Below the pieces are notes generated by a model. The model saw only the letters and a program-made list of their open reading frames with translations. It was not told the origin of the DNA and made no database searches. Positions 1 through 64,000 of a stretch of DNA of 64,000 nucleotides are shown here, piece by piece. Source of the stretch: Jaapia argillacea MUCL 33604 (Eukaryota; Basidiomycota; Agaricomycetes; Jaapiales; Jaapiaceae); NCBI GenBank assembly GCA_000697665.1, contig KL197714.1:1102049-1166048 (forward strand), written 5' to 3'. The number at the start of each line of letters is the position of its first letter. The stretch's first letter is position 1. A program made the translations under genes and the position numbers.

Positions 1-637
1 GCCTTATTACACCATCAGACTATTCTTAGCTAGTCATGTAGTATATAAGCTTGTACCATCTTAATGCAAACGCCAGTCTTGAGCTGGTCTATTCCAAACC
101 AGCCACTCTTGTGTGTCATCGGTCGACCTCATTACTCCTTGATCGCTATTCACACTCCCCATCCAGCACTGCTGCCAGTCACATCCCTGGTTGTTGTTTG
201 TTGCTGACAGAATAGAAAACAGGTATGTATGGTGTGCGGAAAAGGACTCGAATTTCAGGAGGAACAATTTCTATCGCGGACATGGCTACCTGGAGCGAGG
301 CTATGATTGCAGCGGCGGGGTAACACTAGTGTGTACTGCGTTTCCTGCGATTACAGTGCTTAGTGCGAATGAGGGTGCGTCGTCGAAGCATGGGGTAGCG
401 GACCTAATTAGTAGTGATAGAAGTCAGATGCCAAGTCTGCGGTCTGAAGTTGGAGGTTGCAAAGTTCCCGACTGCTGAATCCGTGAGTTCCAATGCATGC
501 GAGGAAAAACCTCATCAGGATCGATGATAGCCGCGCTCACAAACTTGCGGAGAGCATGTAGTGAGTTGTGCAGGTGATGGGACGAACAAAACCTGTTACA
601 CTCATCCCAAGCTGAGGCAGGGCCGGCCAGTACTGAT
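1..637. other. Intergenic, nothing recognised
   Basis: No reading frame here resembles a known protein on either strand. The right edge should hold the 3' untranslated region of the permease that ends at 638. The short open stretches at 61-267 and 191-478 overlap on opposite strands and look like chance. Confidence 0.5.
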
Positions 638-2946
638 CTATCTCCTCACAACGAAATTACCCTGCCACACCCCATCCTCATCCTTCGACCACTTCCTCTC
701 CAGCTCGTAACCCCCTCGTCTCGGTAGCCAAATAAACGATCCATACCAGTACCCTACACCAATCAACGATATTGAGATGGCCGCAATCGCATGCAACTAT
801 AACGCAGCGAAGTCGTCAAGATCTCGCATGTTCGTAGAAGACGATATACACGTACCCAGTACGGTAGATGTTCATACACTTCGAATCCAGGTGCGGGAGG
901 GATGAGGGGTACGAGAAGAAGGAATAGGTTCGCCAACAAGAAGAAACAAGCCACGGCTTTGGGTATACGAACTGGGGGACGCCAATCGAACGAGCGATAT
1001 CCTGGTGTGTAGAGTAGCAGAAGGCCGAATGCTATGGAGATGTTGAAGATGACGAGGGGGTATGACGAGACTTGGTGTGAAAAATCAATTAGGATTCAGG
1101 CGTCTGAGGAATGCGAATGAATGACACACAATTGACCATGAAGAGGTATGCATCTCCAGGGGGAGAGGCTATGATGGCAGCCGACGCTGTTAGAGCTTGC
1201 ACGGAGAGAGCCACCAGTGGAGCTCCGAATGGCTTATTGCTGGCGAATGTCTTTGGCCATGGAAGAATACCTTCACGTCCAAGATCTTGAATGACTGACA
1301 ATGCGGATATAATCTAAGAAAGCCCGAAGGACGATCGAGAAGAAGCTCACCTCGTCCATACGCGAATAAGGTGGCCATGACGTTTCCTAGTGCTGCCATA
1401 GCAATTACAATACTAATGAACTAGAGAATAGGTCAGAACAACATGGGGAATACTCTTTGGGGCCCTTACCTTGCCTGCCGAGGGACCGAATAGATTTCTG
1501 AAGAATAATGCACTGCTCGGAATTAAGCCGACATCCAGACTCCCGACACGACTTGTAACTACTTACGCCACGATTCGTCCACTGCCGAGAATATCATTCT
1601 TGGACACAACTGCAAAGTATGCAAAGTTGATGAAGAGGTATACAAATGTCACTGAGCCCAGGGCCAATGGTGCCGCAAGCTTGATGGTGCGAACCGGGTT
1701 GCGGACTTCCGATAAGACGTAGTTCGCGTTATGATATCCGATGTACCCCCTGATTGTGCGATCAGCATCAACCGAAGGAGGAATGCGAAGCCAAGGAATC
1801 ACCAACACTCACCACGTAACACTAAATAACCCAGTCACAATCGCATTCGGGTCTGTGGTCGTCCCAGCCCACATCATATCCCATTCAAAATTATTAGGAA
1901 CCTCCACCCCATCTTGCAACTCGAATCCCGGTACACCAACCCAGTGGAACAAGCCCGCAAAGGCAATTCCCAGGAGAATGAATAAGTTGAAGAAACCGAG
2001 ACCGTTTTGTAGTCGAAGACCCCATTTCATGAAAACGCCATGCATGATCAAACTAAAAGTGACGCAGCCGATGCCGATGAGGCGGGCGTTCCATTGGTTT
2101 AATGGGTATCCAAGGGCGTTAATCACATCTAGGACAACGCATATAGTCAGCTTTTTGGGAAATATGCTAGGACAACGGTACTTACATTCGCCAAAAGCGA
2201 TGGCATTGGCTGACGTCCAGCCCTGGCACAAAGATTAAGACCAGATGCCAAGTAGAACAAAAGGATTCAAGTCGCTCACGATAAATATTGCATAGGACGC
2301 ATATCCACACGCCACGAGGTATTTTGGTCGTCTATAGATGTATTCTAGATAAATCTTCTCCCCTCCACTGCGCGGTAATCCCTGGAAAACGGTAAGACCT
2401 TCGATATGGCTGAGGAAAGGGCAAACGCTTACTGTTCCCAATTCGATGTACACAGCTGTGCCGGCGGCGGCGACCAATGCCCCAACGACCCACATTACTA
2501 AGGCAACGCCAACGCTGCCACTTGAGCGTAAAATTACGCTCGGCGTGGAGAATATTCTGATTCGCGGTAAGTTTGGCTGTGGGGAAAGCTGGGAAAGACG
2601 TACCCCGTTCCAATAATTCGGTTAAAGATCATGAAAATAGCGCTGACGAGGCCTTGCAGCATATACTCAGGTTTCAGCCAAGTGGAGCAGCGTAAAGAGA
2701 GACTCACCCATTTGCCTACGAGATCCGCTGTCTTTGGATTGCTCTGCATCTATGGGAGGTAAAGGTTCAGAGAGCGAAGCGTGGAGTCTGCACCGAATAC
2801 TCACCTTCCAAACCTGTGGGATCTATATCCTCGGGAGTGAAATCGTCATCCAACCCACGTCTCAGCGACCGTCTGGAGAGTAGGGGTTCACTCTCTGATG
2901 GAGAAGCATCTATGGCGCTCTGATGAGACAGACTTTCACCAGGCAT
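638..2946 (-). CDS. MUP1-like amino acid permease (APC superfamily, LAT type), copy 1
   Basis: A 12-TM plasma-membrane amino acid transporter, probably for methionine or related amino acids. The acidic cytosolic N-terminus starts MPGESLSHQSAIDASPSES at 2946. TM1 carries FMIFNRIIGTG followed by IFSTPSVI, the unwound substrate-binding helix of the LAT family. TM2-3 contain GALVAAAGTAVYIELGT and LPRSGGEKIYLEYIYR. Later exons hold GYHNANYVLSEVRNPVRTIK and VIQDLGREGILPWP, as in yeast Mup1. The C-terminus ends LERKWSKDEDGVWQGNFVVRR. At least ten short GT-AG introns are needed; every conserved block reads through without an internal stop, so the gene looks intact. It is paralogous along its whole length to the plus-strand gene at 27800. 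Substrate is inferred from family; Mup1-type members prefer methionine. Exon edges in the middle were not all fixed to the base. Confidence 0.87.
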
Positions 2947-3824
2947 CGTTCCTCAGCTTCAACGGGTGTCAGGTTGAGCAAATCGGAGCATGAGAAGAAA
3001 CAAGGTTCTGGAGCGGTATGCAACACAGGCGCTCGAGCAAGAATAGCGCCATCCGCCGCCGTCGCGCCGTCATGTAGACCAAGGCTGCAAGATATTGCTC
3101 TCGACGCCGGAATGGAAGGTCAGATAGCCGGTTGCTTTACGGCATCCCGGGACGTACAGTCGAGGTTGCATCCAGAGGAGAACTTTCATACAAACCTCCT
3201 CCTGGCTTCAATGGCTTATGTGGATACCTGCTGAACGCCATCCCCGAAGCAGATGGTCCCGTCGGCACTCAGCACTACGTCGTCGAGTTCTAAAGCTCCA
3301 GCTATTCACTTTACCCCAGCTTCCATCCTTCGACCGGCTATTTCAACAACCCTCAAAAGCCTGGATCGGCATGTGGTCCTCTAGCATGGGGAGGCTGTTC
3401 AGATATCCAGCTGTGCAGTCAGAAACGACCCTAATATATCTTGCAACCATCACGAGAGATGCAGGAGGCAGGCTAAGATGAGCGTTTGGGTAGTGTTCCA
3501 TCGATACTGTATGTGCATCCTGCCTATCTGGACTCTGCCCTGTTCACATCCTGGTGTATGCGACGCGATGAAAGGGGAATCTGTGGAACATCGCAGGATT
3601 CGTTCTGCGTCATCTCTGTCGATTAATGTCCATGCAGACGCCCCACGGACTGCCGGCGCATTCACCGGCCTGGCGGAAGTTTGCCACCGAAGTCACGCCC
3701 TCCCGAGATCCGATATCCGATAGATCATCTCCGTCGGTTATCCCCGTTTCGTCCAGTATATAAGCTGTTCAAGAAAGGGTCCCAACCGTTACCTTCTTTC
3801 CTCATCGATTCGTTCCTTTTCGCC
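2947..3824. other. Divergent promoter region between permease and cyclophilin
   Basis: About 880 bases separate two divergent start codons. The cyclophilin side has a clear TATA box; I see no TATA near the permease start. No convincing coding sequence. Confidence 0.5.
3757..3764 (+). promoter_or_regulatory. TATA box of cyclophilin gene
   Basis: TATATAAG lies about 65 bases before the cyclophilin ATG at 3825, with a pyrimidine-rich leader between. Confidence 0.6.
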
Positions 3825-4488
3825 ATGGCTAACGTATTCGTGAGTTAATTTCCGTACTGAAACTGCATGGGCACTCCATTGAACCGTGGATAGTTCGAGA
3901 TCAGCATCGACAACCAGGTTGCCGGAATCATCGAATTTAAGCTCTACGACGATGTTGTCCCCAAGACCGCTCGTAACTTCCGGGAGTTGTGCACTGGTCA
4001 AAACGGCTTCGGATACAAGGGATCTTCATTCCACCGAATCATCCCCAGCTTCATGTTGCAGGGTGGTGATTTCACCAGGGGCAACGGTACTGGCGGAAAG
4101 TCAATCTATGGCGAAAAGTTCGCTGGTACGTAGTTACTACTGGGTTTGCGTTTATTTTACGCTCATGGAAAACGTTGCATGCTAGATGAGAACTTCAAAT
4201 TGAAGCACACCAAACCTGGTATCCTCTCCATGGCTAACGCTGGAAAGAACACCAACGGATCGCAGTTCTTCATCACCACTGTTGTCACTTCGTGGTTGGA
4301 TGGTGCTCACGTCGTTTTCGGTGCGTCGATCACCCACAAATATTTCCATTCCTTTCTCATATTTTGCACACATAGGTGAGGTCGTGAAAAATTACGATCT
4401 TGTGAAGACAATCGAAGGTTTCGGATCTGCCTCTGGAACTCCCAAGAAGAAGATCACCATTTCCAACAGCGGCGTTGTCGATAATTAG
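3825..4488 (+). CDS. Cyclophilin A, peptidyl-prolyl cis-trans isomerase
   Basis: Cytosolic single-domain PPIase that interconverts cis and trans proline peptide bonds; the fungal enzyme is the usual cyclosporin A target. Four exons join in frame: 3825-3839, 3894-4125, 4186-4320 and 4376-4488, giving 164 residues, the normal length. The first exon codes only MANVF. Hallmarks are [16 protein letters not shown] (catalytic Arg and Phe), [11 protein letters not shown], the drug-contact Trp in [12 protein letters not shown], and the C-terminal [11 protein letters not shown]. All three introns are GT-AG, 54-60 bases. There is no signal peptide or targeting extension, so it should be the cytosolic form. 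The gene appears complete and well conserved, in contrast to several lesioned neighbours further on. Confidence 0.97.
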
Positions 4489-5006
4489 TTGTACTGTACG
4501 TTGAGGGGGACAGTATAAAAGGAAAGCAGAACTGTACATTGTGGTGTATTTCTTGTGAAATTATGTTGCCTACTCGTTATATAACGGTGTTGGTTCGATG
4601 ACAGACTGCTTGTGTCGCGAGATTTTCGATCGTCAAAAGAACGTTTCTAAGAGGACAAAAAGCGGCAACGGACTCTAAGAAGTTCGCAGAATTCAGGTAA
4701 GTGCTTCCACCCGCGTGCCAGAAATCAGCAGCTCAAGGCTTCCAGCTACGATGTTATGCTTTGTAGTATTGCTGCACCCCTGCACCCCATGGACGAGTGG
4801 AGGTGTATGGAGTGCACTTGAAAAGTGACGTAGTAGGCTCAATTGGCGCTATGATGCGACGGTGACGATGTCCGCAGTAAGGATAACGCTGGCTTCGAGG
4901 GCGACAGAGTTGTATAAAAGATGAGAGACCAAACCGACAACTTGAGATCGCTCACCAACATAAAACATACTCATACCAACTCACATATCACCAAAAATCC
5001 TACATC
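4489..5006. other. Intergenic with TATA box for the next gene
   Basis: Contains the cyclophilin 3' region and the promoter of the hydrophilic protein gene. TATAAAAG at 4913-4920 lies about 90 bases before the ATG at 5007. No coding sequence seen. Confidence 0.5.
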
Positions 5007-5674
5007 ATGTCGAAAGAAGCCATGACCAGTGGACGACACAATGACTTTGTTGGCTCCGATGCCAGCGCCGGGCGTATTCCTGGGGCTGAAAAGGCGACCA
5101 GTGGCCACTACTATAACGCGGTATTTCCGAAAGGTCGGACCCGTTTCATTAGGCGAAGTGATCACCGCTGATGATTTATAATCCACAACAGAACCTGCGA
5201 AGGCCGAGCAACACACGGTGACTGCACCAGAGAACCAGCCGAGGAAACTCGAGGCGTTCATGCCACCTCCGACGGGGAGAGACCGACCGCCTGTACACGA
5301 TGTCGGGCCCAGCGCTGATCAGATTCGAGCAGTACAAGCCGCAGGTACGTACAACCCATTTCTAGATAGATTTTTGATAAGCGTTTAATGTTTGAACGTT
5401 GTCGGCAGAGCTTCGACAAAAGGCTGAACAAATCCGGGCGGGCGACGATGTTGTAGTCGATACCGATCCTTGGGCTGAGAGAACTACAGCGGGAGACACT
5501 ATGACGGGAGCCACATCACAAGACGTCCATAAGGGTCTGGGACACCCTGGGAGCGGGATGACAAGCAAGGAAGTGCATCATGATGGGATGGGGCATAGGA
5601 AGAGACAAGGCCTGGGGACAGATCAGCATGGATCCGCAAATCAGATGCCGAGGGATGAAAGTCCTGACTATTGA
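5007..5674 (+). CDS. Conserved hydrophilic (LEA/hydrophilin-like) fungal protein
   Basis: Three exons, 5007-5133, 5192-5344 and 5409-5674, join in frame to 181 residues beginning MSKEAMTSGRHNDFVGSDAS. The protein has no membrane segment or signal peptide and is rich in Gly, Asp, Glu, Lys, His and polar residues. A middle part (DQIRAVQAAELRQKAEQIRAG) suits an amphipathic helix, and the C-terminal part is Gly/His-rich (KGLGHPGSGMTSKEVHHDG). Such composition is typical of stress-protective disordered proteins, but I know no named Pfam domain for it, and function is inference from composition. Intron 1 uses a slightly unusual donor, GTCGGA at 5134, chosen because the better-looking site at 5121 would shift the frame. 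The strong TATA box fits inducible expression. Confidence 0.7.
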
Positions 5675-6028
5675 GAAGTCGGCGGATGAGGGTAAAGGCC
5701 TGTGAAGCAGACCCTGTAATTGTATAGCGTTAGGTTATCGCTAACTGTACAACATTCATCGAGACTCTGAGAGAAGGAGTTTATAGTTGGAGTACGTTGG
5801 CAGGGTTTAGGAGGGATCTAAACTATCTAAGTCTTAAGCGGATAAGAAAAGTCAGGCTTCTTGATGTGGTGGATCAATTTTCCAGTGCGGCTTCTTGTTG
5901 ATAGGAAACGAATGTGAGGAAGCTTGCGTTTGAGGAAGTCGGAGGGAACGCCGTGGCCATGGGGTCGTGAAGAAAGAGTTCTGGTGAACTGTGACATGCG
6001 ATACGTCACATCCCTTTCCTCAGCCGCC
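5675..6028. other. Intergenic, nothing recognised
   Basis: 3' flank of the hydrophilic protein gene running up to the target site of the transposon. No gene seen. Confidence 0.5.
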
Positions 6029-6037
6029 ATCCATCCC
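6029..6037. repeat. Target site duplication, left copy
   Basis: ATCCATCCC directly abutting the left end of the MULE; repeated exactly at the other end. Confidence 0.88.
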
Positions 6038-6144
6038 TAGTCTCGCGTGGCCAGACCGTACACGTGAGCGGAGTTGAAAACTCGGGAGCACCCGAGTTGT
6101 GTACGGTCTGGTGAGTTTTGTCGCGTTTCCCCTGGGTCAGTGAC
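6038..6144 (+). repeat. Left terminal inverted repeat of the MULE
   Basis: 107 bases starting TAGTCTCGCG, identical to the reverse complement of 7278-7384. It contains its own hairpin: CCAGACCGTACAC at 6051-6063 pairs with GTGTACGGTCTGG at 6099-6111, and inside it AACTCGGG pairs with CCCGAGTT. Confidence 0.95.
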
Positions 6145-6258
6145 CGCACATGATTTGTGACCTAGATGTCCTGTGTTGACAGAGCTTTATCCTTTGTTGA
6201 TTTTCTTTGTTCTCGATCCTAAATCGTCTTTTCTGGCCATCCCTATGCTTTTATAGTC

Positions 6259-6456
6259 ATGTCTGCGGTTATGCTGTCACACGAAGAGACGCACAGACGC
6301 TCCTACAACAGCCTCGCGAATGCACGATTGGCGGCCTCTATGACTCCGGGAAAATATGACTCTGCAGCGACCCGCAAGTTGATGTCTGATAGCTGTAAGG
6401 AGTGGATGCGATACGCAATTCATGCCTGGCAATTACACATTGCAGCCTTGTTATAG
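6259..6456 (+). CDS. Small open frame inside the MULE near the left end
   Basis: A 65-codon frame starting MSAVMLSHEETHRRSYNSLA, about 115 bases inside the left inverted repeat and preceded by TTTTATAG. I do not recognise it. A later stretch on the same strand (6467-6733) is open and could be joined by an intron ending near 6482. It may be another captured fragment or chance. Confidence 0.25.
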   Translation: MSAVMLSHEETHRRSYNSLANARLAASMTPGKYDSAATRKLMSDSCKEWMRYAIHAWQLHIAALL

Positions 6457-6704
6457 GGACTGAACTGTGAACTCATACCCAGGACTGTATCTTGCAGGAG
6501 GGGAGGGGGTGATTTTTGGCCCACATATGGGTGTATCGGGGAGGTTTGTTCATTTGCTCTCAGTCCATTCCCTTCACCGTAGACCCTGCAACCCTCCCGC
6601 CTACTGCTCAAAACCGTGGGGCCACCTTTCAGACCTTCGACGGCATCTGTGTGAACGAAACCCTGTTAGGGAGCTCTCTGAGAGGTTGGAACGAGGAGTT
6701 CGTA

Positions 6705-7205
6705 TCATCCGGGTAACGTCCTCGAGTTCGTAGTCAACAACAACCTCCACACAGTTAACTGCGAAATTTTCAAACACCCTTTTCCCCGAAGTGCACGAGA
6801 GTTACGCTGATCTAGATGACGGGGTGGTAGGTGGCAACAGTGGAGAATACCCCGGAGCTCACTGGTCCATAGGAGTACTGTTCTCTTGTACACTACCTTC
6901 GGATTCGAGCCACACGCTTTATTACCCCATAATACAGCATCCAAAAGGAATTGTAAATTTATTCCAACGTCATCGAGGATTTTAAGGACTGTGAGTACCA
7001 TCAGTAGCAACGCCTGGCCTCTCAACTCTTCTCTATGCAAAGATGTACAGCCGTAGCGCACGTCGTCCAGCGGGCCAAGTTCAGTATCCCCTTCAAGGTC
7101 GAATCCAACTGTCGGGTCACTATCCGAGTCGTCAGAGAGGTCATCGCCAGGAGTGTACACTTCATCGGAGTTGAAGAGTTTAGTATCGTCAACGGTTTTT
7201 CCCAT
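6705..7205 (-). CDS. Partial open frame carried inside the MULE, DUF6589-like
   Basis: A 166-codon frame whose ATG lies about 70 bases inside the right inverted repeat. It starts MGKTVDDTKLFNSDEVYTPG, then an acidic stretch, then VLTVLKILDDVGINLQFLLD and WGNKACGSNPKVVYKRT. From memory this resembles the N-terminal part of a repeat-rich Agaricomycete family (DUF6589-type proteins with a conserved WG..AC segment). Only the first part of such a long protein is present, so it is either a captured gene fragment (as in Pack-MULEs) or the remnant of an element gene after internal deletion. The similarity is recalled, not computed. Confidence 0.35.
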   Translation of the reverse strand: MGKTVDDTKLFNSDEVYTPGDDLSDDSDSDPTVGFDLEGDTELGPLDDVRYGCTSLHREELRGQALLLMVLTVLKILDDVGINLQFLLDAVLWGNKACGSNPKVVYKRTVLLWTSELRGILHCCHLPPRHLDQRNSRALRGKGCLKISQLTVWRLLLTTNSRTLPG

Positions 7206-7277
7206 ACAAGACTTTTACGAGGAAATGAGCTGGTAAATGAGGGAAAATGTGCGTCCCGTCACGAAAAGATCACATTT

Positions 7278-7384
7278 GTCACTGACCCAGGGGAAACGCG
7301 ACAAAACTCACCAGACCGTACACAACTCGGGTGCTCCCGAGTTTTCAACTCCGCTCACGTGTACGGTCTGGCCACGCGAGACTA
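7278..7384 (-). repeat. Right terminal inverted repeat of the MULE
   Basis: Exact reverse complement of the left repeat over all 107 positions by direct reading, including the nested hairpin. Confidence 0.95.
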
Positions 7385-7393
7385 ATCCATCCC
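7385..7393. repeat. Target site duplication, right copy
   Basis: ATCCATCCC directly abutting the right end of the MULE. Confidence 0.88.
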
Positions 7394-7447
7394 GACCGTC
7401 GCATATACGGCACTTCTGTCAAAACGACTTTAGGCTAACACATTAGC

Positions 7448-7635
7448 GTTGCCACGAGCCGCCAGGATAAAGCTGTCAAGACCTGTCATGTCAGAATTGT
7501 AAGGGACCTCTGGGACTGCGTAAGCATCAACGAGCACATGGCAGCCGTATCCTAAAGGGGAAATGGTCTTCCTCGTCGTGGCTGACAGTGACAAAGCCAT
7601 TTTCGCCGCCTCACATTACGTAATTCTCCCAAAAA
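7448..7635 (+). repeat. Left arm of a second, diverged inverted repeat
   Basis: This stretch matches the reverse complement of 8039-8227 along most of its length, with scattered substitutions and small gaps. Shared blocks include GTTGCCA, AGCCGCCAGGAT, AAGGGACCTCTGG, GCTGACAG-GACAAAGCCATTT and TTACGTAAT. I judge it about three-quarters identical by eye. Confidence 0.7.
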
Positions 7636-8038
7636 GGCAAGGACTGCGCCAGCAATATCCAGAGCCTTCGCGCTTGTCGTTGCCGACAATGTTGACGGAC
7701 ATCCGCTTGTCCTGGACTGAAAAAAATGAGTTCCTCTTTTTTTCGTCCGAGTCGTCTATGACATTAATCTTTGCTTGATGTTTTGTATCTAATTGAAAAC
7801 TACTGAGACAAAAAAAATAATGCTTATCAAGGCCCCATAAATACACATGTATTGAGTGTAAGTATCTTCTCCACAGTAAGAAGTTGTTGTGAACGATCTG
7901 AATTATTTTCTGAATTTCGCGAGGTTTTGCGATTTAAAACATGGGTGGTGACTACAGTGTCTCGTCACTGTCCATGACAGCGAGCGCGCCGGCGGCGGGA
8001 GGCTGATCAATTAAACCTAGACTCGACGAAAAACTGAC

Positions 8039-8227
8039 ATTTTGGGCAGTATTACGTAAGAAACGTCGGCAGAAATGGCTTTGTCGCTGTCAGCCGCAAC
8101 GAGGAAGGCCATTTTCTCTTTAGAATATGTCTACCATGTGCAGGTTGGAGCTCACGGGGTTCCAGAGGTCCCTTATGATTCTGAGATGACAGCTTCATCC
8201 AGCCTCATCCTGGCGGCTTATGGCAAC
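8039..8227 (-). repeat. Right arm of the second, diverged inverted repeat
   Basis: Reverse-complement partner of 7448-7635. With a spacer of about 400 bases the whole is a 780-bp palindromic unit, compatible with an old MITE or foldback element that lost its target duplication to drift. No coding potential recognised in the spacer. Confidence 0.7.
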
Positions 8228-8631
8228 CGTATAACACATGGAAAGCATATATCTCGTAATGGTGAACCAAGGATGTCAAAATCTGGCAGCCCCGATCTCT
8301 GTCAAGCTGGCCAAGCCAGTGCGAGTCTCGCATGAGAACTTACTGACCGGCTTTGGACGAGAAACACCGTGCCTACCTCACGGCCACGGACGCCGTTGAC
8401 ACTATTCTTCGTCTTCAGCCTGATTTGCGTGGGATCTCGTAACAATCATTGTAGGGCTGTTGGCGAAGGTGTGCCATCCTGGGTGGGATGAGGTGTACGG
8501 GACCCGAAACAGGCAAGGAATCGTATCGGTCGAACAACTTCCTTTGTTTAAAAGCCAGCTCCCCTCCGAAGGATGGATATGTCCTTCTCCTGTCCTTGTG
8601 GCCGTCACTGTCGCTTGTTAGCTCTGTTTTC
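8228..8631. other. Upstream region of DUF6533 gene 1
   Basis: No gene recognised. It should contain the promoter of the gene starting at 8632; no obvious TATA box was found. Confidence 0.45.
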
Positions 8632-10433
8632 ATGGATTCAGCGTTTAACATTGCCGCAGAACTGTAAGTCCCTTCGAACCCCCAGCCCGGTTACGCCAAG
8701 CACTGACTTCTGCACAGGGTGACAGTACACTACATTACCATAATTTCGTTAGGTACGGATTTTACCCTTCTACTCAATCTCTTGCGTCCAGTATCACTCA
8801 TTAGCTGGTAACCAACCAGGAATCCTTTATTACGATTATGCATTGACTCTGTCCATGGAAGTCGAGCGTTTCTGGAGGGGTGGATTCTCCCGAGCATCGT
8901 TTCTGTTCTTCCTCAACCGTTATCTGGGACTTTCAGGTCACATCCCAACCGTGATTCAGACCTTTTGCTCCGCTCCCCCAAAGGTTGGCACTCCCCACCA
9001 CTTTCGGTCTTCTAATATTCCCGAAATTGGCTGGAAATTTAATTGGATTTGACCAGATGTGAGTCTTGTCCTTCTGTCCCCGTTACCAATTCACTGGATT
9101 TGATCGACCCCCCAGATGCACGAAATTAAACACGTATCACCGGATTTTCTACGTGATTCTTCAAATTGTCATCGGAGGTAGGCCACCATCACCTCCCCAT
9201 CCATATTGCCTCCATTTATTTCGACGAAGCCCTCCTCAGTTTGCGAACGCATGCTTTATACGACCGAGCGAGATGGGTCATTTTCCTCGTCTGTGGTGTT
9301 GGGTTCACCGCAGCCGGGGTCGGCTGGGTAAACTCTTCAGCATTTCCAGATACTAGATGCACTTCAACTGATTACCCTCTGACTAGTGGGGACAGAATGG
9401 TAGTAACCTACATTTCTCGCCCATTTCTGGGGTTAATGTTGGGTGCAATCCTGCCTTTGATGAGCAGCGGTTCGTACTTGTTGAATGATCTTGCGCAATC
9501 ATACTTATTTCTGTCACAACCTTCGATTAGTGCACGCCGTAAGCCCTTGCTTTCCTCCTCTTTGTTCGTCTTATTTTAACTTATCGTCCATCCGTAGACA
9601 TCGCAGTTGCCTGGGGAGCAATGTCTGTCTTCGACACCTTGATATTTTTACTCACGGCATATAAGGCCCTGAGTTTTCCTAGGACCGGTAGAAGGACCTT
9701 ATTTGATGTTTTATTACGAGACGGTACGCGGGTCATTTGTTATCCGAGATTTATGAAGACATTAGCGAAACCGTTTATCTGACAGGAACCATGTATTTCC
9801 TGTCTGTCACATCCACATGCTCAGTGTCCTGAGCTCGTTACCTTATTGAAGATTTGGTTTATTAGGATCATCGTAACCGTGAATATTGCCAATATCTTGG
9901 TTCTATTAGTAGGTCACACATATCATTTGAACTACACTTATCTCATCGAATTATGCCGTAGCTCGGCCAGGTACATTCTGTCTTCTACCTCCCCCCCCCC
10001 CCCCAAAAAAAAAGTGTCATTCGGCTGACCACTTGTCGGATAGCCTCTACTCAAACCTCCTACAACGACATTTACGAATATGTGGGTAACCATAACTACG
10101 CATGTCTTCCATTCCTCCCTTGGCTCACGTTAGGCAACAGCATTTCAACGACCTTGACATCGCGGTTGATGCTCAACGTCCGGGACCCACTGTTGCTCTC
10201 TCCAAGTGGCAGCGAGTTCGCTACAGAGCGATCGGATCGTCGGAATGTCCCTCAGATTTCGACTGTGATTGAGATAAACCAAAATTCTGGTGTTGTGTTT
10301 ACAGGGACTCATCAGGCAGCGAATGCACCCCAGGAAGGGGAGGGAGGAGGTAAGCTTAAAGGAGTTCTCTGTTACGCCCGCTAAATCCACCTCAGATATT
10401 GAATTGGTACGAAGAAGTGCGGAACCACGATGA
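8632..10433 (+). CDS. DUF6533 family multi-pass membrane protein, gene 1
   Basis: Member of a family widespread in Agaricomycetes whose function is unknown. The first exon codes MDSAFNIAAEL (8632-8663). The second gives VTVHYITIISL. The third holds the diagnostic segment ILYYDYALTLSMEVERFW then FLFFLNRYLGL. Later exons give CTKLNTYHRIFYVILQIVIG, LRTHALYDRARWVIFL and IIVTVNIANILVLLV, all hydrophobic helices of an expected 7-TM layout. The tail contains LTSRLMLNVRDPLLLSPSG, and the last exon ends DIELVRRSAEPR at 10433, a short motif (DIELV) also present at the ends of the other two copies here. At least eight introns are needed and central junctions are not fixed. One late intron holds a C14-A9 run. 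Confidence 0.75.
9991..10013 (+). repeat. Homopolymer run C14 then A9
   Basis: Fourteen C followed directly by nine A inside an intron of DUF6533 gene 1. Such runs are prone to length error in sequencing and replication. Confidence 0.9.
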
Positions 10434-10823
10434 TGACTCCGACACTTTGGACGATTGTGTCGTGCAGCCCAGTCTGGATCCGCTCGTCCGGAATGCCCTC
10501 ACGAATCATGACCTACATCCTGTCGTACGCCGCTGTCCAACTCTCGACTTCTTCCGTCGAGTATCACAAAGTGTGCAGTCCCTGTACACGTACTGCCGGG
10601 TCTGGGGAGTTGGCTGGGGGGACAATGGGCGTGGATAATGATAACGTTGCACTACGAAGCTTCGCTCGGTGGTTGGTGTTATGTTGTCCTCTCTTCGATC
10701 CCCTCGGGTCCGTGATGCGAGGTGGTCGACTAACTTTATGTAGGAAAGTGTCATATGTAAAGAAATAATGATACAATTGTAAAATACAGCATCTCCACCC
10801 CCCACGGAGTCGCCCTCCATCGA
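10434..10823. other. Convergent 3' regions
   Basis: Region between the 3' end of DUF6533 gene 1 and the end of the minus-strand gene at 10824. Several overlapping open stretches on both strands resemble nothing known; I take them as untranslated sequence. Confidence 0.45.
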
Positions 10824-11776
10824 CTATGATGTATCCATATCAGCATCTCCAGATAGCTTCTCCTTCTCGTTGGGAGGGGTGTCGATGAGGGCTTCTAAAT
10901 CAGTGTCGTCGAAGAAATCGTCAGCGTATGCTTCTAAGTCTTCGTAGAAAGCAGCTTCTTCTGCATATGCGGCCAGTTCTTCTTCCTCCAAGTCTGCAGG
11001 GGTTGTCTCGACTGAGAGGGTGGCCAATGCTTTGATTGGAGCTATTGGCGGGGTTAATTTCAAAGTAGAGAGAGCTGAAGAAAGAGACTGACGTCCTCGG
11101 AGCTCTTGCTCCCATTGGCCGATGTCTTCCATGTCAGGGTCTATTGAGGAACCCACTTCGTCTGCGTAAGAGACTCGGTAAGAGTATTGAGACTTTCGGT
11201 TGACGCTGGCCATGATTCGTCCAAAGAGCTTTACGTAGATGAGGTCAGAGTCAGAAAACACTTTCGCCCCTCGAGTGACTGAGGGGGGTAGAACAGAAGC
11301 CGTACCTCATCATTCAGAGCTTCCTCACACTCCTCATCGTCATCCATCTCGCAATCCATGTCATCCAGACCGTCACTGCTCAATTCATTCCATCGCTTCC
11401 CCTTCACAGCCTTCTCTCTGGCCTTCTTTGCCCGCTCAAAGCATCTCGCTTTGAATCGTTCCCTTAACAGTGCCTTCTGCGGTGGTTCCTCAACGACGCT
11501 GGGACTCCCTTGCCTGGGATCCACATTAAGCGCAAAGAGATGGGGGAGAGGTTTCAAGCTCGACCTCCTCCTGGCAGAAGATGACGCGGGAGTTGTTTGG
11601 GACTTGTACTGAGATCGCCGGCGCGCTTGGGCAGCCGGGATCGGGGATGAACTTGGTGACGAGGCTAGGGGTGAAGAATGATATGGCTGGTGATTTTCTG
11701 GTAGACCCAAGCCAAAGCTGTGACGCTTCGAACGTGACGATGGTGTTGTGGGGAAATGAAGGGGACTACTGGTCAT
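10824..11776 (-). CDS. Conserved fungal protein with basic coiled region and acidic tail
   Basis: Two exons, 11776-11306 and 11228-10824, join in phase 0 to 291 residues. The start MTSSPLHFPTTPSSRSKRHS leads a Ser/Pro/Arg-rich disordered part. Around residues 105-145 there is a conserved-looking helical block with LLRERFKARCFERAKKAREK, then an acidic run (DDMDCEMDDDEECEEA). The second exon starts LFGRIMASVNRKSQYSYRVS and ends in a strongly acidic stretch. I believe this is a fungal family of unknown function; composition suggests a nuclear protein, which is inference. It is divergently transcribed from RBR gene 1 across 547 bases. Confidence 0.7.
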
Positions 11777-12323
11777 GATGGTTGTTGTTAAAGGAGCCTG
11801 GCAATATTGTAGAGCGTGACTAATATGAACGCCAAATGTCACAGGCGGGTCACAGTCGCGTTGATTGTTTGGACGTATTGACGCGTTGGTGGTACTATCA
11901 GCCACATCACTGTCATCAGCTCGTGTTCGTCTTCTGACCAACCTTCGGACTCTGCTATCTCTGTCACCGTATCTCGTTTGTTGGCCTTCTGCGCTTTTTG
12001 ACAGGAACGCAACCTCAGCGAAATGGGCGCCCGCCTACCCAAATCACGCACAAGAAAGCGGTACGGAATTTGTCCGGATCTGGAATTGGAGCATCGCCTC
12101 GTACCCAGCAATACGTGCTAACGACACCGAATTGCTGCACCAGACTAGTCGAAAGTCATGGGTATAAAGCTTAACCACTGCCTGACTCCGCCCAGTGCCT
12201 TTATCGTATACAAGGTTTAATTCTCCCTGGACTTCCACGTGCTCTGGGGCAATGTCCTTGGAAGTACTTAAGATTGATAGCTCCGTCTCCTGAGTCGTCT
12301 TCTACACCTCGTCCTCCCAAACC
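11777..12323. other. Divergent promoter region
   Basis: Lies between the start of the acidic protein (minus) and RBR gene 1 (plus). A minus-strand open stretch at 11839-12111 has mixed composition and no recognisable similarity; left unassigned. Confidence 0.45.
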
Positions 12324-13509
12324 ATGGCTGCCGTAGCCGGTCCTTCCAGGCCTCCTCTGTTTTCGCTGCAGAGAAAAGAGACTGAAGAGACTCGTCTCCT
12401 GAACCTTGCCACCAAGATGACCATCCAGGAGATCGATGAACTCTTGGGACGAACCCTCCCATCAACTACTTCGGATGCGGACTTGGCTCGCAGGTTATTT
12501 GCAGAGGAGGCGCGATCTGTTAGGAGAATCGCTAGCGACCGAGCGCTGGCGCAGAGCTTGCACGATGCCGAGCATGGGAGGGCCCGCACGACATCCACGA
12601 CTACACGCAGGATTCGTATAACACGAGCTCCGTCACGAGCTTTACCGCCCGCAGCTGTGGAACCACCGAGACCTTTCCCCACCCGGTGAGCTATACCCGA
12701 ACGAGATGATGTTGAGGGCTCAAGTACTGATCTTCGACGACAGGCAAGCGCACCAGCGCACCCAATCAGAATCTGTCCAGAAACGTCAGTGGGTACGGTC
12801 CTGGCTGCCGCGCCGACCAGCCAGTGAATTTTCTCACCCTCCGCAACCCACCGAACCACAGTAAGCTCTCCGAATCTCCATACCCCTATCACCAACTTTA
12901 TCTTCAATATGATCACCCAGACCTACTGGAAACATTTGTATAATTTGCCAAGACCCCATTATCGGTACCGAAATCGCTGCGCCGTGCGGACACTACTACG
13001 ACCCCACTTGCGTCGCCAACCTCTTCGAAGCCGCCACACGAGACGAAACACTCTTTCCGCCCAAATGTTGCCGACAACCATTCCCTCTCACAGACGTTCG
13101 CCCTCACATCAACGAAACTATCTTTAAATCCTTCGTCGAGAAATCCAAAGAATTCGGCACACCCAAACGAGTATACTGTGCCAACAAATCCTGCAACCGT
13201 TTCCTAGGTCCAGTCAGCCATGGATTCCTCTTCACGACCAAGATCTACCCCTGTCCCGAGGCTACCTGTCGAACTCGCACCTGTAGTCGTTGCAAAACTT
13301 CCACTAAAGGCGGGATGTTGCATAAATGTGTTGATCGGGATGATCCTGGTGCGCATGAAGTGATCAACCTGGGGGTGAGACAGGGGTGGGCGAGGTGCCC
13401 TGGTTGTCGGATGATGGTGGAGAGGACGGCAGGGTGCAGTCATATGACGTGTCGATGCAAGACGCAGTTTTGTTATAACTGCAAGCAGAGAAAGTGCAAG
13501 TGTAAGTAA
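12324..13509 (+). CDS. RBR (RING1-IBR-RING2) E3 ubiquitin ligase, gene 1
   Basis: RBR ligases take ubiquitin from an E2 onto a RING2 cysteine and then pass it to substrate. Exons 12324-12685, 12744-12860 and 12921-13509 join to 355 residues. Residues 1-120 form a polar N-terminus with a helical block (LFAEEARSVRRIASDRALAQ). RING1 starts at CIICQDPIIGTEIAAPCGH, followed by ETLFPPKCC. The IBR part contains KRVYCANKSCNRFLG and CRTRTCSRCKT. RING2 is WARCPGCRMMVERTAGCSHM with the catalytic-type Cys in AGCSHMTC. It stops abruptly after KQRKCKCK and lacks the C-terminal extension found in genes 2 and 3. The 117-base second exon equals that of RBR gene 2 in length and phase, showing common descent. 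Substrates unknown. Confidence 0.88.
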
Positions 13510-13926
13510 ATGTGGGCTATAGCGGGTTGCTGGGCACATCTCCTATCTCTATCGTCGAAATCATTGGATGTATCGATTCATCACTCTCCCATCATACGTT
13601 TCGATTGGACTTCCTGATACCCCTTCCTTGTACTTAGCTAGTAACTTCTGGGCGCAGTGCGTTCAGATTCGGGGTTTCCGATTCATGACCTCCATCGCCT
13701 ATTATGTGTATTTGGTTCTGTCAATACTTGGATATCATGGTAGCAACAAACTACGGGGCACGAGGCGCCTAGGCCTGTGCCTTGTGTTTGCCTGATGAAA
13801 TAGTCCAGGACGTTCGTTTTCATCGATGGTTCAATATTGATCAAGGAGCCAACACGCTTCATTCATTACAAGCTTTGCTCATCTAATTCTCTATTGCTCG
13901 GTCTAACAAATACAAGGACCACCATT
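13510..13926. other. Convergent 3' regions
   Basis: Region between RBR gene 1 and the minus-strand NFX1-type gene. No coding sequence recognised. Confidence 0.5.
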
Positions 13927-16900
13927 TCAAGCATCCTCCTCCCAGTTATCCGGGACGTTCTCTGTCGAAAGCTGCCCTCCAAGTTGCTCAGGTTGTGGTT
14001 GGCGAGCTACCGGTGCTCGAATAGTTTGTGATGCCACAGGGGGGTTCGCCCTCAATTGTCCAGGGGCCGGGCTGCGAGCCGGAGTAGGCGGCGCAGGACT
14101 ACGTGACGGTGGCGGAGGTGGAGCCACAACGGATGTCCATCCTCGTCGTTGACCAGTAGTTGCGGCACTGGAAACCGAATTGTAGGAAGGAGAGGAGGTT
14201 CGAGATGGCTGGGATGGCGTTGCTCGTAAGTCTGCGAGTTTCCCGAGATTTGGGGTTGAGATGGTTGGAGGGATTGATGAGAGCAGGGGGTTTGGGATGC
14301 GGGAGTCGATGCGCCGGATCAGTTGGACACTAAGACCCACATCAGTATCATCAAATAAATGAAACTGCGAACGTGATCATTGCTTACCTGCGATGGGGTT
14401 CTTGATCGACCAATTGGGTGTCCATCCGATACACAACCGCTAGCTACACAACAATCACGAGGGATCAGCGTCTGAGGCTTGTCACTCAATTTTGGGACCA
14501 AAAATCCACTTACATCATGAACAAACTTCCTCCTCTCAGGTGGCATATGCGGCAAAACCTGAATCCTCTTATCGCTCACCACAAACTCCCCGAAAGTCTT
14601 CTCCACCAACGCACAGAACTTTGCATTGGCCCTCGCAAATGCCACCAATTCATCGCTATACGTCGCTTCCTTCTCCCCCTGTTTCTCAGTGTTAATTCCG
14701 AGAGCGGCTGCGAGGCGGGCGTTACGTTTAGCTATGGCGCATTCGTTTGAGCATTTGAGTGCTTGAGTAGCTTCCTGACCGGCGGGGTTGGACGTGTTGC
14801 GGCCACAAGGGACTGGTTGGCGGATTCGGCCGCAGGGGCAGGTTATTGTGATTGGTGCCAGGCAGGGATCAGTCTCGGGGCAAGAGGCGGGGGCGTGGCA
14901 GGGATGGGTACAAGGGTGGAGGGCTGGGAGACTGTATGAAGCGGCGAACATGTGTCAGATTAGAAATGAAACAGAGAACTATGCGTATTAGGCTCACCAG
15001 AGTTTCCGCGGCTTACCACAAGCAGCTGAACACGCTCCACAAGGATCCCCATGACAAGGTCTCTCACAATGATGGAATCCACATCCCAACAACCTTCATA
15101 AACACCAGAAGCAACAAGGTCAACATCAGCAGCTCGCAGCACCCGAAACAACATAAACACGTACTTTCCACAAGGAGTCCCACAACTGACCTTCTCGGCC
15201 GAACACCTAACATTATCCACGACCTTCTTCCCACACGCACAATTTTTACTGGTCAAGAAAGGACAAGGGGGACAAGGCGTTGGGTCTTCGTGACATGCGT
15301 GCGGAGCTCGTGGGTGGCCGCAGGGAGGCGGAGGACGGGTGCAAGGATAGGTACAGTTCATGCGGGTTCCGCAGGGAATTGGAGGTTCAAGGATCGTTCG
15401 TCTGCAGTGACATATCATCTATATCATAACACAATGAAAGTCAGGGAAATGAAGTCGCTTGTGCAGAATTCGACTTACCTCTTCGAAAGAAGATCGTAGA
15501 CAAGGTGGACAACCACCTCTATGATCCCTCTCCTCGCATCTGTGATTGCCACATCCAAGGAGCTTCCCGCAAACCAAATCACACTCATGTAACCCTCCCT
15601 CTCCAACTCCCAACCCCATATCACCAAGGGCGCCCAGCCCTTTCTTCTTACCCTTGCCCTTCCCCGTACTGGCAAGGGACGCAAGCGGACAACAAACCCT
15701 ATTACACTGGTGTCTCCCACAAGCTCTCAAGGCTTGACAAGGTTTATTACACCTAAACTCCTCCCCTTCGTTCGTCGCCATGTTTTGAACATAGGAACAA
15801 GGGAATTCGCGAGTAGTAGGGCCGCAACGACACGGTTTGACGATGCTTATGGAACAAGGTGGGCAAGGGCCGGTGTGACAAGGCGCAGAACAAACGTGTG
15901 AGCAGGCGGAGAGGGGTTTCATGCACGTCGATCGGCATGTTGGGATGGGGTCGGTGCATTGGGTTCGTATCAAGATTGCACCAGGTGGGAAGGCGTCTTG
16001 TTCTGAAGGTATGAGAGGATGCTTGCCGCATGGACAATGGGTGAGGTGTGTCGGCGAGAACGGGCAGGGTGCGGGTTCGGGAGAAGGAACGTGACATCCT
16101 TTCGAACACGTATGGGCTCCACAATCAAATGGACGTCCACAGGTATCATCGCACTCGAATTTCCCAACCCACTGTTCTCCGCCAAGAACGAAGCATTCCT
16201 TCTCAATACCTTCACCGCATCCCAAATCTTTAGTATGCTTCCCACAATAACATCTTGCTTCTGGTCGGACGGAACAGGGTGGACAATCACCTGGATGGCA
16301 AGCGTCCTCACAGTTATGGTTCCCGCAACCAAGTGGCCTCCCACATTTCCTCCCGCACGATAAATCCGACCTCATAAGCCCGGGTTTACCACTTGTATGA
16401 CGACCGGCGAGGTTAGAGGAACATCGATATGACTGGATCTCCCGACCACAGTAGCATGGGACCTGGATCGTGACTTGACACGGCGGGCATGGGCCTGGGT
16501 GACATGCGAGTGGGCATGGGTGTGTACATGGCAAAGGTCGAGGGCGGGAACAGGGGTTTGAGCAGGAGTGGGGGGTGGCGAGCCTGGGTGGTTTGGGGTC
16601 TGGGGTCGACCCGCAGAAACACCTGAAGAAACGGAGATTAGATAAAGCACAAGAGTCGGGAAATATGAGACTGCTACGTACCAGTAACCCGAAGGTACGA
16701 CAGTTCGCTTGGACTGACAACCAGGACATCGCCACTCGCCTAATCGATCCTCACCTCTAGCCCTCCAAGCATCTGCAACCTCCTTCACACTCTTCGATGC
16801 CCACGATCGAATACATTTGAGATGAAACGTCGTCCAACAACATTGGGCAGTTGCGTTCCCGCTCTCATTCTCGTTCTCCTCCGTCTCCTTATGATCTGAT

Positions 16901-17694
16901 GGATTGAGGGAAGGCGAACAAGACCAAGTAGGTTGGGCGGGGTGGATCGAGGCGAAACAGATCGGACAATCGGGGTATGGGGGTGTGCGAAGATTGTGAA
17001 TCAGGATGGAAGTTAGGTCGTCTTTTGGGGGGGCAGTTTTATAACGTTCTCGGTCTGACGGTTTCGTAGAAGTGGAGGTGGGTTCCTCGTTGGATTTAGG
17101 GTGTGAAGGCTCAGTGAGATTAGCATTGAATTTGGTTCGTCGGGTTGGGCGGTCCTGTGGAGGCCCAGGACGGGCACCAGGTTTTGAACCCGGCCGAGTA
17201 GATCCACCAGGAGTATCACCACCACCATCAATGCCACCACCACTACGCCAGTTAGTGGAACTGGGATTGGGATCTGTGTTGGGAGGCTTTCGCCTTCGTT
17301 GCCGTCCTCCCGAGGGATTGGGAGCCGATGCAAGGGAACTGGAACCCGCAGCACCTTCGTTACCAGTACTTGGGGATGGTAAACCCAGTTGCGAGCTATC
17401 TGAACGAGCTTGACTGTTTCCATCGACGGGACCAGATGGATGGGAAGGACCACCTCGTCCACTCCCACCACCTCTTGGTTGCCCTCCCCTAGGTCTCCTC
17501 CGATTAGGTTGACCTCTACCCTGGTCATAAGATCTTGAAGATGGTGTCAATCCACCTTCAACAGGGTTCCCCGTGGATTCGTTAGGAGCATGAGGGTCTT
17601 CACGAGGAGGACGCCTAGGTCTCTGGCGGGGATGATGGGGTTTCGAATTCGACTCCGTAGGCATGTGGGAGGTCGATCCGGTTGGTTCTGCCAT
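13927..17694 (-). CDS. NFX1/FAP1-type zinc-finger protein with RING variant and R3H domain
   Basis: Homologue of human NFX1 and yeast Fap1, large Cys-rich proteins tied to transcription, ubiquitination and, in yeast, rapamycin resistance through Fpr1 binding. The chosen start, MAEPTGSTSHMPTESNSK at 17694, leads a long Gly/Pro/Arg-rich disordered region. A RING-CH-like finger follows (CPICFASIHPAQPTWSC, CCWTTFHLKCIRSWA, WRCPGCQ). About eight NF-X1 repeats come next, such as CSRPRPLPCTHPCPLACHPG, CGRPLGCGNHNCEDACHPGD and CMKPLSACSHVCSAPCHTG. Near the C-terminus is an R3H domain (DELVAFARANAKFCALVEKT, then MPPERRKFVHD), a nucleic-acid-binding fold. It ends DNWEEDA at 13927. Several introns interrupt the 3' half. 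An open frame extends 78 bases upstream of the chosen ATG, so a longer start is possible. Confidence 0.92.
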
Positions 17695-18077
17695 ACCAGT
17701 CTGTACGGTTACTGGTTTTAAGAATGGATAAATGACTAGAAAGGCGGAGAACAAGGGGGAGTCAGGATTCAAACATGGCCCTCAGAATTTCTGGACGCGA
17801 TGGTGCTGATTCAGCCACAGGTCCGGCATGGACCCAATGCACATGGTAGGCTCGTCGGACCGTTAACACCCGTCGCTTCGTCTGATGGTCCTTGGGAGAC
17901 CATCGGGACCCTCGCTTAGATCCTTGTCGAGGATAACGAATTTAATTTTATCAAACCCCATGCAAACTCCCAGATACCATGACTCCGCTTGGAACATTGG
18001 GTTCAGCGGAACTCCTTCGCCTCTTTCTCCGTTACCACTACCATCACTTACCATTCGATTCTCGTCGAAAATAACTG
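17695..18077. other. Divergent promoter region
   Basis: Between the NFX1-type gene (minus) and the purine-cytosine permease (plus). No separate gene seen. Confidence 0.5.
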
Positions 18078-20209
18078 ATGAGTCGAGACGAAGAGAAGTT
18101 CAATACCGTCGGCGCACAGGACATGCAGGAGAAGGGAGAGGATGGGGCATCTGTTGAGGGATACGAGGAGGTTTGGTTTGGGAGGTCGGTGAGCAAGAAA
18201 TTGCTGAGTTGGGGGGTTGAAGCTAGGGGTACGTATCGCTCACCCATGCCCTCGTCCGAGGATTGTGCTGACATACTCTGCTAGGCATTCTCCCGGTGCC
18301 AGTTGAAGAACGCACAGATAAACAATTCAGCAAGATCTTCTTCATTTGGCTTTCTGCGAACTTCAACATCCTATCGTACGTCATTTCATCTCAAAGTTCA
18401 CCCCATTCTTCCGTAGCGCCTAACCTTGGCCCAGGTTCTCCGCAGGCACACTAGGTCCAGTCGTATTCGGCCTTGGGCTCCGGGACTCTTGTCTCGTTAT
18501 CCTCTTCTTCAATCTCTTATGCTCCCTCCCTCCTGCATACCTGTACGTGGCTATTACCTTGAACTCCTCGGAGCTGTACTAAACTTGGTTATTCATAACT
18601 GATTAATGTAGTACAACATGGGGCCCAAAGCTGGGCCTCAGACAAATGTGCCAAGCGAGGTACAGTTTCGGGTGCGTGACTCTCTTTCCCTGCTATCTTC
18701 TCCCTACTTTATACCTCCAAACCTAATTCCAATTTGCCAAAGCAAATTTGTCGCTGACCGTCTCCTTTTGTAGCTACTACGGTGTTATCCTGCCATGCGT
18801 CCTGAACTGCATAAACATGTGCGGGTTCTGCATCTTGAATTGTATCCTCGGTGGACAGGCCTTGTCTAGTGTGTCAAACGGGCATCTTAGCTGGTCGTAC
18901 GTCCTCTACTTTGTCGTATCGCATTTTTTCTGAACTAACTGAAAATGGTGTTTACCGGCTAGTGTCGGAATCGTCGTCATCGCTCTTATATCATTATTAG
19001 TACGTCCATTTTTTCATACCTTTCTTCACGTCCCTGACCCTCCGTCAGGTTTCGTTCTGCGGTTACAAAGTCCTCAACTGGTACCTCCCTCTCCTCCTAT
19101 CGCTGGCCCCCTCTTTCTCACCCTACCGTCCCCTTCTCCGTACTTCCTTTCATCCCACAGGTACGAACGAGCCTGTTGGATCCCAGTCCTCATAATCTTC
19201 ATAATCATCCTCGGAGTCGGCGGCCACCACCTCTCCTCCCCCCCACCTGCCTCCCCAGCCCTCGCTTCAACTATCTTATCATTCGGCGCTACCATCGCGG
19301 GATTCGTGATAACGTACTCCCCCTTGAGTAGTGACTTTACTATTTATTTGGACAGCAAGGTGGCGGGATGGAAGATATTTTGGTATTCATATGCGGGGCT
19401 TGTAGTTCCTATAGTACGCAGCTCCCTCATCATCGCCTCCCCCCACTAACCCTCCCTTTGGAACAGGTAACTCTCCAATGTCTAGGCGCAGCCGTAGCAG
19501 TAGCAGTCCCCGCCGTCCCCTCCTGGCAAACAGGTTACGACAACGGTAATGTCGGTGGCTTACTCGAAGCCATGCTCCAACCCGTCGGAGGGTTTGGCAA
19601 GTTCTTGACGGTGTTGTTGAGTTTGAGCGTCACAGCGAACGTCGCTATGACGTTTTATAGTTTATGTTTGAATTTCCAAGTTTTCATTCCGTGGTTGGTT
19701 TGGGTGCCGAGATATGTGTTTTCGGTCGTTGCCACTGCTATGTGAGTATTTTCCCTCCTCCATATGCAAGCGCAAGCGATTGAGTGCTGATTGTTTTGGA
19801 TAGTATCGTCCCGCTTGCGATAGTCGGCTCGCACAAATTCTACGATACCCTCACAAACTTCCTCGGATTAATCGGTTACTGGGCCTCAGCCTTCCTGGCG
19901 ATAATCCTAGTGGAACACCTCGTATTCCGACGACCAGGCTCCTCCTTTTCCCCGCCATCCTCTTCTACCTCTTTCACATCATACGACCTAAAATCCTGGA
20001 ACACACCCTCCCGTCTCCCTACAGGTATCGCGGCGCTCGCAGCTGGAATATTGAGTTTTGCGGTGGTGGTTCCTTGTATGGACCAAGTGTGGTTCGTCGG
20101 GCCGATTGCGAAGGCTACAGGAGACATTGGGTTTGAGGTCGCGTTTGCGGCTAGTGGGATTTTGTATTTGAAGTTTAGATGGGTGGAATTGAAGTTGAGG
20201 GGGATTTGA
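18078..20209 (+). CDS. Purine-cytosine permease (NCS1 family, Fcy2/Fcy21-like)
   Basis: Proton symporter for cytosine and purines at the plasma membrane. It starts MSRDEEKFNTVGAQDMQEKG at 18078. The hydrophilic N-terminus contains VPVEERTDKQFSKIFFIWLS, a hallmark of fungal Fcy proteins, followed by ANFNILS and FSAGTLGPVVFGLGLRDSC (TM1-2). Later: TTWGPKLGLRQMCQARYSFG, GATIAGFVITYSPLSSDFTI, and TM8-12 around FVGPIAKATGDIGFEVAFAA. The C-terminus is short, ending LKFRWVELKLRGI. Nine or more short introns are needed, including very small exons near 18960-19080; every conserved block stays open, so the gene looks functional. The exact substrate (cytosine versus adenine, guanine or hypoxanthine) cannot be read from sequence alone. 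Confidence 0.9.
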
Positions 20210-20451
20210 GGATGAGATTGAATGATGCCGTGGTGGGCTTCTTTTGGTTATGAAAGGGAAATACTATCGTAGAGTTTTAACTTACGGTGATGTGTGGTTT
20301 ACCTAGTAGGTACAGTCGGAGGGGAGTAACCCATGTGTATTCCGCTCATTGAACGGTTGTAATGTCGACTTTCATGCATTCTTCTCCCATCTTCCTTCTC
20401 ACCATGCCTCAAAGTTGCTCTATTGTGAAGATACCCAGATCAGTGAAGTAT

Positions 20452-21830
20452 TTACAAATGGGGTATAACCGTAGTCCACTGGAGAGTCCGGTACATAGTT
20501 GGAGACAGGGATCGAAGAGATGAAAACGCTAGCCCTATCAACATCAATCGAACTGCAATGTACACAAGGACAACCATCCGTGCGCCGAACTCCGACATTC
20601 TCTCGAAACCGAACCTCAGAGGTACAAACATTACAAGGACTCCAACCGGCCCTGCGGATATGGTTATGATGGAGCAAACCACCCAAGCCGTTTCCTCCCA
20701 GTGGGATGGAAATGAGACCCGCATCCCAACTAAATGAACAGCCCCGAACATGGTGGACCCTATGCACGCAGCGGCGATAACATGTCCCACCTCCTTCTCC
20801 TCGATATTTCCTGAATAAAACGAGCCTACTCGCTTCCTCAGGGTCTTCGTGTTATTCCCCAACCCCGCCATATCATAGAATGGCGGAGTCAGTAGGTCGA
20901 GGAGGAAACAGACGGGGAGAGTCAAGACTCTCAAGGGGTAAGGCTGACCCTCAACCGCCTCTGTCGCCGACGAGCCGGCGCGTTGGACATAACGGCGGAA
21001 TGCGGCGGCACAATGCCTCAGCACATTCATCACGTTTGACTTGTGTTCGGTTTTCATCCCCCTTTCGCTCCCTTCCCGTTGGTCGACATCCTCTTCACCC
21101 GCACTCCCACTACCGTTGCCTCCAGGAGCATCGTCGGCGGATCGCATCCGGACTGGATATGAAAATCCCACGTCCGCAGGCTTATTCCACCAACATCCAT
21201 AAATACCCAAATTAAGGATAGTGAACGCTAATGTCATTCGTTCGAGTGCCGTTATCGGGAGTCCGTCAAAGCTGCGAGCGAGCGCCTGGAAAACGAACCA
21301 GAATGATTGCAACATGATGAGAGCTTTCGAGACGAGGTCGCGTTTGCTCCTGTCCAGAATTTGGTCCTTCGATATGCGGGGAAATTCGTTTGGAGCGAGG
21401 TATGCCAGCTTCTCCGGCAGAAGTAGCTCGGAAGGTTCGTCGTCATGACCTCTCACTAGCGTAAATCCGCCCATGAGCGCAAAAAAGCCATGAGTTTGCG
21501 ACCATCCATGCTCTGTGAATTTGGAGTGAAATTTGGTGAGTCACGTTATAGAAGGATAAGTGGAATCAGAAACATGCCTCGATGATCCTTCGCAATCCGG
21601 CGAGCAACAAAAAACTGCCTCAAAGCCAACACCAGGACTATCTCTGGTGCAATTACGGCCATCAATGTGAGCCCCGTTCGGCGTAAAGTAACCTCGATTA
21701 TGCTTTCATCTGGACTGGGTATGTTTGGGTGAACGGCAACCCATGTACAGGTGAAGATAGTCGTTAGACAGCTGAAGACGATGCTCGACGCGGTCCTGCA
21801 GTAGCGAATATCAAGGCAAGTAGACATCAA
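20452..21830 (-). CDS. Uncharacterised Agaricomycete multi-pass membrane protein, copy 1
   Basis: Two exons, 21830-21578 and 21512-20452, give 437 residues with no stop. The first exon begins MMSTCLDIRYCRTASSIVFS and contains TIFTCTWVAVHPNIPSPDES, a signature I associate with a large Agaricomycete family of unknown function. The second holds THGFFALMGGFTLV, a polar loop with ILDRSKRDLVSKA, and several hydrophobic helices at the C-terminal end, finishing TVIPHL. The single intron has a GC donor (GCATGT at 21577) and an AG acceptor; no GT alternative keeps the frame, and the sister gene at 40704 has the same GC-AG intron at the same place. Probably six to eight membrane segments. No function is known to me. 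Confidence 0.8.
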
Positions 21831-22633
21831 GATTCGAAAGAACCAGAGCTAGGATCTGAAGGATGGGGACTTTGAAATCAAGGAGTGGTTGGAACAGTAT
21901 CTGCAGTTGACTCGAATGGTTCAAGTAGCTGGCAGTTACGGCAAATGAGGCTAAATTTTTTGAACAAGATGACACCAGAAGTGGATGGTCCAACTCCGAG
22001 GGTGGAACCCAGCAAGCGCTGGCACCAAACTGATGGATAAGGCACGCAGTGTTTTTGCTGATAGTGTCACGGAGACCTCTTGTTGGGGAGGACTCAACGA
22101 CGCCGAGTGATCCGACAGAATCCAAAGAGTGAACATAGCTAATGATCAGACTAAAAAAGTCAACAGATCATTGATTGATGAATGAGAAATCAGCGGTGTC
22201 GTTGAGTTGTCGTTGACATGCTCCCATTCAGAGACAGCGAGGTGATGATAACATCGAAGGACTTGGGTTGCAGTGCAGGACAAAACGCGGAAGCGATGTT
22301 GTGATGTCGGAATGTCAATTTGTTTATGTTATTTTCAGTTCCCGAGACCGGCCACTCCTGTTTGTGTTCCCATCAATACCCTCAACCTTTCTACTGCTGC
22401 TGCTGATTCTTGAGCTTAACATTTCACGCCAGAGACAGCTTTTACGAGACTACTCAATGTTAGCCCCAGGAAGAATGGACAAATGCGCCCAGACGCAAGG
22501 GCTAACTTTGGACATCCGGCATCGTCACCTGCCACTTCCCTCCTCAGAGCTGCGGAATATCTCACGGGACACGCTGTATAACACCTACCATCCGCTTTCC
22601 CATGCTCTTTAGTCTTGCCCGACACCCCTCCCG
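21831..22633. other. Divergent promoter region
   Basis: 800 bases between the membrane protein start and the DUF7137 gene start. Overlapping open stretches on both strands (for example 22268-22612 plus, with a hydrophobic run FVFPSIPSTFLLLLLILEL) were considered as an upstream signal-peptide exon of the DUF7137 gene but not supported by a clear splice pair. Confidence 0.4.
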
Positions 22634-23352
22634 ATGTCTAACCACCCAGACATGGAGCGTCGACAACAGCAGAGCAGCATAACCTCGGCTCCTGCCTCGT
22701 CCACGAGCCGACTTGTGATCCCAGCCACAGCACCAGTTGGAGGTTTAACAATAACCCAACCACCCCAAGCCGTCGTCTCCTACTACAAAATCGCCCCCGA
22801 CAATCCCATAACGTTTGGCTGGAACTTCACCAACCTCATCGTCACCCCGACTCACCTAACAGTCTCTGCTGTCGGTGGTAATGGGAACACTTATGCCGTC
22901 GGACCCACGAATGGTGTCATACCCGGTACGGCGACGAGTGTGGTTTGGGACCCTTATCAGTACAACCAGATGAACCAGGGGACTCCGTTGGTTCCTGGGA
23001 CGTATACGTTGGAGATTTGGGATGATAGAGGACCCAACGCTCAGGAAGAGCCGGGGTATTTGATGGAGAATAGCGCGTTGCAGTTTGCGTTGTATACACC
23101 TGGGGTGTCACAGCCTATTGGAAGTGGTACGTGTTTTAGTTGTCTCATCGTGTCCGAAATCCTTTTTCTCTCCCCGTCTTTCCTTGGTTCACTCACTGAA
23201 TTTTTTTTTTTTGGCGTTTAGGATATCAATGTCCAGGGTGCTCAGGCTCAGCATCTTCTTACACCGCCCACCCAGCATTTTCGGCACTCGTGGCTACCTT
23301 CACCGTCATCCTCCTCTCAGGTTACGGATTGTTAAGACATGCGTGGCACTAG
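22634..23352 (+). CDS. DUF7137 domain protein, predicted surface-anchored
   Basis: Two exons, 22634-23126 and 23222-23352, join to 207 residues. The central part has the DUF7137 pattern seen in fungal surface proteins: PPQAVVSYYKIAPDNPITFG, then W-N-F-T-N, TGTATSVVWDP-like spacing, and GTYTLEIWDDRGPNAQEEPG. The C-terminus has a hydrophobic helix (ALVATFTVILLSGYGLL), which may be a membrane anchor or a GPI signal. No N-terminal signal peptide is visible with the ATG at 22634 (MSNHPDMERRQQQSSITSAP), unusual for this family; an unrecognised upstream exon may supply it. Function unknown; probably cell surface. Confidence 0.72.
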
Positions 23353-24004
23353 TCATCCACGGCATTCGCCTCATAGACGACCCGCTAGACTTTGGCCTTC
23401 TCCGAACCGTTCGATAAATCACTCCTTTAATTGTCGTTGGATTCACCGGCTATGGACCCATTTGTGTTCGTTTGGACTCGGCTGTATTGCATTGTTGTAT
23501 GCAGACTTTATATCATTAGACGATAAGTGCCCTTTGTGTGTAATCTTGTCGTGCATAGTAACTACTTGTATCGTCGTTCATTCAGGACTTACTTTATCTC
23601 ATGGCTACCTTCGTGATTCTTTTTTCTTGCCCGGCGCCGATCCGGCGTTGGGCAGTGACTTGTCGTATTTCCCGTTAAAGTGGTATGCACGACAGGTGGT
23701 TGTGGGCACAAATCCTGTGTGATACTACGAGCGACCCCTCTCCCACGACGCTGTGTACAGGTATTGGCTTGTTCGAGGCCGGAGTCCAAACGGGACTCCT
23801 GCCACCCATCGGCGTCGAAGGGTAAAACTGGATATGCGGACTGGCGGAGGGGTAGGGCGACCTTGCCATTGGCCAACGTACCAACAAGTATGATCTACGT
23901 ATAATTCGTTGTTATGGGGCGCATATAGATGGCAGGCCTGTTTCACATGATTAATTCTATCAGCACATTTCCCTCCCATTTGTTGTCTCCCAGCCTCAGT
24001 AATG
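23353..24004. other. Convergent 3' regions
   Basis: Between the DUF7137 gene and the 3' end of the O-methyltransferase. Overlapping open stretches on both strands, none with recognisable similarity. Confidence 0.45.
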
Positions 24005-26289
24005 TCAAGGCAAGCTGAATTCGACGAGGCCTGCCTCACCGCATTCCCAAATCCGAACAAACTGCAGGCCAGCACGGTTCCTAGTCGTCGACGGTGAGCC
24101 TTATGCGAAGGGGAGACGGTTACGAGCAATCAATACTTACCCAATATCAACGAACTCATCCAGCATCCTCTCTTTTCCATTATGATTTGTCATCATGATC
24201 ATGTCAAGGTTATAACTACCAACCTTGCCTGCTCCGTAGTTTGGAAGGAGAGGTTCAGCAGGCTGGATTACCTGGTGTTGAGTTGGCCGCTAATATAACT
24301 ATAAGAGTCATGATGTAATAGAGACCTGGCTCACCTGTCGAGTACCAGTGACCTTCACGGGGACAGCATTTTGGAGGACGCACTCGTCTGATCATTGCGT
24401 TAGAGAAGAGCCGAACCGAAATTTATGCCGTGGGCACTCACGGATAAGAATCCGGCTTGAAGGATTCATTGCTTTCCGAACATTGCTGAGGATAGTCACG
24501 CATTCGGCGTCAGGCCAATCGTGGCTGCCGGTGTATCGTAAATGTAAGTTCACTATTAATCAAAACTGGTTCGTATGAGCTGGACCCACAGGATGAGGCT
24601 CAACTGTATGCATTTGTTCGACTTAGGTAGCAAAGGACGAGAGACAATTGACGTGCTCACGTAGTAGATTTCACAGTCAAGAACGGGAATACCACTGAAG
24701 AAGTCTAGAGGCGTAAATGTGTCCTTATCCTCCTCAACAGCTTCCGCACGCTCCGTGGCCCAAAGCTGATGAATCAAACCAATTATTAGGCGCGGTTCAA
24801 GATATCAGACGCAAAGGGCTGAACCTATTACATACTTTTTTACCATCTTGTAAAACTGCCTCCCGGTCCTGGACAATGACCTTGAGTTGAGGGTATACCT
24901 TTACCAACTCGATCATGCGGTGTCCGTTGCCTCCGCCGACGTCGCAAATCCTGGTTCCCCTTGGTAGAGTCGACCAAGGGTATGCTATACGACGTCAAGT
25001 GAGGGAGACAAACGGTGAGAGGACAAGTGGATAACCTTCCACAAGTGTCGACTTTCCAACTGCGCTGTTATATCCAATCATTGCCCTATTGAAACGCTGA
25101 CAGCCAGTATTAGAATGATCGAAGTTGCAAAGCCGAACAAGTTTATTATTTACCTCTCCGTACTCCTTCTAGTTAAGATGATGAATCAGTGAATGAGCCG
25201 GCGGCGTGTAGGATTCGGAGCACCATACATATTTGGCGCAATAATCAAAGATTCTGCATCCGAAAACTTGATAAAATACGGTGCTGTCCGGGCTTTGAGT
25301 ATGGGTGGTCTCAGGATCTAGGAGGGTATCTGGTAAATAGGCTACAGCTTTCAAACATTCGCCCGTGCTAGTCAAGAAAGAGGCGAAAGTGAGAAAAGAG
25401 CTGGTATTTATAGTTGGAGATCCACACGGTGGACCGTCGACCTACATGAGCCCGACGTAATCTGACACTGGATCGGTCGAGAGGAGCTTGAAACTCAACC
25501 GATTGTTCGCGAACACATTGGGTTTCACTATGCATTGGCAGAAGGAAGGATTCTCTGTCATTACATTCGACGATCTCAGACATATAGTGGATTACAGACC
25601 TTCACTGTAACAATGTACAGTAGCCAGTCGGCGCAAAATACGACCCAGTCTGTCCGCGTCTAGACCCGACAAACGAGTGAGATCAGAGATGTGCAAACCA
25701 TCGGGTTTGTCCAAGAGATGGTCAGATATATTGGCCCTTGTTGCGATTTGCAAGCAAGCAGATTCACTGGACTACCCGAGAGCCGGAAATCGGTGTGAGA
25801 CCCTTGCACAGAGGAGACGAATAGAAAAGAAAAATAACTGACATCAGATGCCTTCTGCAAAAGGGTCGGTTTTGAGACTTAACAGCGAAATGGGAGATGA
25901 AGGTGAATAAACCAACATTGATCATTGTGCGACCCGGCCCTGCAATAGTAGCGCAAAGCTGCACACAGGCTCCTTCGATGATTTGAACCGCTTTTAGTAA
26001 ACGTCGGACTCGCCAAATCGGGGGTGTCAAAAGGCCCTGGAAGAGTCGAGTTGAGGGTCGGAATGGAGTGACCGGAGGTGTTGTACTCGGAGATGACGAC
26101 TCCGACAGCCGATGAGATGAGGGCTACGAGATCGGTGAGGTGGGTGGAATCTACGCGTAGGTTGTCTGGACGTTGGGAAGGAAGTGGTTGGGGTGGGGAA
26201 GGTTGGCTAACATGACCTAGTGGATCCGGGATGACGGTGCCGCTGAAGGGTATCCCATCGCCGTTCTGAGGCCGGATTACAGAGAGCAT
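24005..26289 (-). CDS. SAM-dependent O-methyltransferase (COMT-like, plant type 2 fold) with an apparent frameshift
   Basis: Transfers a methyl group from S-adenosylmethionine to a hydroxyl of an aromatic small molecule; often found with secondary metabolism. Start MLSVIRPQNGDGIPFSGTVI at 26289. The N-terminal dimerisation part includes ANISDHLLDKPDGLHISDLT. The SAM site is GTRICDVGGGNGHRM followed by VYPQLKVIVQDR. A DFFSGIPVLDCEIYY block precedes the catalytic-region HDWPDAECVTILSNVRKAM, with the conserved His in HDWPD. The protein ends WECGEAGLVEFSLP. Near 25995 the frame shifts: TLPGPFDTPDLASPTFTK is in one frame and AVQIIEGACVQLCATIAGPG in another, with four A where three would keep the frame and no room for an intron. 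This is a one-base insertion in the gene or a sequencing error. Confidence 0.8.
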
Positions 26290-27799
26290 TGTTGGTCGAG
26301 TTAGGTGTGCGGATTGGGGGAAAGGAAAAGGACATGGCCGCTATATAACGCCCTCTCCGGGTTATAAACAACGCCGACCAGGTGGAAGAAGTGGTTCTTC
26401 TTTCCGAGAGGTATACCCCGTCGAACAACCGGGCGGAGCGTCCATCCAGTCACGGCACAGCTTTGCAGCGACCTGACGTCAGATCGAGCCTGTAGGAAAT
26501 TGCAGTTGTAGCGGCATGAGTATATTTGACTGTGCCTAACTGCCCGACCCCTTCTAATCGCGTAGGTGGAGTTCCGTTCTACCAACCAAATCACCGAAGG
26601 AGAGGTGAGCCAGGGGTCATTTGGGCCATTTTGATGTGCGGATAAACCTGGAAGAAGGTCCGGCTTCCTATCTAAGCTCTGGTGCAGCACTTCTGTCAAT
26701 GAGTTAGAATGAAGTGGGAACGCCGTGCGTGCATCCGTATGGATGTCTTTCCAGTGGATCGGCACTATGGCTTCATGAACTGGCGTACCCGAAAGTAAGG
26801 TTAAGGGTGAGATTCGTCTCAAATCGACGGGTGACATAGATACGAGTAGAACAGGGAATGATTGCATCGCTCTTTGGTACTCGCTAAGTGGCGGACGAAG
26901 AAGCGATACTGTCTGGAACAGAAATCCACACAGCTGCCGAAGATGTAGGCGAGTGACGTATGAACATCTGCGGATCGACTCCTCACACTGCCCTGACGAC
27001 ATGCCTCAATATGAGTGATGCTGATGCCAGAAATAGAGAGTTTTTTCCTACGAGAGGGTCAAATCGGGGGTCAGTAGGAACTAAACAAACAAGGGATTGC
27101 TGCTTAACTTCCGACACCCGAATGTGCAAAGGACAAATCCCAACGTCGAAGATCCCAACATTGAAGATCTGGCAATCCGTAGATTTTTCTGACTCCTAGC
27201 GTCGTCGACAGGACCGTAAAACCTCCAACGCCCATCGCAGCCTCGTCGGAGCCGAGGGGGGGTTGGGCAGGATCCTCAGTGAGTAGAGAGGATACTGAAA
27301 CTTCCAGAATCCAGCCTATGGTGTAGGAATAGGGAGTGCTTGGTTTCGTAATACGCGATATCAATGCGTGCGAAGGTAGATAGGTGTTTGGACTGAAAGT
27401 GAACCTTGCCAGTGTGATCAATAGCTCGGGATAGATGGTGGGCTGGCAGTAAGGGAGAATTACGACTGGACGCTCGTGAATCGTGTGATACGCGAGATTC
27501 AATCGACTTTGAGGCAAGTCGAACGCGGGTGCCTTGACGACTGGCTCCACTCAGCACCACAATTCGTGTTCGAATCCCCGAAGTCAATATAATTTCCCGC
27601 CTTTTCAACGGACGTGCCTGAGTCGAGTAAAATCGCTGTGGTCTATCGTTCTGAATTTAGCTGTCAACCGTTCTGCACTCCGAGGGCGAAGTCTATTCTT
27701 GAACAGGTGCACGCTTCTGAATCCACGGTATTCTTGTCATGACTTGGTTCGTGAAACGGCCTTGTGCACCATACCGAGATACCAACCTCATTCTTGCTC
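26290..27799. other. Long divergent intergenic region
   Basis: 1.5 kb between the O-methyltransferase and permease copy 2. A TATATAA match at 26340-26346 (minus strand) can serve the methyltransferase. A 233-codon minus-strand open frame (26301-27002, MSSGQCEESIRRCSYVTRLH) has no recognisable similarity and overlaps this promoter, so I treat it as doubtful. Further open stretches at 27104-27608 are also unrecognised. Confidence 0.4.
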
Positions 27800-30224
27800 A
27801 TGGCTTTTGATGTCGCCTCGGCCCACAGAAGTTCTCCGAACGAGGATAACAATCCTAGGCCTCCACTACTGGATGATGAGATCCAACCACTATTGGAGGC
27901 CGATTCCGCCGACCTTCACTGGCTTGAGGATGACTTGGACGACCCTTCCCAAGGTAAGTGGGAGCATATCCGACTTGGATCAGTTGCGTCGGTCATTGAC
28001 TTGACTGACCCCCTTTACTTGGAATCGCTTAGGTGCTGGAGGCGCGACGGAGAGTGTAAAGGTTCAGGCTAAACGGCAAATGGGTGCGATGCTTTCACTT
28101 CAAAGAAGCAGAAACTTGAAGATTTATGAAAGATTTTCAGGCCTCATCAGCGCTGCGTTCATGATTTTCAACCGTATTATCGGTACAGGGTGAGCTTAAC
28201 ATACCCTCCGAGACCTAAACTTCTGATTATCACTTCTTCAAAGAATATTTTCCACCCCGAGCGTAATCCTCCGCTCCTCTGGAAGTGTCGGACTCGCCCT
28301 GCTGATGTGGGTTATCGGAGCCGCTGTTGCAGCAGCAGGGACGAGCGTCTACGTCGAACTTGGAACCGTAAGTCCCATTCGAATCGATGTGTCGTTGTGG
28401 TGGTCTTATATTACCTCGCGGTTTGCAGGGACTACCCCGGAGTGGGGGAGAGAAGACGTATATGGAGTACATCTACCGAAAACCCAAGTTTCTCGCTCCT
28501 TGCGCCTACGCTTCATATGCAATATTCATCGTGGGTCATTTTCTTGATTGTTCCTTACCTCTGAATCAGATTCGTTACAGGGTTGGGCCTCGGCTAATGG
28601 CATCGCCTTTGGGGAATGTTTGTCGTTCCTATATCTACCTTTTCACTTCTAACTTCTTCTCAATTATACTCTCCTAGATATGCTCTCCGCCCTTTCCCTT
28701 CCCCTCAACTGGTACAACGCACGTCTGATCGGCATCCTCTGTCTCGCCTTCACCTTTACCCTACATACCTTCTTCCCAAGGACAGGTATCCGCCTTCAAA
28801 ACTCTCTCGGCTTCTTCAAGCTTGTCGTACTAGTCGGAATTTCCGTCTCAGGCCTCTTCCACGTCCTTGGCATTCGTGGATTCGAATTACAGCCAGGAGT
28901 GGAAGTGCCAGACAATTTTCGCTGGAATTCCTTGTGGGAGGGTACCACCAGCGACGCGAATGCCATTGTGACAGGACTGTTCAGCGTGATGTGGTACGTA
29001 TACCCAACATATCCTAGTTTCACCTGAATACGACCATGGTCTCGCAGGGCTTTTGTCGGATACCATAACGCCAATTACGTCCTATCTGAAGTTCGTGACC
29101 CAGTACGGACCATCAAACTTGCAGCACCACTAGCTTTGGCTTCCGTCACTGCCGTTTATCTTTGCGTCAACCTGGCATACTTTGCGGTTGTATCAAAAAA
29201 TGACATACTAGGCAGTGGGAGGACAGTGGCGTACGTGACTGTTTGTTGAGCACTCTAAGGTTATCTCGTGAGCTGAGCCCTTGCGTTTCCCGGGATGCAG
29301 AGCTCTCTTTTTCGGCAATTTGTTTGGTGAAGGGACTCGCAGGGTACTATCAATTCCTCGACGATTGACACCGTCGAGGACTCATTTTGGATTCGGCTTT
29401 TGATGTGCAGGTCCTGAGCTTGATAATCGCGTGCTCTACACTTGGTACAGTCCTCGTGATCCTTTTCGCCTACTCTCGAGGTACTTTTTGAGTTTCCTTC
29501 CTCACTATCCTTTGAGCTCTTTCGTTTTTCTAAATTCGAGATTGAATCCAGTCATACAAGACCTGGGCCGCGAAGGTATCCTGCCGTATTCACCCATCTT
29601 TGCAAGTTCCAAACCATTCGGGTCACCCTTGGCCGGGCTGGCAACGCAAACAATTGTTTCATCCATTATCATCTTGGCTTCTCCACCTGGGGACGCATAC
29701 TTGTTTATGCTCAACAGTCAGCGTCTATCTTCTCTATCTCCGACCTCAACTAACTCAACATCTCATCAGTGTCCTCCTACTCTTTCGTCATCTTCAACAC
29801 AAGCATATCAGCAGGCTTGCTCCTACTCTCCACGGCATCCTTCAAATCATATCAATGGAATCCACCCTTCCGCGCATACAAATCCGTGGTATTAGCTTTC
29901 TTCCTCTCCAACCTCTTCTTACTATTCGTCCCACTCGTTCCACCCGTGAGAGGTTCTGTTGTGTATCAGCATTTGCCGTATTGGGTGAGCTATGTTCGAT
30001 ATGTGTTACAACGGAGATATACTAATCGTTGAACCCTTGTTTCCTCATAGCTACATTCACTTGTGGCGTTCTCCGTATCATTCATTGGTGTATGCTATTG
30101 GTATGTCCGATTCAGGTTGTTACCCAAGCGAGGAGGGTACATCCTCAGTAGGAGGTGGAGGATGGGTGATGATGGAATCTCAAGGGGAGAGTTCGTTAAA
30201 ACTCCCAAGCACGAGATGTCGTAG
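27800..30224 (+). CDS. MUP1-like amino acid permease (APC superfamily, LAT type), copy 2
   Basis: Paralogue of the minus-strand permease at 638-2946, sharing exon structure and most TM sequence. It starts MAFDVASAHRSSPNEDNNPR at 27800 with an acidic cytosolic N-terminus (QPLLEADSADLHWLEDDLDD). TM1 is FMIFNRIIGTG plus IFSTPSVILRSSG. Further blocks: LPRSGGEKTYMEYIYRKPKF, GYHNANYVLSEVRDPVRTIK, FAVVSKNDILGSGRTVA and VIQDLGREGILPYSPIFASS. It ends EFVKTPKHEMS at 30224. About eleven GT-AG introns, all consistent with an intact frame. The two copies differ mainly in the N-terminal tail, often the site of ubiquitin-dependent control in Mup1, so they may differ in regulation; that is inference. Confidence 0.87.
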
Positions 30225-30341
30225 ACTGTGCTCCCATTTCTCCTGCGAGTATACGCGTCGCAAGACTCTCCAATGTCCATCTCCGAAGTAGGAAGCGAGC
30301 ATTGACCACTCAAATGCGCGAGTGTCACAATATGGAATATA

Positions 30342-32435
30342 TCAAGGCGCAGCCTTTGAATTTCTTCTTCTTGTGACAAGCTCGATATCTGTACCACCAA
30401 GCGAGGAAAGAACACATAGCAAATCAACCTCCACATCTTACCAATCTCAATCACGAGGTAACATAATACACACCTGTCTCTCTCCCCATCTCGCTCCCTC
30501 CACCTTCGCCTCTCCATCTATCTCTCTCCCTCCACCTAACCCTCTCCCTCCCTCCCTCTCCCTCCAACCCCCCTACTCTCTCCAACTCCCACCCTCCGAA
30601 ACCCCCCACCTCCCCACCCCCACCCCTCTCCCCCACTCCACTCCCCCACCAATCCTCCCCACCCAACTCTCCCCACCCCCCACCCCCAAACTCCCTCCCA
30701 ACAGCCCCAGCTCCAAAATGCACAATAGTATCAACCATACCCCAATCACCCGTCGTCGTCGTCGTTCCCTCGTCATAAGTCCGTGAAGCCATTGCCATAG
30801 CTAACCCCCTGCTTGAGGAGGTTAGGTTTGGATCGCGGATGTTGAGCATTAGGCGGGAGACTAGGGTTGTGTATATGCTTTTCGGTTTGGAGAGGAGGGG
30901 AAGAGGAAGAAGGGGGTCAGTGGGGGGTCGGAAGAGATAGGGGGGACGTACATGTTTGTAAAAAGGGTTGCAACTCCTTTGATCAATGGCTGGGTACCAA
31001 ACTACTTAATGAACGGGAGAGTGCGATTGACCTGGTAACTTACTGCTCCGAGCTGGGGACGAAAGGACGCCGATTCTCAATTAGTTCCCTACGTGGATGG
31101 AAGGGTGAATAAGAGGGAGAGACGTACCAATAACGTCAGGATATTCGCCAAGTTGATAGCCACGAGGATACTACAACCCCCATCAAACCTCCAAACTCCA
31201 AAAAAAGACGCAAGGTGTGCTCACACAAAGTATAACGTGCCTTTTTAGGTAAAACTATATCAGTTACGGAGGTTGAGATGGAGGAATTAATGAGGGCTCA
31301 CCATCTCTAACAACAACACGAACCAACCCCCATCTCGAAGTCCAAGGCGTGAACAACGCTTTCGCAGCTGTCAAGATGAAAATGACAGTGTCAAATACGG
31401 ACATGGCTCCCCATGCGATTGCCAGATCTATTCGCAAAAACACTGGGATCAGGAATCACCTATGGAGAGATAGTGACGAGAGCTTACGTTTGCCTCTGCG
31501 TTGATAAAAAGTCAGAAAATCAGAATGAGGAGCGAGTGAAAGTGATGAGGGGGTGGGTAGGGGAGAGACGTACTGTTCATCAGAAAGCGTAGGCGCACAA
31601 CCCGGTATATCAGTAGTAATCGGTGGTGGCGATGTATGTTTCCCTGTAATACCCCACTACCTCCCCCAAAAATTGGTCAATTGCTTAATCAAAACTTGAG
31701 TCGATGGACGTACGCAGGCAACTGCGATTGAGAGGAACGCGGATACGATCATGATGTAGAGGATTAGGCGGGAACGGGAGTAGAGAGCGTATGTTCGCAT
31801 TATGAGGAGGACTGGTGGGTTTGGGGGTGACGTTAGAGGGGCTTAGGGACGGGAGGAGGGGGGACGTACTGCCAAAGAGGATTTGGAGCACGATAGAGTA
31901 GATCTGATGATAAATTTGCAAAGTCATACAACTACCAAAAACACATCAATACCCAAGATTTATGTTAAGAAACCACGAAATTCACTCACTTCTACACCCC
32001 AAACCCGATTCCCTCATTCCATCTTGCATCAACCAAGTAGGATGAAAGGGTAAGGCGTACCTCATTATTCGTTTGCCAAAACGTTTGCAAGATAACAGGT
32101 ACGTGGCCTAGCATACTCAAATACCGATTGATGAAGAAGAGGAGGGCGGCCCATGAGAAGCCTCCGGACCAGAATCGTTCGATTTCGGAGGGGAAGGTGA
32201 GGATGAAGTCGTAATATAGTACCACTTTGGCGATAACATAAAGATAAAGGGTGGGGATTAGAGGTGGGGAGCGATCGTGATTGGGATGGAATCAATGGAC
32301 GTACCGAACGCTACCAATGAAAAGTAATAGTTCACATTGCTACGTTCAAAAGACACGTGAGTCGGGATTGGATTGGGAAACGGAAACGAGAGAGGGGACT
32401 CACAGCTGGGTGGCAATTGACTCTACTTCATCCAT
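30342..32435 (-). CDS. DUF6533 family multi-pass membrane protein, gene 2
   Basis: Starts MDEVESIATQL at 32435. The diagnostic exon has VLYYDFILTFPSEIERFWSG and LLFFINRYLSMLGHVPVILQ. Later exons give IYHQIYSIVLQILFG, IMRTYALYSRSRLILYIMIV, a loop with Cys (TTDIPGCAPTLSDEQ), LAIAWGAMSVFDTVIFILTA and ILVAINLANILTLLV. The tail begins RLMLNIRDPNLTSSSRGLAM, continues into a Gly/Arg/Trp/Glu low-complexity stretch coded by the polypurine strand at about 30470-30720, and after one more intron ends DIELVTRRRNSKAAP at 30342. That last exon was chosen because genes 1 and 3 also end in DIELV at the same phase; reading straight on would stop at 30451. It converges with permease copy 2, 118 bases apart. Confidence 0.75.
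30474..30712 (-). repeat. Polypurine/polypyrimidine low-complexity tract
   Basis: About 240 bases in which the plus strand is almost entirely C, T and A with many CCTCC and CCCACC runs and hardly any G. It lies in the 3' coding exon of DUF6533 gene 2, where the minus strand codes Gly/Glu/Arg/Trp-rich sequence. Confidence 0.85.
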
Positions 32436-33094
32436 GAGTGGAGGGAAGGAACGCCTCTACAATAGAAAAAGGAGGGAGGGAGGTGCGCCGATTATTGCAT
32501 CTCTGCAAAAAGTCGAAGATAGGAGGCTCCTGAGAGAGGGCGGTTTTAAAGAAGTGGGAACAAGAATCTGGTTCCGAAACGCCAACCGATGGGATGGTCT
32601 CGACGCTTGGCGACAACCCTGGAGGAACAGTATCCCTCGTGGGAGTGACAAATCTCAGCCCTTCCCGTGGACGGCACTGGATGGTTTCCTCTCGATGTCA
32701 CTCCCTCACAACAAAGCGAACAGAGCCACCGATGATTGGTTTCGGAGAGGTCTGGGACATCGATGAGCCTTGCGTGAGGTTAGATGAACGCCACTAGGGG
32801 ATATACGGACCAATTCTGTCGAGATTAGGGAGGCTTTAGGAGGTTTTAGGATGGTGGAGGGACGTGCATTTGGCCTGGAATGGGAGGGTTCGTTGGGTTC
32901 AAAGACCGCGAAGATAGTGCTGGACGGTTGGGAGACGGCTCCGAAAGTATTCCTCCCTCCGACGCTACAGGCAACGCTACTAGTACCCCTGGGAGGCTGT
33001 CGACTCGACTGACGACATTAGGCTCATCAATCGCGCGACCTATGCTTTGACTTTGACGATATGGATAAACGTTGGACGACTCAAACTTTGCAAG

Positions 33095-33318
33095 ACTCGA
33101 CTGCGATGGGCGACTCCTAGTCAAGAAGGTTTGAATAGAACAGCTCGAATACAATTACATAGCCGGAACAAGCCAAAGTAACGAAAAAATCGAAAGGGCG
33201 CTTCGCGCCCGATAACCCTGGCCGACCCAAGGCGTGACAAGCCTGTTTGGATTCCCTTTGCCATGACCGATTTATGCAAAGGAGGGGCACTTTGGAGAAC
33301 TCGACTGCGATGGGCGAC
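33095..33318. repeat. 204-bp segment bounded by a 20-bp direct repeat, SINE-like
   Basis: ACTCGACTGCGATGGGCGAC occurs exactly at 33095-33114 and 33299-33318. The 184 bases between contain a GGGCGC-TTC-GCGCCC hairpin (about 33197-33211) followed by mixed sequence. The layout, a short non-coding unit with a long target-like duplication, resembles a SINE insertion, but I see no clear A- and B-box or tail; a simple tandem slip is the alternative. Confidence 0.45.
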
Positions 33319-33463
33319 AACTACAATGGGCACTGATTCACCCACGCCGACTGTGCGAACTGGCACCCCACGTCTAACCGCTCGTCATCGCCGCTCTGAC
33401 GATACATGACATCGTCACCTCCCTGACATCTGATTCTCTTCCTCCTCCCGCCCACAAAAAGAC

Positions 33464-33470
33464 TATAAAA
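33464..33470 (+). promoter_or_regulatory. TATA box of caleosin gene
   Basis: TATAAAA lies 47 bases before the caleosin ATG at 33511. Confidence 0.65.
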
Positions 33471-33510
33471 GCCATGTATCTACATCCCCTCCTCCCCAAT
33501 CCCACCAAAC

Positions 33511-34407
33511 ATGCCTCCACCGTCAGTCAACATATACGACCCCAACGCCGACCACACCATCAAAGTCGAAGACGACATCCCCGCAAAGCTTCATCGTAAA
33601 CGCAAAGGGTCATGTCCCCACCAAGATCATCACGAGTCGTCCACCGGTCCTAACGCAGATGGCTCGACTCTCCAACCCAGTAAAGACCACCCAGCTTGGG
33701 ATCCAAAGAACGACAACACAGATCTGACGAACGCCGGTAAGCCCCACCCACCTTCTCCCCTCCACCCCTCTCACCGTCCATCCCATCCAGGTGTCCCCCG
33801 AGACAATATTGCAGCAACCGCCTCCCACCCACACGGCACCACCTCCCATGACCACTCCAAACACCACTCTTCCCAATCCGTCCTCCAACAACACTGCTCC
33901 TTCTTCGACCGTGATTCCGACGGTATAATCTGGCCCTATGACACTTTCATCGCATTCCACGCCCTAGGCTACTCTCTCCTCATCTCACTCTTATCAACCA
34001 TCATCATCCACGCCAACTTTTCATACCCAACACTCCCGTCTTATATCCTCCCAGACCCGTTCTTCCGGATCTACATCGCTAGGATCCATAGAGACAAGCA
34101 TGGAAGTGATACCGGTACTTATGATAACGAAGGACGGTTCGTTCCTCAGAAATTTGAAGATTTCTTTGAGAAGTATTCTAGTGTGGAGGGCAAGGATGGG
34201 TTGACGATTAGGGATACTGTTAGAGGCATTTGGGGTCAGAGGTGTATTATGGATCCTATCGGGTGGGGAGCAGCCGTTTTTGAGTGGATCGCTACTTGGT
34301 TGTTGTTGTGGCCCAAGGATTGGATCATTAGGAAGGAGGACGTTAGGGCCATTTATGATGGTAGTATCTTTTGGAAGATCGCAAAGGAAAGGAAGGTGAA
34401 GGTGTAG
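33511..34407 (+). CDS. Caleosin family protein (lipid-droplet, heme peroxygenase type)
   Basis: Caleosins sit on lipid droplets or ER, bind calcium through one EF hand, and many are heme peroxygenases acting on fatty acid hydroperoxides. Start MPPPSVNIYDPNADHTIKVE. The N-terminal 100 residues are polar and His-rich. The EF hand is FFDRDSDGIIWPYDTFIAFH (D-x-D-x-D-G), preceded by VLQQHCS with a candidate heme His. A hydrophobic hairpin follows (YSLLISLLSTIII), then FFRIYIARIHRDKHGSDTG with the second conserved His. The C-terminus contains WGAAVFEWIATWLLLWPKDW and ends KERKVKV. A 54-base stretch at 33737-33790 has GT-AG ends and keeps the frame whether kept or removed; removal gives NAGVPRDNIAAT, which fits the family, so I expect 280 residues. 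Confidence 0.9.
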   Translation: MPPPSVNIYDPNADHTIKVEDDIPAKLHRKRKGSCPHQDHHESSTGPNADGSTLQPSKDHPAWDPKNDNTDLTNAGKPHPPSPLHPSHRPSHPGVPRDNIAATASHPHGTTSHDHSKHHSSQSVLQQHCSFFDRDSDGIIWPYDTFIAFHALGYSLLISLLSTIIIHANFSYPTLPSYILPDPFFRIYIARIHRDKHGSDTGTYDNEGRFVPQKFEDFFEKYSSVEGKDGLTIRDTVRGIWGQRCIMDPIGWGAAVFEWIATWLLLWPKDWIIRKEDVRAIYDGSIFWKIAKERKVKV

Positions 34408-34606
34408 ATGATACCATAGAACTTGTATTTTTTGTCGTTCCCTGGCTTGTCTCATCTCGATGTGAAGTATACCGTAGAACTGTAAACAAGTAATGAATTT
34501 GTACAACTATGCGCCATACGCATAACCACCTCGGAACAAGGCAATCTATAATACAGCATTTCATAACTTCCCAAGACATTCAACCGCCCACAACCGCAAT
34601 CCAACC

Positions 34607-36050
34607 CTAACCAAACTTCGGAGCAAGCGCGTTCTCCTCACAAGGAGAGATAGGCGAAGCTTGATTACTCGCAAAATCAATAACAGCCCAAGAATCTCTC
34701 CAATCCTCTTTCACAATCGTCGGGGATAAATCTTTGAGAAAAGGACCATGGATGATATCAATAGACACGTAAGGCGTGGGCGTCGATGTACGTTTTCGTG
34801 AAGGTGCTGGTGGACGGTTCGGCAACGAGGGTGCGGTGGGAGTACGGTTGTGTAAAGAGGGTTGGGGAGTAAGGTTTGGCGTGGAGGCGAGGCAAGGAGA
34901 GTTACACCTCATCTGGGCTCGCGCATTCGCTACTCGCAATGTAACGAGTAAAGGATAAATGGCCTAAAAAACGGGTGGGGGGGACAATTTCATTTGTTCA
35001 ATACCACATCACTGATCACCTCAAGACTGAAACCAATCAAACTCACCTGCACCTGCCTCAAAACCGGTAAAAAAACATTAACAAGCGGACTCTCCACCCC
35101 AACCACCACAATCCCAATTACGACCGCCACACTAGACAAACTAGCCGACTCCACCAAAATCGAAATGATCAACGTATACTTCGATCCCGTACCCAACACA
35201 TCTCTAACGACTTGACGGTATTTCGCTAATTTGTAAACTACTAGACCGGTGAAGGTGATGTTGAAGGTTGCTGAGATTAGGAGGAAGGAGAGGCCGAGGC
35301 CTTGGAGGAGGGGTGTAAATGTGTTGGTGGTGGTGGGATTGGAGGTGGATAGTGAGATGAGAAAGGCTGTTCCTGTTCCTGAGGGATGGCTGTATGAGGT
35401 GGGGTGGAAGTAAGGGAGGCTGAATGACTCACCTATTGAGGCGCAGACTACTAAGATTGGGAAAATGTGGAGCAGGCGGTGAATATCATGGTAGATAGTA
35501 TAGTATCGATAAAGCTAGAACGAATGATTTAACATACAAATCCAAGAACAGACAAACGACCCCTGACGTACCACAATCCCATCCGCAAGCCAGTTTAGAA
35601 TGACATGTCTAAACCAAGTGTCAGTGTATCCCTCACACAAACGCGATAGGGACGTACGTTGAACAAATAGCGACATTAACCCAATTCTTCGTCCGAAGTA
35701 GTTCGAATGAACCGGTGGATCCATCATGATATCTCATACCTCCAACAAGCACGATGTTATCCCAACCCAATTGGAGTGCCACGCCGACCGATGCCAAGAC
35801 GAAGATACACAATATGCATACAAGAAGGGCTCGATGTACTTCTCTGGCTTTGAAGGCTCGGAGGAATAAAGGCAAGCAGCCAATAAAAATAGAGAGGACG
35901 ACACCTTCATGCCGGTGAGGGAGAGGCTCAAGAGAGAGGTAAAGGATAGATCATACCATACGCAACACACGATAACCCAGCTCCTATGATGATGGATCTT
36001 TCCACAAAAGCTGACGAGACCTCAGGAATTTGGCTTGATGCGACAGTCAT
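34607..36050 (-). CDS. Agaricomycete seven-TM-like membrane protein of unknown function
   Basis: The chosen start at 36050 reads MTVASSQIPEVSSAFVERSI, then helix 1 (IIGAGLSCVAYGMIYPL). Later exons give CILCIFVLASVGVALQLGWD, a loop with a proline-poor amphipathic part, LSFLLISATFNITFTGLVVY, GTGSKYTLIISILVESASLS, VVIGIVVVGVESPLVNVFLP and IYPLLVTLRVANARAQM. The hydrophilic C-terminal tail is Ser/Pro-rich and ends PCEENALAPKFG at 34607. The spacing of helices and the IESA-like motif in helix 6 resemble a common Agaricomycete 7-TM family often annotated only as hypothetical. Possible sensor or receptor, but that is speculation. Confidence 0.72.
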
Positions 36051-36785
36051 GATGCGAAGGGATGAATCAAGTGGGGGACGTACCGACAAAGCGAAGCAGC
36101 CCTTTAAAAAGACCACCATCTCCTCGCCCCCCGACTCCATACCGCGCAGAGCAAAGGTCTGCACTCACGTAAAAACCCCCGTGCGTCGCTCACCCAAATA
36201 TCCGAGCTGTTAAAGGGGACGACTTCGAGAAGACCGCATAGACCAGCCTTAGCAAGAGAGTCGTCGTAGAAGTAAGAGAAGCCCAAGATGTGTCGTCAAC
36301 GCACAGAGCTCTGAAGACTCGCGCCGCACGGGTTAGGTAGGTACCCTGAGGTTCGGCAATTATGAACAGGCGCCTACCGAGCAAAACTGTGCACGAGGTC
36401 CAGTTATACCGAAATGGTCCGTTTAGGTAGCGCCATGCATGAAATCATAAGTGCGGAAAGGGAATAAAGGTAGCTGAGCAGACTGCTCCAGCTTTACTCT
36501 CCGGTGAGGCTCAAGCCACGCAATCCACGTGGCGAGAAGGGCATGTCGAATGAAAGGCTTATTTGACGAAAGAGAAGGATTTTTCTGAGCCCAACTAGCA
36601 TTGACGTACAGAGCCGATCTTTCCGTGCAACGTCAAATCTTCGATGCGCATTATACTGCGGGATGCAGTGACATCAGAACCAACGGTAAAGAAAGCCGCG
36701 GTCAAAGGAAGACCCACCAATAAACCAAACAGGCCAACATGCTCACCACACTACCGAATCCCTTTGATTACCCCTACCTGCCTGC
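36051..36785. other. Intergenic, promoter and 3' flank
   Basis: Contains the promoter of the membrane protein at 36050 and the 3' flank of the glomulin-like gene. A plus-strand stretch at 36644-36919 is a shadow of the neighbour. No gene seen. Confidence 0.45.
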
Positions 36786-38957
36786 TCACTGCGAAGCTAG
36801 CTCCGCATCCATTTTCTCCAACGCCCCTTCGACGCGTTCCACCGCGGCATCTAACGCCGCCAAAGGCATTATCGCCTCCATATCGTCTAGATAAAGCATC
36901 GTATTCATTTAGTATCTAACATATAATCCATAGTAACCGACCTTCAGCAACAGGCAGCCACCGACCCAATGCCTGTTTCAAAGGTACCAAAAGTTGCTTC
37001 TTGACATGTTGGACTGTGGATGCGTCCCGAATTCCGGTCTATCGAATCGATGATCCATGAGCTCGCATCCCGACGCGTTTAAGAATATGATAACACACCC
37101 GGTTATCTTTATCCCTCATCAAGAGCACAAAAACCAACCCAAGAGCTTCGATTAGTCTTTTGGGCTCAACACTATCCAAGAAGTCTTCGAGGAGGAGGTC
37201 CGAGGTGAACAAGGTGGATGGCGATGGTGTAAAGATAATCGGAGTAAAAGTTTTGCAGAACGTCGGGGTGGTGAACGAGTTCGTAGGGGACGTGCCAGGG
37301 GATAATGCCAGCCCATCCAAAACGGCTTCCTTAACTAACCCGATGGCCGCCACCTTGATTTGACCTCTCTCCTCTTCATCATCACCACGTACCAAGTCAA
37401 CCAACAAGTCGAATCTCACTTCCGATGGACAAATGGATAGAAGAAGTGAGAGTAACCTATAGGTGATATGTCGAATTTGTGGGGAAGGGTGAGCGGATGC
37501 TAGATGTGGCAAGATATGGAGAAGTGGGAGGAGGGTTGTGATAGGAACAGTGGACAATTCATTTGAGGTGCCACTCGTCTCGAGAGATGTGCCAGAAGGT
37601 GAGGATGTAGCAGCAGTGGAGGATGTGAGATGTATTTGGTAGACGGAGGACAGGAGGAGGGAGAGGCTTTCGTCCAGTGCTGTGTTCGTTTGGATACTAG
37701 TAAGGAAGGCTGGCAAGTATCTGACGATGACCTCGGCCGGGTCGGCCGGCGAAGAGGAATGGGCAAATAGAATCAAAGAGCCGAGGCTGGGCTCCGAGAG
37801 CAGGGTATCCAAGTTGCACCCAACTGAGGTGTATGCGTCCTATCAGCATCCATAGTTAGCGATGATCGAGAAGATCAAGACGAGCATACCAACGCTTCAA
37901 CGACGACTGCTTCTCCTTCCTGCCAATCGTCCAATTTCGAAGTGGTAGGGATAGGACGGGAGCGGGGAACGACGAGTCTCGGGAAATACCGCTCAAATGT
38001 TCGTTGAGCAAGGTTTGACTGGATGTGGTTCGAGCAAGACGTCAGGCTTGCGAAGAGGAAAGAGGTTAAGATACCCTGGCAAAGATCAGAAAAGATTGTT
38101 TAGCACAAGATGGTTGAAACCAGGGGTGGGGGTGTGACATACCATAACGTTTTGCAACTCGGCTTCATCAACGCCCACGACGCTATTCCGGACCCAACCG
38201 ATACTCCCATTAACCAACCTCGAAACGCTCGAGATAGCCACACGACTTTCTGCTTTCGACGCAGGTATTTTCAAGATGACGGCTTGGAGATTTATAATCA
38301 GAGGGTGAAGGGAGGTGGAATGTTTTGTCTTCGAAGTTATTCGTAGTCGGGGGATGGCTGTCACAAGATAAGATTGGCAGGAGCACGGAGGGAGACCAGG
38401 ACGAACAAGAAGCGGATAGATTGAGGAGCCGGATGAGCTGCCCAGCAGCAGTAGTTGTTTCCTCGTTATCGCTTTCATCGCCCTGATGACCTTCGTCCTC
38501 ATCCTCCTCTTCGTGGTCGGTATAACGAGTGCTCAAGCACTCCAAAGCTTCTTGAATGGCGATAACATTCTCCTTCGCACTGCAACACTCCCCAATTACG
38601 TCTAGAATATCTTGAGAACCTAGGCGAACACTGGGAAGGAGGGTTGGTACCACGCTCAACGGATCCTTCGGTTAAGACGGACACCTTCAGCCCCGACTCA
38701 AACAACAGCAGGGACCACAAAGACGTACAAGAAACCTGGATAATCCAGAATGGACAATGACATGATAGATCTCCGATAGAGATTGACGAGGCTGAGGGTC
38801 ATTTGCTGCGGAGATTATTAGACCCAGAAGAGTGTGTCCTGTTTCCTATGCGTCGTGGCAGATGTCAGGGTCAATGTTGATATCGTAGGGAATGGTCAGG
38901 TTCTACCTCCACGTCTTCGACGTTTGAGGATAGGAAAGGGAGCATGACGTCCTCCAT
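36786..38957 (-). CDS. Glomulin/ALF4-like (YAP-binding) helical-repeat protein
   Basis: Helical-repeat protein of the glomulin/ALF4 family (Pfam YAP1-binding/ALF4/Glomulin). Human glomulin and plant ALF4 bind RBX1 and control cullin-RING ligases; fungal members are less studied. Start MEDVMLPFLSSNVEDVE at 38957, then GHTLLGLIISAANDPQPRQS and VVPTLLPSVRLGSQDILDVI, an acidic loop (DHEEEDEDEGHQGDESDNEE), HPLIINLQAVILKIP, and a long exon starting near NLDTLLSEPSLGSLILFAHS. The C-terminal part runs IEALGLVFVLLMRDKDNR, then TGIRDASTVQHVKKQLLVPL and ends EKMDAELASQ at 36786. I infer an intron with ends GTGTGT..GATAG around 37040-37100, because reading straight on stops early, and a 49-base intron near 38400. 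Family assignment rests on recalled pattern. Confidence 0.72.
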
Positions 38958-39289
38958 GATATTCTCAGTTCTGTCAGAGTCCGTTGAACTCCACCTGTCC
39001 CTGTGAAATTATGGTGAAAGGCTCTTAAACATAGGTTACTATTTTAAGGTCTGCTAAAGGAGACTAGTGATAAGCTATGAAATCGTCAAGCACAACACAG
39101 CATCTTGTGCGTGACCAAGTCCCATCACCAAGGAAGAAAATCCGACTTTCATGAATGTGCAAGAATGTGCAAGACTGGTACAAGATCACTATATGTGCAT
39201 CGGTCAGATGGAAATAAAACTAATGAAATATCCGTTTGGATACATGCCACTCCAGTGAGTATCTACATTGGGACATGGAACTGTCAACG
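38958..39289. other. Short intergenic region
   Basis: Promoter of the glomulin-like gene and 3' flank of membrane protein copy 2. Nothing else recognised. Confidence 0.5.
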
Positions 39290-40704
39290 TTACAAGTGGG
39301 GGATAAAGGTCGTCCAAGAAACAGTAACATATATACTAGTAGTACTTGTTGGTGGAATTCGAAGGGTGAAGAAGGTCAGCACGAGCAATATCAGACGGCC
39401 AACAATGTATATGAAGACAAAAAAATGCTTGCAGAAGTCCGCAGCCCTACTATTCCTGAGTCCAAGTTGTTCGAATGCGGCCAGAGTAAACGATCCAACA
39501 GTAGGCGAGATCCCGATGATAACTGCGCATGCTCGCTACAATAGCCTCTGCGCGGTCGATGGGAATAAAGTCGAGTACCCTGCACCGAGGTGGATACCGC
39601 CGAAGGTGCCAATCGCAACCGCCGAAGAGTATAAAATCACATTCGCCTCCGTGTTGTCGAGGCTTCCGGAGTAGAATGCACCCACACCCCTCTGGGCCCC
39701 ATGGCCCTCCGTGTCATCGACCAACCCAGCCATCATGTAGAAAGGGGGAGTGACCCAAGCGACAAGAGTGCAGATAGGAAGTGTCAAGACTCTTAGCGGG
39801 AGAGGGTGACCTCCCACCCACTCCAAGGCGGTTGACACGGCCCCGTCCATAGAAAAACGTGATTTAGCAGAGATCGCGGCGGCAGAAAATTTCAACCCAT
39901 GCCTTCTCTCGGGCATGTGGGCCTCTCTGTCGTTCCTCTCGCTACCGCTACCTTCCCCATCATCCTCGACAATACCTTCACCGCCTCCTTCAACGAGCGG
40001 GCGAAATTCTGCGGATCGTTTACGGACTGGATATGAGAAATGCACGTCAGTAGGTTTGCTCCACCAAAATCCATAAGTGGCGAAGTTGATGACTGTAAAA
40101 GCCAGTGTCGCGTATTCGAGCTGTGTGGTCTGAAGTCCTTTGTGTGAACGAGCGGCAAACTGGAGGATGAACCAGGCGGTCTGCAAGATGGCCAAAGCCT
40201 TGGATAGAGTGTCCCGTTTACTCCTGTCGAGGATCATCTCTGCCGTGAGCATTGGAAATTCATCCTCGTCGAGATCAAGGAGTCGATCAGGCAGAAGAAT
40301 TTCCACAGGTTCGTCGTGGCAGCCTTTGACTATCATGAATCCGCCCATGAGAGCAAAAAAGCCATGAGTCAAAGTCCATTCACGTCCTGTGGGTTCAGAT
40401 TGTGGTCTCAGACATGTATCCAATGGAGTGCGAAATGGAAAAGTGACTTGCCTCGGTGAACCTTCGCTATCCGACGTGCACCAAACCACTGTCTCATGGC
40501 CCATACAAGTACGAGTTCCGGGGCAATCAATGCCATCACCATTAATATCACCCGGCGCACGATGACTTCAATTGGGCTCTCCTCCGGACTGGGGATGTTG
40601 GGATGAATAGCCACCCACGTGCAAGTAAATATTGTTGTCAGACAACTGGAGATGATGCCCCACATTGTCCTGCAGTGGTGAATATCGTTACACTGGGATG
40701 CCAT
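39290..40704 (-). CDS. Uncharacterised Agaricomycete membrane protein, copy 2, with an internal stop
   Basis: Paralogue of the gene at 20452-21830. Exon 1 is 40704-40452 (MASQCNDIHHCRTMWGIISS, TWVAIHPNIPSPEES). Exon 2 starts at 40386 (THGFFALMGGFMIV, ILDRSKRDTLSKALAILQTA). Both copies share the GC-AG intron, here with donor GCAAGT at 40451. At 39538-39536 an in-frame TAG stands where copy 1 has the Trp of ETAWVVC. The frame then stays open for 81 more codons that still match copy 1 (helix FVFIYIVGRLILLVLTFFTL, end FIPHL) to a TAA at 39290. So the gene is either a recently broken allele (367 residues, last helices lost), a case of stop read-through, or a base-call error. It has no known function. 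Confidence 0.72.
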
Positions 40705-40827
40705 TGCGACAGAGAGGCGGGGAGGATGCCGCTAGGTGGAGATGAGATGATGGTGTATCGAAGTACTTGGTCCTTTTGTAGGGAAGAGGCATATAGGTGG
40801 ACGAACCAACCCCAAACAGAGCCTCAG

Positions 40828-41318
40828 CAAGCGCCGCCTTCAACCTTGTGTATTTTTGTGATGGGAGAGCCGCTGAAAGGAAGCCAGCAGAAGCGCTGAA
40901 CAAGGTTTAATCAGAGCGGATGAACTCGTGGAGAGCTCTGTTTGGACAGGGTGAAGCGTCCTTGCGCGGTTCTTCGACGCCGCTAGAACCGATAAGTCAA
41001 TCCTCCCAGCGCCAAAACCGCTTGTTTGGTGATGGGACGCATCGCTTCCCAGGAATATTTGGTAGACAATGACACGGGGCGATGCAAACCTGAACTTGAA
41101 CGTGGACAGCAAGTGCCTGCCTCCAACCTTGTGTTCTTTTGTAACTGAGAGCCGCTGAAATGAGGCCACCACAAACGCTGAACAAGGTTGAACTAGAGCG
41201 GATAAAGTCGCCTCGCAAAGCCAAAACTGCTTGGCTGGTGATGGGACGCATCGCTTCCCAGGAATATCTGGTAGACAATGATGCGGGGCGATGTAAACCT
41301 GAAGTTGGATGTGGATGC
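40828..41318. repeat. Imperfect tandem duplication, two units
   Basis: Unit 1 (about 40828-41105) and unit 2 (about 41108-41318) share ACCTTGTGT, GAGAGCCGCTGAAA, CGCTGAACAAGGTT, GGGACGCATCGCTTCCCAGG and GGTAGACAATGA in the same order; unit 2 lacks about 70 internal bases. By eye 80-85% identical. No coding potential recognised; it lies upstream of membrane protein copy 2. Confidence 0.75.
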
Positions 41319-41689
41319 CTTGGCAGCGTGAACAAAGATGATCAACGCTATTGTTTCGTTGAAAATGCTAAGTCACATGAATGGGGCGTCTCTGATAAAC
41401 CTCGAAAATCAGCGACTGGCGGGGAGATAAGGGGGTGTAGTGAAAGAGACAAGAGTTGTTACCGTGACTGACCCGCCTTCACCTGAATCGAAGATCTCCG
41501 AGCGCTCACTTACCGCCACATCCGAACCGGCTGATCACAGTTATCCAAGTACACAACAGTAAATGGTCTCCCCAACACAAAAACAGATGATGCGACGACT
41601 ATGAGGAGCACACGAAGGCCGGAGAAGGAGTGACCCGGTGTTGATAGGGCGAAGCTATTTGTTCTGTGAGTAGGGACTCCCAGCAGCGC

Positions 41690-42205
41690 TGATTCCCTCG
41701 TTTTCACTGTCGTCACCCTGATGGCCTCCATCCTCACCCTCCTTTTCGTGGTCGGTGTAACGAGTGCTTAAGTGCCCCAAGCTTCTTGAATGACACTAGC
41801 ATTCTCCTTCGCATTGCAACACTCCCCAATTACATCCAGCATATCTTGAGAGCCTGGGCGAGCACTGGGAGGGAGGGTACCACGCTCAACGGATCCTTTG
41901 ATTCAAACACGAATCAGCCACCTTTAGCTCTGGCTTAAATTACAGCCCGCATCGAAAGACCTACGAGAAATCTGGGTGATCCAGAAGTCGTCATGGCATG
42001 ATGGATCTCCGACAGGGAGTATTGAGGGTGTGGGTCATTTACGGCAGAGATAATCAGAGCCAAAAGAGCGTGTCCGGTTTCCTGCGAGTCGTGCCAGATG
42101 TTAGGATGGCTGCTGATATCTCAGGGGGTGGCCAAGTTCTACCTCCACGTCCTCGACGTTTGAGAATAGGAGAGGGAGCATGGCGTCCGCCATAATATCC
42201 TGTCG
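41690..42205 (-). pseudogene. Decayed duplicate of the 5' half of the glomulin-like gene
   Basis: This stretch lines up with 38440-38965, the first exons of the glomulin-like gene, on the same strand. Matching blocks include CTTCGTGGTCGGT.TAACGAGTG-like, CATTCTCCTTCGCA, TGCAACACTCCCCAATTAC, ATATCTTGAGA and CTACCTCCACGTC. It covers the acidic-loop exon back to the region of the original ATG, with scattered small gaps. Rough identity by eye is about 80%. The rest of the gene (the long helical-repeat exon) has no copy here. I read it as a partial segmental duplication that is no longer coding: several indels break the frame, including within the acidic loop. Confidence 0.8.
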
Positions 42206-42895
42206 TTTGATTCCCAGTTAGACTCCTGAAAGTTATGGAATTTGACACGCAAGTAAGTCCAAGTCAGCGGAAGCGTTGGTAAGACCTCGGAAAAGTGTGG
42301 CTCGGAGTCGAAGAAGCGAGCGTGACGCGTGACTTCACAGCCACTAGCAGCCACTTAGTCACAGCCCGCCACGGTCATCGCTTCCGGCTTGGGAAAAACT
42401 TGCATCGAAAACAGGAACCTCCCAAGCTCCGAGTCTGTAACATTGGTTCTTAGTAACCGGACGTGGATACTTGTCTGTGACCTACAGTCCGACAAGGTCG
42501 AGCCCCTCTCTTTTGCCGTACTCCGGTTAATTCTCTGCGTTCTGTCCCTGGTCTTGGCTCTCGTGAATCTATTTCTACGCGAGGGAGCGTGGGCACCCCC
42601 AAGGATAATGGATTTCTCATCTTCACCTCATTGGACACGAAATGCTACTTACATTTAGCATTACAACACCGGGACCGCCCATTACCATCAGTCTTCTTCC
42701 CCTTAAACTTTCGCCCGGCTTGGATTTTGACAATCCCTCCCGATCCCTATTCATCATCATCGGGCCCAAAAGCTACTTGCCGTATTACTCGCTTGCGCTT
42801 TTGCATGTCAATCCAATCTCTCCCGCCACTCCTTCCCAATATCTGACTTGATTCAGTCATAATCTACGACTACACCCGCCAGGTTGACCGCGTTG
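42206..42895. other. Intergenic, upstream of DUF6533 gene 3
   Basis: The first part may continue the duplicated glomulin 5' flank, weakly. The rest has no recognised gene; it should hold the DUF6533 gene 3 promoter. Confidence 0.45.
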
Positions 42896-44652
42896 ATGGA
42901 CAGCGACTCAGACGCTGCGAGTGACGCAACAAACGTGTCAGTCCGCTCGTGCATTACTGATTTGACTGGGTTGGATGAACTTGAATTGACCTACGCTTCG
43001 CACAGATTCATCCATAATTATTTGTCATTTGTGGCGATATGTGAGTCTCCTACTCGACACTTTAATGACCACACCCCTCTTATCTTCCGCCCCTTCGAAT
43101 CACTGATGTGTCGCTCCAGCTATCCTCTACTACGACCACCTCCTCACATTCGGTCAAGAAGTCAACCAAATATGGAGAGAGAAAACATCAAGGTCCTTCT
43201 GGTTCTTCCTGAACCGATACCTAGCTTTCTTTGGGAACATCGTGGTCTCGACCGTTGGCAACCAAGATCTCTCTGATGAGGTGGGTACCTTGACCCTCCG
43301 TCAAAGTACCAGAGCTCACCCACAAATTTTCCTCTTCTACGGCAGGGGTTCGTATTTTCATAATTTCGCCCTTTGCGTCGAGGTCACAATGTTCCATTTG
43401 GGTGCTCGGTAGATGCAAACAATATGCTCTGTTCCGACAATTTCTCCTTGTGGCAAACCAAGTAATCGTCTGCAGTAGGTGTTCTCTCATCTGAACGTCA
43501 CCTTCCGCTGACCAGTTCCATTTCGTCTCCTCTCAGTAATTCTAACCCTAAGAACCTTCGCATTATACCACCGCGATCTCCGTATTCTTTTCCTAATGGT
43601 CGGCGTAGGAGCCTTGCTCTTCGCTGTCGCTTGCGTATGTGCCCGGCCATATCGGATTCCCACAACCTGAGTTTGATTGACGCGATTCTCCAATTTAGTG
43701 GTCACTAGTCGGTCAGCAAAGTTCACCGGCTGATGTCTCCGGGTGTCATATCAGTGACACAGACACAACGTGAGCCCTCCTGTCTCTCCCGTCCCTAGAT
43801 ATCATAATAAATCTTCATGGTGCCCCTATCAGCGGAATTCGTTCGTAACGTTTCCCTCCATATCTTGGAAGTGTGCGATGCTCACAGCACCTCTATTCCT
43901 GTGTAGATATCGCAGCAGCGTGGGAAGCACTCATCGCATACGACGCTCTTGTGTTTATCTTGACGGTCTTGAAGACCTATCATAGAGGATATCGATATCG
44001 AGCGCCTGGTGCGAAGATTGATTTAGTGGGCATCATGTTGAGAGACGGTTAGTATCTGTCTTCTGAGGCTTCTTTACACGCTGATTGGTTGGGAATTTAG
44101 GTGCTATTTATTTTGCGTGAGTGGCCTCGCTGTCGTGTGTTGAGATGCTTCGATAACGGAATTCTTGTAGAGTGATTGGGTTTGTGAACGCAATGAACAT
44201 TGTCACATATTATGTGAGCGCCTCCTATGAATTCGATTTTCTGATATTTACGATGTTTTATTTTATTTTATCTTATCCAGCTCGCATCGGTATGGCTAAT
44301 CGTTCATGTCCAGCCTTATTGACGAACACACCCTTCCCAGCCAATGCTAAAAGGCGTCCTATCAACGTTCGCAAGCAGGTTCGCCCCTCCCCACTTTTCC
44401 TTCCACCCATCCACCTCACCTTCCCACAGCGTATCAGTAACCCTCATATCCCGCCTCATGCTCAACCTCCACCTAAATTCAAACGACTCAACAGTCATCG
44501 AGACCAACCCCGACTTAATATTCACGACTCAAATCGACCCGGCGTTGACGGCGGATAGTGAATATACAACTTCCCGCCAAGAGAATGGAATTGGAACACG
44601 GACTACTACCTGGGATATCGAACTGGTGGATCGTACGAGGGGAGAGGGTTGA
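42896..44652 (+). CDS. DUF6533 family multi-pass membrane protein, gene 3
   Basis: Start MDSDSDAASDATNVSVRSCI at 42896, with a longer polar N-terminus than genes 1 and 2. The first exon ends LTYASHRFIHNYLSFVAI; the second supplies ILYYDHLLTFGQEVNQIWRE and FWFFLNRYLAFFGNI. Later exons give CKQYALFRQFLLVANQVIVC, LTLRTFALYHRDLRILFLMV, a Cys-containing loop (SSPADVSGCHISDTDTT), AAAWEALIAYDALVFILTVL and AVIGFVNAMNIVTYY. The tail starts ISVTLISRLMLNLHLNSN and ends TTTWDIELVDRTRGEG at 44652. The DIELV end is shared with both other copies. Exon edges around 43270-43460 are not settled. It sits immediately 5' of a minus-strand gene and an RBR gene, the same order as gene 1. Confidence 0.73.
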
Positions 44653-45157
44653 TTGTTCCCTCTGTCGTATTTTTGGCCTTGCGGGATACGTTTCAGCACC
44701 ATGAGTTGTGTATTTCTAGACCATATTCACTTGTAATCGAGGAGCGGATCACTCCCTTCCCATCACTTCATGCCACCGGGAAGCCAAACGGAACGACAGA
44801 AATTTGAATTGCCTACGAGCTACGAGCAGCCGCAGGTTCGCGATTAAGTATTGAATAACGAATGTGCATTTAAAAGGGAGTATACAATAGTATCCTTCCG
44901 TTTGACGAGAAGGTGGTATCCAAATGTTGACAACGAAACAACAATGCTCGATAAACCCGCGAGAAGCGATAACATCATGAGAGGGCATACAAAATCCAAG
45001 CGCAACTGCACCGATGACGACGAGCAAGTATGAATAAAGGTACTGCGTCCATGCAGAGGGTCCGGGGTCCAAACTCCATCAGCACCAACACCTAACAACT
45101 ACCAACTCCAAGAAACGCAAGTCCAAAGCAGAATTCGAGAACCGAACAGACCAAGTC
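44653..45157. other. Convergent 3' regions
   Basis: Between DUF6533 gene 3 and the GPI-type protein. Open stretches on the minus strand at 44749-45098 contain hydrophobic residues but no recognisable family. Confidence 0.4.
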
Positions 45158-46021
45158 CTATAGCAACCCGGCAACAGCACCAATGACAGCCATACCACCC
45201 AAAGCAAGAGGGACTTGAGCATTGCTGAACGCTCCTGATTTGGAAGTAGAGGAGGCGGTGGCGCCTGAACCGGAACCGCTGGCGGTAGAAGAGGCGGTAG
45301 AGGTGGGGGTGGCGCTGGATGCGGGATAGGCAGCTCCAAGGGCTTTGATTTCGAAGGGTTGGGATGAAGCGTAGACCTAGGAACAGGAAGTTCAGGAAAT
45401 TAAAAGGGGGGAAGGTTGAAAACAACGCACATCAGTGGAGTTGAGGACGTTGGCGAACTGAACGGTGTAACCAGTTGAGGGAGGGAAATCGAGTTGATCT
45501 ATACACGGAAGTTGGTGACGGTACATAGATGAGAATGAAGCGCGATAAGGAGATGCATGAGACATGTGACGAACTGGGCTGGATCAACAAGCTGCATTGG
45601 AAGTTCTGCTGGATGGCGATGACGGCCTGGGGAGCAACAAGGACTGAAGGGTTTGAGTTGGCGATCCTAGATGTATCACGTCCGAACGTCGATCAATGTT
45701 CACACCAGAAAAGCAACGAAAGTTTGCACTTACATGACGGTGAAATTTTGGTACGTCGTCTGTTCGCAAGTCCAGATGAGGGTATTGGCGGACTTGGCGA
45801 CTTGCAGTGCAATTCCAAGTAACGAAAAAAAGTAGAATATAATTCGGCGCGCAGTTGATGGAAAGATAACAGTCAGGTCAAGGGCAAGGGTTGAATGACG
45901 AAGCGGTCGTACTCCACCACAAGTTAGGTCCCCCAGGGTCGATGATGGACAGCTGAGTTTGAGCCGCTACAGCTGTGAACAAGGCTGCGACAGTCGCTGC
46001 GAGGGAGAAGCGGGCGAACAT
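45158..46021 (-). CDS. Kre9/Knh1-type Ser/Thr-rich GPI-anchored secreted protein
   Basis: Small cell-wall protein. A signal peptide opens it, MFARFSLAATVAALFTAVAA, followed by QTQLSIIDPGGPNLWW, the start of the Kre9/Knh1 N-terminal domain (Pfam Ser-Thr-rich GPI-anchored membrane family). The next exon gives VAKSANTLIWTCEQTTYQNF, matching the family's W-x-A-x-S-x-N-T-L-x-W pattern. A short Ser/Thr-rich spacer (SATPTSTASSTASGSGSG) leads to a hydrophobic C-terminus (LALGGMAVIGAVAGLL) typical of a GPI attachment signal. Three or four short introns. A TATAAAA match on the minus strand near 46076-46082 can serve it. It probably acts in wall glucan assembly, by family analogy only. Confidence 0.82.
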
Positions 46022-46577
46022 GTTGACGGTTGAACTGTAAAGACAGACGGGGAACGGTGAGAGCTTGTCAGGGTTTTTTATAATGTACGGGCGTTGGGAA
46101 GCAAGCGAACCCGGCTGGGCATAATGTCCGGCGACCACCGACAGAATTTGCGCTCCGCCAAATTTGGCTCTGTGGCTGACGGCCGCCTGTTACGCCCTCC
46201 TGCCATCATCACCACCACCCTCTACGTCGTTTATTATGATCTTGCTCTACAGTTCGTTCCAAAATACTCGAGGAGTTGCCTTGCATTGACAAGTAATATT
46301 TGACACTTCTCAATTGCGATCATGATTCTGGTATACGAAGCGGTCAAAACTGCGTGATAAGCAGTTCAGCAGCTTCTCTTCGCGCCGACACGGCGTAAAA
46401 ATACTGGGAGATACATAGGCGCTCTACTAGACTCGTGTTTCCTCTGCCTTAGTAGGCTTTAGCGCCTTAGCATGGACAAGGTTCTAGGATTGACAGAAGT
46501 GCACGTGTTGCCGGACTACAAAAGGGACCTGCACCGCAGACACTGCTTCCTTTGTAGCTCGTTACCATTGCACAACC
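46022..46577. other. Divergent promoter region
   Basis: Between the GPI-type protein and RBR gene 2. No additional gene recognised. Confidence 0.5.
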
Positions 46578-49012
46578 ATGTCCGCAGTGGCAGGCCCCTC
46601 CAGGTTGTCTGCCTCTTCCTCTGCTCGTCCTAGAGGAACGGGGGCAGATACTGAAGAGGCTCGGTTGATGAATCTCGTCGCTCGGTTGAGCATTCAAGAC
46701 GTCGACGACCTTACATCAAGACAGACTCTTCGTCGCTCTTCGTCAGATGCAGAGATTGCGCTGAGGCTTTTCGCTGAAGAGGCTAGGTCTGTTGCTAGGA
46801 TCAATAACGATCGCGCTATCGCGCAGAGTCTCCAGGATGCAGAACTTGGGGCTACGCCACCTCGAGCTCGCTTATCGACTATCCAGGAGCAGCCGCGTCA
46901 ACCTGTGGCAACTCCGCCTCGCCCAGCACCTGCCACCCAGGCGAGACCAAATCCCACTCGGTGAGTTGTTTCTCAGCCATTGGAACAATACCATTGACAG
47001 TTTTGAGTCAGGAACGCGCCCACACCACCACAAACGACGGCAGGTGGCGGGTTCTTCTCTTGGTTGTTTGGCGGGTTCGCATCAACAAGCTCGTCATCGT
47101 CAGAGCCTTCGCGCCCAGCGCCCCTTCGGTAAGCCTCTCATGTCGCAACCTGCCCGTAGCTGATCCCACCTCTTCAGGCGTACAGGCAACAATTGTGTTA
47201 TCTGTCAAGACCCGATCGTTGGAGTTGAAGTACGCTCTCCTTGTGGACATTTCTACGATAAATCATGTGTGCTCGATCTCTTCGAAGCCGCTACCAAAGA
47301 CGAGACACTCTTCCCTCCTCGCTGTTGCCGGCAGGAGATCTCCCTCGCTCAAGTTCGTCCTCACATGACCGCCACTCTCAGCGCAGTCTTCGACGAAAAG
47401 GCAAAGGAGTTCGGAACGTTGAAGAGAGTTTATTGCGCCAATCCAAAGTGCAGTCGCTTTCTCGGAGAGGCCAACGAGTCGTCATGGTTTGGCTACAAAA
47501 TTTACGGGTGCCCTGACTGCAGCACCAAAACATGTAGTCGGTGCAAAACTAAAACCGACCCCTCAGTTATGCATTCATGCAAAGTCGACGACGGGAACCA
47601 AGAGGTTCTTTCACTAGGTCAACAACAAGGATGGGCTCGATGTCCAGGATGCCATGCGATGGTCGAACTCAACTTGGGCTGCTTCCACATGACATGTCGT
47701 TGCAAAACACAGTTTTGCTACATGTGCAAAGCATTGTGGAAGAACTGTCCTTGCCCACAATGGGAAGAGAGGAGGCTGATAGCGGCGGCTGAGGAGAGGG
47801 TGGATAGAGAAATCCAAGCTGCTGGTGTGAATAGAGCGAGAGGGCCGGCCGAAGCGGCGGCTCGCCCACCGGCACCTCGCCGAGCAGCTGCGCCTCCACC
47901 ACCGCCTGCAGTCTTCCCTGTAGGTCATCGGGGAGCTCCAGCCCGGCGTGCACCAGTAGCGATTCCAGAGCACCGTCCTACTTTACCTCAGGCAGTGCCG
48001 GCTCGTGAGGCTGTGGCTGCACGCACTGTCCAACCCTACGGTAGCACACCAGCCGCGGCACCTCGCCCATCAGCTACGCCTCTGACTCCTACGCCTTATG
48101 TTCTCCCTCCCCTTCGGCGCGTGCCATCGCAAACGCCAGTGGACTATGGCACTGCTCCAGCCCGCCGACTTTCCGGTGCTGCCGAAGCCACTGTTGATCA
48201 ACCGGCAACTCCTCGAGATCATAACGCGTCAGCTGGACTTCCATTACGAGAATGGCTCGACCAAACATCGTCTCCTTCCAATTCGACCGCAAATTCCCAA
48301 GGAGCGCGCTCCACGCCCGTTGCTTATCCCCAATCTATACCAAATCGGCCCCTCACGTCGGACAACCATTCTTCGGGAACGTCATCTCGATGGCGGTCGA
48401 TCGCGAGCCAAGCAAATTCCCCAACTTCCCTTTCGCAGCCCTCGCACTCCGTAGTTAGCCCTCCTAGGAGTTCGAGTGATGCGTCTCCTTCGCCAATCTC
48501 AGCTCGTCGCTCATCTCAACCCCAAGCCACTACAACCCTTAGCTCTCAAACCTCGCCTCTTAGAGCTGTCAACTCGACCTCATCTTCCTCGTCTCCGGAG
48601 TCTCAACTTGTAGCAAGTTGGTTGCGCTCGCAATCCACCTCAAGTTCCAGTTCTCAAGCTTCTCGCACCAGACCAAGCTCCATGTGGGATGATTTGCCTA
48701 CGGCCCCCTCTTCCCCTCAGTCCCGTTCAACCTCACAATTCTTGTCACCTACTGCAGAGCGGACAAGAAGAGTCAGGGAAATGATGGAGCGTCTTCGCCA
48801 TGATCACGACTGCACCCATGAAAGATGGTACTACCGTTCCGGAGGTGGACCATGCCAGAGTTGCCATCATCACTTACGATTGTACCTTTTCGTGAGTGCT
48901 ATGCATCTCCAGATTTTTCCCATAACTGACCCTACGACTTTGGTTTGTTTAATAGCGATGCTCGAAATGTCAGATGCTGGCCTGTAATCGGTGTAGGCGA
49001 AACCGACTTTGA
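46578..49012 (+). CDS. RBR E3 ubiquitin ligase, gene 2, with long disordered insert and C-terminal zinc motif
   Basis: Exons 46578-46960, 47012-47128, 47178-48891 and 48956-49012 join in frame to 756 residues. The N-terminus (MSAVAGPSRLSASSSARPRG) and the helical block LFAEEARSVARINNDRAIAQ match RBR gene 1. RING1 begins CVICQDPIVGVEVRSPCGHF, with TLFPPRCC; IBR has KRVYCANPKCSRFLG and CSTKTCSRCKTK; RING2 is WARCPGCHAMVELNLGCFHM with the catalytic-type Cys in LGCFHMTC. After RING2 come roughly 400 residues rich in Pro, Ala, Ser and Arg, probably disordered. The last part, beginning REMMERLRHDHDCTHERWYY, carries paired Cys (CQSCHHHLRL, then CSKCQMLACNRCRR) and looks like an extra zinc-binding module; RBR gene 3 has the same one, split by an intron at the same place. 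Confidence 0.9.
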
Positions 49013-49454
49013 GTCCGTTCGAATGCAATTCACATTATGAAGATTGTTGCAGACAGTATTCTGTATTATGTCCACCTTGACCTTGTACAATACATTCACT
49101 TCTTAACAGTTAGACTGAGCGCTTCAAGTTGTGAAATATTTATGTTTTCGCCAAGCCTTCGCCTCTGGTAATTCCTGATCACAGAAGTGGCAAACCTGTC
49201 AAGGCCATGCGTAATTTCGGCTGCAGTCTTGCTTCCAATGCCCTTCCTCTGACTGTAACACGGACAAATGATGTCTCCTTCCACCACCTCGAGTCATCGA
49301 TTCATTGAAGGACCAGCCCCAAGCTTGACTCAAGGGGCAGTGATATTTGCGCAGTCGCCAGGGATACAGCCTCCACAATAAGGACTCAGGGCAAGCGCTG
49401 CTATAAAGTTCTGTCGCTGTCGACACGTACCATCACTGTTCCTTTCCGTGACCG
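49013..49454. other. Intergenic, promoter of RBR gene 3
   Basis: 3' flank of RBR gene 2 and promoter of gene 3. CTATAAAG at 49401-49408 lies about 50 bases before the ATG at 49455. Confidence 0.5.
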
Positions 49455-51088
49455 ATGACGACTGATGCTGGTCCTTCAACGTTGCGTCGAGTTCGTTCCA
49501 CACCCCAAGTTCGCGCAGAGGCTTCGTCGGGGTGTTATCCGCATGACGCGGGTCTCACAGGGGTCGAAGAACTTGGGCGCAGGAGGTGTGCCTCCTTGAT
49601 TGCACGGCCATGTGAGCTCGGGATAACGCCCGATGAGAATGAGGCAGACCCGTTGGATGCCATCTCGTCAGTATTCTTGTTCCCCGAGTGTGTCATTTTT
49701 GAGACTGACCGTCATTCAAGCCTCCCACCGAGTGATGTTGCACCTCCCCATCGGAAACCTCGTCGTTTTCTGAGTGCCGTCTCGGGGTTCGTGCGTCGGA
49801 TGAACCCTAAGCACTTGAGGAGGTCGTCGGCATTATATGACCCACCTCATCTTCGGTATGGACCCCCCAGTTCTGCTCCTTCATACCCCTATTCTAGACT
49901 CAACCATTCGTAGCCCCACTGGCAATACATGCGTTGCTTGCCAGGATCTCATCATCGGACTTGACATCCGCGCACCGTGTGGTCACTTTTACGACAAGAC
50001 ATGTGCCGTTACCCTCTTTCGCAGCGCACTCAAAGATGAAACTCTCTTCCCGCCTCGCTGCTGTGGTCGAAAGGTCCCCTTTGCCAAAGTGCGACCTCAT
50101 ATGACCTCCGATGACGTGTCATATTTTCATATCAGAAGGCGCGAAGTCCAAACACTAAAGCGGGTTTATTGCGCCGACCCAGTTTGCAGTCGGTTCCTTG
50201 CGGCGGCATATACAGGTACCTGGAGGTTCCGAACCAAAGTCCACACCTGCCCAAACCCCAGCTGCGACACTCGGACATGTGGTCGATGCAAAACTGCAGT
50301 CTCACGAAAAAACAAACACGTCTGCGCGCTCGACAAAGATCACCACGAGGTCATTGCTCTTGGACAGCACGAGCGATGGGCTCGTTGTCCAGGATGCCAA
50401 AACATGATCGAATTGCAGGACGGATGCCATCACATGACATGCAGATGCCAAACCCAGTTCTGCTACCTTTGTTCAGCAAAGTGGAAGACTTGTACTTGTT
50501 CCCAGTGGCCGAACGAGACGGAGATTATGGGCGAGATGGTGGGAGCGGAGGACGTTCTCTTGGATGCTGAGCAACAAGCAAATCTTGCTCGACTAGCTGA
50601 TTTGGCAGGAGTTGGTCCTCCTCCCGATGACACTCCGACAATACAAGCCCCTCCTCCCGAAAGCCCACCCCCTAGTTACTATCACCCGTGCTGCGTATCT
50701 TCGCCTTCATCTCCGACGAACTCTAGCTATTATCCCGCTCCGTTGGATCCTTCATCGTCCTCCCCTTCTACTCCATCACCCGAGGAGCCTAGCTTCCTCG
50801 TCCCTTCAGACAGACTAATTACCTATCGCGCTTTGACCCCCGAAGAGAAACGTGAAGAGGCCATCAACCGCCTTCGCAATGATTTCTCGTGCTCTCACGA
50901 TACCATGAAATACCGCTCAACTGATGGAGACTGCTATGTTTGCGGGATATATTGCAGAGTGTATACTTTTGTAAGCTCATTCCTTCCCATCAGTTTCTCC
51001 GCCTATACTCATCGTGTCTGACTTTTAATAGCAATGCTACAGCTGTGAGGTGGTGCTATGCGCCGAGTGTCGATGGCTTCGGATGTAA
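49455..51088 (+). CDS. RBR E3 ubiquitin ligase, gene 3
   Basis: Exons 49455-49855, 49914-50970 and 51032-51088 join to 504 residues. The N-terminal 134 residues (MTTDAGPSTLRRVRSTPQVR) are unlike genes 1 and 2, with basic Ser-rich parts. RING1 is CVACQDLIIGLDIRAPCGHF with TLFPPRCC; IBR has KRVYCADPVCSRFLA and CDTRTCGRCKTA; RING2 is WARCPGCQNMIELQDGCHHM with the catalytic-type Cys in DGCHHMTC. A Pro/Ser-rich linker follows. The C-terminal zinc-like module has EEAINRLRNDFSCSHDTMKY, CYVCGIYCRVY and, in a separate 57-base last exon, CYSCEVVLCAECRW. The last exon has the same length and phase as in RBR gene 2. Head-to-tail with genes 2 and 4. Confidence 0.88.
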
Positions 51089-51409
51089 TTTGGGAGCCAA
51101 GTTGAATTACTAGTTTGTGTGTATCCACTCAACTGAATGAAGGAACGACATGTACGATCTTTTGGACACACAAATGTTGATGTTCGCGCCTCCGATTGAC
51201 CTAACACGCCAAGTCTCGTAGCTATTCACCTCAAGTTCTTGAACAGCATCGTTTAGGCTGAGCGCTCGGCACGATTTTTGGATCATCATCCTCCTTACCT
51301 AGCCTCACAGCCTCGGGCACAGCTGCCGCGGTTAGAGATGGTCCTATAAAACTGGTCCTGGAATCCATCTGGCCATAGACCTCCACGCCTACTGAGTCTC
51401 GCTCTCGCC
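51089..51409. other. Intergenic, promoter of RBR gene 4
   Basis: CTATAAAA at 51344-51351 lies about 60 bases before the ATG at 51410. No other feature recognised. Confidence 0.5.
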
Positions 51410-52677
51410 ATGTCCACTACTGGTCCCAGTAATGCTCAGAATGAGTTGCCCATTGGAGTCACCAACACTAGGTATTCATTCATCAGAGGTATCAACCTAT
51501 CTGCGGTGCGCAGACTCCGTAAAACCAAGAGCACGTCGATGATTCAGGCCGTGGATGTGCCACAACAACCAGAGGATTCGCAATCGCTCGATGAGATCAA
51601 CCAGTCGTAAGTGCACTCACACCGATTCCGGAACCAACCTAATTATTCAATATACTTTCTGTATGCTTAGGCACAGTATCGACCACAGTCCCTCACTCAC
51701 TCCGAAAACTGGGAAGTTCTCGAAAGTGATCAGTCGCTTCACTTCCAGTCGTCGACGAGCAAGCTTGTACGAAGCGCCGGCTCCAAAGGAACTCCTGTAC
51801 GTTATGCAATCTTTTGATCAGCCATGTCTGATCCATAAATCAAGCCCCACTGGGAACACTTGCGTCGTTTGTCAAGATCCTATCATGGGTGTCGAAGTTC
51901 GAGGGGCCTGTGGACACTTTCTCGACAAGGCATGCGCACTCCTCTTGTTCGAGCTCGCCTTGAAGGACGAGACGCTCTTCCCGCCAAGTTGTTGCCAGCG
52001 AAGAATTTCCTTCACCAAAGTTCGACCGCACATGACGACAGAACTAGTTGAACTCTTCCGAGAGAAGAAGCGGGAGTTCAGGACCTTGAAGCGAGTCTAT
52101 TGTGCAAAACCGTCCTGCAGCCGATTTCTCGCTCCAGTACCCACAGGCGTCATGAAGTTCCGAAGCAAGATATATTCTTGCTCGTGCGGCACTCGGACAT
52201 GCAGTCAATGCAAAGCCATCGTTGAGCCAGGTGTGAAACATGGATGCGAAACCAACGATGGGAATAGCGAAGTGCTCTCGTTAAGCGAAAAGCAGAATTG
52301 GGCTCGTTGTCCTGGATGTCAAAACATGGTGGAACTACGGTCGGGGTGCTATCATATGACCTGCCGATGCAAGACGGAGTTCTGTTACCTATGTCAAGCG
52401 CGATGGAAGCGGTGTGGTTGCCCTCAAATGGGCCGGGCGACTCGTTGGGAAGATGAAGTGGTTGCCCAGCCTGTTAGGGCTGTGGTCCGCCAGGCACAAG
52501 GTGAGATCGCTAATCTCCCAGAAACTTCAGTACTCTCTAAACCTGGTTCTAGTCTCTAATCGCCTTACAGTAGACCACCCACCGAACCCTTCTCAAGGCT
52601 CAATAGCTCTCGGGGCGAATCTTTTCATAGCTTTCTTAGTAATTCTCCTCTTAGCTACGACAGTGCTTGATTTTTGA
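51410..52677 (+). CDS. RBR E3 ubiquitin ligase, gene 4, probably tail-anchored
   Basis: Exons 51410-51606, 51671-52500 and 52571-52677 join to 377 residues. Start MSTTGPSNAQNELPIGVTNT. RING1 is CVVCQDPIMGVEVRGACGHF with TLFPPSCC; IBR has KRVYCAKPSCSRFLA and CGTRTCSQCKAI; RING2 is WARCPGCQNMVELRSGCYHM with the catalytic-type Cys in SGCYHMTC. Unlike genes 2 and 3, it has no Cys-rich C-terminal module. Removing a GT-AG intron at 52501-52570 (donor GTGAGA, acceptor TTACAG) joins QAQ in phase to VDHPPNPSQGS and a hydrophobic stretch (ALGANLFIAFLVILLLATTV) ending LDF, a typical tail anchor. If the intron is kept, the protein stops at 52559 with no membrane segment. Confidence 0.85.
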
Positions 52678-53480
52678 TTGGGTTTCACCGTGTAACCCCG
52701 TTTTGCCTCCATTTGGATCCACGTAGCGAAGAGCCCATACCCTCCCCAACTCCTTTCCCCTCGCTACTATCCTTAGCTCGTGGTACTTGTAAGAAAAGTA
52801 TGATGTTCCACACAAGATGCCTGATGCTTCACTTAAGAAGCTGCCGACGCAACACTGCCGGCGGATCTCGCCATGATTGTTTCAGACCTGCCATGACCGA
52901 GAGGATCTACGACCCAGGACTCATTTTCAGGACATCGGTGAGTAGGACTGTCCGACGGAAGAGCACAATATAATGGACTCGGCATTGCACCAGCTCACGT
53001 CGTGCAAGGAACGTCAACTAAGTTAGGTCCGAATGTCAGGCTTGGACCCTCTGAGGGAGAAAGAAGGTAGGCACCAGGAACAGACGCACCGGAGGTTGAA
53101 CCCCCCGACGAAACATTGATGGTTCCGACCCAGGAACGACTCACGACGTGACACGGGCACGACCTCAAAGGCAAATGCAGAGCTGAGGGAGAGCCGATCC
53201 ATCCACTTAAGTGTCCGGCTGGAAACCATACTGGAGAAGTCAAGGTGACAACAGCTGATAGACGATGGGAAGCAGGGATCAACATACAGTACACAGCAAT
53301 GACACGGACTTTCGAAAGCTGAAAATTTGGACACTCGCGGCATGATATGTCATAGCATATATGAGCATGAAAGCTACAACAAAAAATCGCATAAGGTCAC
53401 TCCCAAAGCGCACCATCTCTCGCCAACTCCCAATGCCAACGATTTTATCCTCCTCGCCAAAACCTCCGCAATCCCAACGT
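52678..53480. other. Convergent 3' regions
   Basis: 800 bases between RBR gene 4 and ribosomal protein eL20. Open stretches on both strands, no recognisable similarity. Confidence 0.45.
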
Positions 53481-54256
53481 TTAGAAGGTGCTGGGGCGGT
53501 GAGCGACGAAGGTCGAGCGGGGCTTGAAGACACGGTGAGGGAGGGGGAACTTGAGTTTGGGCTCGAGGAGCTGCCTGATGTAGGGTCGGCGAACATCCTC
53601 GGTCTTCTCGATCTCCACAACACGGAGGATCTACAGGAGAGATTTGGCGTGAGGTTAACGTGGTGCCACAGGGGAGAGGGTTAGGCTGGGGTGGAAGATT
53701 TGAACGAACGTGGATAGACCGGAAACGAGCACGATGCCTGGCAGCCATGTCCTGGTAGAGGGACTTGACAGCATCCGAACGAGAGAGTTCACGGAACTCC
53801 TTGTACATGTTATGTGTACCCGATCGGGAGTCGTATCGGAGCCAGATACCAAAGTTCTTGATCTTCAAAGGTCGCTTCTCATGAATCTAGAAAAACAAAA
53901 CGAACGCGCCCCGACAGGTAGGGAGGAAGCCACGTCGAAATATCGACAGTTAGTTAAACCCGTCCGCCTGCCTCTTGAATGGCTACATGGGATAATACAC
54001 ACAACGTTGACACCAATGATTTCGCCATTGGCCTTCTTGACCTTCTTCAATTTCCTATATATCAAGTTAAGCGTCGTTTTACGAAAGGCGGGGAGGGTGG
54101 ATTTCATGTGGGGTGGACGCACCTGAGGAAATACCAGAAACGGGATTTGGCGACGACCTCGTTGGGCGCAAAGATGCGCATGCGGTAGATTTTGGGATTG
54201 GGCTCATGCTCGGTGGGCAAATGACGGCCGACCACTTGGAATTCTTGAAGAGTCAT
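53481..54256 (-). CDS. 60S ribosomal protein eL20 (L18a family)
   Basis: Component of the large cytosolic ribosomal subunit. Four coding exons, 54256-54123, 54054-54003, 53886-53710 and 53630-53481, give 170 residues. It starts [20 protein letters not shown] and continues [74 protein letters not shown] and [18 protein letters not shown], all strongly conserved in eL20. It ends [14 protein letters not shown]. Placement of the start is helped by a good splice acceptor (CCAG) directly before the ATG, which puts an intron in the 5' untranslated region, common in ribosomal protein genes. Intact and highly conserved. Confidence 0.95.
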
Positions 54257-54388
54257 CTGGATCACCATTGCATGTCAACACGACATCCAAACTTCAATAG
54301 ACCAATCCACCCGGAAATCGGACTCCCTTCCATGATACGTTTCGAGGGAGACGATGGGTAGGACAAGAGGCACGGATGGGAGACTTAC
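54257..54388 (-). other. Probable 5'-UTR intron of eL20
   Basis: GTAAGT donor at 54388 and CCAG acceptor at 54257, directly before the start codon. The exon upstream (minus strand, about 54390-54500) has no in-frame use for eL20 and is taken as untranslated leader. Confidence 0.55.
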
Positions 54389-55717
54389 TTTGGCGACGGG
54401 CACAACTTGCTTGCGGTCTTGACGTTGTCGTTGACGGTCTTGCTGCCTGAACAAAGTTTGTGGATGGTGTTTACTCTTGTTTGAGCGGTGCCACATTTGG
54501 ATATGATGATTTGTCGTGTTGTTGAGATAGCCCAGTTCCTCTGAGCTCTCTCTGCATCTCTCTCTTTTTTTCAGCGATATCTCCGACCAGCTTGATTACG
54601 GGTTCGAGGGTCATGCCTTTCATGCCCCTGCTGTCTGGCCGTTGATGGGGGCAACAACCCTTTCACTCCGCCGGGACCCGGCTTCAACTCAGCTCCAGGT
54701 GCCAAGCGTTTGAGTACCACCGTATCTCCTTGACGATAATACGGCAAGGCAGCTATGTGACCAGGGTTCGATTCGGTGAGTATTTATCAACAGAAGTACC
54801 CCCCTATCCCAATCGCGGGGCGGCTCCACACGATATCACCTTCTCATCAATGTTCTTGGTATCGGAAGTTTGTTAGCAGCGAGTGCGGTGGTCGGAGGGG
54901 CAGTTCTGGGGGACGATGATAATAACCTCGAGTCTCGAGGATGTTGCATGTTCGCTGATACAATAGTTTGATAAGGAACCCCCAGAAAAAGTGGAGTACT
55001 AGGGTTGTCACCGTATCTCTTGTCCAAGTGAGTATCTCCACTAGCTGCTGCATCGATCTGTGGAAATGGCAGTGAGCGCGCAACCGCCAACGGTCATCCG
55101 CTCAATATCCACGGCGATGAGTCGGAGTCTGCAAGGGCGCCCAGCCTCAACCAGAAAATCAGGTACAAGGATAGAAGCAGCCAGGGCGCACAAGAAGGCA
55201 GTGAATCGTGACACTTTCTGACACTTCGTGTTGACCTCGTGGCCCATAAATCGGCCTCCCTACCGCCGATAACGGGTGCTTACTCCCATTAATAGCAATA
55301 GCCGCCGTCTTCCGGCCCACGTTTACGATCTTGGGTTCCATTCAAATCTCTGAGAAATAGGGGTTCTTGCATTTAGGTTATGTATTGGCGGAGGCGGTGT
55401 AGGCGGCAACAAAATGGGTACATAAACCCATCCTCGTTTTTTCAATATCCTTCAAGCCCGACTTCTGTGATTCCCCCATCTCTCCCCACTCCATTCATTC
55501 GAAACGTTAACCCGTTTCTCCTTTCGTCCGCGCAGCAGTTAGTTGGTATGTACTCAGAGTCTCAGCCTGCCCCACGGCGCAAAACATGCTAACTGACGTC
55601 CCATCTGCACCATTTTTCTTGCAAACATCGGCTTCGTTACATTCCCTTGTCTCTTCCAAACCACAGGGCTCTCGCCAAATCTCCTCACCAAAACCAAAAA
55701 CATCTCATTATAACGAA
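54389..55717. other. Divergent promoter region between eL20 and PLAC8 gene
   Basis: 1.3 kb with the untranslated leader of eL20 at its left and the PLAC8 promoter at its right. No further gene recognised. Confidence 0.45.
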
Positions 55718-56437
55718 ATGGCACAATACGGTCAAGGATACCCAGACGCTGAGAAGCAGCCCATCCAGACTCCTCCCCTTGCCTATGGAGGGGCTCCCCC
55801 GCCCATGATGCAACAACCCATGGTTAGACCCCTCCCTCTCTTTTATCTAAGCCCCGAACTCACCAAGCTCTGATGCGCCAGGCCACCCAACCCATGGCTG
55901 TCGGTGGTGGCGGTAACCGCAATGTCAAAAACTTGCCCTTCGACGCTAACGGTCAACGTGAATGGTCCAACGGCATTTGCGGATGCTTTGGCGACGTCGG
56001 AACATGTAAGTCTTCACAATCCTCAGGTTCCATGGAATGCAAATTAACTTACGGAATGTGATCAGGCCTTATCTCTTGGTGGTGCCCCTGCCTCGTCTAC
56101 TCCCAAAACAAGTCCCGTGTCGAGTACCTCGAACAGAATGGCAGGCCTCACCCCGACGGTGGTGATATGTGCGGCACCGATTGCTGCTGCTATGCTTGCC
56201 TTCTTTACTTCGGTTGCGGTTGGGTTCTTCAGGTTCGTCTTTCCTCGTTTTTTGACCCTACCAGTTGGAATATTGACAATGAAATAACAGATGGGTAACC
56301 GCGCCGCCGTCCGTACTCGTTATCGCATCGCTGGTAACGGAGCTACCGATTGCTTGGCCGCTGCTTGCTGCACTCCTTGCGAGCTCGTTCAAGAGTCCCA
56401 GGAACTCGAGTTGGAGGAGAGGAGCTTGATGCAATAG
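55718..56437 (+). CDS. PLAC8 family cysteine-rich protein
   Basis: Four exons, 55718-55822, 55882-56005, 56066-56232 and 56291-56437, give 180 residues. The N-terminus (MAQYGQGYPDAEKQPIQTPP) is Pro/Gln-rich. The PLAC8 domain starts REWSNGICGCFGDVGTC and continues SWWCPCLVYSQNKSRVEYLE, CCCYACLLYFGCGWVLQMG, RYRIAGNG, then a closing AACCTPCELVQESQELELEE. Cys-rich membrane-associated proteins of this family are linked to cell size and to cadmium and calcium handling in plants and fungi; the role here is unknown. All exon joins are in phase and no lesions are seen. Confidence 0.92.
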
Positions 56438-57511
56438 GTGCACTACATACCCTCTTGGGACGAGTCGCTTGTGAACGTCTTCAAGATTCATTTATGCTGA
56501 TGATGGTTGGGTCATTTTTTGTCTGCTCTGTGGATCCTCCCCCGTATGGGCTCTTGGATGTGAACTGACTCTTTACCTATGGTTCGTTATGTCTTTGTAT
56601 AACGTCTGTGTAATGCGTTGGGGTGCACTTGTTGGTCAGGCGGGTTGTAACCGTCAAAATACCATCAATTTTCGTTGTGCTCTTCGTCGTTCGACTTCCT
56701 TCAGGTAACGGATTATGGCTTTAATGGATTCCCCTTGGCCTGTCAGTTGAGCCACGGTGAGCATGTTGTCCCTTCCCTCTGGGCACCTGAGTGGACTCGT
56801 TGAGCTTTGGCATAATGGGAAGAAAGGATTCTCGGTTCTCCGGTTTGAGACATCTGGGGACGGGTGAATATTAACCTGGACATTCGGTGATGGAGGGATC
56901 AGTTCTTACTGTTTCCCTGAGTGTTGGGTTGCTGTGAAGCACTGATGAGGACTTGGGCTGGTGGACGACATGTACCACTAGTACATGTGGTCATGGTCCT
57001 TGTTTGCCAGTGGTCGACGCGTCGCGTAACGAGTCACGTGGGCGGCGCCAGGGAAGGCTCTGTCAGTGTTGCGTCGTTGAGACATCAAGGAATGTTGGAT
57101 TTTCATTCTACTGGGCAGGGAGATCTAGATCTTGGTCCTTGGTGAAGAGCTCGGGAGCTGGTTATATTAGCGTTCTGGCGGTGATGGAATATCTCGCTCC
57201 AGGTTTCAAGGGGGTCGAAGCAATGGGCGAATACATCTAAATAATATATGCACAAAGAGGGTCACCCGCGCGACCGTCCCCCAAAATACAGTATTTACCG
57301 AACTCGTAGCAGCCCTTATGGCTATAAGTGCATTTCGCCATGTAGACACTGAGAGCCCTGGGATGTACTTATACTTTGGACAGCAAATGAAAGCATGCGC
57401 GTGGCGACGGCGATAGGCGAACGCCCTCTCTCGATCAACTTCCCTGCCAGTGCCAGTACTAGTGGTGCGCCAACCACGACTTCAACGAATCTTCGCTCTC
57501 TATTGACTGGA
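56438..57511. other. Intergenic, nothing recognised
   Basis: 1.07 kb between the PLAC8 gene and the hydrolase. Open stretches on both strands, no recognisable similarity. Confidence 0.45.
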
Positions 57512-59000
57512 ATGTCACTCACTCCACCATTCTCCCCATCAGAAAAGGTTGCCCTAGCAGCACCGCTTTTGGTCCTCTGTACGCTCTTTCCAACGCGAAG
57601 TCAGCCTTCTGGATCTGCCAGCTGAACTCATCGTTATAGTTGGGAAAATTCTCTTTACCGCCATTATCGCACCCTTCCGAGGACAATCAGGTGCACCCAC
57701 CTACTACAAGCATGTTTATTATGCCGTGTTGCGTGGTTCGAGTGAGGGTCCCTCCGTCAGGCAACTTCAGTGTGTATACCTCCTTCCGTGCTCCACATAC
57801 ACTACCAAAACAGAACTGATTCACGACGGGTGCACACGCAGATACATTCGTCCCCCCACAGACGAAGCCTACGCTACATGGTGCCAATTGAACGAAATTA
57901 AACCCAGGACGGAAGTACTGGTGGACGGTACGAAAGCACATTGGTTAGGAGACAAATATGCAGATAACGTGTTGGTTTACTTCCACGGCAAGTCCCTGCA
58001 CTCCCATCTCGTGATAACACAACGGCTGATAGGTTAATTTGTAGGTGGTGGATTCGTGCTGCCCGCAACCGAAGCTTACTTCCAGTTCTTGTGGGAAACG
58101 ATTCAGAAGGTAAAATGGGAAGGCAGAGAGGTTGCCGTCTTGCTCTTATCTTACGGCAAGTACTCGTCTGTTCAACACCTTGGAAAATTTGGCACTTACT
58201 CGAGGCAACTCACTTCAGATCTCGCTCCCGGCGCGCAGTATCCCCGACAACTACAACAAGCTGTGACCCTTTTACACCACTTGATTCACAACCTCCATAA
58301 AGATCCCTCAAATGTTCGTTTAACTCACCTTCCATTCCGAAAGATGACGTTATAATGAACCCACTCGTTCTCTCATGCAGATCATCTTAGCGGGTGACTC
58401 CGCCGGAGGAAACCTAACACTTGCCATTCTTTCCCATATCATCCATCCTCACCCTAGCTCTTCGATACCTGAGCTCAGGCTCTCGAAGCCATTACGGGGA
58501 GCGATCTTGATCTCTCCATGGTTAGCTCTCCATCCTCTTGGAGGGTAAATTAACTCAAGATGTCATCATTTTCCAGGGTGTCATTCTCCACCACAGCCCA
58601 CTCGTTCACGCGAAACTACTACCGAGATGGCTTCCCCCCAGCCGCCGTGACATCATGGTCATCTCAATTCCTCGGCTCCTCACCCACAGACCCTTACAAC
58701 GAACCAAGTTCCGCGCTTCCAGGCTGGTGGCAGCCTCTCGCTCAGAAAGAGGTAATAAACGAAGTTTTAATCGTCTCTGGCGAACAAGAAATGCTCGTCG
58801 ATGATATCCGTGACTTCACAACGCGTTTCAAAAAAGATCTGGGTGGGGGAACGGGGCCAGTAGTAGTTCAAGATTTCGTGGTGGAGGGTGAGGCACACGC
58901 TCAACCTATCACTGAGTTGGAGATGGGTTATAAGGAACCGGGAAAGGAGAGTATGATTGTGAGAGAGTGGATTTGTTCGAGGTTGGAACCACTTTGGTAA
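57512..59000 (+). CDS. Alpha/beta hydrolase (HSL/fold-3 esterase type), copy 1, with disrupted 5' end and GC-AG introns
   Basis: Serine esterase or lipase of the hormone-sensitive-lipase-like family. The oxyanion motif is split as YFHG and GGFVLP; the nucleophile elbow is LAGDSAGGNLTLAIL; the acid residue lies near VLIVSGEQEMLVDDIRDF; the His is in GEAHAQP. It ends REWICSRLEPLW at 59000. Two introns use GC donors: 57988-58044 and 58156-58218, both GCAAGT..AG; copy 2 has GT donors at the same positions. The presumed start MSLTPPFSPSEKVALAAPLL at 57512 is in a different frame from DLPAELIVIVGKILFTAIIA and the rest. Two single-base shifts near 57565 and 57605 would explain this, with no room for introns. 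So the 5' part is either damaged or mis-sequenced; the catalytic part is intact. Confidence 0.78.
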
Positions 59001-59704
59001 ACGCGAGTCTCCCGATCCGTATCTTGACACCTCAGGTTTCAAGAGGTGGCGGATCCTCCACTTTCCCTCGGCTTCCGTGAAAATCTTCAGAAAGTGAGAA
59101 GCTCAAGGGCTTGAGACGATGCTGTCGGTAGACGCGGCGCGGATGGCTTCCTGGAACTTGGTCTCAAGGCCTACGATCTTCCCCGAACAAGAGTCTCAGG
59201 CGTGAGGAATACCAATCGCGAGTCGAGCACTCAATTGTCAGCTGGGGCGAGCCTAAATTCGAAGGAATGCAAAGCATCAGTCAGCAAGGTCAAAGAAGTC
59301 TCCAGAGGTATTCCATCAAGGTGGATGATTATACAACCAAGTAAGCAAAAAGTAAAGCATCCCACTATACATACGCGACAGCAAAGATAAGGCGTAACCT
59401 ATATAAAAAAAGGTCGAAATCGCGCAAGCAGAGTAGTAAAGTGAGAGGTCGTGTCGTGTCGCTCGTGAATTGGGCGTGAGGGGCACATGAGGCGATAAGT
59501 CCATCGTGTAAAGGGAGGAGTCAAGTATGGAGGTCTAGTGTCGGCGTGAATAAAGGCGATAGCGAGATAGCGAGTGGGTGGTTGAAGGAGGGTACGCAAA
59601 GGTTACGCATGGACGTGGTGCATTATGCTACGAAAATTGTATGTCAGGACGCTGCAGGTCAAATGACAGTAACAACAACTTACAAGGGGCCGGAAGAAGT
59701 CACA
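59001..59704. other. Convergent 3' regions
   Basis: Between hydrolase copy 1 and the UBL3-type gene. No coding sequence recognised. Confidence 0.45.
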
Positions 59705-60570
59705 TTAACAAATAATGCACCCACAACATCCTGTCGCTTCTCCTTCCTCCATCGTATCTCCACTCTCCGACCTTCTCCTCCGTTTGCCCTTCTTCTTAAA
59801 ATCATCCTCCGATGGATGCGCATGGGGTCTAATAGACAAATGTACGATAGTAGAAGGTGTCGCAGGGACCGTTGGTGACGAGGTTGTAGCGGGAAAATTT
59901 AATTCTGAGTTCGAAGTAGGGTGTGAGCGATTGGGAAGTCGAGAGGAGAGATTACGGCGAGCGAGGACTTACTCGTTAGGGTATCATCATCCTGGAGGAT
60001 CTTGCCAAGGTAAAGGATTCGTAGGTATGAAGGCGCTGGTGGACGTTCATCCTGCCACTCAGCTTCTTCAGACGTGGAGATGCCATCAGCAGACATTTCA
60101 TAGGAAAGGAAAAGTACGCAGGACTGACCACTAGGCCAAGTATTCCAAATCAGCTCTTTCACTCTCCCCACAGTTGTATCAGGTTCGAAAGACATCGTCC
60201 TTCGCCGACCTGTCACCAGGAGGAACGTCACGGACGTTCTCGGCGTCTGTGGGACCTCCGGTTCGGTCGCAGGTGCAGGTTCCGGCTCATAATCAGCATC
60301 AAAGCCCTCGTGTGTCCCAATATCGGCGTCGAACACTGATGTGACACCAGCCTCGTTGACTCTAGTAAATGATGTCCGAGCTGATGCCGGGGCTGTACCA
60401 ATAGCTCCATCTAAATATCTCCGGTTTTCAAAGATGGATGGCACTGCGGAACGAGGTTGTGTCGAAGCAGTAGCAGGTGGTTGTAATGAGGTAGGCTCGG
60501 GGTCAGACTGGGGGTCACGCTCTGTGGAGCCTGATGATGCCACGATTGATACTGGGTCGCTCATGCTCAT
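59705..60570 (-). CDS. UBL3-type prenylated ubiquitin-fold protein
   Basis: Membrane-anchored ubiquitin-fold protein; plant MUBs and animal UBL3 recruit E2 enzymes to membranes or sort proteins into vesicles. Start MSMSDPVSIVASSGSTERDP at 60570; the first 130 residues are disordered. The beta-grasp fold runs SVTFLLVTGRRRTMSFEPDT, TVGRVKELIWNTWPS, EWQDERPPAPSYLRILYLGK, LQDDDTL and, after another intron, STIVHLSIRP. A Lys/Arg-rich stretch (FKKKGKRRRR) precedes the C-terminal CCGCIIC, a CAAX-like ending with neighbouring Cys for palmitoylation. The end at 59705 is a TAA right after the final Cys. One intron in the fold reads through in frame if not spliced, giving an alternative with about 24 extra residues. 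Confidence 0.85.
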
Positions 60571-62747
60571 GGTAGGCAAGCAGGTGGAAGATTGGGTTTG
60601 TGACGAGGAGAGTACCGGGTTATAGGGCAAGTGAGAAACTCGTGTGAGATGGTGGAAGCTCGGGAGTTCGAAGTCACGAGACGAGCGGAGTGAGGTACTA
60701 TAAATGCAAGTCCAGAGTTTCCAGTGAGTTGGAAGAACGATGGCAAAAGCAGCGCAATAGCAGTGGCACAAATATATGGGTATGGAAGGCAGAAATCACG
60801 CACCAGAAGCTGTCCTGAGACTTATACGTGAATGGTTCCCAAGTGAGGTTGAAAGGTGTTGGCAGGAGGTTGCGGCGAGTTAGGACTTTGATGTCAGAAG
60901 ATTCGTCAATCTCCCTCGCACCTCCTGCACCTTTTAAAATGACCTCTAGTCAACAGTGTGTAAATTCCGTTGACAAGATAGACCCGGTGTGGAGGTGGGC
61001 TTCGAGACCGAGGAGGATGTCGATGAGCTCAACGGAAGGACCTGGGCGAGGACAAACCTGGAAAGCAGCCGTCTGGCTTTACCCACGTGTTGTGGGGATA
61101 TTCCAGGCAGGCGGCATTCTCCGGTCCACTCTTTCGCCCTTCCCGTCGACTTGCACACTAGTATTCCATTGGTATTCGATCATCCTGCATTCACTTTTGC
61201 AATAATGAGGGCAGGCGGTACATCTCGATTGAAAATTTACAGGCCACCCATCCAGCACTATCCTCAATTGGGATGGACTGGATGGACACCTGCATATCTG
61301 CTGGGCTTCTCGGAATCAGCATTGACCCACCCTACACCTTCGATGACCTCGCCTTCGGTGGGGCGAGATGGATTCCGGCTAGCTAAAGAGTTCGAATGGC
61401 TCAGCCCACCGAGGTCCGAAGCCGTCGCGGGGAGGAAAATCTCAATCATATCCAACCTTCTCCACTCCCCGATTTATGCTGTAGCTGTCCATTTCACATG
61501 CATTCTTCGGTCCCGTGGACCGTGATTGGTCTTCATCTTTCTGCCGTCATAGTCGATAAGCCCTCTGCAGATCAGGACGACCTTTCTTTAACCTTTCCCC
61601 AACTCTGAAGCACTCTGGGTTCTGTCGCTGCGTTTGAAAGATAACCTCAGTTGTCGGTCCACTGTCGCTGTTCTGTCTAAATTCGTCGATCGGTCGCTGA
61701 TAGAGTGATTCACTTCCACAATCATGGGAGTTTGAACTACTCGCGTCGATGCTTTTCTCCATGTAACGAGTCGTTAATTCGATCGTCGCCACACCATCAA
61801 TGCATCGGATTCGATCTCTGCATTCAGTTCTCTTCTTGTCCCGCCCTTACTCCTTGGATTTTCCGGCAATGCCTATGATCGACGCAGCTATTCTCCATAA
61901 CAACTTGAAACCACCGATGGGGAGGCTATCATTGCCTCGTCGGGCCCTTTGGGAAGCAAGCGGTGTGAATCCTCTCTAGCCAGTGTCATCACTATAGCCC
62001 CAGACCACCTCCCTCATTCGCATCGAAAGTTGACCTTCGCCTCATACGCGAGTGATCAGCAAAAACGAACGACTTGGATTGTTCGTCAGAGGTTCAGACT
62101 GAGTATGGGAGAGGAAAGGCATCATCACACATGGTGAGAGATGCGCAACTGACGTACCTGCAAGAGACATCAAAGAATCATTGAGAACACTTGGCATTGC
62201 ATGGCGAGGTAAGTGACCAGCTTCGAAGGTCGCGGTAAGCCACGACTCGAGTTCGACCAGTCAAGTACTCAGTTAACTCCGCCCACTTTCCTCCATTTTG
62301 GCGACAACGATCGACATTAATATTGCTCTGTCAGAAGTTTGGTCAGTGCCATCTGCCAATAGCTGCTACGAGGTTCCGTGTCCAAGGTTCGCTAGACGCG
62401 TACGGTCTCTGATTGCTGCGCGGTTGGGAATTCTCAAGTTCACTATTCATGAGTCTACGGCTAAGTTTGCCATCCTCACTGTTGCAGGCTTGCGAGCTCT
62501 CGAGAGGTTTCCATTCTCCATGTCGTGCGATTTGGATCCCTCGTCGGTCAGCTTGTCCTAAGAATCTTCCGCCCCAAAACCGCTGGTCTCCCTCACATCC
62601 ATCCGCCTCATGATGACAATATTCTGATACGAGACCCTCGTGATCCCACGAATCTCAAGCGTAATGCAAGGATCCCGACCCCTGAACTTGATCTCTGAAC
62701 AAAAAGAGGTGGTGACTTATCTTTCAATTGAACAAACGACCAGCTCT
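60571..62747. other. Long region without a clear gene
   Basis: 2.2 kb between the UBL3-type start and the end of hydrolase copy 2. On the minus strand around 61200-60955, two stretches could be exons: one with QWNTSVQVDGKGERVDRRMP, and, after GTGGGT..CCAG, one with VELIDILLGLEAHLHTGSIL ending FTHC. They look protein-like but I could not extend them upstream. A plus-strand frame at 60989-61525 overlaps them. A short minus frame at 61547-61792 (MATIELTTRYMEKSIDASSS) is also unrecognised. Call left open. Confidence 0.35.
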
Positions 62748-64000
62748 TCACAACCTCTCGCAAAGCCATTCTCTAACAACCATACTCTCCTTGCCCGGCT
62801 TTGTATACCCCATCGTCAGCTCAATGATGGGTTGAGCATGTACTTCACCCTCTGCCACAACATCTTCAACCACCACTTCGCCTCCTTCCACATCCAAATC
62901 GTCTTTGAATCTCTTCGTGAACGCCCGAATGTCGTCTACGAACGTTTCCTGTTCACCAGAGACGATCAACACCTCCCGTATCACCTCTTTCTGGGCAAGA
63001 CCCTGCCACCAACCTGGTGGGGCACTATTGGGTTCATTGTACGGGTCTATAGGAGAGGAGCCGAGGAAATGTGAGGACCATGATTTAGCGGCTGCTGTAG
63101 GGAAACAGTCTCGATAGTAATTTCGGGTGAATGAAGCAGCGGAGGTGGAGAAGGATGTCCTATAAAATATAGGAACCCAGTCACTTCTTTTATCGTTCTT
63201 GGATAAAGAGGGTCGAGTAATTACCAGGGAGACATCAAGATTGCTCCTTTCAATGGCTTGGCGAGCCGGAGCTCTGGTATAGATGAACTTGGGTGAGGGT
63301 GAACGAGGTGGGAAAGGACGGCAAGTACGAGATTTCCGCCAGCCGAGTCCCCTGCTAAGACAACCTGTAATTAAAATTGTTTAAGGGATTGTTGTCTTGA
63401 ATGATAGATGAGTGTTTGAGGAGACGAACGTTGGAAGGATCTTTGTGGAGGCTGTTAACGACGTGAGAGAGAACTGCGACAGCTTGTTGCAGTTGTTTGG
63501 GGTACTGGGCACCAGGAGCGACATCTAAAGTACGTTCCGTGAGATCAATTGGGAGTCGACGGTATTCTATGCTGGGGAGAATACTGACCGTACGATAAGA
63601 CCAGGACAGCGACGTCTTTACCTTCCCACTTAACCTTGACGATGGTCTCCCATAAATACTTGAAGTAAATCCCATCTGCTGGGATGACGTAACCTCCACC
63701 TGTGAAGAAATATTTGAGCCATATGATCAAAAATAGAGGTCACCGTGCTTACCATGGAAATACACTAAGACATTTTTTGAATCCTTATCTCCCAGCCAAT
63801 GCGCCTTCGTACCATCCGCCAAAACTTCTGTCCTTGGCTTAATATAATTCGATTTACACCAAGTAGTGTAGGCATAGTCGGTTGAGGGGAGCATGTACCT
63901 ACGCACTCATCATCAGCTCCCGCCTCGTAGCATACGTGAAGTAGGGACGGAGAAATGGATGCCTACTGAATTTGCCTGACGGAGAGAACCTCACCGGAAC
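62748..64000 (-). CDS. Alpha/beta hydrolase (HSL/fold-3 esterase type), copy 2, partial at window edge
   Basis: Paralogue of the hydrolase at 57512-59000, in opposite orientation and running out of the window at its 5' side. The exons seen read PRTEVLADGTKAHWLGDKDS and YFHG, GGYVIPADGIYFKYLWETIV, DVAPGAQYPKQLQQAVAVLS, the elbow LAGDSAGGNLVLAVLSH, and the last exon with VLIVSGEQETFVDDIRAFTK and GEVHAQP, ending REWLCERL at 62748. Ser, Asp and His of the triad are present. Introns here have ordinary GT donors where copy 1 has GC. The N-terminus, and whether it is intact, cannot be seen. Confidence 0.85.

Follow-up and report, generated by a model that had tools for sequence, protein, structure and literature searches.

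The window analysed here, 64,000 nucleotides of the genome of Jaapia argillacea, contains a short element whose long, perfectly matched ends and 9-bp target-site duplication raise the question of which transposons it descends from and how recently it moved. The first-pass annotation had read it as a very young Mutator-type MITE that carries no recognisable transposase, may be active, and should have an autonomous partner in the same genome. The coordinates and sizes given there are correct: two ends of 107 nt that are 100% complementary bound an element of 1,347 bp, with ATCCATCCC on both sides. Chance cannot account for a perfect inverted repeat of 107 nt together with an exact 9-bp repeat on either side of it. 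The ends, the target duplications, the gene remnants between the ends and the gene content of a coding relative can all be read directly from the assembly. In our view the element is very probably non-autonomous and descends by internal deletion from a DNA transposon that encoded a helicase, the best place for it being the Academ superfamily, as AcademH.

Table. Features of the window element, complete copies sharing its ends, and other DUF6589 loci in the assembly.
Feature	Position	Strand	Length	Target-site duplication	Remarks
Left target-site duplication	6029..6037	.	9 bp	ATCCATCCC	
Left terminal inverted repeat	6038..6144	+	107 bp		tip TAGTCTCG; helicase-gene side
Left-end hairpin/palindrome	6051..6111	.			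feet CCA...TCTGG; inverted-repeat scan, fold and stem tests
Helicase gene N-terminus remnant	6421..6486	+	23 aa		70% to C40, E 8e-4
Decayed DUF6589 gene start, three reading frames	6617..7211	-			match to C40 DUF6589-gene piece
Right terminal inverted repeat	7278..7384	-	107 bp		DUF6589-gene side
Right-end hairpin/palindrome	7311..7371	.			letters identical to left one; 1/200 dinucleotide shuffles equally stable
Right target-site duplication	7385..7393	.	9 bp	ATCCATCCC	
Window copy			1,347 bp	ATCCATCCC, 9 bp	
C16 copy			1,314 bp	AGAATTATG, 9 bp	
C15 copy			781 bp	CGTCAAGGG, 9 bp	
C37 copy			771 bp	GTCCAACAT, 9 bp	
C5 copy			673 bp	GTCAACATG, 9 bp	
C40 copy	L016 2135-7874		5,740 bp	CCTAACGACG, 10 bp	
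C14 DUF6589 element	L047 1472-7351			CGCTGTGGT, 9 bp	inverted ends 202 nt
C22 DUF6589 element				GTCTTTCAT, 9 bp	inverted ends 121 nt
C3 DUF6589 element	L051 1642-7759			GGGTGGTGG, 9 bp	inverted ends 264 nt
C13 DUF6589 element				TGCCAACAG, 9 bp	
C10 DUF6589 element				ATATCTCTA, 9 bp	
C87 DUF6589 element				no matching duplication found	inverted ends 173 nt
C12 DUF6589 element	L052 1891-9222			no matching duplication found	inverted ends 180 nt
C29 DUF6589 locus				no duplication found	29-nt inverted pair only

The ends are not single-copy. A genome-wide search of the 43.7-Mb, 95-contig assembly with the 107-bp end returned at least 10 matching places at at least 8 loci. Both ends and exact duplications are present at six of the eight loci read (window, C16, C15, C37, C5 and C40), and the other two, at C6:1286764 and C2:258864, hold a partial end match only. 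The expectation of 9-bp duplications holds in five of the six complete copies, but C40 has 10 bp. Searching with the other end of C40 gave a match at C14:883737-884437, probably one further short copy, and a search for the tip pattern found further end matches at C10:464949 and C11:908798. The broader description, of a non-autonomous DNA transposon with terminal inverted repeats, a 9-bp duplication and related genomic copies, is thus confirmed. The term MITE, which implies short, non-coding elements in high copy number, fits poorly: the end matches found are few, the six complete copies all differ in size (673 to 5,740 bp), and the window copy retains coding remnants.

The longest copy, C40, shows what such elements encode. 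A DUF6589 gene faces a helicase gene on the opposite strand, each running in from one end. DUF6589 (PF20231) was matched in two adjoining pieces (E 3.3e-42 and 3.1e-46), and the helicase gene matches DEAD (PF00270, E 4.7e-9) and Helicase_C (PF00271, E 4.4e-14). No match to the MULE domain (PF10551) was obtained in any of nine ORF pieces of C40 or in the one window piece scanned with them. As for the predicted partner in the same genome, there is a longer coding relative, but it has premature stops and, where a MULE transposase had been anticipated, no MULE domain in the pieces scanned. The C40 copy is probably non-functional, since three stops interrupt the reading frame of its DUF6589 region and one or more of these fall within conserved sequence, with no obvious intron to account for them. 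No intact source element with the window's end type was found among the copies read.

The interior of the window element preserves pieces of the same two genes. The first DUF6589-gene piece of C40 matches window positions 7211-6768 on the minus strand (38% over 151 aa, E 2.5e-25), and two further short pieces lie in other frames, reaching down to 6617. At the DNA level, the left interior is 68% identical to the helicase side of C40 over 265 positions and 76% identical to C16 over 253, and the right interior is 66% identical to C16 over 597. It is this match of the adjoining interior to C40 that identifies the left end as the helicase side. Because the remnants of both gene starts share their order and orientations with C40, the window copy is an internal-deletion derivative with decaying gene starts. 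There is indeed no complete transposase inside, and no Pfam domain in the two ORFs of the element that were scanned, but the interior is not plain filler, since portions of two transposon genes survive there in decayed form. In the history that we propose, a fuller element would have carried two facing genes, for a DUF6589 protein acting as transposase and for a DEAD/Helicase_C helicase, and a derivative would have lost most of both while keeping both ends. The proteins of a fuller relative could then have moved the derivative in trans by cut-and-paste, with a 9-bp staggered cut giving rise to ATCCATCCC on both sides. We infer that DUF6589 is the catalytic Academ transposase and that the helicase takes part in movement.

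The pairing of DUF6589 with this helicase extends beyond the copies that share these ends. A PF20231 profile search of the genome gave 23 matches at 12 loci, all of which were read. The C40 helicase has a match at nine of the 12, C40 counted (weakest C10, E 9e-9, and C22, E 1.4e-9), and none at C35, C6 and C21, loci where element-bounding ends were likewise not found. Six of the 12 (C40, C14, C22, C3, C13 and C10) have inverted ends flanked by an exact duplication of 9 or 10 bp. At C22 the scan also gave 10-bp and 8-bp repeats inside the end's own palindrome, and the outermost, 9-bp repeat was chosen; the duplications at C13 and C10 were located through the tip motif, the automatic scan having missed them by using other end positions. 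PF20231 had no match in 14 control genomes, which says little as the named controls are prokaryotes, and a search of the DUF6589 sequence against solved structures gave two matches at chance level (E 0.73 and 0.83). A second end type also occurs in this genome, with CAGRCTCC tips, 9-bp duplications and no clear terminal hairpin (C14 and C3); C12 has no clear terminal hairpin either.

Assigning a superfamily requires these features to be weighed together. A passage of PMC10045372 gives target duplications of 9 or 10 bp for AcademH and 3 or 4 bp for AcademX, and ties the difference to helicase versus nuclease. In our elements the duplication is 9 bp in the window and 9, 9, 9, 9 and 10 bp in the five other copies, and a helicase is encoded by the coding relative, the window copy keeping only its 23-aa remnant. 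Low copy number in a fungal genome is a further likeness to AcademH, reported in a passage of PMC10799480 as low-copy in Basidiomycota, Ascomycota and Mucoromycota. The window copy differs in having no intact genes, and the AcademH features used for this comparison are those of published descriptions. AcademX, the nuclease-encoding Academ elements, presumably belongs to the same superfamily and differs in its 3- or 4-bp duplications (PMC10045372, same passage). Terminal inverted repeats are an Academ feature, and in addition to the perfect 107-bp pair in the window they are found at C22, C14, C3, C87 and C12. On the other side of the ledger, the ends of C40 differ, its DUF6589 region contains stops, and six of the 12 DUF6589 loci showed no exact 9- or 10-bp duplication, two of which (C87 and C12) do carry long inverted ends.

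MULEs typically have long inverted ends and duplicate 9 bp of their target, and both features are seen here, which speaks for a Mutator-type non-autonomous element mobilised by a MULE transposase; PF10551 is also present in this genome at three places (C14:73627, C4:1191862 and C84:60975). None of the three, however, coincides with any end match found, the sole coding copy read has DUF6589 and a helicase, the window element's own gene remnants match those two genes, and no MULE transposase was seen in any related copy. A duplication of about 9 bp is common to AcademH and does not discriminate. Mutator origin was thus rejected on gene content, and we regard it as extremely unlikely. In our opinion, non-autonomous MULE and Academ elements are easily confused because 9-bp duplications are possible in both; a passage on the Marasmius oreades genome (PMC8290104) mentions putative non-autonomous elements of the two kinds together, classed by end motif and duplication length. 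It is also conceivable that transposons with DUF6589 and a helicase form a lineage separate from Academ. The Academ filing draws on the helicase and the 9- or 10-bp duplications, the word DUF6589 was not found in the literature searched, and homology to Academ is itself inferential. Both of the published features that discriminate AcademH are nevertheless present, as is the low copy number described for these fungal phyla (PMC10799480, same passage), and we judge a separate lineage very unlikely.

The AcademH assignment does not settle the age of the copy. None of the 116 paired sites (107 in the ends and 9 in the duplication) differs, placing divergence below 2.6% (95% upper bound). This is compatible with a recent insertion and is no proof of current activity. 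In the comparison of the window copy with C16, identity is 98.1% and 96.3% at the two ends and 72, 66, 57, 45, 57 and 83% (44.7 to 83.1%) in the six stretches between them. An identity of about 45% is near the level of unrelated sequence in a forced global alignment. The low identity of the interiors, beside ends that are 96-98% identical, means that the interiors are old although the ends are alike. With copies resembling one another so much more closely at their ends than inside, the identity of the ends cannot serve as a good clock. For this reason, and because C40 has premature stops, the description of the element as very young and possibly active is weakly founded.

There is about an even chance that the perfect ends reflect exchange between ends, by gene conversion or end swapping, or selection on the ends, instead of very recent insertion, a reading that concerns age only and is compatible with AcademH. 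The disparity between ends and interior relative to C16 favors it, as does the distribution of end types: the window copy and C16 carry the DUF6589-side type at both ends, but the helicase-side end in C40, C37, C5 and C15 starts TAGTCTCGCAAGCCA and forms a different hairpin. In keeping with this, the ends of C40 and the window are 84% identical on the matching side, and the other side has a different hairpin. Exchange between ends at some point, in either direction, is the simplest reading of this distribution. An intact 9-bp duplication would also be expected of a young copy, but the older-looking C16, with ends 94% complementary, has one as well. A search of this assembly for a paralogous empty site gave none: the left flank has no match other than itself, and for the right flank no match besides the window covers query bases 1-58, the matches belonging to a neighbouring repeat.

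That neighbour is a second inverted-repeat element, apparently unrelated, that begins 50 bp past the first element's right duplication (window 7444-8231, 788 bp). It has ends of about 188 nt that are 78% complementary and an 8-bp duplication, TAACACAT, and relatives at C9 (97%), C8 (two), C1 and C10 (73-83%). Given the 97% copy at C9, recent movement is at least as plausible for this neighbour as for the first element. Elsewhere in the window, three similar ORFs in a row at 47164-52559 share a 122-nt repeat (47632, 50377 and 52299, 73-74% alike); the first matches IBR above the Pfam cut-off and the second IBR_1 below it, and the row is likely a local gene expansion. A 418-nt inverted repeat pair at 58568-63168, 74% complementary and 3.8 kb apart, may represent either inverted gene copies or an old element. 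At 20452-21540 (no Pfam match) and 39536-40567, 19 kb apart on one strand, lie two similar ORFs that share a 116-nt repeat (72%).

The ends themselves carry a further feature. A subterminal palindrome with CCA...CTGG feet is present in all 20 ends of the ten elements with TAGTCTCG-like tips (window, C16, C15, C37, C40, C5, C22, C13, C87 and C10), the CCA foot beginning at base 11-14 and the [T/A]CTGG foot 44-111 nt later. Feet were located with pairing ignored, as the earliest CCA beyond base 8 and the earliest [T/A]CTGG at a distance of more than 25 nt from it, and were unchanged when TCTGG alone was used (18 ends). In the 12-nt arms beside the feet, 7-11 positions are paired, with a shift of up to 2 permitted equally for true and swapped arms. 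In a set of ten chosen ends, the true arms have a mean of 9.9 paired positions out of 12, against 5.7 for swapped arms, and none of 100,000 permutations reaches the observed sum. The close kinship of some of these stems prompted a repeat with eight, namely seven whose 5' arms are at most 7/12 identical plus C10_T, which is not in that identity matrix; here true arms average 10.0 and swapped arms 5.8, and of the 40,320 permutations none but the true order attains the sum. C10 entered the hairpin set after the pattern had been noticed. The stem is variable but covaries, the hairpin's shape being conserved between relatives and its letters not.

Stability taken by itself is weak evidence for this hairpin, and the case rests on the arm-pairing test. 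In the window's left end, a 13-bp perfect outer stem (CCAGACCGTACAC / GTGTACGGTCTGG) encloses an inner stem, and none of 200 dinucleotide shuffles is equally stable. Of the 15 ends of this group that were folded, 13 are matched in stability by 0-5 of 200 dinucleotide shuffles, the exceptions being C37_H (49) and C5_H (82). By the easier standard of mononucleotide shuffles the counts out of 200 are 2 for C10_H, 11 for C13_H, 11 for C10_T, 13 for C13_T and 31 for C87_H, so that the last four are marginal even so.

The hairpin is not common to all DUF6589 elements, a possibility rejected because C14, C3 and C12 have no clear one. Dinucleotide shuffles are as stable in 83 and 107 of 200 cases for the C14 ends and in 56 and 44 for the C3 ends; the C12 ends are slightly better than shuffles (9/200 dinucleotide at one end, 22/200 mononucleotide at the other). 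In a tree of eight DUF6589 sequences, C14, C3 and C12 stand apart with support 1.00, and the hairpin-bearing C40, C87, C13 and C22 fall on the other side with C35, whose ends were not found. When all 12 are placed in one tree, support is poor along the deep branches, including that of C10. A purely gene-regulatory hairpin is disfavoured: because the gene-less short copies (C37, C5 and C15) keep paired arms at both ends, a role in movement is favoured over one in gene expression. Some bacterial elements have ends that fold as single strands. By analogy, the ends might be recognised partly by shape: the element's own helicase would open the end, and a subterminal hairpin whose CCA/CTGG feet are fixed but whose stem can vary would be extruded and bound. 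The letters of the stem could in that case serve as a family-specific tag, free to drift while pairing is kept. We consider this idea unlikely as it stands. A palindromic site bound by a protein dimer, changing with each family's transposase, remains an alternative, as does homogenisation of the arms by template switching. No description of Academ end hairpins was found in the literature searched; Kojima 2020, reportedly the founding AcademH paper, lies outside that search, and the feature may be known.

Overall, the window element is most likely a decayed member of a known low-copy fungal transposon lineage. Target-duplication length alone does not settle the superfamily, and in fungi the coding relative has to be examined before a 9-bp duplication is taken as a sign of Mutator. 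The tie between Pfam's uncharacterised DUF6589 and helicase-bearing transposons with 9- or 10-bp duplications gives that domain a testable function. The end anatomy is worth following up, and if the covarying end hairpin is general, the reason for this lineage's helicase would become testable.
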